In this document: positions 1 to 45,942 of the stretch, in pieces
Layout of the letters: each line of letters starts with the position of its first letter
Position numbering within the stretch: position 1 is the first letter of the stretch
From: Elusimicrobiota bacterium
GTDB taxonomy: Bacteria; Elusimicrobiota; Elusimicrobia; UBA1565
Assembly: GCA_002401485.1 (NCBI GenBank)
Contig: NVTF01000063.1
Location: 1 to 45,942, forward strand
DNA length: 45,942 nt
Direction: 5' to 3'
The notes under the pieces: model-generated
Database searches by the model: none
What the model was told of the DNA's origin: nothing
The model's input: only the letters and a program-made list of their open reading frames with translations
Made by a program: the position numbers and the translations under genes

Positions 1-3000
1 GGAGAAATAGCGGGGAGCCAAATCCTACCGCCGTCCCGCCCCACGAAACGACAAACGAGGAAAGAATGGATCCGCCGTCCGAAGACGCGAGAACGATCGC
101 GGATTGAGCCGAGGCATCGGCAACATTAAGAATGCCGGTTCCGCCCGCGCCCAATCCAAGAAACGGGAGCGCCATCCAGGCCCATGTCTTTTTGCCTGAT
201 TTCGGCACCGCCTTGCGTTGGCTTTCCTGGGCTTTTTGCTCAACCTTGCCCTGTTCTTCGATCAGTCTTTCGACGCCTTCCTGGATTTCCGAATCCGAGG
301 GGCGTGCAGCCTTCTCCTTGCCGTCCTTGGGTTTGCCCTTTCCTTTCTTCCCCTTCTGATCGCCTTCCTGGTCGCCTTCCTGATCTCCTTCTTGGTCGCC
401 TTTTTGATCGCCCTTCTGGTCCCCTTTCTTATCTCCCTTTTTGCCTTTTTTACCCTTCTTGCCTTTTTTCCCTTTGCCGTCTTTCTGGTTCTTCTGCTGT
501 TCCTTCAGCAATTCCATGGCGACTTCAAGGTTCCACTTTGCCTTCAGGTTCGTATGGTCGCTGAGGAGGGCCTCGCGATAGAAATCGATCGCTTGGCCGA
601 GATCCTTGCGCATGATCGCGGCATTGCCCATGTTGTAGAGGACCTGAGCTGCTTTGACGGGGTCCTCAATCCGGTCGAGGTACTCCTTATAGCTGGCTAC
701 CGCGCGGTCGATGTCGCCCTGGCGCAGGTAGGTATTGCCCATGTTGAAGAAAATTTCCGGGATGTCCGGGTACTTTTCAAGGGCTTGGGCGTATTTCTTT
801 AAGGCCTCGCCGTATTGGCCTTGGTGATAGAGCGTGTTGGCCCGTCTCATCTCTTCGGGCATTTTGGTGAGAGGCAGGGACTCGATAATGCCTTTTGTCG
901 TTTTTGCGGGTGTTTGTTGGGTTTGTTCGGCGGCGGCAACAATCTGGACGGCATCCCCGCCTAGCGGGTTATTTGCGAGTTTCGTGACATCCACATTGGA
1001 TACAAATCCAATCTGCGCCATGAGAGCAAAGGCGGCCAACTTGCGCAGGCGTGTATTGGACAGCGTGGCCTCGCCGAAAAGCGCGAGCATGGCGAGAATC
1101 GCGAAGTACAGTTGCAGTTCCTTGATCGAAACCTGTGACTTTACGAGTGCGGGACTCTTCTCGAGGCGGTTGATATCCATGAGGGCGTCCGCCATGCCCT
1201 CCGCGTCGCTGGCGGCGAAGTACAGGCCGCCTGTCTTTTCCGCGACCGCTTCCAGGGTCGCCTGGCTGGTTCCGCTGACGCCGATGCCGACGGTGTAGAT
1301 TTTGACGCCGAGATTTTTTGCGATCGCGGCGGCGTCGATGGGATTAATGCCGGTGTTGGACATCCCGTCGGTGAAGATGACCAGGATTTTTACGCGTCCC
1401 GGCTGCAGAACCTTTTCCATCAAATCGGGATACTGTTTGGCGAAGGTGAGGGCTTCGGCGAGACCTTTGTGGTCGAGAATCTCGCGCATTTGTACCGCAC
1501 GGGAATCCTTGTCGAGGTTGAGTTCGCGAATATTGACCTTAAAGAAGTGACTGATGCCGCCCAGCATCGCCTTGCCCATGGCGGTGGAGCCCTTGGTTTC
1601 GATTTCCTTCAAAATCGATAGAATCGCGTCGTAATCGTTGGTCAGTGCGGAATTCAGATAAGGGTTATCCGAGAATTCTTGAATACCGACTCGGTTGGTT
1701 GTTCCACGGCGTTGTTCGAGAACGTAGGCGCGTACGGCCGCCTTGAGGCCCTCAAGCTTGTCGCCGCTCATCGAGCCCGAAACATCCGGTACCACCACCA
1801 TGTCGGTCGAAGGCACGTATGTCTTTTGACGTTCGACGCCCATCTGGGGCCCGGCTAGAGCAATAACCAGCGATACCAATCCGACGAAGCGAAGGACGGG
1901 GGAAAGCCACTTAAAGCGTTGGCGGAAGGTTTTCTTGTCGGAAAGGGTCGCGGTATCGGAAACCGTGATACCTTCCTTCTTTTTCTTGGAGAGCATCTTC
2001 CAACCGACCCACGCGATCGCCGGCAGAAGAGCGAGGAGAATCCAGGGGTTGGCGAAGGAGAACGACGCTGTGCCCACGCCCAGCAAGGTCGCCCAACTCG
2101 CCGTGGAACGTTTGTCGCCGGTGCTCTTGCTTTTGTCTTCGAGGCTTTCCAGGAGGGCATCGAGTCCGGCGAGCAGCCGTCGTCGGGTTTCGGGTGTATC
2201 CGAGACGCCGTCAAACCGCGCTTTTTCCGCCGAGCGTGCAAGATTGATCGCGAGGGCAATCTGCTCGTTGGTGTAGGAGATTTTGTTGTTCGGGTACTGC
2301 GACGCGTCTTTCAAGTCGCGCTCGAGCGTCGCGGCGTTGCGTTCGATCTTCGAAAGACCGGCGAAGTCGGTCATGAGGCGAACGACGGCCTCCGTCGCAG
2401 TGTCGAAGAAATCAGGTCCCGGCAGCGCGTAGGAGCCTTTCTGGAGCGCTCCCAGAACCTCCCGAACTTCTTCGAGCATCGGGGTGTAGAAGCGTTCAGC
2501 TTTACGCTTGCGGCGCTGGGCGGCGATCAGTCGTTCGGCTCCTATTAGGAAGAGCACGCCCAGCGGCAGCGTCAGGAGCCAAAGGAGATTGGCGCTTTCG
2601 CCGCGCTGAAGATCGATAATGTCCTTGAATCCGATTTTTTTCCAATCGGGAGTCAGAACGGAATCCACGGTAAACTCCGTTGTGGGAATCTTGATTTCGA
2701 TATCGTCCTTGGTTGGGTCCGAAGCGGGGACACGAATGACCGCGTCTTCGATTTTAAGCGCACCGTCATCAAAGACGATGATCTTAAAGACGAAGGTGTG
2801 TTCGGCTCCCGGAGCTAAATCGAGTCCCTTGGCCGAGTCTTCGGGGCTTTCCACGATTTCAAGCGTGAAGGGCATCGACTCTTCGAGAGCTTGGCGAACG
2901 GAGGAAAGCGCCATCGCGCGGTCGGAACCGTTCTTGATCGTGATTCGCAGTTCGACCGGTTCGCCGATGGTTAAATCGTCCCTTTGGATGACCGTGGTTT

Positions 3001-3919
3001 GAACTTCGACCTTTTGCGCGGCGATTGCGACAGGATCCTGTTCAACAACGATGGACAGGCTTGCGGGGGAGTTTTGATCGACATTGCCGGCGGGAGCCGT
3101 TTGTTGGGTTTCTTGGGCAAGGGCTGCTTGCCCCGGCAGCCAACCCGGAACAAAGGTAAGGAACATGGAGAAGACGGCGATGGTCAGGGTTTTTGAGAAA
3201 CGTCCGGTAACCGTGGTCCACACGCGCGAGGCTGATTTGGCTGGAGTGGGTTGGGTTTTGTCGGCGGTGTTAACCGCTAACGGGACCTTGTCGGCGGCGG
3301 AGACGGCAGCGTTTGATGGGAGAAAGCGGGTTAAAACCGCTCCGATGTTCCTGCTTTTTCCTATAGAGGAAAATTGAGCGGAGACCGGGGTTAAATCTGA
3401 ACTTGTTTTTCGCTGTTTAAGAGCGCCGGAAAGCAGGATTTGAAGTTTGTCGCCGGATGTATGAGCGGCGGCGTCCCCGGAGGCGTCCGAAGCAATGACC
3501 TCGATTTCAGGGGCTGCATTTTGGGCGATTCCCACGATGGCTTTGCGCGTGTGTGTTCGTGGGAGCGTCTTTCCGGCGGTTTTTGCTTCGCGCCCTGCCG
3601 TTGTTGTTCCAGCGGCGGAGGCGGAAATCCTTGAAGGAATATGGGCAATTGGAGCCGTGAGATTCGCGGGAGAATCAAAAATTACGGGGGCCAGTGTGGG
3701 GAGAACGGAGCCTCCGATTGCGGGAGTGGTGAGGGAGCCGGGGACGGCCAGCGTTAATACGGAACCCGCTCCTTGGGTCGGGCCTACGATCCGGCTGGTT
3801 GCCGCAGCCCGTGATGCCGACCCGTTGACAACCGAAGCCATGGCACTAATCGCCAAGGGGCCTGGCGAAATAATGAGAAGAGCGGCTGCGAGCGCAGAAG
3901 AGATAATTCGGCGTGTCAC
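1..3919 (-). CDS. Giant exported Bat-type fusion protein (BatD-like beta region, BatA-like VWA domain, BatC-like TPR, KGDQ-rich linker); C-terminus runs off the window edge
   Basis: My own translation of minus triplets (forward positions = 2 mod 3) finds no in-frame stop from 1 to about 3931. GTG start at 3919 gives signal peptide VTRRIISSALAAALLIISPGPLAISAMA. VWA MIDAS DVSGS in RFVGLVSLVIALAGPQMGVERQKTYVPSTDMVVVPDVSGSMSGDKLEGLK; IFTDG follows. TPR: NTLYHQGQYGEALKKYAQALEKYPDIPEIFFNMGNTYLRQGDIDRAVASY. Absent from the supplied ORF track, presumably because it is open at the edge. Confidence 0.88.
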   Translation of the reverse strand, partial: MTRRIISSALAAALLIISPGPLAISAMASVVNGSASRAAATSRIVGPTQGAGSVLTLAVPGSLTTPAIGGSVLPTLAPVIFDSPANLTAPIAHIPSRISASAAGTTTAGREAKTAGKTLPRTHTRKAIVGIAQNAAPEIEVIASDASGDAAAHTSGDKLQILLSGALKQRKTSSDLTPVSAQFSSIGKSRNIGAVLTRFLPSNAAVSAADKVPLAVNTADKTQPTPAKSASRVWTTVTGRFSKTLTIAVFSMFLTFVPGWLPGQAALAQETQQTAPAGNVDQNSPASLSIVVEQDPVAIAAQKVEVQTTVIQRDDLTIGEPVELRITIKNGSDRAMALSSVRQALEESMPFTLEIVESPEDSAKGLDLAPGAEHTFVFKIIVFDDGALKIEDAVIRVPASDPTKDDIEIKIPTTEFTVDSVLTPDWKKIGFKDIIDLQRGESANLLWLLTLPLGVLFLIGAERLIAAQRRKRKAERFYTPMLEEVREVLGALQKGSYALPGPDFFDTATEAVVRLMTDFAGLSKIERNAATLERDLKDASQYPNNKISYTNEQIALAINLARSAEKARFDGVSDTPETRRRLLAGLDALLESLEDKSKSTGDKRSTASWATLLGVGTASFSFANPWILLALLPAIAWVGWKMLSKKKKEGITVSDTATLSDKKTFRQRFKWLSPVLRFVGLVSLVIALAGPQMGVERQKTYVPSTDMVVVPDVSGSMSGDKLEGLKAAVRAYVLEQRRGTTNRVGIQEFSDNPYLNSALTNDYDAILSILKEIETKGSTAMGKAMLGGISHFFKVNIRELNLDKDSRAVQMREILDHKGLAEALTFAKQYPDLMEKVLQPGRVKILVIFTDGMSNTGINPIDAAAIAKNLGVKIYTVGIGVSGTSQATLEAVAEKTGGLYFAASDAEGMADALMDINRLEKSPALVKSQVSIKELQLYFAILAMLALFGEATLSNTRLRKLAAFALMAQIGFVSNVDVTKLANNPLGGDAVQIVAAAEQTQQTPAKTTKGIIESLPLTKMPEEMRRANTLYHQGQYGEALKKYAQALEKYPDIPEIFFNMGNTYLRQGDIDRAVASYKEYLDRIEDPVKAAQVLYNMGNAAIMRKDLGQAIDFYREALLSDHTNLKAKWNLEVAMELLKEQQKNQKDGKGKKGKKGKKGKKGDKKGDQKGDQKGDQEGDQEGDQEGDQKGKKGKGKPKDGKEKAARPSDSEIQEGVERLIEEQGKVEQKAQESQRKAVPKSGKKTWAWMALPFLGLGAGGTGILNVADASAQSAIVLASSDGGSILSSFVVSWGGTAVGFGSPLFL
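345..490 (-). repeat. Imperfect 12-bp tandem repeats encoding (KGDQ/KGDQEGDQ)n and KKGKKGK low-complexity linker
   Basis: Repeated gatcgcctt(c/t)ctggtcgcc units; minus-strand peptide KKGKKGKKGDKKGDQKGDQKGDQEGDQEGDQKGKKGKG. Confidence 0.85.
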
Positions 3920-4103
3920 TCCAAAATAGTGTCAAAAAACATGAGTAATTAGTTGAGTCGCTTGGCCCTAAACTTTAAAGGATTGGGGCCTAGCTGGTTT
4001 TGGGTCCTAGGGGATGGGGAAATAAGCCTGTGCCAGGCTTTATAAGCTTAGTAATTAGACCTATTATCTGGGTCAATCTTCCCAAAAATGCATAAATGAA
4101 GGC

Positions 4104-5021
4104 ATGGCTGAGCGTCGCGTCGTTTCCCTGATTGCGAGTAGTACCGAAATTGCATGTGCGCTCGGACTTGAGGACAGTCTCGTCGGTCGCTCGCATGAGT
4201 GCGATTACCCAAATGGTATTTTGTCGCTTCCTGTTTTGACAAAACCCAAGATGGATCCGTCGAAATCCAGCGCGGCGATTGATGCGGATGTTAAGTCCCT
4301 GTTGTCGCAGGCTTTGTCTATTTATGAAGTTGATTCGATAAAACTTAAGGAACTCGCCCCCGACGTGATCCTCACGCAAATTCAATGCGAGGTCTGTGCA
4401 GTCAGCCGTGAGGATGTTGAACGCGCGCTGGGAGATTGGATAGGGGCCCGGCCCGATATTGTATCCTTGGAGCCGAACCGATTGGTGGATATCTGGGAAG
4501 ATGTCCGCAGGGTCGCGAAGGCGTGCGGGATTGCGGAGAAAGGAGAGGAGTTGGTAGCCTCGCTCGACGCCAGGATCGCCGCGATAAGAAAAAAAACCGA
4601 ATCACTGCCGCGACCTACTGTCGCCTGCATCGAGTGGATCGAGCCTCTGATGGCCGCAGGCAATTGGATCCCCGAACTCGTTGATGCCGCCGGAGGAATC
4701 AATCTGTTCGGCAAGGTCGGACTTCATTCCCCGTGGATGACGTTGGATGACCTCGTCGAAAAAGATCCTGACATCATTGTCATTCTGCCGTGCGGCTTTG
4801 ATATTAAAAGGACGCGCAGTGAAATGCCCGCCCTTGAGACGAAAGAGGCTTGGAAGGGTATGCGGGCGGTCAACGAGGGACGTGTTTTTGTTACCGACGG
4901 CAATCAGTATTTTAACCGACCGGGTCCCCGCGTCGTAGAATCCCTGGAAATTTTCACCGAAATCATTCATCCCGATGTTTTCGCGCCGAACCATCACCGC
5001 GTCGGATGGGAACCGCTTTGA
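4104..5021 (+). CDS. Cobalamin-binding periplasmic-binding-protein-like protein (BtuF/FecB fold)
   Basis: MAERRVVSLIASSTEIACALGLEDSLVGRSHECDYP...LAPDVILTQIQCEVCAVS; typical of cobalamin-binding BtuF-like proteins. Confidence 0.85.
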   Translation: MAERRVVSLIASSTEIACALGLEDSLVGRSHECDYPNGILSLPVLTKPKMDPSKSSAAIDADVKSLLSQALSIYEVDSIKLKELAPDVILTQIQCEVCAVSREDVERALGDWIGARPDIVSLEPNRLVDIWEDVRRVAKACGIAEKGEELVASLDARIAAIRKKTESLPRPTVACIEWIEPLMAAGNWIPELVDAAGGINLFGKVGLHSPWMTLDDLVEKDPDIIVILPCGFDIKRTRSEMPALETKEAWKGMRAVNEGRVFVTDGNQYFNRPGPRVVESLEIFTEIIHPDVFAPNHHRVGWEPL

Positions 5022-6004
5022 GCCTGCTGGCTGAATGCATACAGGCGGCGGCCGCGGATTCGTTTGCGCCGCGAAAATCATTGTTCGAGGCGCTGCTGGC
5101 GCAAAAAACGTATTTGCTGGATGCTGAAACCAAGGACTCCTGTGATGGCTCTGAGCTCAATCTCTGGGCGGAAGAGGACTCGGATCTCGGCGGCATATGG
5201 GTCCCGTTGTTCTCAACAGCCGAATCCGCGATGGGTTATGCACAGTCCCTGCAAACTGAGGATGCCTTGCGCTGCGTGAGTCAGGCGCCGGGGCGCGTGT
5301 TTGAGTTGTTAACCGCTATCCCGCGGATCGCAGGCGTGCGGCTCGATCCGCCGGGAGAAGAGGTTGCAGGACTTGAATGGAGCGAACTTCGGGCTCTTTC
5401 GGAGGGCCGACTGCCCGATGAAGGGCCGCACCTGTACGACCTGCCGGATGGACCGTTTCCAATGCCCAGCGGCTTGCGCGGCCGTTTCGGGCAGTTGGAA
5501 GCGTCACGCGTTGGCTTCAAGGGCCGTCAGGTTGTGTTCCCCGATGAGGCGCCTCTGGCGCTGGAGGACTTTAGGCGGTGGGTACGCCTTACGCTGGATG
5601 ATCACGAGGAGGCGTGGACGCCGTGTCGGCATTTTGCGGCATTGATGCGCCGTAAGGCTTCGTTTGACCATGATCCGCAGTTGGAAACGGAACTCATTGC
5701 TGCGTTGATCGAATTCGAGATGTATGGGGATGCAGAAGCGGTTTGCGGGCGGCTGGTTCTTGAGCCGGGCCGGGCGGGATTTTCCTTGGGACAATTGGCG
5801 CGTATTTATCGCCGATCAGGGCGTCTGGACGAGTGTTTGCGCATTTGCGAAGAAGGGTTGCTGGATTATCCTGATGAGGCGGCCCTTTATCGTAATTTGA
5901 CCTTGGGGCGTGCGGAGCTCGAAGACCTGGAAGGGGCCCGTGAGGCCGCGCGGGGTGGGCTTGAGCGCTTCCCACTAGACGCCACGCTGCGCCGTTTTGT
6001 GTAA
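5006..6004 (+). CDS. SseB-like N-terminal domain plus TPR-like C-terminus, hypothetical
   Basis: GGIWVPLFSTAESAMGYAQSL resembles the SseB N-terminal domain; C-terminal helical repeats (LGQLARIYRRSGRLDECLRICEEGLLDYPDEAALYRNLTLGRAELEDLEGAREAA). Confidence 0.6.
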   Translation: MGTALSLLAECIQAAAADSFAPRKSLFEALLAQKTYLLDAETKDSCDGSELNLWAEEDSDLGGIWVPLFSTAESAMGYAQSLQTEDALRCVSQAPGRVFELLTAIPRIAGVRLDPPGEEVAGLEWSELRALSEGRLPDEGPHLYDLPDGPFPMPSGLRGRFGQLEASRVGFKGRQVVFPDEAPLALEDFRRWVRLTLDDHEEAWTPCRHFAALMRRKASFDHDPQLETELIAALIEFEMYGDAEAVCGRLVLEPGRAGFSLGQLARIYRRSGRLDECLRICEEGLLDYPDEAALYRNLTLGRAELEDLEGAREAARGGLERFPLDATLRRFV

Positions 6005-6077
6005 CATTCCCGACATTGCGAAAATGGCGTTGACGGTGTATAACGTTATCTGAATCCGTATTTGGGGTATAACCACC

Positions 6078-6734
6078 ATGAGCCGCAAAAACTTTTTCGT
6101 CTTCGCACTAATAACCTGCTTCCTTGCTCCTGAACTCGCGTTCGCTCAACGCGGAAGTTCCATGGGCGGCTATCGCCGCGGATCGCGCGTGGGAAGCGAA
6201 CGTCCGCGCAAGGAAAAAAAGGTAAAGAAATCTAAAAAGTCGCGGCGCAAGAAAAAACGTTCGCGCAATGATGACGAGGAATCATCCCCGCAAGTCACCG
6301 TGGGTTCCGATAAGGAGAGCATCGAAGCCTATCTGCAAAGCCGTCTTGGTGAGGCGAAGAAGAATCATAAGAGCCAGGATAAGTGGGGACGCGGGCTGAC
6401 GGGCGCGTGGTCGAAATTTTGGACTCAGATGTACGACGATCGCAGAAAGTTTGAGATTCGAATCGCACGTCAGCGGTTAAATCTTTTTGAATCCCTCGAT
6501 TCGCTTGATTCATCGTTTCATGGACAAACGATCTCCGACTTCGAACGCCTTCAGACCAATATCATCAAGTCGTTTGAGGCGCAGCAGTCTCAGAAAATGA
6601 AGGACTACTTCGCGGTTCTCTTAGCGGACCTGCGATCCTTTCAATCCGAGCAGGAAGCAGGGCGCGTGCGTTTGGGGCGGGAAGCCGCAGAAGCCTGGCG
6701 CGCCCAAAAGGCCGCCAGCATGAACCCTCGCTAA
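6078..6734 (+). CDS. Secreted hypothetical protein with Lys/Arg-rich linker and helical C-terminus
   Basis: Signal peptide MSRKNFFVFALITCFLAPELAFAQ followed by RPRKEKKVKKSKKSRRKKKRSRNDDEES. Confidence 0.7.
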   Translation: MSRKNFFVFALITCFLAPELAFAQRGSSMGGYRRGSRVGSERPRKEKKVKKSKKSRRKKKRSRNDDEESSPQVTVGSDKESIEAYLQSRLGEAKKNHKSQDKWGRGLTGAWSKFWTQMYDDRRKFEIRIARQRLNLFESLDSLDSSFHGQTISDFERLQTNIIKSFEAQQSQKMKDYFAVLLADLRSFQSEQEAGRVRLGREAAEAWRAQKAASMNPR

Positions 6735-6762
6735 GTAAGCGGGGTCATACCCCGGTTACTTA
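6732..6762. terminator. Palindrome between convergent genes, likely bidirectional terminator
   Basis: taagtaa-g-cggggt-cat-accccg-g-ttactta: 13 bp of stem with one mismatch. It contains the TAA stop of the plus gene and the TAA stop of the minus gene. Confidence 0.6.
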
Positions 6763-7587
6763 AGGAGCGTAGAGGCGAAATAGGAAGGGTAGTTTTGAAA
6801 GCAGGTGGCGGCGGTATCGGCGGTAGCGGCTTAGAACAAGCTTCATCCGCGCCACTTCCCCAAAAGCCTTTTTGATCGCCGCATCGGCGGTTTCGCGGTC
6901 TGCGGGTTTATCTTGAAATTCGCTTAAGTCCGCAGCGGGGCCGTAATACAGATAAATGGTGTTGAAGACGCGCGGCCAAAAGTGGCCGATGGGCAGGGTG
7001 CGGTCCATGCCGTCCATACAAACCGGAATGGCCCGTGATTTGTTCTTGAGCATCACATAACCGATGCCGGAACGCGGCTTGAGCAGGCGGCCGTCGCGCG
7101 AGCGTGTGCCTTCCGGGAAAACAATCATGATGCCGTTCTTAAGGCAGGACTGCATGCGCTTCATCGCAGAAAAATCTTTGCGGCCCTTTTTGACGGGGAT
7201 GCACTTCCAGTTGTCCGCGAAGAATCGCATGATCGGATTTCCAAAGAAATTTTCGTGCGCGGCGGGCAGCCAGGGCAGCAGCATGGGTTTGATGAGGCTT
7301 TTGGGAAAAAACACCGAACCGCCAACCAGAAAGCCGTCGATCATCGATTGGTGATTCGGCAGCAGCACCGTGTTGGGTTCTTCGGGGACATTCTCCCGGC
7401 CGATTACAATTGTGCGGTTGAAGATCTCAAAGAAGCACATCGCGATGAACGCGCTGAAATTGGTAATCGCCCACCGGGTGAAGGGCCAGAAGAAATGAAA
7501 GACGGGTCCGCGTCGTTCGATCCGCTCGTGATCGATCCCTGCTTTTGAAGGTTCGGTTTCCGGTTTTTCAGCGAGGGCTTCGTTCAC
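6760..7587 (-). CDS. 1-acyl-sn-glycerol-3-phosphate acyltransferase (PlsC family)
   Basis: Acyltransferase motifs NHQSMIDGF and FPEGTRSRDG. GTG start at 7587 overlaps the upstream TGA (GTGA), so the 7647 start in the track is probably too long. Confidence 0.85.
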   Translation of the reverse strand: MNEALAEKPETEPSKAGIDHERIERRGPVFHFFWPFTRWAITNFSAFIAMCFFEIFNRTIVIGRENVPEEPNTVLLPNHQSMIDGFLVGGSVFFPKSLIKPMLLPWLPAAHENFFGNPIMRFFADNWKCIPVKKGRKDFSAMKRMQSCLKNGIMIVFPEGTRSRDGRLLKPRSGIGYVMLKNKSRAIPVCMDGMDRTLPIGHFWPRVFNTIYLYYGPAADLSEFQDKPADRETADAAIKKAFGEVARMKLVLSRYRRYRRHLLSKLPFLFRLYAP

Positions 7588-8981
7588 GCAGCTACAATCT
7601 CTGCAGCCATTGTGGGGTCGGGTTTGCCTTGGTCTTGCCGGGTCCACCCCTTGTCTTCGTCGTACATTTTGGCAAGCTCGTCATCATAGAAGAACTTGTC
7701 TTCGCCAAAGGCCGGTTTTAAGTCTGTCAGCCACGAGGCTTTTTCGTCGTATTCCGCGAAGAATGGCCGGCCGACCCAATCCGGGTTGCGCGCTTGGAAG
7801 AAATTAAGAACAAAAACTTTCTCGCCTTTGATTTCGGCGACGCCGGTGACTTGAACCTTTCCGGGAGACGCCGACATGGATGGGCCGCGAACGGTTCGTG
7901 CGAGCCCCGACACCTGTTTGTAGGCATCCCGGAAAATCTCCCAGGACCGGACCAAGGGGACCTCGAAGAAGCGTTGGGCGCCGGTATCGCGCGCGACAAA
8001 CATGTAGTAGGGGACCATGCCCATGTTCACCTGCTGCTTCCACATGGTCGACCAAACCTTCGCGGAATCGTTGATGCCTTTCATGATCGGCGATTGGCAC
8101 CTAATTTGGGCCCCGGTTGCTCGAATATTCTCGATGGCGATGGCAACTTCCGGCGTCGACATTTCGACATGGTGGTTGAAGTGGGACATGATCGAGACAT
8201 GTTTGCCGGCATCGGCTATTTTTTTGAACAGATCGAGCATTTCCTGAGCGTCATCGTCGGTGACGAAGCGCTGCGGCCAATATTGGAGCGCCTTGGTTCC
8301 GATGCGAATGGTCTGGAGGCTGGGAACCTTGAGCAGCACATCCACGTAGACCTTAAAAAAGCGCGTCTTCATGATCATCGGGTCGCCGCCCGTAAAGAGA
8401 ACATCGGTCGTATAGGGATGTTCTTTCAGGTAAGCCGCCAATTGCTCGGCTTCCTGGGTCGCGAATTTGAGTCCTTCCATGCCCACAAACTGCGCCCATC
8501 GAAAACAAAAGGTGCAGTAGGCGTGGCAGGTTTGCCCCTGGGTGGGGAAGAATAAAATCGTCTCGCGGTACTTATGCTGCATTCCATCGAGCTTTTCCTC
8601 GTGGTGCACGGGGAGATTGTGCTGCATCTGGCCTGCAGGGTGGGGGTTGAGGTGTTCACGGATTTCGTTGGCAACCACCTTGATTTCCTTTGGGGAGGCG
8701 CCTGAATCGATCAGTTTTTCCATCTGAGCGAAGTGTTCCGGCTCGAGCATGTCGCGGTGCGGGAAGGTGAGGATGTAAATCGGATCGTTGGGAATGTTGT
8801 CCCAGTTGATGAGTTGGTTCACGCAGTAGGTGTTTGATTTGAAGGGGAGCACGTTGGCGACCACCCGAATGTCCTTTCGGATGCGTTCCGACAGCTGCTG
8901 CACCTGCGGAATCGATTCAAAATTAGAGAGCGTGATGCTCTTATATTTGAGGTCCCGGATTTCCTTATGGTTAGCGCTCAT
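7584..8981 (-). CDS. KamA-family radical SAM protein (lysine 2,3-aminomutase-like)
   Basis: CHAYCTFCFRW (CxxxCxxC), TDVLFTGGDPMIMKTRFFKVYVDVLL; ATG at 8981 (MSANHKEIRDLKYKSITL) preferred over 9026. Confidence 0.9.
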   Translation of the reverse strand: MSANHKEIRDLKYKSITLSNFESIPQVQQLSERIRKDIRVVANVLPFKSNTYCVNQLINWDNIPNDPIYILTFPHRDMLEPEHFAQMEKLIDSGASPKEIKVVANEIREHLNPHPAGQMQHNLPVHHEEKLDGMQHKYRETILFFPTQGQTCHAYCTFCFRWAQFVGMEGLKFATQEAEQLAAYLKEHPYTTDVLFTGGDPMIMKTRFFKVYVDVLLKVPSLQTIRIGTKALQYWPQRFVTDDDAQEMLDLFKKIADAGKHVSIMSHFNHHVEMSTPEVAIAIENIRATGAQIRCQSPIMKGINDSAKVWSTMWKQQVNMGMVPYYMFVARDTGAQRFFEVPLVRSWEIFRDAYKQVSGLARTVRGPSMSASPGKVQVTGVAEIKGEKVFVLNFFQARNPDWVGRPFFAEYDEKASWLTDLKPAFGEDKFFYDDELAKMYDEDKGWTRQDQGKPDPTMAAEIVAA

Positions 8982-9068
8982 GGGGGTTCTCCGTGCGTCG
9001 AACGAATTGCAATATGATTCTAGCAATCATCTACCTCTAGTATATCCGACGGTGTCGATAAATTCTAC

Positions 9069-9725
9069 TCAGGAGGCTTTTTTTGCCAAGTTGTAGCCGT
9101 CTTGAAAATCGGCAGGAGGATCTGACTTGAACGTGAGGACTTCCCCATCGGGGAGGGAGATTTTTAACCGCTCCGCGTGCAGCAGCATGCGGGGAGCCTG
9201 TTCGCTCCCGTTTTTGTGGTAGAGGGGATCTCCGATGATGGGAAAACCAATCGACAATAAATGAACGCGGATCTGGTGTTGGCGTCCGGTTTCCGGAAAC
9301 GCATGCAGCAGTGTGGCCGTGTCATGCGTCTCAAGCGGGCGGTAGCGGGTCGTGGCATTTTTCCCGCGCGGATCTATGCCGATGCGGCCCGAGCCGAAGC
9401 GCCGGAGGGGTTGATCGACCGTTCCTGCCAATTCCAGCGCCCCCTGCACTACCGCGAGGTAGCGTTTTCCGATGCGGCGGGATTCAAATTGCGTGCAGAG
9501 CTCTTTGTGCATCGCTGGAGTTTTCGCGAACAGGACAACACCGCTGGTCTCGCGGTCTAGGCGGTGGACCACAAAGGGTTTGCGGTTGAGATAGGTCTGC
9601 ACCTGCGCGGCGAGGGGTTTTCCCTCCCCGTCTCCGCGCCCTTTCACAACAAGAACACCGGCTGGCTTTTCGACGGCGATCAGTCGATCATCTTCATGGA
9701 TAATGGAAAAGGATGCCTTGCTCAC
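9069..9725 (-). CDS. RluA-family pseudouridine synthase
   Basis: VVHRLDRETSGVVLFAKT, RQHQIRVHLLSIGFPIIGDPLY. Confidence 0.92.
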   Translation of the reverse strand: MSKASFSIIHEDDRLIAVEKPAGVLVVKGRGDGEGKPLAAQVQTYLNRKPFVVHRLDRETSGVVLFAKTPAMHKELCTQFESRRIGKRYLAVVQGALELAGTVDQPLRRFGSGRIGIDPRGKNATTRYRPLETHDTATLLHAFPETGRQHQIRVHLLSIGFPIIGDPLYHKNGSEQAPRMLLHAERLKISLPDGEVLTFKSDPPADFQDGYNLAKKAS

Positions 9726-9741
9726 GTCGATATTCTACCTA

Positions 9742-10206
9742 TTAGGAAGGGGGCTGCCAGTTGGCCCCAACGAGGCCCTTCGCGCGCAATTCACGCCCGA
9801 CTCGCTCCAGGCCCGACGGATCCGTGCCATAGGTGCGTGCGAGGGCAATGACCGAATTTATGTGTTCAGCGGTATCTTCCGGGGTGCCCATGCGCCCGTC
9901 CAACCGTACGCGTATTTTTTGCCCCTCGATGGTGCCGAAGGTGATCTCGACATCCTTTCCGATTGTTCTCACCGAGGCGTCGTTAAAACTGATCCCGACG
10001 GCTTTAGGATGTCCGTCCTGCAGCGCATGTTTCCAGCGAAAAAAGGTGTTGTTGCGGTTGATCACGATTTGGCTGGGCACACTGCGGATCGCTATGCCGA
10101 GATCCATGATTGGTTCGGGGTCGAGCGGCGCTTCAGGAATCGGGCTCGACCATATTGAGTTTTTTAGTTCATCACGCAGCGCTTTGCCTGTACGGGCGCC
10201 GCCCAT
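9742..10206 (-). CDS. Conserved hypothetical protein, 154 aa
   Basis: Open frame with plausible protein composition; sits between co-directional rluA-like gene and a divergent intergenic region. Confidence 0.55.
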   Translation of the reverse strand: MGGARTGKALRDELKNSIWSSPIPEAPLDPEPIMDLGIAIRSVPSQIVINRNNTFFRWKHALQDGHPKAVGISFNDASVRTIGKDVEITFGTIEGQKIRVRLDGRMGTPEDTAEHINSVIALARTYGTDPSGLERVGRELRAKGLVGANWQPPS

Positions 10207-10330
10207 AAAATTGAGAACGCGAGAATCGATCGCATACGGTTATAGAATTACGACTTTTTAGAAAAGGCTACAGGGGCGGGAGGCCTAGGCGGCGGGCGGC
10301 AATAGGCCTGCCCAAACGAATTTTTAAGGA

Positions 10331-10376
10331 AGCGCTTAAAAAATAAGCGCTATTCACCCGTATCAATACGGGTGAA
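10331..10376. repeat. Two tandem perfect inverted repeats in a divergent intergenic region
   Basis: agcgctta-aaaaa-taagcgct (10331-10351) and ttcacccgta-tcaa-tacgggtgaa (10353-10376). Confidence 0.75.
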
Positions 10377-10475
10377 AAAGCCTTCAAAAATAAGGATTTC
10401 TCTGAAAATCCGATTCGTGCAGCGAGTCAAAAGCGAAATGCACCTGACCCGGCCCCCTTTTTATATTATTCACGG

Positions 10476-10868
10476 ATGTCCAGTGCGGGGTTGCACCTTG
10501 TGGGCCGTGTTTGCATCGCGGCGCTGTTTTTTATGGCCGGCGTGTCTCATTTTACGATGACCTCTAAATACGTGGAGATGCTGCCGAAGGGTTGGAAATA
10601 CGTGCCGGGTCTCATCTATGTCACGGGGGTGTTGGAGATTCTTGGAGCGATCGGAATCCTGGTGCCGCACACCACGCTCCTGACGGGCAATTGCCTGATT
10701 GCTTTCCTCATGTGTGTTCTCCCCGCTAATATCTACGCGTCGTATGCGCGGGTGGAATTGGGCGGCGGAGAACTAGGCCTTAAGGCCTTGTTGTTTCGCG
10801 TGCCGCTGCAGTTCTTGCTCATCGCCTGGATATACAGAGTGACCGGCCAGACGTGGATTCGTTTCTGA
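10476..10868 (+). CDS. DoxX-like membrane protein
   Basis: GRVCIAALFFMAGVSHFT...GVLEILGAIGILVP, four-helix DoxX-like pattern. Confidence 0.75.
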   Translation: MSSAGLHLVGRVCIAALFFMAGVSHFTMTSKYVEMLPKGWKYVPGLIYVTGVLEILGAIGILVPHTTLLTGNCLIAFLMCVLPANIYASYARVELGGGELGLKALLFRVPLQFLLIAWIYRVTGQTWIRF

Positions 10869-10883
10869 GCTAGACCGCCGGCT

Positions 10884-13800
10884 CTACTGGACCGGAGGCG
10901 CGCTGTCGGCAACTTCCTTGAGTTTTGCAAAGAAGGCGTCTATGGTGCCCGCCACCGGAGTCCACGCGAAAATCGTTGTGCTGCCGGCGAAGAGGTTGCT
11001 GACCTTGCCGTCCCGGTCGATGAGGTCAAAGCGCAGGCTGTCGGCATAGTCGTGAAACGACTCGCGATATCGCTTCAAATAGAAATAGGCGGTGGCCCGC
11101 TGATCATAGGCTTGGGAAAACCCCGGATCCCAGCTGAGTGCGTTTGAAAACGCTGAGAGTGCTGCGCGGTAGTGTTTCCCCTGCATTGCTTTGATGCCGT
11201 CGTTATACCACGAGACCGCCTGGCGCCGCGCCTTTTTTCCGGGATCCCCCGGATGAGCCGACTCCGTTTTCGGTTTCAAGTACAACGCCTCGAACACCGG
11301 TCCCAACGCATCGGGACTTAGCGAGGCGCTGGTCATTTTTGTGTAGAGCAGCCGTAAATTCGTGAATTGACGGGAGCTGAGGACCTGGAGGCGAAGTCCC
11401 TCGTTGAAGTCCTTTTCCACTCCGCCTCTATCATCCATTTGTTTGCGGGTGTACGCGCGCCCAAACCAAGCGGTTGTAGTGGTGGGGTCCAGTTGAAGCA
11501 CGCGACCGAAGTAAATTTCCGCTGCTTTAAAGTTGTTTCGGTCGACGGATTGGCGCGCCCGGTATAAATAAACACTCTTGAGGAATGGTAGATCCGCCGA
11601 CACGGCGGTTTTCTGTTCGCTGCTCAGAGACTCTTCAATCTTTTCCCAGGCTTGTTTCGCTTCGCCCCATGGGTCGATCAGGTAAGCCGCTCGAAGGTTT
11701 GCGGCTCCGCCCAGCGGGTCGCCCTCTTTAATCTTCGCGTTTGCCGTGTTGTGAAAGGATGCGCTGAGATTTTTGAAGGTCACGCGGAGTATCTCGATCT
11801 CTCGTGAAGAATGATTGCGTTCTCTTTTCCAGAGCAGGGACAGGAGTTTCATGTATTCGGCCGAGGCGGATTCGTATTGTCCTGATTCGAAGAGGGCGCC
11901 TGCGAAACGAAATCGGACAAGAGCGTCCTGAGGGCGCAGTGACACGAGCTTTTTATAATGGCGGCTCGCTGCACGGGGGCGTTTCATTTTAAGCGCAAGA
12001 TTTCCCCACAGCCGGTGCCACGGCGAGCCAATGACTTTTCCGAGCAGGCGTGCATTCCATGTATAGGCTTTTTGGTACCACGAGCCCTTGAAGAAGCGCT
12101 GCACGCGCTCTTGGGCGAGGTTCGAGACCGCTGGGATCCATCGTATGGGATTACGGCTTTTTCGCAGGGGCTCCAGGACGAGGTCCTCAAAACGCGCCTC
12201 TATCGTTTGTGGGCTCAGGCTGCGGCCGTGGTCGATCCAAAGATCTTCATATTCAGCAACAAAATCACCCCAGCCTTCATGCAGCATCGATAAGGTGTGT
12301 TTGCGGGCAAAGGGGATGGCGAGTCCTCTAAAGACGCGTGCGCGCATTTCGAAATACCGTGTCCTCACCGGTTCCAGGAGTTTGTCTTTATCACGGATTT
12401 CGGCGCGCTGCCGCCGTTGGGCGTTGGAAGCGCGTTTTTGAAGCCTGCGGAGGGTGCGGCGTGCCTTCCCGCTTCCAACCTCCGGCCCCTCGTTGGAGGC
12501 GGCGAGTGTCAGGACCGCCAGTTCGTCTTCTGTGGCGTTCTTCACGACAAGCTCATCTTGGAGTGAGAGGAAAACACGAGAGCTCCCCGGTTCTCCCTGC
12601 CGGGCAGCACGTCCGCGGTATTGCAGATCGACACGCACGGTCGAGGCTCGACCGGTAAGAATGACGTGCAGGCCGCCGGCCTTCAGGGCTTCTAGTTTTG
12701 GGCGAATGTCCGTCCCGCGTCCGGCGAGCTGCGTTGCCACCGTGATCGCTCCCGGATTGCCCGCCCGGGCGATAATATTTTTTTCGCTTTCGACCTGCGC
12801 TCCGTTGAGCAGGGAATACGCCTGATTCGCTGCGTCCAGCATCTTTGCGATGCGTACCGATTCCCCAAGATCCTTCGCTCCGATCAAAGCGGGCCGACCC
12901 GCCTTGCGGGCTGCAAGCGCGTCCGCAACCACCGCTTCGAGCTTGGCTTCGTACGTTGCAAACAATCTATCGGGCAGGTCTTTGCGGACCGAAGGGCGGT
13001 GGGAGGGAATCCGGATTGTCTGAAGGTCGTAAACCTCGCGAAACTCCGCATCGGCGGTTCCGAGTGTTCCTGTGATTCCGGCGAGTTTCCCGTAGAGGTG
13101 GAGGTACCCGTCCAGCGCGATGTGCGACGAGAGGCGGTGGTCCGAATCAGGTTTGAGGCCTTCCTTCAATTCCACGAACCGATGCAGCCCGCCATCCCAA
13201 TGCCGACCGAACTGCAGTCGTCCGGTATGCGGGTCCAGGATGATGACCGTGTCCTTGAGCACGACGTAATCTTTATTGAGTCGGAGTAGGAATTTAGCCT
13301 TGAGCGCGTTGCGGGCGTACATCTCGAGGTGCTTCCAGTTCTGGAATTGGGAACCGATTCCTTTCAGCATGGCGAGCCGGGATTTGGAGGCCTCGGTCAG
13401 CCGGACCTTGTCGGCCCTTTTGTCTAAAATGAAGTCCTCTCCTTCTTTCCAGTCGGAGACGAGATTGCTCAGGTACTCATACGACACGCCGCCCCGTTTC
13501 GACGCTGAGACGATTCGGTAGTCGCTATTGGCTTCTTCCAGCAGTTCCGCGTCGGCTTCATCAACGATGGCGAAGGATTTTTCGCGCCGTTTCATTTTCC
13601 AGCCCGCGGACTGATCGGCGTCCTGATCGAAGAGGTGGTCGAAAATATAATCGCGGCTCGCGCCGTAGATCAGGTCAGAACCTTCATACGCTTCTTTGCG
13701 CGAGACCCGCGCGAAATTACGCTCGTAGGAGTCCCGCTGACGGGCACCGCCTTTCTGGAAGAGGTAGGCCTCATCGCGGCCTTGCAATACGCCTACCGTC

Positions 13801-15143
13801 ATGCCGAGCATCCGAAACACGCGCCCGATCTCATCGGCGTCGCGCAGGGCGAGATAGGAGTTAAACGTATAAACATCAACGGGCGCCGAGAGGGCGTTGA
13901 GGTAGGCGGCCATCCCAATCGAGAGCGTTTTGCCCTCGCCGGTTTTCTGCTGCAGCACACGTCCCTGATGGATGCCGATAGCGGCCGCGATTTGTTCGAC
14001 GTAGGGCCGTTTCCCAAGTGTGCGCGCCATCACTTCGCGAGCGGCCGCGTAGGCATCGGGCAGGACGTCGCTTAAAGATTCTCCGCGTTTAATGCGCGCG
14101 CGCAATTTGCCCGTCATACGTCCGAGTTCTTCGGAGGTCAGGGCCTTATAGTGTTCTTCTCGCTCCAGTACCGCACGGGTTGCCTGCGACAACGTGATCC
14201 TGTCCTCCTCGGATCCCTTCAGTTTCGCGAGCCGCGCCTCGAGATCGGAATAATCCTGTGCCGGGACAGAGGCACTACGGTTGTCGGCAGCGAGATCAGC
14301 GGCCGAGAGTCCTTGAGGTCGCAGCTGCTCCTTCTTCCACGCCCGCCACGCCTTGCGGATGTTGTATCCGTCCGTGTCTCCCCGTTCTCCGAGCACCTTC
14401 ATTAATGTCCCGCGTGAAGAAGAAAGAGGGATCAGGTTTGTTGCGCCGAAATACAGGTTGAGTCCGGCATAGGCCCAGAGTACACCCTCTGTGAGCAGTT
14501 CCACCGAGCCAAAAACCGCCGTCGCCGCAGCGGCTCCCGCCAAGATGAAGTTGAAGGCCGGACCTGCGGCGGAGATCGTAATTTTAGCCGGATACGAAAG
14601 AGAATCATGGTCTGAAACAAGGACCTTCGAGACGCGCATCTCTGCGGGGCGTTTGGCGAGTCGTGCGGCAAGCCAATGGCCGGTCTCATGGAAAATCGAA
14701 CTTGCCGGAACAATAACGGCTAAAGCGGCGATCGGCGCCCAGATGTTTTGCTCGGCCCCGTCGAAATGAACGCGGGACGCAGTTGTTGGTTTCTTCTTCG
14801 CCGCGCGTTCAACCGTGATGAGACTCTTGCGAACGGCAATCGCGTTCTTATTTCTTCCCGGGGAGCGTGCCGCTGCAGCCTTTTGGGGGGCAGCCGCTCT
14901 CGGCAGTTGTATCGGCGAGAGAGTGGGGAGGGTGGTGCCAGCGGGGCTCAGAGTCGGCAGCGTGGGCGCTAACGTGATGAGTCCGGCAGTAAGTTTTGGG
15001 ATTGCTTGGAAACTTGCAGGTGTTTGCAGGCTTGCGCGCGGCTGCATGACAATCCGTCGCGCGGCCGCCGAGCTCGGGGTTAATAGGGCGCAAATGAGCA
15101 GCCCCGCTATGAATTTATTCAATCCCGGAAAAGATTTTCCCAC
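10884..15143 (-). CDS. Giant fusion: exported leader, M50 (site-2-protease-like) metalloprotease, SecA-like DEAD ATPase, TPR
   Basis: HETGH zinc motif in SSIFHETGHWLAARLA with NLIPLSSSRGTLMKVLGERGDTDGY. SecA motifs: LQQKTGEGKTLS (Walker A), AIVDEADAELL (DEAD), VATQLAGRGTDI, QYRGRAARQGEPGSSRVFLSLQDEL. C-terminal TPRs (RQAVSWYNDGIKAMQGKHYRAALSAFSNALSWDP). Confidence 0.93.
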   Translation of the reverse strand: MGKSFPGLNKFIAGLLICALLTPSSAAARRIVMQPRASLQTPASFQAIPKLTAGLITLAPTLPTLSPAGTTLPTLSPIQLPRAAAPQKAAAARSPGRNKNAIAVRKSLITVERAAKKKPTTASRVHFDGAEQNIWAPIAALAVIVPASSIFHETGHWLAARLAKRPAEMRVSKVLVSDHDSLSYPAKITISAAGPAFNFILAGAAAATAVFGSVELLTEGVLWAYAGLNLYFGATNLIPLSSSRGTLMKVLGERGDTDGYNIRKAWRAWKKEQLRPQGLSAADLAADNRSASVPAQDYSDLEARLAKLKGSEEDRITLSQATRAVLEREEHYKALTSEELGRMTGKLRARIKRGESLSDVLPDAYAAAREVMARTLGKRPYVEQIAAAIGIHQGRVLQQKTGEGKTLSIGMAAYLNALSAPVDVYTFNSYLALRDADEIGRVFRMLGMTVGVLQGRDEAYLFQKGGARQRDSYERNFARVSRKEAYEGSDLIYGASRDYIFDHLFDQDADQSAGWKMKRREKSFAIVDEADAELLEEANSDYRIVSASKRGGVSYEYLSNLVSDWKEGEDFILDKRADKVRLTEASKSRLAMLKGIGSQFQNWKHLEMYARNALKAKFLLRLNKDYVVLKDTVIILDPHTGRLQFGRHWDGGLHRFVELKEGLKPDSDHRLSSHIALDGYLHLYGKLAGITGTLGTADAEFREVYDLQTIRIPSHRPSVRKDLPDRLFATYEAKLEAVVADALAARKAGRPALIGAKDLGESVRIAKMLDAANQAYSLLNGAQVESEKNIIARAGNPGAITVATQLAGRGTDIRPKLEALKAGGLHVILTGRASTVRVDLQYRGRAARQGEPGSSRVFLSLQDELVVKNATEDELAVLTLAASNEGPEVGSGKARRTLRRLQKRASNAQRRQRAEIRDKDKLLEPVRTRYFEMRARVFRGLAIPFARKHTLSMLHEGWGDFVAEYEDLWIDHGRSLSPQTIEARFEDLVLEPLRKSRNPIRWIPAVSNLAQERVQRFFKGSWYQKAYTWNARLLGKVIGSPWHRLWGNLALKMKRPRAASRHYKKLVSLRPQDALVRFRFAGALFESGQYESASAEYMKLLSLLWKRERNHSSREIEILRVTFKNLSASFHNTANAKIKEGDPLGGAANLRAAYLIDPWGEAKQAWEKIEESLSSEQKTAVSADLPFLKSVYLYRARQSVDRNNFKAAEIYFGRVLQLDPTTTTAWFGRAYTRKQMDDRGGVEKDFNEGLRLQVLSSRQFTNLRLLYTKMTSASLSPDALGPVFEALYLKPKTESAHPGDPGKKARRQAVSWYNDGIKAMQGKHYRAALSAFSNALSWDPGFSQAYDQRATAYFYLKRYRESFHDYADSLRFDLIDRDGKVSNLFAGSTTIFAWTPVAGTIDAFFAKLKEVADSAPPVQ

Positions 15144-15188
15144 GTTCCGATTTTAGCCAAGACGCTGAAGCTGTGGATTGAGTCCTCG

Positions 15189-15204
15189 GGGCACGGCGAT
15201 TGCG
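15189..15204 (+). promoter_or_regulatory. Candidate sigma-54 (-24/-12) promoter, distal
   Basis: GGGCACGGCGATTGCG versus TGGCACGNNNNTTGCW; invariant GG and GC at correct spacing. Confidence 0.5.
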
Positions 15205-15242
15205 GTAGGATGCCTAGTAGAATCTGGGTCCTAGGGAGGGGT

Positions 15243-15258
15243 TGGCATATAAATTGCA
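15243..15258 (+). promoter_or_regulatory. Candidate sigma-54 (-24/-12) promoter, proximal
   Basis: TGGCATATAAATTGCA versus TGGCACGNNNNTTGCW; predicted start near 15269. Confidence 0.6.
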
Positions 15259-15269
15259 CCGCATGGTGC

Positions 15270-15584
15270 ATGAACAACGAAGCCGTTAAATTCATAACTC
15301 TCGCGACCATTGCTCACGCCGCGCTCACTCTTCTTTCCCTACTTTCCATTCTTCTAGTGGTGACTCCGGGATTTGGAATCGGCGCTGCCCCTCCGACCGG
15401 TGCGATGCTGGTGATTGCTCTTTCCTTCGTTCTAAGAATGCCCGTCATGGTCCCGCTTATGCTCATGGGAATCGAGTTTCCTGGATCATGGGGATTCATC
15501 CCCATATTATTGAATAGCTCTGTTTGGGCGGTGGCCGCATGGCTTTTATTCCATCGGAGAAGACAGCCCTCCAGGTTCCCATAG
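15270..15584 (+). CDS. Small integral membrane protein, hypothetical
   Basis: MNNEAVKFITLATIAHAALTLLSLLSILLVV... with multiple TM segments; start 15270 chosen from promoter position (track start 15210). Confidence 0.55.
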   Translation: MNNEAVKFITLATIAHAALTLLSLLSILLVVTPGFGIGAAPPTGAMLVIALSFVLRMPVMVPLMLMGIEFPGSWGFIPILLNSSVWAVAAWLLFHRRRQPSRFP

Positions 15585-15708
15585 TTTCTTCGGCGGATTC
15601 GTGAATTAACGGAATTAAGTTTCGGGCAGCGGGACCCTATGCACGAAGAGAGGATGAATTCGGAGCGAGAGGGAGTGATCGAAATACGTCGACGCTGTCC
15701 GAGGAGGT

Positions 15709-15818
15709 ATTGTGCTACCCGGGGAGATAGCAGAATTTGGATCGATATGATTGTGCTACCTGGGGAGATAGCAGAATTTTCGCCGGGGATATTGTGCTAC
15801 CCGGGGAGATAGCAGAAT
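15709..15818. repeat. Three tandem 28-bp imperfect-dyad repeats with 41-bp period
   Basis: attgtgctaccYggggagatagcagaat at 15709-15736, 15750-15777 and 15791-15818; spacers exactly 13 nt. Each unit is ATTgTGCTA-N10-TAGCAgAAT. Confidence 0.95.
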
Positions 15819-15936
15819 ATGAATTGGTAACTCCCTATGGGGAAAGGGTGGTGGGGGTATTTCTTCGTTGATGCTACGGAAACTTGGGAAACTGCCCTCT
15901 GGCGAAATCCAGCACCCTGCGCTATCCTCATTCCTG

Positions 15937-16968
15937 ATGCCCAGACTGTCCCAAAAAATTTCGCCTTCTTTGTATGGACGCATGAAGCTCGCCCGTCTCC
16001 TAGAGATGAGTGATGGGGAGTTGGCGGTCATGGCCGGCAAGCTTGAAAGAGACCCCCGCTTTGAGACCCTGATCGGTTCGGGTGCGATATCGGTCAAACC
16101 CTTTGGGAGGGCGTTTTTTGCGACGCGCAAATTTGCCGGACAGTCTCTCACCAATGCCGCCGAAGGTGTATCCGCGTTGCTGAATGCCAATGCCAAACCC
16201 GTGGCTCTCATGAAGCGGATTGGCCAGAAAAAACTTCAGCGGCTCTTCCTTTCCGATTCCCCAATTCCGGACGCGCAGCGTGCTAAGGAAACAGGGCTCA
16301 GCTCTGCCGATGTGCAGCTCCTGCGCCGTTTCCTCGATGAGGTATTTGTTCGAGAGGAATTTGCCGCGAAACCGGAGGCGGCGGCGCCGAAGGTTTTCAG
16401 TACGGTGGCGGGAATTGTTGTGGATGAGGGGCGTCCGTCTCTTCGATTTTTTAATCGAGAGGTCTGGAAGGGACGTTATGCGATCGATGACGATCAATTG
16501 AAGGTCCATTTACACGGCCTACCGGGAGAGGAGCGGGAGCGCATGCAAAAATACATCGCTCGACTTTCCCATGTGGACAGACGTAAAACAACCCTGTATC
16601 GAGTCCTTGAAACCCTGATGGATGCCCAGTCCGCTTTTCTGATATCCGGTGACCCGTGCCGGCGCCAGCCCTTGACGCAAAGGTCGCTTGCCACCGCTGT
16701 CGATGCGGACCCGAGTGTGATCAATCGACTCATCTCGAACAAAGCAATCGCGCTGCCCTGGGGGACCGAAGCACCGATTAAATGCCTCGTGCCCAGTGGT
16801 AAGACGCTTGCGCGCGAGACCGTGGGTTCTTTGGCCAAGGAAAGAGCGGAGCTGTCGGATGAAGGGCTTCGTTGCCTGCTCGCCAAGCAGTATCAGATCC
16901 ATCTCTCGCGACGCTCCGTCGCCCAGTATCGTTGGGAACTCGGCCTTGGGGGGCGAGGCCGCCGATGA
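15937..16968 (+). CDS. rpoN: Divergent RNA polymerase sigma-54 factor
   Basis: Region I-like LSQKISPSLYGRMKLARLLEMSDGELAVMAGKLERDPRFE; core/HTH HVDRRKTTLYRVLETLMDAQSAFLISGDPCRRQPLTQRSLATAVDADPSVINRLISNKAIALPWGTEAPIKCLVPSG; RpoN box SRRSVAQYRWELGLG (canonical ARRTVAKYRE). Confidence 0.85.
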   Translation: MPRLSQKISPSLYGRMKLARLLEMSDGELAVMAGKLERDPRFETLIGSGAISVKPFGRAFFATRKFAGQSLTNAAEGVSALLNANAKPVALMKRIGQKKLQRLFLSDSPIPDAQRAKETGLSSADVQLLRRFLDEVFVREEFAAKPEAAAPKVFSTVAGIVVDEGRPSLRFFNREVWKGRYAIDDDQLKVHLHGLPGEERERMQKYIARLSHVDRRKTTLYRVLETLMDAQSAFLISGDPCRRQPLTQRSLATAVDADPSVINRLISNKAIALPWGTEAPIKCLVPSGKTLARETVGSLAKERAELSDEGLRCLLAKQYQIHLSRRSVAQYRWELGLGGRGRR

Positions 16969-18905
16969 GTTTGATTTTTGAGTGGCCGATCTGCGTTGCC
17001 CTCGCCTCGGCCGGACTTAACGGCATCATCGGCGCCCTCGCATGGGTCCGCTCCCGGGGCCAGCCGTTGTATCGCGCGCTGGCGTTGATGAGTCTGTCCT
17101 TTTCCCTGTGGAGCATCGGGTATTTGTGGGCGTGGCCTGAATTTATGGACCCCTTTTGGATGAAAATGCTTTTTTCCCCAACGGCCTGGCTGCCGGGGGC
17201 AACCCTTTCGTTTGCATGGTGCTTCACCGGTCTGCCCCAGCGTCAGCGGCGTATGCGAACGGCCCCATTGTATATCCTCGGATTTCTTGCGCTGGCGCTG
17301 ATGTGGACTGGGCGCATCACCCTGCAGCAGTTTCGCGCCGCATTTATTATGGGAGCGGTGCCGATCTTCGCCGGTGTTTTATATCTGCTGACCGCCCATT
17401 GGTACTCGGCGCGGCGCGGCGTGGAACGTAATCGCCGGGGCTATTTCCTCGCGGCGGCATGGATCGCGATCATCGGTTGTTTTTCGGACTTCATCGTTTC
17501 GTTTTGGCTGCCATTTATGGCAACGGCCAATACCTGCCTTCTCTTGTACGCGCTGATTATTTTGCTGGCGATTGAGCGGCATCATCTCATGGATTTGCGG
17601 GCGGCTGCCGGGCAGGCCGCGGCGTTGATCGCGGGTTCGAGTGTGCTGGCCGGGTGTCTGGCTGCGCTTGCGTGGGCGACGCGCCGCGTGGAAGGTTCGC
17701 TGTTTCTTAATTTCTTTGTTGTGAGCGTGGTCCTCGTTGTCGCTGTTCCGCCATTATGGAATCGTGCGAATCGGGTATTCAATCGGTTGTTCTTTGAGCG
17801 TCAGGGACGGCGGGAACGTGCGCTTGAAAAACTCGACCTCGGTTTGTCCGACGCCTCTTCGCTTCAGTCGATCGAACGGGCGATCGCGCTTGTTGTGGCC
17901 GACGAATGGGGCGCGGAAACGCTCGTGGTTTGGGACGACAATCGTCTGGCGGATCTTGAACCGACCTTAGGGCTCGCGCCCGATCTCCAGGCAGCCCTGA
18001 TCGCCGCCCCTTCCGTATGGACCGAATCCGCTCTCGAACGCGAAGACGGGAAATGGGCCGCCGCGCTGCGCGCGGGTCTTGAGGATCGGGGCATGCGGGC
18101 GATTGTGCCTATTGTGGATGAGGGACAGTTGTTGGGTGCGGTGCTTTTTGGACCGCCTTCGCAGGATTTTTACGATCTTGCGGCGCTGCGTTGGATCCGG
18201 CGGGTTGCGCAAAGCGCGGCGCGCGCGACCCATGCCGTGCAAACGACGCAGCGTCTGGTGCATTCAGATCGTCTCGCCCAGATGGGCACACTCGCGGCGG
18301 GCATTGCGCATGAAATTCGCAACCCCTTGAGTGCGATGCTCGGGGCCGTTGAGGTGCTGCGTATGAAACCTCCGGAGCAGCAGAGGGAGGAATTTCTGGG
18401 AGTATTGAAGGAAGAGGTTCTGAGACTCGATGGGATTTTGACCGAACTTTTGGATTATTCATCTCCTAAATCGCGAGAAGCTCATTGCGAGTGGCCCAAG
18501 GTGCGTAATAAGGTCTTGAAGCTTCTTGGGCCGGATTTGCCGGAGGGTCTGGTTCTTGAAATTCAAGAGGGGAGTCAAAGACTCGCGGTTTCGGGCCCCC
18601 ATTTGCAGCAGATTTTGATCAATCTCATTAAAAACGCGGTCCGTGCTGTGGATGGAAAAGGACGCGTCATGGTTGTGTTGGGAGATGGGGACGGATTTGC
18701 GACTTTGCGCGTGGCCGATGACGGTCCCGGTATCCCCCAAGAGGTTTTACCGCGTTTATTTACTCCTTACGCCTCCTCGGCGCCGGGAGGGACCGGGCTG
18801 GGGCTCGCGACCGTGCGTCGTCTCGCGGAGCTGTACGGGGGACGGGCTTGGGCGGAAAATCAGGGAAAGGGCGCCCTGTTCTCTGTCGAACTTCCTTTGG
18901 CATAA
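16965..18905 (+). CDS. Membrane histidine kinase (multi-TM sensor, NtrB-like HisKA/HATPase)
   Basis: ATGA overlap with rpoN stop. H-box AAGIAHEIRNPLSAMLGAVEVL; NLIKNAVRAV; DDGPGIPQEVLPRLFTPYASSAPGGTGLGLATVRRLAELYGG. Confidence 0.93.
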   Translation: MSLIFEWPICVALASAGLNGIIGALAWVRSRGQPLYRALALMSLSFSLWSIGYLWAWPEFMDPFWMKMLFSPTAWLPGATLSFAWCFTGLPQRQRRMRTAPLYILGFLALALMWTGRITLQQFRAAFIMGAVPIFAGVLYLLTAHWYSARRGVERNRRGYFLAAAWIAIIGCFSDFIVSFWLPFMATANTCLLLYALIILLAIERHHLMDLRAAAGQAAALIAGSSVLAGCLAALAWATRRVEGSLFLNFFVVSVVLVVAVPPLWNRANRVFNRLFFERQGRRERALEKLDLGLSDASSLQSIERAIALVVADEWGAETLVVWDDNRLADLEPTLGLAPDLQAALIAAPSVWTESALEREDGKWAAALRAGLEDRGMRAIVPIVDEGQLLGAVLFGPPSQDFYDLAALRWIRRVAQSAARATHAVQTTQRLVHSDRLAQMGTLAAGIAHEIRNPLSAMLGAVEVLRMKPPEQQREEFLGVLKEEVLRLDGILTELLDYSSPKSREAHCEWPKVRNKVLKLLGPDLPEGLVLEIQEGSQRLAVSGPHLQQILINLIKNAVRAVDGKGRVMVVLGDGDGFATLRVADDGPGIPQEVLPRLFTPYASSAPGGTGLGLATVRRLAELYGGRAWAENQGKGALFSVELPLA

Positions 18906-18924
18906 AAAATGATCCGCCTCTCCC

Positions 18925-20397
18925 GTGGGGGAGGGGATCGTGAAAAAATTGACTTTATACGGGGCCGCTGTAGTGTCCGGCGCATTCTTGGCGCTGGCGT
19001 TTCCGCCGTATTCGTATTGGGGTTTGGGCTGGATCGCCCTCGCCCCCCTGTTGATTGCGGTGCGGAGGGCAAGCGACACGCGCGAGGCCGCCAATCTGGG
19101 GGCTGTTGCGGGGCTCGTGTTTTATGGATTTACCATGCGTTGGCTTGTTTCTGTTTTTGGGGTTGTGGCGGGCGCGTTCTGGTGCATATTTGCTCTTCAG
19201 TTAGCGCTCTTCTGCGTCCTCATGAAGCTGCTCCGCGATCATCTTCAAGATCGGGAGGGAGCCTCCTTGATCTGGACGGCTGCGGCCGGCGTTGTGTGGG
19301 TTGGCATCGAATACTTCCGCTCGGAAGTGTGGTGGCTTGAGTGCTCCTGGCTCGCGCTGGGTTATAGCCAAGGAGGATCGGCGGCTGCATTTCAGAGTGT
19401 CCGGTTGTGGGGCGTCTATGGTCTGTCCGGAATTTTAGCTGCCGCGAGCGCGGCGTTGTCGCTGTTGTCGGAACGCAAGCGCATCCCTACGGAGTTGGGG
19501 GTTGGTTTTGCAGCGATGATCCTTTTTCTCGGAGCACGCAGGGTCGAGGAGGTTGCGGTGGAGCGCGGTCGTGAGATTACGGTTGCGCTGGTTCAAAGCG
19601 AGCGGTTTGACATGAATGCGATGGCGGATTTGAGCGTGACCCGCGATGCGAGAAACGCCGATCTTGTTGTCTGGCCCGAATACGGGTTTAACGTTCGCCC
19701 CCAACAGCGCGATCAATTTCGTCGCTTGCTGCATCAAAAACTTGAAGGCTCCCGCGCGGTGGCCGTCCTGGGTGCGGCTGAATTTCCCGAAGAGAAGGGC
19801 GATTCGATGTCTAATTACGCGTGGGTGATCGGTCCGGACGGCCGTGAACTCGGTCGCTACGATAAGGCTCATCCTATTCCCTATATCGAACAGGCGTTGC
19901 CCGCCAATCCTGATCCGAGACCTGTGCAAACGCCGTTGGGACCGCTTGGAATTCAAATCTGCTACGACCTGGACTTTGAAGACGGAGCACGGCGTATGGC
20001 CCGCATGGGTGCGGGCATGCTCGTAGTGCCTAATATGGATCCCTCCGATTGGGGGGAGGCGCAGCATAAGATTCATTCGGCCATGGCGCCGTTTCGAGCG
20101 GTCGAGTCCGGTCTTTGGATCGCGCGCAGCGCTTCTTCGGGCATTTCTCAGATCATTGACCCCGTCGGGCGGGTTCGTGCTTCGTTGCCTTACGGCGTGG
20201 AGGGTGTGCTTGTCGGGAAGGCCTATGTGAATAAAGGGGGCACGCCCTATACCAGAGGCGGATGGGTGGTCGCTCCGGGATGCACCTTGGGGACGGGATT
20301 GTTGATCCTATGGCTGGGTGGAATTAGTTATCCTACCCGACGATTAATCCCGTCAAGATCTCCCGAGGCCTCGGTATTTGGCTCTAATTTCTATTGA
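18925..20397 (+). CDS. lnt: Apolipoprotein N-acyltransferase
   Basis: N-terminal TM bundle plus nitrilase-fold catalytic residues: VVWPEYGFN (E), RYDKAHPIPYIEQ (K), QICYDLDFEDGARRMA (C). GTG at 18940 is an alternative start. Confidence 0.9.
   Translation: MGEGIVKKLTLYGAAVVSGAFLALAFPPYSYWGLGWIALAPLLIAVRRASDTREAANLGAVAGLVFYGFTMRWLVSVFGVVAGAFWCIFALQLALFCVLMKLLRDHLQDREGASLIWTAAAGVVWVGIEYFRSEVWWLECSWLALGYSQGGSAAAFQSVRLWGVYGLSGILAAASAALSLLSERKRIPTELGVGFAAMILFLGARRVEEVAVERGREITVALVQSERFDMNAMADLSVTRDARNADLVVWPEYGFNVRPQQRDQFRRLLHQKLEGSRAVAVLGAAEFPEEKGDSMSNYAWVIGPDGRELGRYDKAHPIPYIEQALPANPDPRPVQTPLGPLGIQICYDLDFEDGARRMARMGAGMLVVPNMDPSDWGEAQHKIHSAMAPFRAVESGLWIARSASSGISQIIDPVGRVRASLPYGVEGVLVGKAYVNKGGTPYTRGGWVVAPGCTLGTGLLILWLGGISYPTRRLIPSRSPEASVFGSNFY
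20317..20373 (+). repeat. 57-bp direct repeat, copy A (end of lnt)
   Basis: ggtggaattagttatcctacccgacgattaatcccgtcaagatctcccgaggcctcg; 53/57 identical to copy B at 22023-22079. Confidence 0.95.
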
Positions 20398-20421
20398 AAT
20401 AATAGACGATCCGGCTAATCT

Positions 20422-22091
20422 ATGGTCATGAAGACTGGGTTTGCAGCATTGCTCCTCTCGGTTTCGCTAGCCCTTCCGGCGCCTTCTCATGCGATGCGTG
20501 CCACCCAGGGCCGCGTGGCGGAAGTGAAACCGATCAATGCGCCGGTGGGCCCTGGGTTAACAAGCGAGGATTGGTCGCGCGTTAGTGTGCACCTAGATGG
20601 CATGCTTGATTCTCTTTTACCGGATCTTGGGAATATGAAGTTGCCGGTCGGTATATCGTCTCCTCAGGAAGCTGTCATTCCGGAGATCGCAAAAGCAACG
20701 ATTGAAGTTTTTCAGCAGGCCCTTGCTAACCCTAAACGTGTCGCGGATGTTGTGAATGCGCTTAAGAAAAAGGGCGCCCAGGCGCCACGGCTCAAAGAGC
20801 TCGAGCGAAAATTATCGACTTTCGCAAAGCGCGCGGAAAAAAATCGTGGAAAGCGATTGAAGTTGATCGGTCGAGCCATCGAGTGGTCCAAGGCGTTTCT
20901 CCAGTGGTGGGGGTACGCACACCGGCTAGCAGCATTGACTGGGAAAGGCGCAGCTCCCAGTTGCAGCGTTATTCCGGTGACGTCATTTTGGGAGAGGAGG
21001 ACTTTGTTGTTCCGGCTCCTGGACAAGAAATCACAATGGACGAATCGCCGAATAATCTTTGGAATTTAGGAGAGTCGGGATATCAGGAAATTTTCCAGAG
21101 GTATTTGATCGGTGGGCAGGCCAATGAGGCGATTTGAACCTTTGCTGATGCGGCCGCCCCGATGCCGTGGTGGATACGGATGTTGATTCCGCGTCTAATT
21201 TTATCGTCTGCGCGTGGTGTCATTAAAACGGCGAATAACGGTCAGTACGAACCCTATTCCCTCTCGGGCTTCGGATTAAATCCTACGGTGACATGGAGAA
21301 ATGCCGAAGATGCGCGGCGGGACGCGCGCCGCTTCGCGATGGGGAGGGATGTCGAGGAATTACAGCGGCGTTTCGAGGATTTATTGAAGAGCCGGCAGGT
21401 GAGCGAGGACGGGCCTATCACCTTTGCGTTGGATACGCTGTTGCCCGATTTTATTCGCAGCCGCAACCAGACATACGAGGGATGTTCGGGTCCCAATTGT
21501 TGGGCTACTGCGCTTGCCGTGACAGGGGGCCAGCGCCGCGCTATGCGGTATCTCTCAAGTGAGGCGCTGACCGAAGCGCTGTTGAAAGGATTTGAGGCCG
21601 TGGGCTCTGACGATGAGCTAAAGGCTGGAGACGTGCTGGCTTACCTAAACGACGATGGAAGATTGGCGCATGCCGCCGTTCATGTGACCGATACGATCGT
21701 GTTTACCAAAAACGGATTTTCCGGAAACTCTCCGTACTTATTGCAGGCACGGGATGCCATGGAGCAAAACTATTTTCCGTCAGAAGATTTTCATGTCGTA
21801 GCGTTTAGGGCAAGGGAGGGTGTTGATATAGAGGAGCTCTGGCATGAAGCCCCTGAACTGCCTTCTTTTTGGCGGGTTTATCTCTCCCCTTCCACGTGGC
21901 GTGCGTTAATCATTGCCGGAGTAACCTATCTCCCCGATGTGGTGCTCGAGTGGGGATTGGGCTTCTATGGGTCGCGTTGGCTCCCTACCTCGACGAGGCC
22001 GGTGAAACAGGGTCTGCTCCTCGGTGGAATTAGTTATCCTACCCGACGATGGATCCCATTAAGATCTCCCGAGGCCTCGTACGTGATCTAA
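20422..22091 (+). pseudogene. Decayed gene for a secreted cysteine-peptidase-like (NlpC/P60- or CHAP-like) protein
   Basis: Signal peptide MVMKTGFAALLLSVSLALPAPSHA in frame 1 (20422-). Protein-like sequence continues in frame 0 (SSIDWERRSSQLQRYSGDVILGEEDFVVPAPGQEITMDESPNNLWNLG..., to TGA 21137), then frame 2 (DAVVDTDVDSASNFIVCA), then frame 0 again (GVIKTANNGQYEPYSL...GPNCWATALAVTGG...LKAGDVLAYLNDDGRLAHAAVHVTDTIVFTKNG). Confidence 0.6.
22023..22079 (+). repeat. 57-bp direct repeat, copy B (spans pseudogene end and UDG start)
   Basis: ggtggaattagttatcctacccgacgatggatcccattaagatctcccgaggcctcg; contains the ATG of the downstream UDG. Confidence 0.95.
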
Positions 22092-22759
22092 AGCCGAAAC
22101 GCTTTAAGCCGCCGGTCGCGTTTGTGTACAACCCGCTCGACTACGCGCGCCGCCCCCATGAACTATTTTTGGGCAAGTGGGGTCTTGGTCCCCGAGAGGT
22201 ATTGTTGTTGGGCATGAATCCAGGTCCCTTTGGCATGGCGCAGACCGGAGTTCCTTTCGGGGAAGTTTCGATGGTGCGGGATTGGATCGGCATTGAGGCT
22301 GCCGTCGGTAAACCGGTGCGTGAACATCCCAAGCGGCTCATTGAAGGGTTTGCGTGTCCTCGCCGCGAGGTCAGTGGGGCCCGTCTTTGGGGCTGGGCCA
22401 AGGAGCGATTTAAAACACCGAAAAAATTCTTTTCACGATTTTTTGTTTTGAATTATTGTCCTCTTGTGTTTGTGGCTGAGGGCGGAAAAAATATTACGCC
22501 TGATAAGCTGCCGAAATCAGAGAGAGAGCCGCTGTTGGATCTTTGTGATGATGCGCTGCGCGCCGCCGTCGCTTATTACCGTCCGAAATGGGTGATCGGC
22601 ATCGGGGCGTGGGCTGAGAAACGCGCGCGTTTGGCCTTGGGCGACAACGGTCCCAGGATTGGAACAATTCTGCACCCTTCCCCTGCCAGCCCGATGGCGA
22701 ACCGGGGTTGGGCTCCGCAGGCGGAACAAGGTTTCGCTAAACTCGGCATACGTCTGTAG
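22049..22759 (+). CDS. SMUG1-type uracil-DNA glycosylase
   Basis: GMNPGPFGMAQTGVPFGE and HPSPASPMANRGW are the SMUG1 family motifs. Confidence 0.9.
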   Translation: MDPIKISRGLVRDLKPKRFKPPVAFVYNPLDYARRPHELFLGKWGLGPREVLLLGMNPGPFGMAQTGVPFGEVSMVRDWIGIEAAVGKPVREHPKRLIEGFACPRREVSGARLWGWAKERFKTPKKFFSRFFVLNYCPLVFVAEGGKNITPDKLPKSEREPLLDLCDDALRAAVAYYRPKWVIGIGAWAEKRARLALGDNGPRIGTILHPSPASPMANRGWAPQAEQGFAKLGIRL

Positions 22760-22778
22760 GATTTTTCAGCGATTGAGT

Positions 22779-23342
22779 TTAAGCAGCGATAGGCAGAGAA
22801 GGGTTTTTCGAGTTCTTGCCGAAACGACGCGAAATTAAGAACGAGACCGGGAATAGAACAGCCCATTGGACCGCGAGGATCAGATTCGCGCGAAGTTCTG
22901 GTCCCAAATATTCGGCCGCTTCCAAGCCGACTCCGGCGCGAAACGACAGCGGGCCGCCGATAAAGCCAAATACAATCGCAAGCAGCATCCGACGACCGAC
23001 CCAGGCAAGAGAAGAGTCCAGCGTCGCCGCGAGGATCACGTAAAGCGCGGCGATCCAGGCGGGCGGCAGTAAACCGGTGCCGACGTAGCGATAGGCCCCA
23101 AAGGCAAGGGCGGCGCATTCGAGAGTGAATCCGAATGCGGCAATCGTGAGCAGGCGCCCGCACTCACGCCGGCGATTTTCTTTTCCGATGGTGCTGACAT
23201 GTGCGGCCAGTAGCAGGATGGAGACGGCCGGTCCTAAGGCGAACCAGCCTTTTGCCGCTCCTAAAACGCAGGCGAACCAGCCGAGCTGGAAGCCGAGGTA
23301 ATTGAGTATCGGCGAATAAGGGTTGACGGCGTTAACTCTTCG
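22779..23342 (-). CDS. DUF2878-like membrane protein; 5' end has no canonical start codon
   Basis: Open frame NAVNPYSPILNYLGFQLGWFACVLGAAKGWFALGPAVSILLLAAHVSTIGKEN...MLLAIVFGFIGGPLSFRAGVGLEAAEYL. The track only starts it at GTG 23039. Confidence 0.6.
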   Translation of the reverse strand, partial: RRVNAVNPYSPILNYLGFQLGWFACVLGAAKGWFALGPAVSILLLAAHVSTIGKENRRRECGRLLTIAAFGFTLECAALAFGAYRYVGTGLLPPAWIAALYVILAATLDSSLAWVGRRMLLAIVFGFIGGPLSFRAGVGLEAAEYLGPELRANLILAVQWAVLFPVSFLISRRFGKNSKNPSLPIAA

Positions 23343-25020
23343 TTAGACTCTTGTAGTGAATGCGCTTGGGTGTTGCATCTTCCCCCATGCGCTGCTTGTA
23401 GTCCTTGTCGTAGGCACTGTAGTCGCCTTCGTACCAAACCACCTTGCTGTTGCCTTCAAAGGCGAGCATGTGCGTCGCGATGCGGTCGAGGAACCACCGG
23501 TCATGGGTGATGACCACGACGCAGCCGGCAAACGATACGATGGCTTCTTCCAACGCGCGCAGCGTATGGATGTCGAGATCGTTGGTCGGTTCGTCGAGCA
23601 GTAAGACGTTTCCGGGGTCTTTGAGCAGGCGGGCCAGATGCACGCGATTGCGTTCGCCGCCGGATAAGACGCCGACCTCGCGCTGTTGGTCCGATCCTGT
23701 GAAGTTGAAGCTCGCGACATAGCCGCGTGCCTTTACTTCGCGTTTGCCGAGGTGGATGGTGTCCGCACCGCCGGTGATCGATTCAAAGACCGTCTCATCC
23801 GGATTGAGGTCCGAACGTTCTTGGTCGACGTAGGCGAGCTTTACTGTCTCCCCGACATCAAAGGTCCCGGAATCCGGCTTTTGCTGGCCGGTGATCAGTC
23901 GGAAGAGAGTCGTTTTTCCCGCTCCGTTTGCTCCGATCACGCCAACGATGCCGCCGCGGGGCAGGGAAAAGTCGAGGTTCTCGAAAAGGAGTTTGTCATC
24001 GTAGGCTTTGGAGACGCCTTTGGCCTCGATAACCTTGTCGCCCAAGCGCGGTCCGGGCGGGATGTAGATTTCCAGCTCCTTGCCCTTGGCGTCCTGGTCT
24101 TGCTCAAGCATCTCTTCGTAGTTTTTGAGACGGGCCTTGCTCTTCGCTTGGCGCCCCTGAGTTCCGGCGGCGACCCAATCGGCTTCACGCGCGAGACTCT
24201 TGAGGTAGTTGCCCTTCTCTTTTTCCTTTTTGCGAAGCCATTCCTGTTTCTGGATCAGCCACTCCTCGTAGTTGCCCTTCCATGGAATGCCTTCCCCGTG
24301 ATAAAGCTCGAGAATCCACGAGGTGACTTTGTCGAGGAAATAGCGGTCATGCGTGCAGACGATGACGGTTCCCTTGTAGGTTTTAAGAAAGTTTTCGAGC
24401 CATCCGACGGTTTCCGCATCGAGATGGTTCGTGGGTTCGTCGAGCAAAAGGATGTCGGGTTTTTGAAGGAGCAGCCGGCAGAGCGCGGCACGGCGCCGTT
24501 CACCGCCTGAGCACTCAGCGATCTTTTGGTCGCCCGGGGGGCAGCGCATCGCGTCCATCGCGACTTCAAGGGTGTGGTCGAGTTCCCACGCGCCGACGGC
24601 TTCGATTTTGTCCTGGAGCTTGCCTTGTTTGTCCAAGGCTTTTTCCATGGCGTCGGGATCCATGTCATCTGTAAACGAGTTTGAGATTGCCTCATACTCG
24701 TCCAGGAGGGCTTTCGTTTCGGCCACGCCTTCTTCGACAATTTCCTTCACGGTCTTGGAATTGTCGAGAGCGGGTTCCTGTTCAAGAAGCCCGATTGTGT
24801 AGCCCTTCGCCTGGGTGATTTCGCCCGTAAAATCCTGATCGATGCCGGCCATGATCTTGAGGAGCGTCGATTTTCCGGAGCCGTTGTCGCCGATGATGCC
24901 GATCTTGGCGCCGTAGAAGAAAGAGAGATTAATTTCTTTGAGCACGTGCTTCTTGGGGGGATACATCTTCCCGATGCCGTGCATTGTGTAAATGATTTTT
25001 TGTGTGTCGACTGTAGCCAT
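23332..25020 (-). CDS. ettA: ABC-F ATPase, energy-dependent translational throttle protein EttA
   Basis: Two ABC domains (GDNGSGKSTLLK, GANGAGKTTLFR) with LSGGERNRVHLARLL and the start MATVDTQKIIYTMHGIGKMYPPKKHVLKEINLSFFYGAKIGIIG typical of EttA. Confidence 0.93.
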   Translation of the reverse strand: MATVDTQKIIYTMHGIGKMYPPKKHVLKEINLSFFYGAKIGIIGDNGSGKSTLLKIMAGIDQDFTGEITQAKGYTIGLLEQEPALDNSKTVKEIVEEGVAETKALLDEYEAISNSFTDDMDPDAMEKALDKQGKLQDKIEAVGAWELDHTLEVAMDAMRCPPGDQKIAECSGGERRRAALCRLLLQKPDILLLDEPTNHLDAETVGWLENFLKTYKGTVIVCTHDRYFLDKVTSWILELYHGEGIPWKGNYEEWLIQKQEWLRKKEKEKGNYLKSLAREADWVAAGTQGRQAKSKARLKNYEEMLEQDQDAKGKELEIYIPPGPRLGDKVIEAKGVSKAYDDKLLFENLDFSLPRGGIVGVIGANGAGKTTLFRLITGQQKPDSGTFDVGETVKLAYVDQERSDLNPDETVFESITGGADTIHLGKREVKARGYVASFNFTGSDQQREVGVLSGGERNRVHLARLLKDPGNVLLLDEPTNDLDIHTLRALEEAIVSFAGCVVVITHDRWFLDRIATHMLAFEGNSKVVWYEGDYSAYDKDYKQRMGEDATPKRIHYKSLTKS

Positions 25021-25033
25021 GCGTAGAGAGTAG

Positions 25034-25068
25034 CTTAAGTAAGTGGGGCCTGACCCTCATTAGTTAAG
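25034..25068. repeat. Degenerate second copy of the TTAAGTAAGYGGGG palindrome
   Basis: cttaagtaagtggggcctgaccctcattagttaag, similar to taagtaagcggggtcataccccggttactta at 6732-6762. Confidence 0.45.
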
Positions 25069-25070
25069 AG

Positions 25071-25099
25071 GCCGCCTCCCGGGGGGACCGGGAGGCGGC
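25071..25099 (-). terminator. Strong GC hairpin downstream of the 25136-25594 minus gene
   Basis: gccgcctcccgg-gggga-ccgggaggcggc: 12-bp perfect stem, 5-nt loop; U-tract weak. Confidence 0.55.
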
Positions 25100-25135
25100 T
25101 GGCTGCTTTGGGGGGTGATCCCAAAAACGACGTAA

Positions 25136-25594
25136 CTAGTTGCGCATGTAAGAGACGACGTCTCCCTCTCCTTCCGCTTGCCGGATCAGGCGTTGGCAGT
25201 GGCGAACGGTCATGTGTGCACCGTAATATTCTCCGAGATAACGCTTCAGCAGCGGACCGGTCCAATGGTGGGCGTGAAAGCCTACCGATTGGGGTCCTTT
25301 GGAGAGATCTGCGACCAGGTATTCCATCTGCTGGTCGCTGAGGACCGGGGGGCGGCCCGGGCCTCGGCGCGGCTTTGCATTTGGTAATTCTTCCTTGGAA
25401 AATCGCTTCATCCAGTATTCGACCGCGCGTGGGCTTTGGCCCCAGATTGCGGCGGTTTTATGGAAGTTGAGTCCCTTGTCGGGAAGGGCTGATGAGCCCA
25501 TGCGGGTTTCGAGGCGGGGCGCTCGCGCACGATATGCGCCATGCCAGATGATGCTGTCCGTTCCTGTCGTCCTGTTGTACTCCGAATCGCTCAC
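25136..25594 (-). CDS. HTH-only protein resembling the N-terminal DNA-binding region of IS630-type transposases, no DDE domain
   Basis: RRGPGRPPVLSDQQMEYLVADLSKGPQSVGFHAHHWTGPLLKRYLGEYYGAHMTVRHCQRLIRQ matches the winged-HTH pattern (GPxxxGF...WTxxxL...Y..fGv..t..H..RLl). GTG start with AGGAGG upstream. Confidence 0.65.
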   Translation of the reverse strand: MSDSEYNRTTGTDSIIWHGAYRARAPRLETRMGSSALPDKGLNFHKTAAIWGQSPRAVEYWMKRFSKEELPNAKPRRGPGRPPVLSDQQMEYLVADLSKGPQSVGFHAHHWTGPLLKRYLGEYYGAHMTVRHCQRLIRQAEGEGDVVSYMRN

Positions 25595-25672
25595 AAAAGA
25601 CCTCCTGTTTGGGATGCCAGGAGTGTATCACAAAGCGACTTAATGCGCAATGACTTTTGACGTTTTTGTGCC

Positions 25673-25697
25673 AAATAAAAGGCCTCCACGACGGAGG
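25673..25697 (-). terminator. Intrinsic terminator for the minus-strand nucleotidyltransferase gene
   Basis: Minus strand: cctcc-gtcgt-ggagg followed by ccttttattt. Confidence 0.6.
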
Positions 25698-25759
25698 ATT
25701 GACAAAATAAAGGATCCGAAAAACGTCTTAATGGGGCGACAATTCGCGACAGTATGCGA

Positions 25760-28279
25760 CTAATTGCTGGAGGGATCGCGCGGTTGGCGCAGGTCGAGGT
25801 AGGCGAAGTAGGTGCGGAGGTAGAGCTTCCAGAACTCCGCGAACAGGCGCCCGCCTATTCTTTTCCATGCGGGCATCACCGCCTCACGATCGGAAGGCGG
25901 GGGGGAAGCAAGGTGCAGCGCAACGCCGGGTTCATCCGAGAACACGAGATAACCTTCCGCGTGAGTGCGCTCCATCAGTCGGCGGACGGGAGGTACCGCG
26001 TATTTGAACGGTCCTAGAGGGGACTTGTGGAACTCGGTCAGTCGCCATCCTTCTTCGACTGTTTCAATAAATAGTTTTAGAGATGTTTTAGAACCGTCTC
26101 GTGTGACGACCATATAGTCGAGATCACTGCTTGGTCCGGGCGTGCCCGTTGCGTAGCTTCCGAGCAGAACAACCGCAACAACTTCCTTTTCGTACGCGAC
26201 CTGTTTGTTCGTTGCTTTGATCGCGTGGAGAACGACGGACCGGAACGTTTGCTGGACCTTGGTGGTCATCGTACGTCCGTATTTAAGTTTTGCATCGACC
26301 GCATCGTCATCCAGCATCGCGTCGATATGAGCGATGAGATGCGTGGCCTCGATGCGCGGGGTATCGTAGAAAACTTGAAATATTTGTTTGCGGAAATAAC
26401 TGGGCCGACCGGAGGGTGCGACGCGCTTGACACGCGCGATGTAGCGCACAAACGCCGCGCGCGACGCGGGGTCCTGAGGATAATAACGGTCCCAAATCCG
26501 GAGGGCGGCTTCTTCCACCGCGCGGCGGTCCGAGACCTGAGGGCCGAGGGGCCGCATCAAGCCGGTGTAGGCTTCGGCGCGCCAATGAAGCATGAGTCCG
26601 GTAAGATCGGTGACCGACGGGGTGGTTAACGCGTCGTTTTCTTTCTGCCACTTAGCGATTTTGGTGCGAAGGCCGCTGGCACGATGTCCGAAGAAGAAAT
26701 TGATCGACTCTAATTGCAGGGAGTGATATCTCCACGATGCGCGCATATTGTTTGCAATCCAATATTTGAAGTCCCACCATAGGAATGATACGCGAGCGGC
26801 GGTGCGGAAGGACAATTCAAACAAACGTGCATAGAGATCGTGGGCCGCGCCTGACCAGCGATCGGCGGAGCGATTCGCGGTCAGCGCTTTTTCCACCCCC
26901 GCATAGGGACTTAAGACGCGGTACGGCATGTTGCCGGGTTTTTCATAAACCTTGAAAATAAGTCCTGCGTGGCTGGGCAGGGCGTATTGAAACGCACCCA
27001 GCTCTTCGGTGCGGCCCATTTTTTCCCAGATCTCGGCGAGGCGTTCAACGAATCGCGCGCGCGAAGATTGGGCGCCGTCTTCAGAGATGACGTGAAAGTC
27101 CATATCCGAATCCGACCGGGCGGTGCGCGTCACGTAGCTGCCCAGCAGGGAGATCCCGATCAGGCGTTTGCCGGGAGCCAGGGTTGTATTAATTTCAGTC
27201 ACGGCTCGAGACACCGCGATTTTGAGGGTTTTGATCATTTTCTTTTGCTCGCGAAACGAAAGTAAATGACTGCCTTGACCTTGCAATCTCCACCGGCGTT
27301 CATCGAAGAAGTCCGCGAGTTCCGCGTTTGGCACCGTCGAGGCGTCCTGCAATATGCCAAACAGAGCTTTTTTGAGCTGGCTGGGTATTTTTGCTCGCGG
27401 CGAAGCCAGTGCGACGAGGACATAGTCCTTCCAGGCTTGCTGGGTGAGGGCGTCGACATCGAAAAATTTATTAAAAAGAGCGTTGGAGTCGTTTACCAAT
27501 GCCTCTCGATTGAGTATGTCGAGTCCCAAAGGGTAGATGCGGCCCGCCAGTCCTTTTGTTCGCGCCTCAATATAGAGGCCTGTTTGATTTTCTACGGCGC
27601 TGGGTGTTGCGCGTACGGCGTCTCGAGCGTCTTGGAGGATCTGGTACTGCTTGCGTAGCCGGTTTCCAAGGTAAAAGTTCGCGACTGAGAGCTGGAGCTT
27701 CTTGTACCTGAGATAGGATCGAAACCGTTTTTTATCCGCGGGCACGATGCGGATCGGTTCGCTGTCCTGTCGCTTAGGAGTGTTGTCCCATAACGTGTTA
27801 GGAGCATCCTCTTGGGAGAAAATTTCGAGCTGGTGGCGTGCGCTCCGCCGTTTGCGGCCTTCCGGGGAATTTTCAGAGAGTGTGGCGGGAAGATCATCAT
27901 CGGCGGCATTAAGGGCATGGCCCGACACGCGCGCGAGTTTTTTCTGGCCACGGTGAATCTCTTGAGCGGCTTCGTTCACGGTGGCAGGGGCTGCTGGAGC
28001 GAAACGTTGAATTGCCAGCGCAGCGGATGAGCTCTCCGGCAGCGGCAGGGTTTCGCCTAAGACCGGCAGGGTTCCTAAAAGGGAAGGAGCCTGAGTGAGG
28101 GCTCCTTGAAAATTGTCGGCAACGGAAAGGGTGAGGGGATTGATTCCTGAAACAGGGGAACCGGAAGCGACGCTCCGATTAGCGGGCCCCCGGGTCATAC
28201 CGGGATTGGCGAAAATCGGCGGCGGAGATACGATTAGGAGGGCGATAAAACAACTCGCTACTCTTTGCATCGACTTCAT
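25760..28279 (-). CDS. Exported protein with two nucleotidyltransferase-fold domains (internal duplication)
   Basis: N-terminus MKSMQRVASCFIALLIVSPPPIFANPG. Two GSx10DxD motifs: LIGISLLGSYVTRTARSDSDMDFHVI and VVAVVLLGSYATGTPGPSSDLDYMVV, each preceded by similar helical segments. Confidence 0.8.
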   Translation of the reverse strand: MKSMQRVASCFIALLIVSPPPIFANPGMTRGPANRSVASGSPVSGINPLTLSVADNFQGALTQAPSLLGTLPVLGETLPLPESSSAALAIQRFAPAAPATVNEAAQEIHRGQKKLARVSGHALNAADDDLPATLSENSPEGRKRRSARHQLEIFSQEDAPNTLWDNTPKRQDSEPIRIVPADKKRFRSYLRYKKLQLSVANFYLGNRLRKQYQILQDARDAVRATPSAVENQTGLYIEARTKGLAGRIYPLGLDILNREALVNDSNALFNKFFDVDALTQQAWKDYVLVALASPRAKIPSQLKKALFGILQDASTVPNAELADFFDERRWRLQGQGSHLLSFREQKKMIKTLKIAVSRAVTEINTTLAPGKRLIGISLLGSYVTRTARSDSDMDFHVISEDGAQSSRARFVERLAEIWEKMGRTEELGAFQYALPSHAGLIFKVYEKPGNMPYRVLSPYAGVEKALTANRSADRWSGAAHDLYARLFELSFRTAARVSFLWWDFKYWIANNMRASWRYHSLQLESINFFFGHRASGLRTKIAKWQKENDALTTPSVTDLTGLMLHWRAEAYTGLMRPLGPQVSDRRAVEEAALRIWDRYYPQDPASRAAFVRYIARVKRVAPSGRPSYFRKQIFQVFYDTPRIEATHLIAHIDAMLDDDAVDAKLKYGRTMTTKVQQTFRSVVLHAIKATNKQVAYEKEVVAVVLLGSYATGTPGPSSDLDYMVVTRDGSKTSLKLFIETVEEGWRLTEFHKSPLGPFKYAVPPVRRLMERTHAEGYLVFSDEPGVALHLASPPPSDREAVMPAWKRIGGRLFAEFWKLYLRTYFAYLDLRQPRDPSSN

Positions 28280-28448
28280 TATATCAAAGGTGCCGGGCTT
28301 TAGATTGGGCGGTTTGGTAACAATTTTAAGGCCAAATGGCCTAGGCCTATTCTGAGGCTTCTACGGTTCGTGATTGCAGGGTCGCCCCCGGAATGGGAAT
28401 CAGGGAATCGAGAATGGGTTTCAGGGATTGTTTAACTTGGAAATGATG

Positions 28449-28471
28449 CGCCCGCGCCGGAAGCGCGGGCG
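28449..28471 (-). terminator. GC-rich hairpin downstream of gdh, likely terminator
   Basis: cgcccgcgc-cggaa-gcgcgggcg, 9-bp perfect stem. Confidence 0.5.
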
Positions 28472-28504
28472 TCATCAGCATCAGCAGCATGAGTGTGGTG
28501 CGGA

Positions 28505-29968
28505 TCAGGGAAAAACTCCGAGTTCGAGATAGGAGCTCGCAACCTTGTTAATCGCATTGACGTAGGCGGCCGTGCGCAGGTTCGGGATTCGGGAATCCTT
28601 CTTCATTCCATCGCGAATTTGGTTGTACGACATGATCATTGTGTCTTCAAGGCCTGAGTTTACAAGGGTTTTTTCATCCGCGCCTTTGGCGATAGCTTTG
28701 CGTTCTTCGGCGGAGAATGATTTGCCGGTACTGGTCTCAAGGGCCTGTAGGATTCTGCTGTAGGTGGAATCCCGGTAGCGACGGTCCATGCGGCCGAAGG
28801 AAACATGGGACAGGTTTTTGAGCCATTCGAAATAAGAGACTGTGACACCGCCGGCATTGAGGTACATGTCCGGAATGATGAGGGCGCCCTTTTTTTCAAG
28901 AATTTTCTCGGCCGCATAAGTGGTCGGACCGTTGGCGCCTTCGGCGATGATTTTCGCCTTAATCCGGGGGGCGTTTTTGATGTCGATCGTATTTTCCAAC
29001 GCGGCAGGAATGAGAATATCGCAGTCCATTTCAATGAGCGCATTGCCGTCTGCGATCGCCTTGGCCCCGGGGTATCCGACGATACCGCCGCTTTCCTTTC
29101 GGAATTCGTCGAGTTTCATGATGTCGATGCCGTTGGGATCGTAAACGCCGCCGTTCCACTCGGCGACGCCGATGATCTTTGCGCCGCCTTCCATGCAGAA
29201 TTTTGCGGCATGAAAACCCACGTTGCCAAATCCCTGCACAATGATGCGTTTGCCTTCAAGTCCGGGTTCGAGGCCGAGTGCTTTCATGTCCTCAGCATGG
29301 CAGCAGGCTACGCGTAGTCCGAAAAAGAGCCCGCGACCGGTGGCTTCTACGCGGCCGTCAATTCCGCCTTGGGAAACCGGTTTCCCCGTCACGCATCCGA
29401 GGGCGTCTATGTTGCCCTGGTTCATTAATTGGTAGGTGTCAGCGATCCAGGCCATCTCCTTGGACCCCGTTCCATAATCGGGAGCGGGAACATCGACTGC
29501 GGGGCCGATGCAGTTTCGTTTTACAAGCTCAGCGGTGTAGCGCCGCGTAATGCGCTCGAGTTCATCTTCCGTATAGTTTTTTCGGTCAATCTTGATGGCG
29601 CCCTTGGCGCCCCCGAAGGGCACGTCCACGATCGCGCATTTGAATGTCATGAGGGCGGCTAGTGCTGAGACTTCTTCCTGATCCGCCTGGGGGGCGAAAC
29701 GGATGCCGCCCTTCGCCGGGAGTTTGTGGTGGCTGTGTTCAACGCGCCATGCTTCGATCACTTCCCAGCCGCGGGAGGTTTTTGTAGGAAACTGGATGTA
29801 CAGGACGTTGTTGCAGGCCTTAATCTGATCCAGGAGGCCCTTGGGGTGGTCCGTGTAGGTCGCCGCTTCGTCAAATGCGGCCATGACATTTTCAAAAAAA
29901 CTGCGCGCGGGTTCTGATCCTGACTTGGTATTTGCATGAGTTGAATTGGCGGCCGCTTTTACATTCAT
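28505..29968 (-). CDS. Glu/Leu/Phe/Val dehydrogenase (glutamate dehydrogenase)
   Basis: [77 protein letters not shown]. Confidence 0.95.
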
Positions 29969-30134
29969 GACGTTCTCCTAGGGAATCTCCCTGTAAGGAC
30001 TATACTCCAGAATGGGTTGGAAGTTCTACTGATTCAGATCAACTTGTGAATAAGAGTTGTGAGATCGTCGTAATGACGTTCTTCTTTAGGAAAGAATGAT
30101 TTAGAATAAATCGGAATTTTATAGGAATGGCCGG

Positions 30135-31928
30135 GTGTTAAAAGATTCATTCAAACGAGACGAACTCGTTGTATTCGCATCCGCATTGGCGGCGGCGAGT
30201 GTCTACATCTTTACGCTAGGACATACGGCGGTCGGCACATTGGGGGATTCTCTTGAGGTGGTCGCCGCAGCGTCCGTTTGGGGTATTCCGCACGCGCCTG
30301 GATACCCCTTTTATATCGCCTTGTGTCACCTGTTTACGAAGCTGCCGTTGCTTTCGGACGCAGGGGCGGTGCATCTTTTGCATGCGCTCGTTTTGGCGGC
30401 CTCAACAGGGTTGATCGCCCATCTGGTCCTAAAGGAGACCGACAGCCCCGCGGCTGCTTGGACCGGCGCATTGATGTTTGCCTTTTCCCGCTATGTTTGG
30501 CTCAAGGGTGTGAGTGCGGATGCCTTGACCCTGAGCGTGTTGTTCGCGCTGCTGCTGCTAGTTTTAATCGGTTCGGACAGACCGCGTTCCGCGCTCGCGG
30601 CGGCCTTTTTGTTCGGTCTCGCGTTTTCGCATCACCAAACTATTGTGCTCGCCTTGCCGGCCCTAGCCGTCCGTTTGTCGCGTCGACCGGGCTGGCGCGA
30701 TCCCGGATTTATCGGGCGGTGCGCGGTCATTTCCATTTTCGGTGTTGTGATTGGATATGCGTTGGTCTATCCACGGGCGTTGGTCGGTCCACCGGTGAGT
30801 TGGGGGAATGTCTCGGATCTAGAGAGTCTGTATCGCCTGTTTGTGCGAGCTGATTTCGGGGGCATGGGGTCTATTTCGGATGCTGCCTTGGGCGGCGCGG
30901 TGCTCACGCCCGCTAAGCGGCTTATCAACGTGGAATTGTTTTTTACGACGTCCTGGTCGTTTTTTACCCCGCTAGGCATCGCGTTGTCGTTGTTGGGATT
31001 AGTTTCGGCGTTAAAGCGACGAACGAATTTGGGATGGACGCTTTTGATGTGGCTGGTGATAGCCGGGCCGGTGTATCTGTATTACCTTGGTCTTCCGCCC
31101 TCGCGTGCTTCGGATCAGAGCCATGTCTATCGTTTTTTTCTTCTTCCGCAGGCTGCGATTGGAATTGCCATCGGCTTGGGCGCGGCGCGCGCGCTTGAAT
31201 TTTTACCGCGTGGAGCGTGGGTATTGGCGTTATTGCCTCTATGGCCGCTCGCCGCGCATGCACACGCGGTCTCCCGTCGTCATGTGGGTGTGAGCGAGCA
31301 GTATCTCGTAGACCTGGTTCGGTTTACCCCTGAGAATTCAATTCTCATTGTTTCCGGCGATCCGAATTATTTTGGCTGCGACTATATCGAGCATTCTCTT
31401 AGGCGAATGGCCGGGCGCGTGTGCATCGATCCTAAGAAAACCTCCTTTCCTTGGTATTCCCGCCAGCTTTCGAAACGGCCCAACGGATTTTTGATTCCGG
31501 CGGATGTGCGGGGCAAGCTGCACTTTCGCAGTCTGAAAAGGCTGATGGCAGCGGCGCTGGATACGGGCCGGCCGGTTTTTCTGCTTGGGGATTATTTGCG
31601 CCGTCGCCCCGAAATCATGGAGGGACTGTTTTTTCATCCGCGCGGGCTGCTGATGAATGTCGCCCGGAATGCACCCTCGGTCCCGCGTCCCACTCTAATT
31701 CGGTCTACGGAGCAGTTGTGGGCGCTCGGCCACGCCTCCGGCTCCGGCACCCTCGACGCTCTTGAGGGTTCGATGGAGCTTACCCTCGCTAAGAGTTATG
31801 CGGTGCAGTTGACCCATCTGGCGCTGTTTCGCCAAGGGCTGGGAGATGAGCGTGGGGCACGGCGGCTGCACCGGCGTGCGCAGCTGCTGTTTGCCGGGCG
31901 TTTGCCCCAATTGCGTTCGAAGAAATAA
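30135..31928 (+). CDS. DUF2723-family multi-pass membrane protein (GT117-like)
   Basis: AVGTLGDSLEVVAAASVWGIPHAPGYPFYIALCHLFTKL matches the DUF2723 signature; many TM segments; GTG start. Confidence 0.8.
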   Translation: MLKDSFKRDELVVFASALAAASVYIFTLGHTAVGTLGDSLEVVAAASVWGIPHAPGYPFYIALCHLFTKLPLLSDAGAVHLLHALVLAASTGLIAHLVLKETDSPAAAWTGALMFAFSRYVWLKGVSADALTLSVLFALLLLVLIGSDRPRSALAAAFLFGLAFSHHQTIVLALPALAVRLSRRPGWRDPGFIGRCAVISIFGVVIGYALVYPRALVGPPVSWGNVSDLESLYRLFVRADFGGMGSISDAALGGAVLTPAKRLINVELFFTTSWSFFTPLGIALSLLGLVSALKRRTNLGWTLLMWLVIAGPVYLYYLGLPPSRASDQSHVYRFFLLPQAAIGIAIGLGAARALEFLPRGAWVLALLPLWPLAAHAHAVSRRHVGVSEQYLVDLVRFTPENSILIVSGDPNYFGCDYIEHSLRRMAGRVCIDPKKTSFPWYSRQLSKRPNGFLIPADVRGKLHFRSLKRLMAAALDTGRPVFLLGDYLRRRPEIMEGLFFHPRGLLMNVARNAPSVPRPTLIRSTEQLWALGHASGSGTLDALEGSMELTLAKSYAVQLTHLALFRQGLGDERGARRLHRRAQLLFAGRLPQLRSKK

Positions 31929-31932
31929 CCGT

Positions 31933-33312
31933 TTACGCGCGGCGTAAATGCCAGGCCTTCGGCTGCAGGAACGCTGAAATGCCATGCACTGATAACGTGC
32001 AGCCCATACCCGAATGTCCGCGTCCCGACCATGGAAGATTCGGGCTGACCCGGTCGCAGCAATTCCAATAAACCGACCCGGCATCCATCTCCGCGAGAAC
32101 CTTCTTTGCATGCGGTAGATTTTTCGAATAAACGCCGGCGGTGAGTCCGTATTCGGTGTCCTTCATCAGGCGGATTGCTTCGACGTCGCTGGAGACCTTT
32201 TGAATCCCGATCAGCGGACCGAAGGTTTCCTCACGCATCACGTTCATCTTATGCGTGCAGTGGGTCAGTACAGTCGGTTCAAAATAATTGCCTTTTGTAT
32301 TTGTTAACCGGCGACCCCCTGTGATCAGGGATGCCCCTTTTCGAACGGCGTCTTTCGCCTGATTTTCAAGGAAGGCGAGGCGTTGCGGGCGCGTCAGCGG
32401 CCCGATATAGGTTTTGGGATCGAGCGGATCGCCGACTTTAAATCCTCGCACCGTTTCGACGAAAGCTTCGATGAAGCGATGGTAAACCTTTTTGTGAACA
32501 TAGATCCGTTCAACCGCGCAGCAGCTTTGTCCTGTATTGTAAAACGCACCATCGGCAAGCCCGGCCGCCGCGATGGCGGGGTCGGCGTCGTCCATGACAT
32601 AGGCCGGGTCTTTTCCTCCGAGTTCGAGTTGAACCCGGGTGAGACGTTTTGATGCGGATTGGGCGATTTTGGAGCCGGTTGCATACGAGCCTGTAAAGAA
32701 AATTCCACCGAGCGGTCGTTCAATAAGCGCCGCGCCCACACGCCCGTCCCCAATGATGGGGATGAATACATTTTTAGGAACGCCGGCTTTGTGAAGAAGG
32801 TTCGCAATTTTGATCCCCGTTAGCGTTGAGAATTCCGAGGGCTTGTAAAGCACGGCGTTGCCGGTCAGCAGTGCCGGGACAAAAACGTTCGCCCCCACAA
32901 AATAGGGATAGTTCCAGGCGGAGATATTAGCGACAAGCCCCAGTGGATCGTAAGAAATCGTTTCTGTGACGGTTGAGTCTTTGTAGGGCGTTTCATCGGA
33001 GAGTACGCGTTCTGCGTGGTCGACAAAGAATCGAATCCGCCCTCCGACAGTGCCGACTTCGCCGAGGGCTTGGCTGATGGGTTTTCCTGTTTCCAGTGAA
33101 AGTAGTTTTGCGAGTGGTTGCTTCTGCGCCTTGAGAAGGTTGTCGAATTTTAAGAGTGCCGTCCGTCGAATCCTGAAGGGGGTTTTCGCCCATGCCGTTT
33201 GTGCGTGTTTTGCGCGGCGGATTTTCAGCTCGATTGATGCCTGCGAATCCATGGGAACTTTTCGTATTAGTTTGTTCGTCGCTGGATTAACGACGCGAAT
33301 GGTCCGGCTCAT
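31933..33312 (-). CDS. NAD(P)-dependent aldehyde dehydrogenase
   Basis: ELGGKDPAYVMDDADPAIAAAGLADGAFYNTGQSCCAVERIYVHKKVY; MREETFGPLIGI. Confidence 0.93.
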   Translation of the reverse strand: MSRTIRVVNPATNKLIRKVPMDSQASIELKIRRAKHAQTAWAKTPFRIRRTALLKFDNLLKAQKQPLAKLLSLETGKPISQALGEVGTVGGRIRFFVDHAERVLSDETPYKDSTVTETISYDPLGLVANISAWNYPYFVGANVFVPALLTGNAVLYKPSEFSTLTGIKIANLLHKAGVPKNVFIPIIGDGRVGAALIERPLGGIFFTGSYATGSKIAQSASKRLTRVQLELGGKDPAYVMDDADPAIAAAGLADGAFYNTGQSCCAVERIYVHKKVYHRFIEAFVETVRGFKVGDPLDPKTYIGPLTRPQRLAFLENQAKDAVRKGASLITGGRRLTNTKGNYFEPTVLTHCTHKMNVMREETFGPLIGIQKVSSDVEAIRLMKDTEYGLTAGVYSKNLPHAKKVLAEMDAGSVYWNCCDRVSPNLPWSGRGHSGMGCTLSVHGISAFLQPKAWHLRRA

Positions 33313-34445
33313 CCGAGTGCTTCCTCAAAAATCCCGCGAAAATCCTGTTCGGTAATTTTTTTGGGATTGAGAGGTGTGCAAACGTCCTTGGCCGCTACGG
33401 CTGCGAGACGTTCCAGATGTTCGGGATTCACTCCGGCTGCAGAGAGATAGTTCGGGATTCCTATTTCCGCTCGCAGGTTTTCGATCCAGGCGATAATGTT
33501 GCGGTTGGGGGCGCCGGCCGCGTCAGCGAGACGATCGAATCCGCCGACGCAGGCATCCTCGTTAAAGCGCATCACGAAGGGAATCATGATCGCATTCGCG
33601 AGGCCGTGGTGCATATCCGCCACCGTCGAGAGAGCATGCGCGCAGGAGTGAACGGCGCCGAGTCCTTTTTGGAATGCGACCGCTCCCATTAGGGCGGCAT
33701 TGAGCATTCCTTGGCGGGCGTCCAGATCCTGCGGGGACTCGCACGATGTTTTCAAATGTTGGGACGCCAGGCGGAGGCCTTCCAATGCGATTCCGTCGCA
33801 CATCGGGTTTTTTTCCGCCGGTGTGAGAAAGGCTTCGACGCAGTGAGTGAGGGCGTCCATCCCCGTGGCCGCCGTGATTTTTGCGGGCAGCCCTACAAGC
33901 AGTTCGGGGTCGGCGATCACGGTTTTCGGCAATAAAGACGGGGACCACAAGATGCGTTTACGGTGGGAATCGTTTTCGGAAATGACCGTGGATCGGCCAA
34001 CCTCGCTTCCGGTGCCGGCCGTTGTCGGGAGCGCGATAATGGTTGGCAGCGGGCCTTCAATCGCTTTCGCGGGTTCGGCGTCGATCGCGTAATCGAACAG
34101 GGAGCCGTCATTGCCGGCGACAATCGCGAGCGCCTTCGCGACGTCAATCGGCGCGCCGCCGCCAACGGCGATGATCGAGTCGGCCTTGGCGGCTCGGTAT
34201 GCGCTGAGCGCCGCCTGAACCTGGGATTCATCCGGGTTTCCGCCCATTTGGGAGAAAACAGGAATGCCGCCCGCTAGTTTTGCCAGGTCCGCAACAAACG
34301 GCTGCGCTGCGACGCCCCGGTCGGTGACCAGCAGTGGCCGTTTGAGGCCGAGAGATTCAATGAAAGAAGGAAGGAGTTTTCGTGCTCCCGCTCCGACGCG
34401 AATGTCGGTAGGAAAAGAATATGCGTCAATAATGGGGTCGTTCAT
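33309..34445 (-). CDS. Iron-containing alcohol dehydrogenase
   Basis: AVGGGAPIDVAKALA, PTTAGTGSEVGRSTVI, GLGAVHSCAHALSTVADMHHGLANAIMIPFVMRFN; ATGA overlap with the aldehyde dehydrogenase. Confidence 0.93.
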   Translation of the reverse strand: MNDPIIDAYSFPTDIRVGAGARKLLPSFIESLGLKRPLLVTDRGVAAQPFVADLAKLAGGIPVFSQMGGNPDESQVQAALSAYRAAKADSIIAVGGGAPIDVAKALAIVAGNDGSLFDYAIDAEPAKAIEGPLPTIIALPTTAGTGSEVGRSTVISENDSHRKRILWSPSLLPKTVIADPELLVGLPAKITAATGMDALTHCVEAFLTPAEKNPMCDGIALEGLRLASQHLKTSCESPQDLDARQGMLNAALMGAVAFQKGLGAVHSCAHALSTVADMHHGLANAIMIPFVMRFNEDACVGGFDRLADAAGAPNRNIIAWIENLRAEIGIPNYLSAAGVNPEHLERLAAVAAKDVCTPLNPKKITEQDFRGIFEEALG

Positions 34446-34535
34446 TTAGTTATTAAAGTTGTTTGCAGAATTGAATGCAATAATTTCAACAACTCAACAA
34501 CTCAACGAACGGCCCCAATCGTCCAATTTCGGACT

Positions 34536-35021
34536 TTAGATAATAAAGCAGTCGATAAGAAATAAAGCGAGCATGCCGCTTGCGATCAGGACGCGTCCGA
34601 TGGAAGAGGCGAGCAGGCCGAGTCCGGCACCGAGGCCCGCCTTCGCCGCTTGCGCCAAGGTCTTGCGGGGTCCAACGAGTTCCAAGACAATGGCGCCAAT
34701 GACGGCGCCTGCGAGAACCCCGGGGATGCCTCCCACAACTCCGACTACGGCCCCGATTCCAGCGCCCGCCACACCCCAATAACTCGCACCCATGGCTTTT
34801 GCGCCGCCCAAGGAACAGGCGAGGTCTACGAGCACCGCGAGTGCGGCTGCCAGTCCGAGCGCGGCGAGTGTCCACCAGGAAAGAAATGTCGGTAGAAAAA
34901 TTTTATGCAGGACCGCGGCGATGAGCATGAGCGGAGGACCGGGAAGGGCGGGAATCACGGTTCCCGCAAACCCGGCAAGAAAGAGAATCGCGGTCAGAAT
35001 CCAAATGATTGTCTCCATCAT
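34536..35021 (-). CDS. DUF456-family membrane protein
   Basis: MMETIIWILTAILFLAGFAGTVIPALPGPPLMLIAAVLHK; glycine-rich GAVVGVVGGIPGVLAGAVIGAIVLEL. Confidence 0.8.
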   Translation of the reverse strand: MMETIIWILTAILFLAGFAGTVIPALPGPPLMLIAAVLHKIFLPTFLSWWTLAALGLAAALAVLVDLACSLGGAKAMGASYWGVAGAGIGAVVGVVGGIPGVLAGAVIGAIVLELVGPRKTLAQAAKAGLGAGLGLLASSIGRVLIASGMLALFLIDCFII

Positions 35022-35028
35022 TATTCCA

Positions 35029-36348
35029 CTAGGTGTTGCTTGTTTTGGGTTGCGAGAATAACGCGCCAAAAAGGCCGCCGGCCATTGCGCCGAAGGCCAT
35101 GCCGAACGGGCCGCCGAGAAGGAACCCGATTACGGCGCCGCCGATCATGGACGCGCCGGTTCTCACAACTGGACTTTTGGTGAAATTTTTGAGGCCGCTC
35201 AGCATGCCCGCTTCTTGGGGTGTGTCAACGCGGCGGTCTGCGGTCAGAGGGACTTCTGTTCCTGGTCTGCGTTTGACACGGGGTCTGAAGTCGGCGGCGG
35301 GGTTGCCGGTGGGGTCCACCTCTTCTCCCTCTCCGAGGACAATAACAGGAAGGACGTCTCCTTCCCCTGTTTCTACACCGCTCTGATTTTTCCTCGTGCT
35401 GTCGAAGAGGCTCGCGTTCACGCTGGCGCCTTCATCGTTCAAGGATCCAATACCGGAAAAGTTATTGGCCAGGAATTCCAGCTGAACCTGGGCGTCGGCG
35501 CTTTCACCTTTGTGTGCTGCAACGGTTTGAGAGCGGACGTATGCAAACAGGGCTTCTTTCTGAGCGGATGTTATTTTGGAATCCCCAAGCATGCGTGCGA
35601 CACGGTCCCGAGTTTCCTGCGGAGCCATGTATTTCAAGTACGCGAGATCCATGGCACTGAGTTCATTGGTGGGTTCTTGAATCCATTCAAGGGCGTATCC
35701 GTCCTCGCTAAAATCATGTTCCACGTCCCCGCGAATCACTCCGGTGGATTGCCAGTATGAGACTAAATCTTCATAGAGGGGAGCATTTGTTCTTCGGAGC
35801 GCGTCCATCAGCCAGGCCTTTCTGGGTTGAAGGCGGCGCAGTGAGGCCTCCTCGTTGCCAAGCAGCGGGGAGCCGTTTGCGTTTTCCCTTGTGACCAGAG
35901 AGACATTGATTGGCTGGCTTCGTTCCCATTTGATTGAAAGGCCCCGTCCGCATTGATAGAGGGCGCCCGTGCGACAGGCCGCCGCGCTGATATCGGTGGG
36001 TTCTTCATCCGTCGTTGAAGCGACCGCGAGCGGGATGCCAGCGACACCCTTCGGGTAGATTTTAAGTTTGAATGCGGCCGGAGCGGCGGTCACTGCAAGC
36101 AGATCAATGGTTTGCCCTGTCACCACCATATCAAAGGTGTAGAGAGGGACTTCGGAGGTCTGTTCCGTGTTTTCGGCAGCGGCATATTTTTGATCGAAAT
36201 CGGAGCGGCGGGCATAAAAATTCCCATCCGGGGTCGAAATCGGTACCCAATCCTCAAACGTTTGTGCTGGATTACCTCCGCCTGCGGCGAGTGGCGGGAC
36301 AGTGGTGAGAATGAGAGAGAAGCAGAGCAGTGTCCTTATAGAGATCAT
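35029..36348 (-). CDS. Secreted hypothetical protein with C-terminal glycine-zipper segment
   Basis: Signal peptide MISIRTLLCFSLILTTVPPLAAGGG; C-terminus TGASMIGGAVIGFLLGGPFGMAFGAMAGGLFGALFSQP. Confidence 0.7.
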   Translation of the reverse strand: MISIRTLLCFSLILTTVPPLAAGGGNPAQTFEDWVPISTPDGNFYARRSDFDQKYAAAENTEQTSEVPLYTFDMVVTGQTIDLLAVTAAPAAFKLKIYPKGVAGIPLAVASTTDEEPTDISAAACRTGALYQCGRGLSIKWERSQPINVSLVTRENANGSPLLGNEEASLRRLQPRKAWLMDALRRTNAPLYEDLVSYWQSTGVIRGDVEHDFSEDGYALEWIQEPTNELSAMDLAYLKYMAPQETRDRVARMLGDSKITSAQKEALFAYVRSQTVAAHKGESADAQVQLEFLANNFSGIGSLNDEGASVNASLFDSTRKNQSGVETGEGDVLPVIVLGEGEEVDPTGNPAADFRPRVKRRPGTEVPLTADRRVDTPQEAGMLSGLKNFTKSPVVRTGASMIGGAVIGFLLGGPFGMAFGAMAGGLFGALFSQPKTSNT

Positions 36349-36442
36349 GACAACCACCTCGGGAACTGGGGTGCGGTTTTCCTATAGCTAGCATACCCGG
36401 GGCTTGGCCCGTGCGCAATAGGTTTTTGATAGACTTGGACCC

Positions 36443-37618
36443 ATGACGGAGACCTCGGAAAAACCGCTGATTCTGGTCGTCGAGGACCAAGCGAATCATC
36501 GAAAGGTGCTTAAGGGATTTTTGGAATCCAAGGGCTGGCGAACCGCATTGGCTAAAGATGCGGGGGAGGCTTTAAAAGCGCTTAAAAAGAAAGAAAAACC
36601 TACGGTTGTCTTGACCGATTTGAAGATGCCCGGGACCGATGGCATCGAATTGCTGCGACAACTCAAAGGCTCTTTTGCGAGTCTGCCGGTGATCCTAATG
36701 ACCGCGTACGGGACAGTTGAGAGCGCGGTTGAGGCGATGAAGTTGGGCGCCTCTGATTTTCTCGCCAAACCCTTGGACTTCGAGGAGCTCGAACGCGTCG
36801 TTAAAAAGACGCTTGATTCCGCGACGCGTGAAGGCGATGAGTGGGTTTCCGAGTGCGGCGAAGGCGAACACCCCCTGATCGGTACCAGCGCGGTGATGAA
36901 AGCGGTGTACACCTTAATCGCGAAAGCCGGTCCCTCCGACGCGTCGGTGCTCGTCCTTGGTGAGACCGGCACCGGCAAGGAACTGGTCGCCGCGGCGGTG
37001 CATGCGGCGAGCGCGCGCAGGGAAAAACCGTTTATTAAGGTGCACTGCGGCGCAATTCCCGAAGATTTATTGGAGGCGGAGCTCTTCGGATACGAAAAGG
37101 GCGCCTTCACGGGCGCGGTACGGGAAAAGCCCGGAAAGTTTGAGCTGGCGGACGGGGGCACAGTGTTTCTGGATGAAGTGGGCGACATGTCCGCTGCGAT
37201 GCAGGTGAAGCTGCTGCGGGTTTTGCAGAGCGGGGAATTTGATCGCGTGGGCGGTACGGGAACCTTAAAGGTTGATGTTCGCGTGGTTTCCGCGACCAAC
37301 GTTGACCTTGAGAAGGCTGTCGCAGACAAGAGATTTCGCGAAGACCTTTTTTACCGTTTGAATATTGTCCCGATTTCTCTTCCGCCCTTGCGGGATCGGT
37401 GCGACGATATTCCTGAGCTCGTCAATTTTTTACTCCAACGCCTGGCGGCCAAGAACGGGAAGGCGGTTCCTTCTATAGAGAGCGCTGCCGTTGAGGCTTT
37501 AACAAACGCGCCGTGGCCGGGAAATGTCCGCCAATTGGAAAACCTGCTCGAGCGGGCGCTGGTGCTGCTTGACGGCGATACCGTGAGGCGCGAAGACCTG
37601 CCGCTCAAAACACTATAA
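36443..37618 (+). CDS. NtrC-family sigma-54 activator (REC plus AAA+) lacking a C-terminal Fis-type HTH
   Basis: REC: ILVVEDQANHRKVLKGFL...VVLTDLKMPGTDGIELL; Walker A GETGTGKELVAAAVH; sigma-54 contact loop YEKGAFTGAV; ends APWPGNVRQLENLLERALVLLDGDTVRREDLPLKTL-stop. Confidence 0.95.
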   Translation: MTETSEKPLILVVEDQANHRKVLKGFLESKGWRTALAKDAGEALKALKKKEKPTVVLTDLKMPGTDGIELLRQLKGSFASLPVILMTAYGTVESAVEAMKLGASDFLAKPLDFEELERVVKKTLDSATREGDEWVSECGEGEHPLIGTSAVMKAVYTLIAKAGPSDASVLVLGETGTGKELVAAAVHAASARREKPFIKVHCGAIPEDLLEAELFGYEKGAFTGAVREKPGKFELADGGTVFLDEVGDMSAAMQVKLLRVLQSGEFDRVGGTGTLKVDVRVVSATNVDLEKAVADKRFREDLFYRLNIVPISLPPLRDRCDDIPELVNFLLQRLAAKNGKAVPSIESAAVEALTNAPWPGNVRQLENLLERALVLLDGDTVRREDLPLKTL

Positions 37619-37626
37619 TCCGTCCT

Positions 37627-38886
37627 ATGTCTAGAAAAATACCCGCTTCCGGAATCAACCTCTTCCAGCTCATTTATCAATTCCTTGCGGAATACGAGAA
37701 AAATTCCGGACAAAAGGCGCTGAATCTATCGCTGGGAAATCCAGATACGGTTCCGACGAGCGCGATTCTCGAACTGCAGGGACGTTTCGCGGCTGATCCG
37801 ACCTTCGAATACCATACGTACGCCGAAGACAATAATCTCAACGGGTTCGCCGAACGCATGGTGGAGCTTCACGGACGGATTCGTGTGGAGGATTATCCCC
37901 ATTTGCGCGTTCAGCCGATACCGGGTATTAAAACAGCGGGAGCGCTGGTGCCGTTGGCATGTGGTCTTCATTTGCCCGACCGCAGTAATCGTGATTCCTT
38001 CAAAATCGTCTCCAATCTTCCCGCTTACGACGTCATTGGAACGTGGGGAGAGTCGTATCTAGGGAGTGAACGAATTGCCTGGCCGTTGGTGACCGGCGAC
38101 GGTATGCGTTTGAATTTGGATCGTTTGGACAAGGCGCTCAAAGAAAAGGGCCTCGACCGCGTCGACTTGGTGTACGTCATTCGGCCGGGCAATCCCGCCG
38201 CCGTCGGCAGCAGCGCCGGTGAATGGAAACGCCTCATTGAGTGGTGCATCGCTAAGGACGTACGCCTGGTTAACGATGGGGCTTATGCGGGACTTTGTAC
38301 ACCCGAGCAGCACACCTCGCTCGCCGAAGTCGCCAAGGATTATGAAGAGTTGGAATGGCTCGAAATGTTTTCGGTTAGCAAATCCTACAGCGATCCGGGG
38401 GCCAGGCTTGGGGCGGTAGTGGGGTCCAATGATTTTGTCGCGGACTTAGTGCTTGTGAAGGGAAATACCGAATCGGGTCCGGTTCCTCACGTGATGGCCG
38501 CCTACGGGGAGTTTTTTAAGGACGGGGCGGCCGCGAAAGCCGCGCTGGACGATACCCGGATCCTTTATGAAAAACGGGTCGAATACGTTGTTGGGAAGTT
38601 CAAAGAAACAGGACTTCAGCAGGCATGCGAAACGAGCGCGGGTTTCTTTACTTTATGGAAGGTCCCGAAGAAGGCGTTCGGTAAAGAAGTCGGAGAACCC
38701 GCCCACGAGGCGTTTAATCGGCTCGTCATTGAGGAAACGGGGATCGTGGGCGTGCATTTCCGTGGTCCCGGAGCGAACGGGGAAGGCGAATCCTTCATTC
38801 GATACGCGGTATGCGACGACGTGTTGTCACCGGAATTCCAAAAGCGATTTGAAGAAGGTCTCAAGCGCATGGCGCCGGAGTATTAA
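37627..38886 (+). CDS. Pyridoxal-phosphate aminotransferase, class I/II
   Basis: LNLSLGNPDTVPTSAI..., FSVSKSYSDPGARLGAVVG (PLP-lysine region). Confidence 0.88.
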   Translation: MSRKIPASGINLFQLIYQFLAEYEKNSGQKALNLSLGNPDTVPTSAILELQGRFAADPTFEYHTYAEDNNLNGFAERMVELHGRIRVEDYPHLRVQPIPGIKTAGALVPLACGLHLPDRSNRDSFKIVSNLPAYDVIGTWGESYLGSERIAWPLVTGDGMRLNLDRLDKALKEKGLDRVDLVYVIRPGNPAAVGSSAGEWKRLIEWCIAKDVRLVNDGAYAGLCTPEQHTSLAEVAKDYEELEWLEMFSVSKSYSDPGARLGAVVGSNDFVADLVLVKGNTESGPVPHVMAAYGEFFKDGAAAKAALDDTRILYEKRVEYVVGKFKETGLQQACETSAGFFTLWKVPKKAFGKEVGEPAHEAFNRLVIEETGIVGVHFRGPGANGEGESFIRYAVCDDVLSPEFQKRFEEGLKRMAPEY

Positions 38887-38888
38887 GT

Positions 38889-39701
38889 ATGGAAACCCTG
38901 CACATCAATCCGATGACGCTTGATTTGTCCTGGCAGGACCCGGAAGACAATCTCTCGCGCATTGCTTCCCAAATTAAAATGCGCCTTAAAAAAAATTCCG
39001 ACATCAAGCCCAACGAGCAATTATTTCTGTTCCCCGAGCTGACCTTGACCGGGTTTGTGACCGAGACCCCGGCCTCGTATGCCGTCGAGCCGCCCCACGC
39101 CCATATCTCCGCCCTGCGAGCGATTGCGAAGGAACACAACACTGCAATCGCCGCTGGATTTCCGGAAGCGAATCCGGATGATGAGAATAGGCCGTTTAAC
39201 ACGATGCTGCTCATTGGAGCCGACGGTGAAGTCGTCGCGCGGTATCGCAAGATGCACCTTTTTACGTGGGGAGAAAATTCGGAGGACAAGTGTTATTCCG
39301 CCGGCAATGAGGGCGTCACGGCCGTGTATCGCGGCTGGAAAATCGGTTTTGGAACCTGTTTCGATATTCGTTTTCCGCGCTTGTTTCACGGCTACGCGTC
39401 TGAATCCGTTGATTTGCTGCTCGTGTCCGCGTGCTGGATCGGGGGACCGCACAAGACGTATCAATTTAAAACGATCAACTCCTCCCACGCGATTTTATCG
39501 CAGGCGTACGTGGCGGCGGTGAATCGATGCGGCCGTGATCCGTTTTTCCATTATGATGGCGGCGAATATGTCTTCTCACCTTTCGGAGAAGACCTGTACG
39601 CGAAAGTTCCATGCAAACTCGATCCGGCCGAACTTGAAGGCGCTCGTAAGCTCGTTGTGAGACCCTCGGATCGGGACGACTATCCGGTGCGCGCGGTCTG
39701 A
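38889..39701 (+). CDS. Nitrilase-superfamily carbon-nitrogen hydrolase (omega-amidase-like)
   Basis: LFPELTLTGF (E), ARYRKMHLFTWGE (K), GFGTCFDIRFPRLFH (C). Confidence 0.88.
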   Translation: METLHINPMTLDLSWQDPEDNLSRIASQIKMRLKKNSDIKPNEQLFLFPELTLTGFVTETPASYAVEPPHAHISALRAIAKEHNTAIAAGFPEANPDDENRPFNTMLLIGADGEVVARYRKMHLFTWGENSEDKCYSAGNEGVTAVYRGWKIGFGTCFDIRFPRLFHGYASESVDLLLVSACWIGGPHKTYQFKTINSSHAILSQAYVAAVNRCGRDPFFHYDGGEYVFSPFGEDLYAKVPCKLDPAELEGARKLVVRPSDRDDYPVRAV

Positions 39702-40603
39702 TGGCATACGACATCGCCTGCCCTTCGTGCGGAGCGGCTGCGACGATTCGGTCCCCCTTTGCAAAAATGTCGGTCTGCACCCAGTGCTCCAGCACATTGT
39801 GGCTGGAAAAAACCGGGGTTGCGGTCGGGCCCAAGATGTCGGCCCCGGCTCCTTCGATTTCAGGTCTCTTCCTGGGGGCTGAAGGGAAATTGCGGGAGTC
39901 CTCCTTTCGTGTTGTCGGTCGAGTTCGGTACAAATACGAACGCGGGTTTTGGGACGAATGGCTTCTTCTCAAAGACGGGGATAAAGCGATGTGGCTCAGT
40001 GAGGACGAGGGTGATCTTACCCTGGAGAAGAACTACTCCTTTAAAGGGGACGTCCCGAAATTCGAAGAGACGAAGGTTGAACATCTTTACAAATTATCCG
40101 GCCATCCTTTTTTCGTCGAAGAACGGGGAGTGGCTGTTTGCGAGAGCGGGGAGGGGGAACTTCCTTTTACCATCGAGCCGGGTGAGAAGGTTCCTTATCT
40201 GGAAGGCCGAATCGATAAACGCCCGGCAACTCTCGAATATGATGAGGATAAACCGCGGCTGTTTTTAGGGTCTTATGTGTCGATGGAACAGCTTTCCATT
40301 GATCCGGATTCGAAGCTCTCGGCTCCCGCCAGTGCGGTCAAAGGCCCTCGCGATGCCGTCAAACTCGATTGCCCCGGCTGCGGCGGAACATTAGAGCTTC
40401 GATGCGGTGAAAAAACAGAATCGATCGTCTGCGAATACTGCCAATCACAAATCGATACGCGTGAAGGCAAATATCGGATTCTCGGAAAAATTCTTCGTGC
40501 GGGACCACGTACGGGGACGCTGAGGCTGGGTATGAAGGGAACCCTGCGCGGAACGGAATGGGAAATTGTCGGCCGTTTGCGCTACCGGGATACAACGCCG
40601 TGA
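39701..40603 (+). CDS. DUF4178 protein with zinc ribbons; C-terminus ends inside a second DUF4178-like domain
   Basis: CPSCGAAATIRSPFAKMSVCTQCSS; first DUF4178 LGAEGKLRESSFRVVGRVRYKYERGFWDEWLLLKDGDKAMWLSEDEG; ends LGMKGTLRGTEWEIVGRLRYRDTTP-stop. Confidence 0.8.
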   Translation: MAYDIACPSCGAAATIRSPFAKMSVCTQCSSTLWLEKTGVAVGPKMSAPAPSISGLFLGAEGKLRESSFRVVGRVRYKYERGFWDEWLLLKDGDKAMWLSEDEGDLTLEKNYSFKGDVPKFEETKVEHLYKLSGHPFFVEERGVAVCESGEGELPFTIEPGEKVPYLEGRIDKRPATLEYDEDKPRLFLGSYVSMEQLSIDPDSKLSAPASAVKGPRDAVKLDCPGCGGTLELRCGEKTESIVCEYCQSQIDTREGKYRILGKILRAGPRTGTLRLGMKGTLRGTEWEIVGRLRYRDTTP

Positions 40604-42054
40604 ATTGTTCGCATTGTAAAATTCCGCTGCGCGCCTACCGGGTATCCGGAAAAGAGATCGATCTATGCAATAAGTGCGGCGGGGCGTATTACGATCAAGG
40701 TGAATTGGGTATCCCGGTTATCGTCAAGGATCTTAAGCCCGCTAAGATCAATTGTCCGCGTTGCGGCTTGCGCATGTATATCGGTCATTTCGGAGGGAAG
40801 CAGGGTCCGGAACTTGATTACTGCACCAATTGCGGCGGCGTGTGGGCGGATAAAGGCGAGCTCAATAAAATTCAAAAGACGGACTCCTTTGCGGGCCCCG
40901 CAGCCGCGTCTGCGGCGGCGGCGGCATTTACCGGGCGTTCCGAGGGCAGCAAGACTTCCGAAAAAACTTCGCCGCGACCGGCCGCCGAGAGGATCGGGAA
41001 GTCCGCTCATAAGCCGCCTCCCTACGGCCCGTGGACGGAGTATTGGGACGAATTTTTGCTCTACAATCCAGAAAAGGGTTTTGCGTGGCTGGTGGCGGAA
41101 GGGGGGCATTACACGCTCGAACGAACAACGAATATCCGGCCTATAGGCCTGAGCAGCACGCTTTCCCAGAAACGCACCGTCGATTTTGGAGGACAGGATT
41201 TCCAGATTTATGATCGAGGGACTGCCGTTCTCGATGAGGCGGAAGGGGAGACTCCTTGGATTGCAAAACCCGGGGACAAATTCGCTTCCACGGAATTGAT
41301 CGCTCCGCCGAGGATGGTCACGATTGAAAAATCCAAGGGGGAAGTGGAGCATTTCCTAGGGGAATACATAGAACCGTTGGAGGTCTGGAAAGGGTTTAAG
41401 CTCTCCGGCGCACCGCCTGAGCGATCGTGGGTGCATGGGGCGCAGAAGTTTTTGGAAAGTGATTTTGTTCGTCAATCGAAGGGCTGGACGTTGGGTTTCG
41501 CGTTAATCTTCGCCGGTCTATTCGGCACCGCCCTGCTGCACACGCAAACGATGACCGCGCTGACGCAAGCGATGGCGCCTCGTTTCCCCGAACCCGTTGA
41601 AACCAAGACCTTTGTCATTGAGAAAGCAAATACCGTTTGCCGCATTAACACGACGGCGACTCTCAGCAACCAATGGTTGTGGCTTGGAATCGACATACTT
41701 GCTGAGGATGGCGCCTTCGCGGGTGAAATCTCCGTGCAAATGGAGGAGTACCACGGGGTGGAAGGCGGCTATAGCTGGCGTGAAGGTAAAAACCACACGT
41801 CGGCCATTTTTGTGATTAAGGATCCGGGAACCTACCGCCTCCGCATCATCGGGGAAGGCGGGAGCGGTCAGGGGGGAAACAGTTTTAATCCGGCGTTTCA
41901 AGTGGAAGTGTTGACGGACTATGTTCCTTGGCGATTTTATTTGATCGGGTTGTTTTTTACGGTGTTTGCGGTCTGGTGGATGTACGATCACTCCTGGGGT
42001 TTCGAACGCAAGCGCTGGGGCGAGGTGATTGAGGAAGAGGACGATGACGATTAA
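40600..42054 (+). CDS. Two zf-TFIIB ribbons plus remaining DUF4178 segment and TM helices
   Basis: GTG at 40600 overlaps upstream TGA. NCSHCKIPLRAYRVSGKEIDLCNKCGGAYYDQGEL and NCPRCGLRMYIGHFGGKQGPELDYCTNCGGVWADKGEL; YWDEFLLYNPEKGFAWLVAEGGHYTLE; two TM helices. Confidence 0.82.
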   Translation: MNCSHCKIPLRAYRVSGKEIDLCNKCGGAYYDQGELGIPVIVKDLKPAKINCPRCGLRMYIGHFGGKQGPELDYCTNCGGVWADKGELNKIQKTDSFAGPAAASAAAAAFTGRSEGSKTSEKTSPRPAAERIGKSAHKPPPYGPWTEYWDEFLLYNPEKGFAWLVAEGGHYTLERTTNIRPIGLSSTLSQKRTVDFGGQDFQIYDRGTAVLDEAEGETPWIAKPGDKFASTELIAPPRMVTIEKSKGEVEHFLGEYIEPLEVWKGFKLSGAPPERSWVHGAQKFLESDFVRQSKGWTLGFALIFAGLFGTALLHTQTMTALTQAMAPRFPEPVETKTFVIEKANTVCRINTTATLSNQWLWLGIDILAEDGAFAGEISVQMEEYHGVEGGYSWREGKNHTSAIFVIKDPGTYRLRIIGEGGSGQGGNSFNPAFQVEVLTDYVPWRFYLIGLFFTVFAVWWMYDHSWGFERKRWGEVIEEEDDDD

Positions 42055-42232
42055 ATCCGCGTTGTGGATCGCGTTTCTCGCCGGGATGCTGGTCGCTGCC
42101 GCGCTCGGCACGCGTTACGGCATTGGCTTGCCGAGTGTAAAGAAGGAGGCGGTCAGCGCGCGCGAAGGAAGTACACACGGCCGGTCGCATCGGCGTTCAG
42201 GACGATTTTTTCTGTATCGATCCGGGAAATGA
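42044..42232 (+). CDS. Small single-TM protein, hypothetical
   Basis: MTIKSALWIAFLAGMLVAAALGTRYGIGLPSVKKEAVSA...; ATG overlaps the end of the upstream ORF. Confidence 0.45.
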   Translation: MTIKSALWIAFLAGMLVAAALGTRYGIGLPSVKKEAVSAREGSTHGRSHRRSGRFFLYRSGK

Positions 42233-42248
42233 CCCGGTAGGAGGTCTT

Positions 42249-42467
42249 ATGATTACACAGGATACATGGGCGCATATCGTAAGCAGCGTGTTGTATGCGT
42301 TCCTCGGAATGGGGATGTTTTTTATCGCGTATTGGCTGCTCGATAAAATCACGCCGTTTTCACTGAATAAAGAGCTGGCCGACGAACATAATACCGCCAT
42401 CGGCATTGTCGTCGGTTCGATGATGGTCGGCCTCGGTATTATTATCGGCGCTGCGATACACGGCTAA
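42249..42467 (+). CDS. DUF350 membrane protein
   Basis: SVLYAFLGMGMFFIAYWLLDKITPFSLNKELADEHNTAIGIVVGSMMVGLGIIIGAAI; AGGAGG upstream. Confidence 0.85.
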   Translation: MITQDTWAHIVSSVLYAFLGMGMFFIAYWLLDKITPFSLNKELADEHNTAIGIVVGSMMVGLGIIIGAAIHG

Positions 42468-42480
42468 CGCGGAGATTCTT

Positions 42481-43995
42481 ATGCGGTCCAAGCGTCGTTT
42501 ATTGCTGGCATCGGTGTTTGTCGCGGCCAATTGCGGTCTCGTATATGAACTCCTTGCCGGCGCGTTGTCGAGTTATTTGCTCGGGGATTCGATCACTCAA
42601 TTTTCTCTCGTGATCGGTGTTTTCCTCAGTGCAATGGGGCTTGGCGCTTGGTTGTCCAAATTCATTGAACGCCGCTTGCTGCGCGCCTTTATTCTCCTCG
42701 AGGCCGCCGTCGGCGTGGTGGGGGGATTTTCCGCAGTCGCACTGTACGCAGCGTTTACCTACGCGGATGTGTATACTCCCTATTTGTTCCTCGTGGGCGG
42801 CACGGTGGGAGTCCTAGTCGGTGCTGAAATTCCGCTCTTAATTCGAATTCTTAAGGATGACGGTCCGCTTAAGGCGACGATTTCCGATGTTTTCGCCGTC
42901 GATTATGCCGGGGCACTCGCCGCGTCTCTGCTGTTTCCCATTCTCCTGGTTCCCAAACTCGGTTTGATGATGACCGGATTTTTGTTTGGCGCGTTAAACG
43001 TCGCTGTTGCGGGTGTTGTTGTGTGGGCGTTTCGGGATCGACTCGGTCGCGTGCAGGAGCTTTACGCGTGGTGCCTGGCGGCGTTTCTTCTCTTGGTCGG
43101 AGGGGCGGTTTCTTCTCAGCAGTTGGTGGGCTTTTTTGAGGCTGAGCGCTACGAAGACGAAATTATTTATTCCAAGCGCACGCCGTATCAGCAGATCACG
43201 CTGACGCGGTGGCGCAACGATGTTCGGTTGTTTCTCAACGGACAACTACAGTTGTCGACTATCGATGAGCATCGGTATCACGAATCGCTGGTGCATCCGG
43301 CCATGAGTGTGCACGGCAATGTCCAACGCGTGTTAATTCTCGGCGGCGGGGACGGAATGGCGCTGCGTGAGGTTTACAAATACGCATCAGTTCGTGACGC
43401 GGTTGTTGTTGATCTTGACCCCGAAATGACGCGTCTCTTTGCCGAGAACTCATTGCTGCGGGACTTAAACGGCGGTTCCATCAACGATTCCCGGACGACG
43501 ATCGTCAACGAAGACGCGATGAATTACCTCCGCAAGACGCAGGATTTCTTCGATGTCATCATTATGGATTTGCCCGATCCCAATGATATTGCCGTTGGCA
43601 AGTTGTACACCAAGGATTTCTTTCATTTTGCATCCCGGCGATTGCGCTCAAACGGCGTGCTGGTTTCGCAAGCGACCTCCCCATTTTATGCACGTGAGGC
43701 ATTTTGGTGCATTGTGAATACGATGCGCGCCAGCGTAGGCACGCGGTCGGTCTCCGCTTATCATGCCTATGTTCCGAGTTTCGGGGAATGGGGCTTTTCC
43801 ATCGCGACGAAGCTTCCGATCGATCCTTCGGCGCTGAGCGTATCTGTTCCAACGCGCTTCCTCAACGAGGGCACGGTGCGCGGGCTATTTGCCTTCCCTA
43901 AAGATTTAGGGCCCATCGCAACGTCTCTGAATCGTCTCGATGATCAGGTGCTCGTGCGGCTCTACGAAAAGGGCTGGAAGCGGTTTAATTTTTAG
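42481..43995 (+). CDS. Membrane-anchored polyamine aminopropyltransferase (spermidine synthase-like)
   Basis: N-terminal TM bundle then YQQITLTRWRNDVRLFLNGQLQLSTIDEHRYHESLVHPAMS...VLILGGGDGMALREVYKY...VVDLDPEMT...IIMDLPDPND. Confidence 0.93.
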   Translation: MRSKRRLLLASVFVAANCGLVYELLAGALSSYLLGDSITQFSLVIGVFLSAMGLGAWLSKFIERRLLRAFILLEAAVGVVGGFSAVALYAAFTYADVYTPYLFLVGGTVGVLVGAEIPLLIRILKDDGPLKATISDVFAVDYAGALAASLLFPILLVPKLGLMMTGFLFGALNVAVAGVVVWAFRDRLGRVQELYAWCLAAFLLLVGGAVSSQQLVGFFEAERYEDEIIYSKRTPYQQITLTRWRNDVRLFLNGQLQLSTIDEHRYHESLVHPAMSVHGNVQRVLILGGGDGMALREVYKYASVRDAVVVDLDPEMTRLFAENSLLRDLNGGSINDSRTTIVNEDAMNYLRKTQDFFDVIIMDLPDPNDIAVGKLYTKDFFHFASRRLRSNGVLVSQATSPFYAREAFWCIVNTMRASVGTRSVSAYHAYVPSFGEWGFSIATKLPIDPSALSVSVPTRFLNEGTVRGLFAFPKDLGPIATSLNRLDDQVLVRLYEKGWKRFNF

Positions 43996-43998
43996 CGC

Positions 43999-44154
43999 TT
44001 AACCGTCGGCAAATATAAGAATCAACAGCCAGGCCCATTTCCCCAGCGCGAACAAAATTCGCAGGGAGAGGTCCGTCGCTAATGCGACCATGGCCCCCAA
44101 TCCCAAAACAAAGGCCGCGGGCACGCCCACAACCCATTGCAGTGTCTCACTCAT
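43999..44154 (-). CDS. 51-aa membrane protein (below the supplied ORF-length cut-off)
   Basis: MSETLQWVVGVPAAFVLGLGAMVALATDLSLRILFALGKWAWLLILIFADG; ATGA overlap with the upstream response-regulator stop. Confidence 0.6.
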   Translation of the reverse strand: MSETLQWVVGVPAAFVLGLGAMVALATDLSLRILFALGKWAWLLILIFADG

Positions 44155-44528
44155 TGCGGGAGAGGAAGAATCGTGCCGAGTTTTTCGCGGAGGTCATCGA
44201 GGTCGAAGGGTTTGTGGATAAAGGCGCGCACGCGGGGGTTTCCCTTGAACAAACTGACCGTCTTTTCGTGTGCGGAGGCAATGACGACAGGCACGTGTTT
44301 GGTGCGGGGATGTTCTTCAAGCGCGTTGCAAAAGGTCAGTCCGTCTAGACCCGGCATCATGACATCGAGGATCAATAGATCGCATTCGGGGCCGTTTTTT
44401 GCGGTGAGTTCCGCGAACGCAAACTGGGGATTGGAAAACGTCTTAACCGGTCGATGATCGAGTTCGAGCGCCTCCCGAATCATCGCGAGCATCGGTTCGT
44501 CATCATCTACAACGGCTATCCATCCCAT
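44151..44528 (-). CDS. Single-domain response regulator
   Basis: WIAVVDDDEPMLAMIREAL...DLLILDVMMPGLDGLTFC...PVVIASAHEKT...RAFIHKPFD. Confidence 0.93.
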   Translation of the reverse strand: MGWIAVVDDDEPMLAMIREALELDHRPVKTFSNPQFAFAELTAKNGPECDLLILDVMMPGLDGLTFCNALEEHPRTKHVPVVIASAHEKTVSLFKGNPRVRAFIHKPFDLDDLREKLGTILPLPQ

Positions 44529-44574
44529 AAACCTTATCTTAACGGATCTTCGGATTTTCGCAAGAGGCAGTTTT

Positions 44575-45321
44575 CTACAGCCCGGGTTCCCGGTTGAAAA
44601 AGTCTTTCCATTCCTTCTCCAAGGAGGACATTCTCTTCTCGATACGCAGGCTGCGGGATTCGGCCGCGACGTCCCGCCCTTTTTCCGCTTCGAGGAGGGC
44701 GTCGAGGGTTTTTAGCATCATGGCACGCATCGCTACCAGGGCCTCATCCAGAGCCTTCTGATAGGCTTCCAGAAGTTCCCGGTTGTTTTGGTCCAGGCGT
44801 TGGTGCACAGCGTCTCCGAGGGTTTTTTGAAATTCCGGCATCGCCTTGGACAAGGTCTCCGCCAGAATGCCTTGAACTTTTTCTTCTAGCCCCTCGATGC
44901 GCGCATCAACCCGGTCGGCTGCGGCACGGGTCGCTTCGGTTTCGACGCCGCGGGCGTCGATCGATTTCTGAATGAGATCGAGCAGTTTTTCCTGCAGGTC
45001 ATCGAGCCGTTTTTCCAGGGACTCAACGCGGCCTTGGGCGTGGGCCTTATCTTTTTCGATTTCCGCGCGTCTTTTTTCTTCGCGAAGAAGATCGGTGATT
45101 TGGCGAATTTGGGCTTCCACGGTTTCCCGTTGCTGCTCCTGCAGGGTATGCCGTTCCTTTTCGCTGTCAAGACGGGATTCGAGTTCCTGGATGCGCCGGC
45201 GGTAGTCCTCGGACGCCGCATCAGCGCCGGATTTTACCGGCGCCGGCGTCGGGTCGGGTTTGCGCTCACCGCGCAGTGAACCGATCATACGCCTGAGTCG
45301 TTCGTCGGCTTCGTCGCTCAT
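44575..45321 (-). CDS. Coiled-coil protein
   Basis: Long heptad-rich region RRRIQELESRLDSEKERHTLQEQQRETVEAQIRQITDLLREEKRRAEIEKDKAHAQGRVESLEKRLDDLQEKL. Confidence 0.8.
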   Translation of the reverse strand: MSDEADERLRRMIGSLRGERKPDPTPAPVKSGADAASEDYRRRIQELESRLDSEKERHTLQEQQRETVEAQIRQITDLLREEKRRAEIEKDKAHAQGRVESLEKRLDDLQEKLLDLIQKSIDARGVETEATRAAADRVDARIEGLEEKVQGILAETLSKAMPEFQKTLGDAVHQRLDQNNRELLEAYQKALDEALVAMRAMMLKTLDALLEAEKGRDVAAESRSLRIEKRMSSLEKEWKDFFNREPGL

Positions 45322-45938
45322 GTCGGATCCTGATCGAGGAATAATTGCGGGGCGGGAGGGGACCCGCTGCCATCCCCAAAGGGACTGGAGCCGCCCCCGC
45401 TCTCGGGAGGCTCCTCGTCATCTTTTTTATTGCTCTCTCGTTTCTCCTCTGGAGTCGGAGCTGCAATGTCATCAAACACGTCGGGAGGGAGATCTGGAGG
45501 CGCGGCGCTTTTAATCGAAGAGGCGGAGGTCGGATCAAAACGCTTCAGAGCGGCGGTAATACGCTCGCGGTCTTCGGGGGTGGCGTCATCAAGAAGACGC
45601 GAGGCGACTTCGGGTCCGCCGTGCAGCGCTGAGACGCGTCGTTCCAATTCAGCCTTAAGAAGAACGATGAGTTCGGGGTCGACGACGCGAAAGCGGGCGC
45701 TGGCTTCAATCGCCTGCGCCGCTTCGTCTTCCGAGAAGTAGGCCAGCATCGCTTTTCGCGTATCGGGATACAAATGCGGGAGCACGAGGGCGATGTCCTC
45801 GGAAGATTCCTTGCGCAGGATGAAGAATAATTTTGAGGCGTCGGTGCTTTTAATTTGAAAAGGCGCTCGTACGCGCGCAAGAACATCGTTCCCCAACTGC
45901 GGGGGTGATTCCTGCGGCGGCGGCGCAGCAGTGGGCAA
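45318..45938 (-). CDS. FliG middle-domain-like protein with disordered Pro/Asp/Gly tail; start may lie outside the window
   Basis: ASKLFFILRKESSEDIALVLPHLYPDTRKAMLAYFSEDEAAQAIEASARFRVVDPELIVLLKAELERRVSALHGGPEVASRLLDDATPEDRERITAALKRFDP resembles FliG-M; TTG start near the window edge. Confidence 0.6.
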   Translation of the reverse strand: MPTAAPPPQESPPQLGNDVLARVRAPFQIKSTDASKLFFILRKESSEDIALVLPHLYPDTRKAMLAYFSEDEAAQAIEASARFRVVDPELIVLLKAELERRVSALHGGPEVASRLLDDATPEDRERITAALKRFDPTSASSIKSAAPPDLPPDVFDDIAAPTPEEKRESNKKDDEEPPESGGGSSPFGDGSGSPPAPQLFLDQDPT

Positions 45939-45942
45939 AAAG

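Follow-up and report, generated by a model that had tools for sequence, protein, structure and literature searches.

A conserved Elusimicrobiota fusion of a site-2-protease-like module and a SecA-type motor, a candidate motor-coupled intramembrane protease

What would a single polypeptide do with both a site-2-protease-like membrane module and a SecA-type motor? The question is raised by a gene on contig NVTF01000063.1 from an uncultured Elusimicrobiota bacterium, of which a stretch of 45,942 nucleotides (the window) was analysed. The minus strand holds, from 15143 to 10884, an uninterrupted 1419-aa frame with a GTG start (Table 1); an earlier sequence-only reading had delimited this frame exactly without naming its strand, and plus-strand coding of 10884-15143 is ruled out by many stops. 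The motifs quoted in that reading (HETGH, GDTDGY, KTGEGKT, DEAD, GRGTDI and QYRGRAARQG) are all present, several Pfam TPR models match where it had seen TPRs, and the exported leader it proposed does appear signal-peptide-like, with its hydropathy peak at residues 10-28. In the window protein the stretch preceding the first M50 helix (residues 29-133) is net positively charged (16 K+R vs 3 D+E), which counts against export of the N-terminus.

Table 1. Features of the fusion gene and its product (window coordinates).
Feature	Residues	Position	Strand	Basis or remark
Whole gene		10884..15143	(-)	1419 aa, GTG start; leader, linker, M50, SecA-type motor, TPR
Signal-peptide-like leader (KFIAGLLICALLTPSSAAAR)	1-30	15054..15143	(-)	hydropathy peak 10-28; leaders likewise placed in both orthologs
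Low-complexity Ala/Pro/Leu-rich linker, poorly conserved	31-120	14784..15053	(-)	leader+linker 16% identity vs G003 ortholog
Minimal M50/site-2-protease-like membrane module, ~three hydrophobic helices	121-262	14358..14783	(-)	Pfam M50 in 3/3 orthologs; mjS2P profile match
HETGH, putative zinc ligands and catalytic Glu	152-156	14676..14690	(-)	invariant in three orthologs
AGPAFN, M50 core motif	193-198	14550..14567	(-)	A, G, P, N invariant
NLIP, first half of third-ligand motif	236-239	14427..14438	(-)	N and P invariant
TDG, probable third zinc ligand Asp258	257-259	14367..14375	(-)	D258 and G259 invariant
SecA_DEAD (NBD1 with inserted PPXD)	312-702	13038..14210	(-)	Pfam 1.4e-59
TGEGKT, Walker A	401-406	13926..13943	(-)	aligns with E. 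coli SecA K108
DEAD, Walker B	528-531	13551..13562	(-)	aligns with E. coli SecA DEVD box, E210 and D212
SecA_PP_bind (preprotein cross-linking domain)	555-658	13170..13481	(-)	PF01043, Pfam 4.6e-18
NBD2/P-loop_SecA	717-865	12549..12995	(-)	Pfam 4.1e-39, best stretch 717-814
GRGTDI, motif V	808-813	12705..12722	(-)	alignment to SecA
QYRGRAARQG, motif VI, arginines kept	841-850	12594..12623	(-)	alignment to SecA
Start of helical scaffold domain	866-940	12324..12548	(-)	prob 97 (E 1e-10) by hhalign against the housekeeping SecA, ends near 940
Helical stretch replacing helical wing and canonical two-helix finger	941-1042	12018..12323	(-)	not alignable to SecA
TPR repeats	1043-1373	11025..12017	(-)	Pfam TPR models

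The same fusion is encoded in two more Elusimicrobiota MAGs, one copy complete (48% identical) and one cut by its contig, and is absent from all other genomes among 341 of the phylum; the three carriers span two families. Both extra loci were found by scanning genome contigs with a SecA profile, and the corresponding scan with an M50 profile gave no candidate confirmed by tblastn. The motor core is the best conserved part (62% identity), followed by the M50 module (48%) and the leader with linker (16%). Conservation in three MAGs, with catalytic and ATPase residues intact, rules out a pseudogene or an assembly artefact and agrees with the earlier view that the protein is probably not a relic; that the M50-SecA-type fusion is a real gene, beyond chance, and distinct from the genome's ordinary SecA is confirmed at the level of sequence. 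Two scans of viral contigs were empty and plasmid tblastn matches were confined to the SecA part, ruling out viral and plasmid origins, and a defence system is ruled out by the lack of a PADLOC match.

Homology of the membrane module to M50 peptidases is supported by several comparisons. Pfam Peptidase_M50 matched the window protein at 4.7e-6 (26.5 bits, the curated cut-off of 27.2 not being reached) and matched in all three orthologs (best 7.9e-7), and the M50 assignment of the sequence-only reading, near threshold by score, is backed by a profile of the three orthologous modules that matches mjS2P (PDB 3b4r) at 4.7e-5. The first motif reads HETGH, HEFGH or HELGH across the orthologs and closes a hydrophobic segment; the N, P, D and G of the third-ligand motif are invariant, with D lying 17-22 residues past N vs the usual short spacing, so that the Asp258 loop is longer than in canonical S2P. 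The third M50 helix falls below the hydropathy threshold in the window protein, and AlphaFold models built from three-sequence alignments had mean pLDDT values of 44 (M50 plus SecA) and 45 (M50 alone). The sub-threshold Pfam score and the unusual spacing of the DG ligand would suit a module that is a dead membrane anchor, the SecA motor alone being of importance, but all 12 motif residues (HExGH, AGPxxN, NxxP, DG) are invariant among modules of 43-49% identity (61 of 220 positions invariant overall; hypergeometric 9e-8), and we regard a dead anchor as very improbable.

The motor retains the ATPase core that the sequence-only reading had described as intact, with Pfam matches to SecA_DEAD, SecA_PP_bind and P-loop_SecA, SecA chains as matches among PDB sequences (1e-100) and every tested residue kept (E. 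coli K108, E210, D212, R509, D512, R566, Q570 and R577, the last five aligning with R809, D812, R837, Q841 and R848). The 'full set of SecA-like motifs' claimed there holds for this core and does not extend to the helical wing, the two-helix finger or the SEC-C tail. The SecA alignment stops near residue 940 and the helical wing is not recognisable; the two-helix-finger signature RGYAQKDPxxEYK and an equivalent of the fingertip tyrosine (E. coli Y794) are absent from the alignment; and TPRs occupy the place of the SEC-C tail, which was not recognised. Because these three parts are not recognisable we call the domain a SecA-type motor and not a normal SecA, and it forms its own long-branch clade relative to SecA and SecA2. 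The best score against NCBIfam SecA models was 470.8 bits, below cut-offs of 725-1493. A divergent two-helix finger may lie within residues 941-1000, a low-confidence AlphaFold model having helices at 943-970 and 977-994.

The helical wing and two-helix finger are the parts of SecA that touch SecY or push through it (PMC6599042; PMC7503281). An ordinary SecA of 919 aa (G000:C5) is encoded elsewhere in the genome of the window, as are other M50 genes; the separate housekeeping secA for which the sequence-only reading had proposed a search thus exists, and the fusion is not the genome's only SecA. Extra SecY genes were limited to one genus (g1; G000 and G001) and missing in the other two carriers, which rules out a dedicated partner SecY. 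The protein might still be an accessory SecA that drives SecYEG for special exported proteins, its built-in M50 cutting their signal or anchor segments, since the PPXD and both nucleotide-binding domains are conserved, a short helical wing and the lack of a C-terminal tail are common among SecA2 proteins (PMC7503281), and RseP is reported to clear signal peptides from the membrane (PMC8144685). This is unlikely in our judgement, given the missing canonical finger and fingertip tyrosine, the failure of residues 941-1042 to align to SecA and the restriction of extra SecY to one genus. The earlier suggestion of a translocation-coupled protease is, in the sense of driving SecYEG, unsupported because the SecY-contacting parts are not recognised and extra SecY occurs only in that genus; its other suggestion, a machine extracting or processing membrane proteins, appears the better fit, and is backed by the M50-motor pairings described below.

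Our best explanation, to which we would assign a probability of about 45% as judged from sequence, is a membrane-tethered, motor-coupled intramembrane protease. The leader would export the N-terminus and about three M50 helices would cross the inner membrane, the HETGH helix running out-to-in as in known S2Ps; by hydropathy and S2P topology, this orientation would place the SecA-type motor and TPRs in the cytosol, where ATP is. The TPRs may bring in a client or adaptor, and the clamp of NBD1, PPXD and NBD2 would hold the client in extended-strand form and move it with ATP, relative to the membrane and not mainly into SecYEG, such that a segment would be fed to or extracted at the M50 site, which would cleave a transmembrane or signal/anchor segment and thereby clear or release the client. 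Threading by the motor is predicted, and the lack of an identified two-helix finger counts against productive threading. The clamp of SecA grips substrate as a beta strand (PMC6599042), and in SpoIVFB, a group III S2P, the captured substrate likewise adds a beta strand (PMC11486902). No neighbours were shared across the ortholog loci when synteny was compared, as had been proposed along with a survey of phylogenetic distribution (the carriers given above); a conserved operon is thus ruled out, and no client is suggested.

Group III S2Ps (SpoIVFB, mjS2P; Peptidase_M50) resemble the window protein in their HExxH and AGPxxN motifs, probably in the N..P..DG motif, and in the predicted order of a membrane core and then a cytosolic domain at the C-terminal side, which in them is a CBS domain (PMC11486902); the core of the window protein differs in apparently having about three helices, in the DG on a longer loop and in the replacement of CBS by a SecA-type motor with TPRs. 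From that architecture the SecA part could act as a switch, sensing nucleotide and client and gating the protease without threading, as CBS is thought to do in SpoIVFB-type S2Ps, but the kept hydrolysis residues and motif VI arginines and the 62% motor identity exceed what a sensor needs, and the M50 partner in sister genomes is an unrelated full unfoldase, making a pure switch improbable. With SecA and SecA2 the motor shares NBD1, PPXD, NBD2, all ATPase motifs and the start of the helical scaffold, and it is set apart from them, besides the missing parts, by its M50 membrane anchor and extra TPRs.

FtsH, an AAA+ M41 membrane protease, is a motor plus a protease on the membrane. Membrane segments, an ATP motor and a zinc protease in one chain make it a comparison in the way of working, and the fusion may follow an FtsH-like logic from other parts, since the motor and protease families are unrelated and the active site here would lie in the membrane. 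To our knowledge, known site-2 proteases need no ATP motor. If its parts cooperate, the motor-coupled protease would use ATP to pull its substrates within the membrane. No description of this combination was found in the open-access literature searched, which held no paper on a fusion of this kind or about the M50/SecA-like operon pair. The fusion would make powered intramembrane cleavage testable, together with the idea of SecA-type motors doing work other than pushing through SecY.

M50 modules are also fused to ClpA/B-type double AAA+ motors in G001, G002, G005 and G007. Such proteins (e.g., L109 and L110) share with the window protein the order of leader, linker, M50 and an unfoldase-type motor, and differ in that the motor is AAA+, the M50 has an ordinary HExxH...NLLPxxxLDG arrangement and the genomes are others; SecA-type and Clp-type fusions did not significantly exclude one another within the family (P = 0.21). 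We suggest only tentatively, and with more doubt than for the single protein, a class of ATP-driven intramembrane proteases that joined S2P modules and threading motors in one chain more than once (SecA- and ClpA/B-type); in these, the motor would drive membrane proteins through the intramembrane active site by feeding or pulling.

A PqqD-M50-HlyD protease gene adjoins a gene for a C-terminally truncated SecA-like ATPase in Methylosinus, Mesorhizobium, Pseudosulfitobacter and Alisedimentitalea (with one gene between them at a second Pseudosulfitobacter locus), and lies near a SecA-like gene in the Elusimicrobiota genome G004. On alphaproteobacterial plasmids the order adhesin, HlyD, M50-HlyD, SecA-like is conserved in giant-adhesin operons, and G004 has a similar set. 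The window protein could be the fused form of this pair, which apparently serves tripartite HlyD-TolC secretion of giant adhesins, and trees allow a joint clade of its motor with the operonic SecA-like proteins (support 66/46). The operonic partners are, however, separate genes with another M50 subfamily in an HlyD/TolC adhesin locus; no HlyD, TolC or adhesin gene was recognised within the window, the orthologs lack common neighbours, and the window M50 matches the operonic M50 with an hhalign probability of 56 vs 97 for an Elusimicrobiota leader-M50 type. We regard a fused form of this pair as improbable. The recurrent M50-motor pairing suggests in turn a function for these uncharacterised pairs near alphaproteobacterial giant adhesins.

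Two giant proteins (G063/G064) also combine a leader, an HExGH membrane module and a SecA-like part. Trees suggest that their motors are specially related to that of the fusion (P0001), with support of 97/97 and 100/98, but long branches meet there and shared rare residues showed no clear excess over a control; the two membrane modules had no detectable similarity. A fusion of M50 with a subtilase, found in sister genomes, is a separate case.

P0001 is encoded by a single open frame of 1419 aa (10884-15143, minus strand, GTG start), and this frame holds the M50 module, SecA-type motor and TPRs that the sequence-only reading had placed on one polypeptide. Pfam returned SecA_DEAD (1.4e-59), P-loop_SecA (4.1e-39), SecA_PP_bind (4.6e-18) and TPR (7e-12). 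Peptidase_M50 (4.7e-6) scored slightly below the cut-off, but a profile built from the M50 modules of all three orthologs supports the proposed assignment, matching the site-2-protease (S2P) structure mjS2P (3b4r) at 4.7e-5 across the core helices. Surveying the distribution, as had been suggested, limited the fusion to three carriers among 341 genomes of the phylum: the window's MAG (2.9 Mb, 78% complete), Elusimicrobia bacterium GWA2_69_24 of the same family (full-length; MGTY01000033.1) and Elusimicrobia isolate nzgw213 of a different family in the same order (JAHFCD010000013.1), whose copy ends at the contig end, after the PPXD region. In these 341 genomes the carriers scored 919, 905 and 564 bits with the motor profile (next best 304) and 392, 382 and 336 bits with the M50 profile (next best 35). 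A pattern-seeded motor-profile scan of 84,980 species genomes, which distant relatives may escape, found no further fusions. All 12 M50 motif residues are invariant across the three orthologs (chance 9e-8, given 61 of 220 positions invariant), the motor retains equivalents of E. coli SecA K108, E210, D212, R509, D512, R566, Q570 and R577, and identity to the full-length ortholog is highest in the motor (62%), followed by M50 (48%), the TPR part (37%) and leader plus linker (16%). The fusion is, as supposed, a working gene and no relic.

Layout of P0001 and positions of related features (G, genome, G000 being the window's own; C, contig; L, locus compared)
Feature	Source	Position	Remark
Signal-peptide-like leader	P0001	residues 1-30	
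Ala/Pro/Leu-rich linker	P0001		between leader and M50
M50 module	P0001	residues about 121-262	
Short linker	P0001		between M50 and motor
SecA-type motor	P0001	residues 312-940	
Helical stretch	P0001	residues 941-1042	no domain assigned
TPRs	P0001	residues 1043-1373	
M50-ClpA/B fusion	G005	L109:1795-9753	2653-aa frame
M50-ClpA/B fusion	G002	L110:614-9451	2946-aa frame
M50-ClpA/B fusion	G007		
M50-ClpA/B fusion	G001	L094:1965-5570	cut by contig end; M50 match 9e-7
M50-subtilase	G000:C183	L091:2895-6059	
M50-subtilase		L092:2946-6254; L093:3513-6752; L111:1163-4882; L112; L113	
M50-like-enolase	G001:C50	L095:2744-5194	
Giant leader protein	G063	L080:5998-19296	4433-aa frame
Giant leader protein	G064	L081:2161-17925	5255-aa frame
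Second SecA	G001	L027:4684-8139	
Second SecA	G005	L028:4733-8062	
SecY2 and following genes	G000:C53	L088:7506-11828	
SecY2	G001:C72	L090 near 7230-8400	
Third SecY	G000:C21	L089:7890-9215	
ABC exporter	G000:C21	L089:3427-6324	leader-bearing
Nucleotidyltransferase	window	25760-28279 (-)	839 aa
Adhesin operons	alphaproteobacterial plasmids	L116-L119, L121	
Adhesin operon	G004	L029	

The full set of SecA-like motifs claimed earlier held for the ATPase residues, but sequence comparison found no helical wing, RGYAQKDP finger signature, fingertip Tyr or SEC-C tail in P0001, making it a SecA-type motor but no canonical SecA. The two-helix finger of SecA goes into SecY (PMC6599042) and its wing touches SecY (PMC7503281). 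Reading P0001 as an accessory SecA that depends on SecYEG and itself removes anchor segments is unlikely, and the remaining explanations are less likely still. A separate housekeeping gene does exist, encoding an ordinary 919-aa SecA elsewhere in the genome. The fusion motors form one long-branched clade whose closest relatives the trees did not settle. In two other Elusimicrobiota genomes a second SecA, complete and including the two-helix finger, follows a signal-peptide-like leader plus linker; it has no obvious membrane module and looks exported.

We tentatively favour a motor-coupled intramembrane protease (probability roughly 0.45). Given the leader, the usual S2P orientation (HExxH helix out to in) and three helices, the motor would lie in the cytosol, as do the CBS domains of SpoIVFB (PMC11486902). 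This topology derives from hydropathy only, with positive charge preceding the first M50 helix and the third helix under threshold; AlphaFold models were unusable. The SecA clamp grips an extended strand (PMC6599042) and S2P takes up substrate via strand addition (PMC11486902); a strand could plausibly be handed over between the two modules.

Within the same family, sister genomes join a leader-linker-M50 platform to a double AAA+ unfoldase of the ClpA/B type. A leader-linker-M50-subtilase (S8) chain, fusing site-1- and site-2-protease-like enzymes, is conserved in G000, G001, G003 and G004, and its layout can also be made out in G006 and in a shortened copy in G053; thioredoxin and response-regulator genes adjoin it in G000, G001 and G003. 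One M50-like module is fused to an enolase with order-swapped C- and N-terminal domains, and two giant leader proteins carry an HExGH multi-helix module with a SecA-like motor (TGEGKS) ~1000 residues further on.

On alphaproteobacterial plasmids (Methylosinus, Mesorhizobium, Pseudosulfitobacter, Alisedimentitalea) a PqqD-M50-HlyD gene directly adjoins one for a truncated SecA-like ATPase (638-660 aa) that lacks wing and finger and is variously annotated as prepilin peptidase, translocase, DEAD/DEAH helicase or SecA. The operons also contain genes for a giant adhesin and HlyD proteins, and in many cases for TolC and DUF3467. One gene separates the pair at a second Pseudosulfitobacter locus, a Thalassospira adhesin/M50-HlyD locus has no SecA-like gene, and in the similar G004 set M50-HlyD lies on the opposite strand, one HlyD gene away from the SecA-like gene. 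These operons possibly encode a tripartite secretion system with the pair as engine in place of an ABC transporter. The M50 module of P0001 is not of this operonic type, and thus M50 modules and protein motors seem to have been brought together on more than one occasion.

The window's genome also encodes a divergent second SecY, syntenic in a sister genome and followed by leader-bearing phospholipase D and adenylate kinase, and a third SecY near a leader-bearing ABC exporter, which hints that ATP-using proteins may be sent outside the cytosol. Another nucleotide-using enzyme behind a signal-peptide-like leader, with two nucleotidyltransferase domains (Pfam NTP_transf_2), lies in the window itself.
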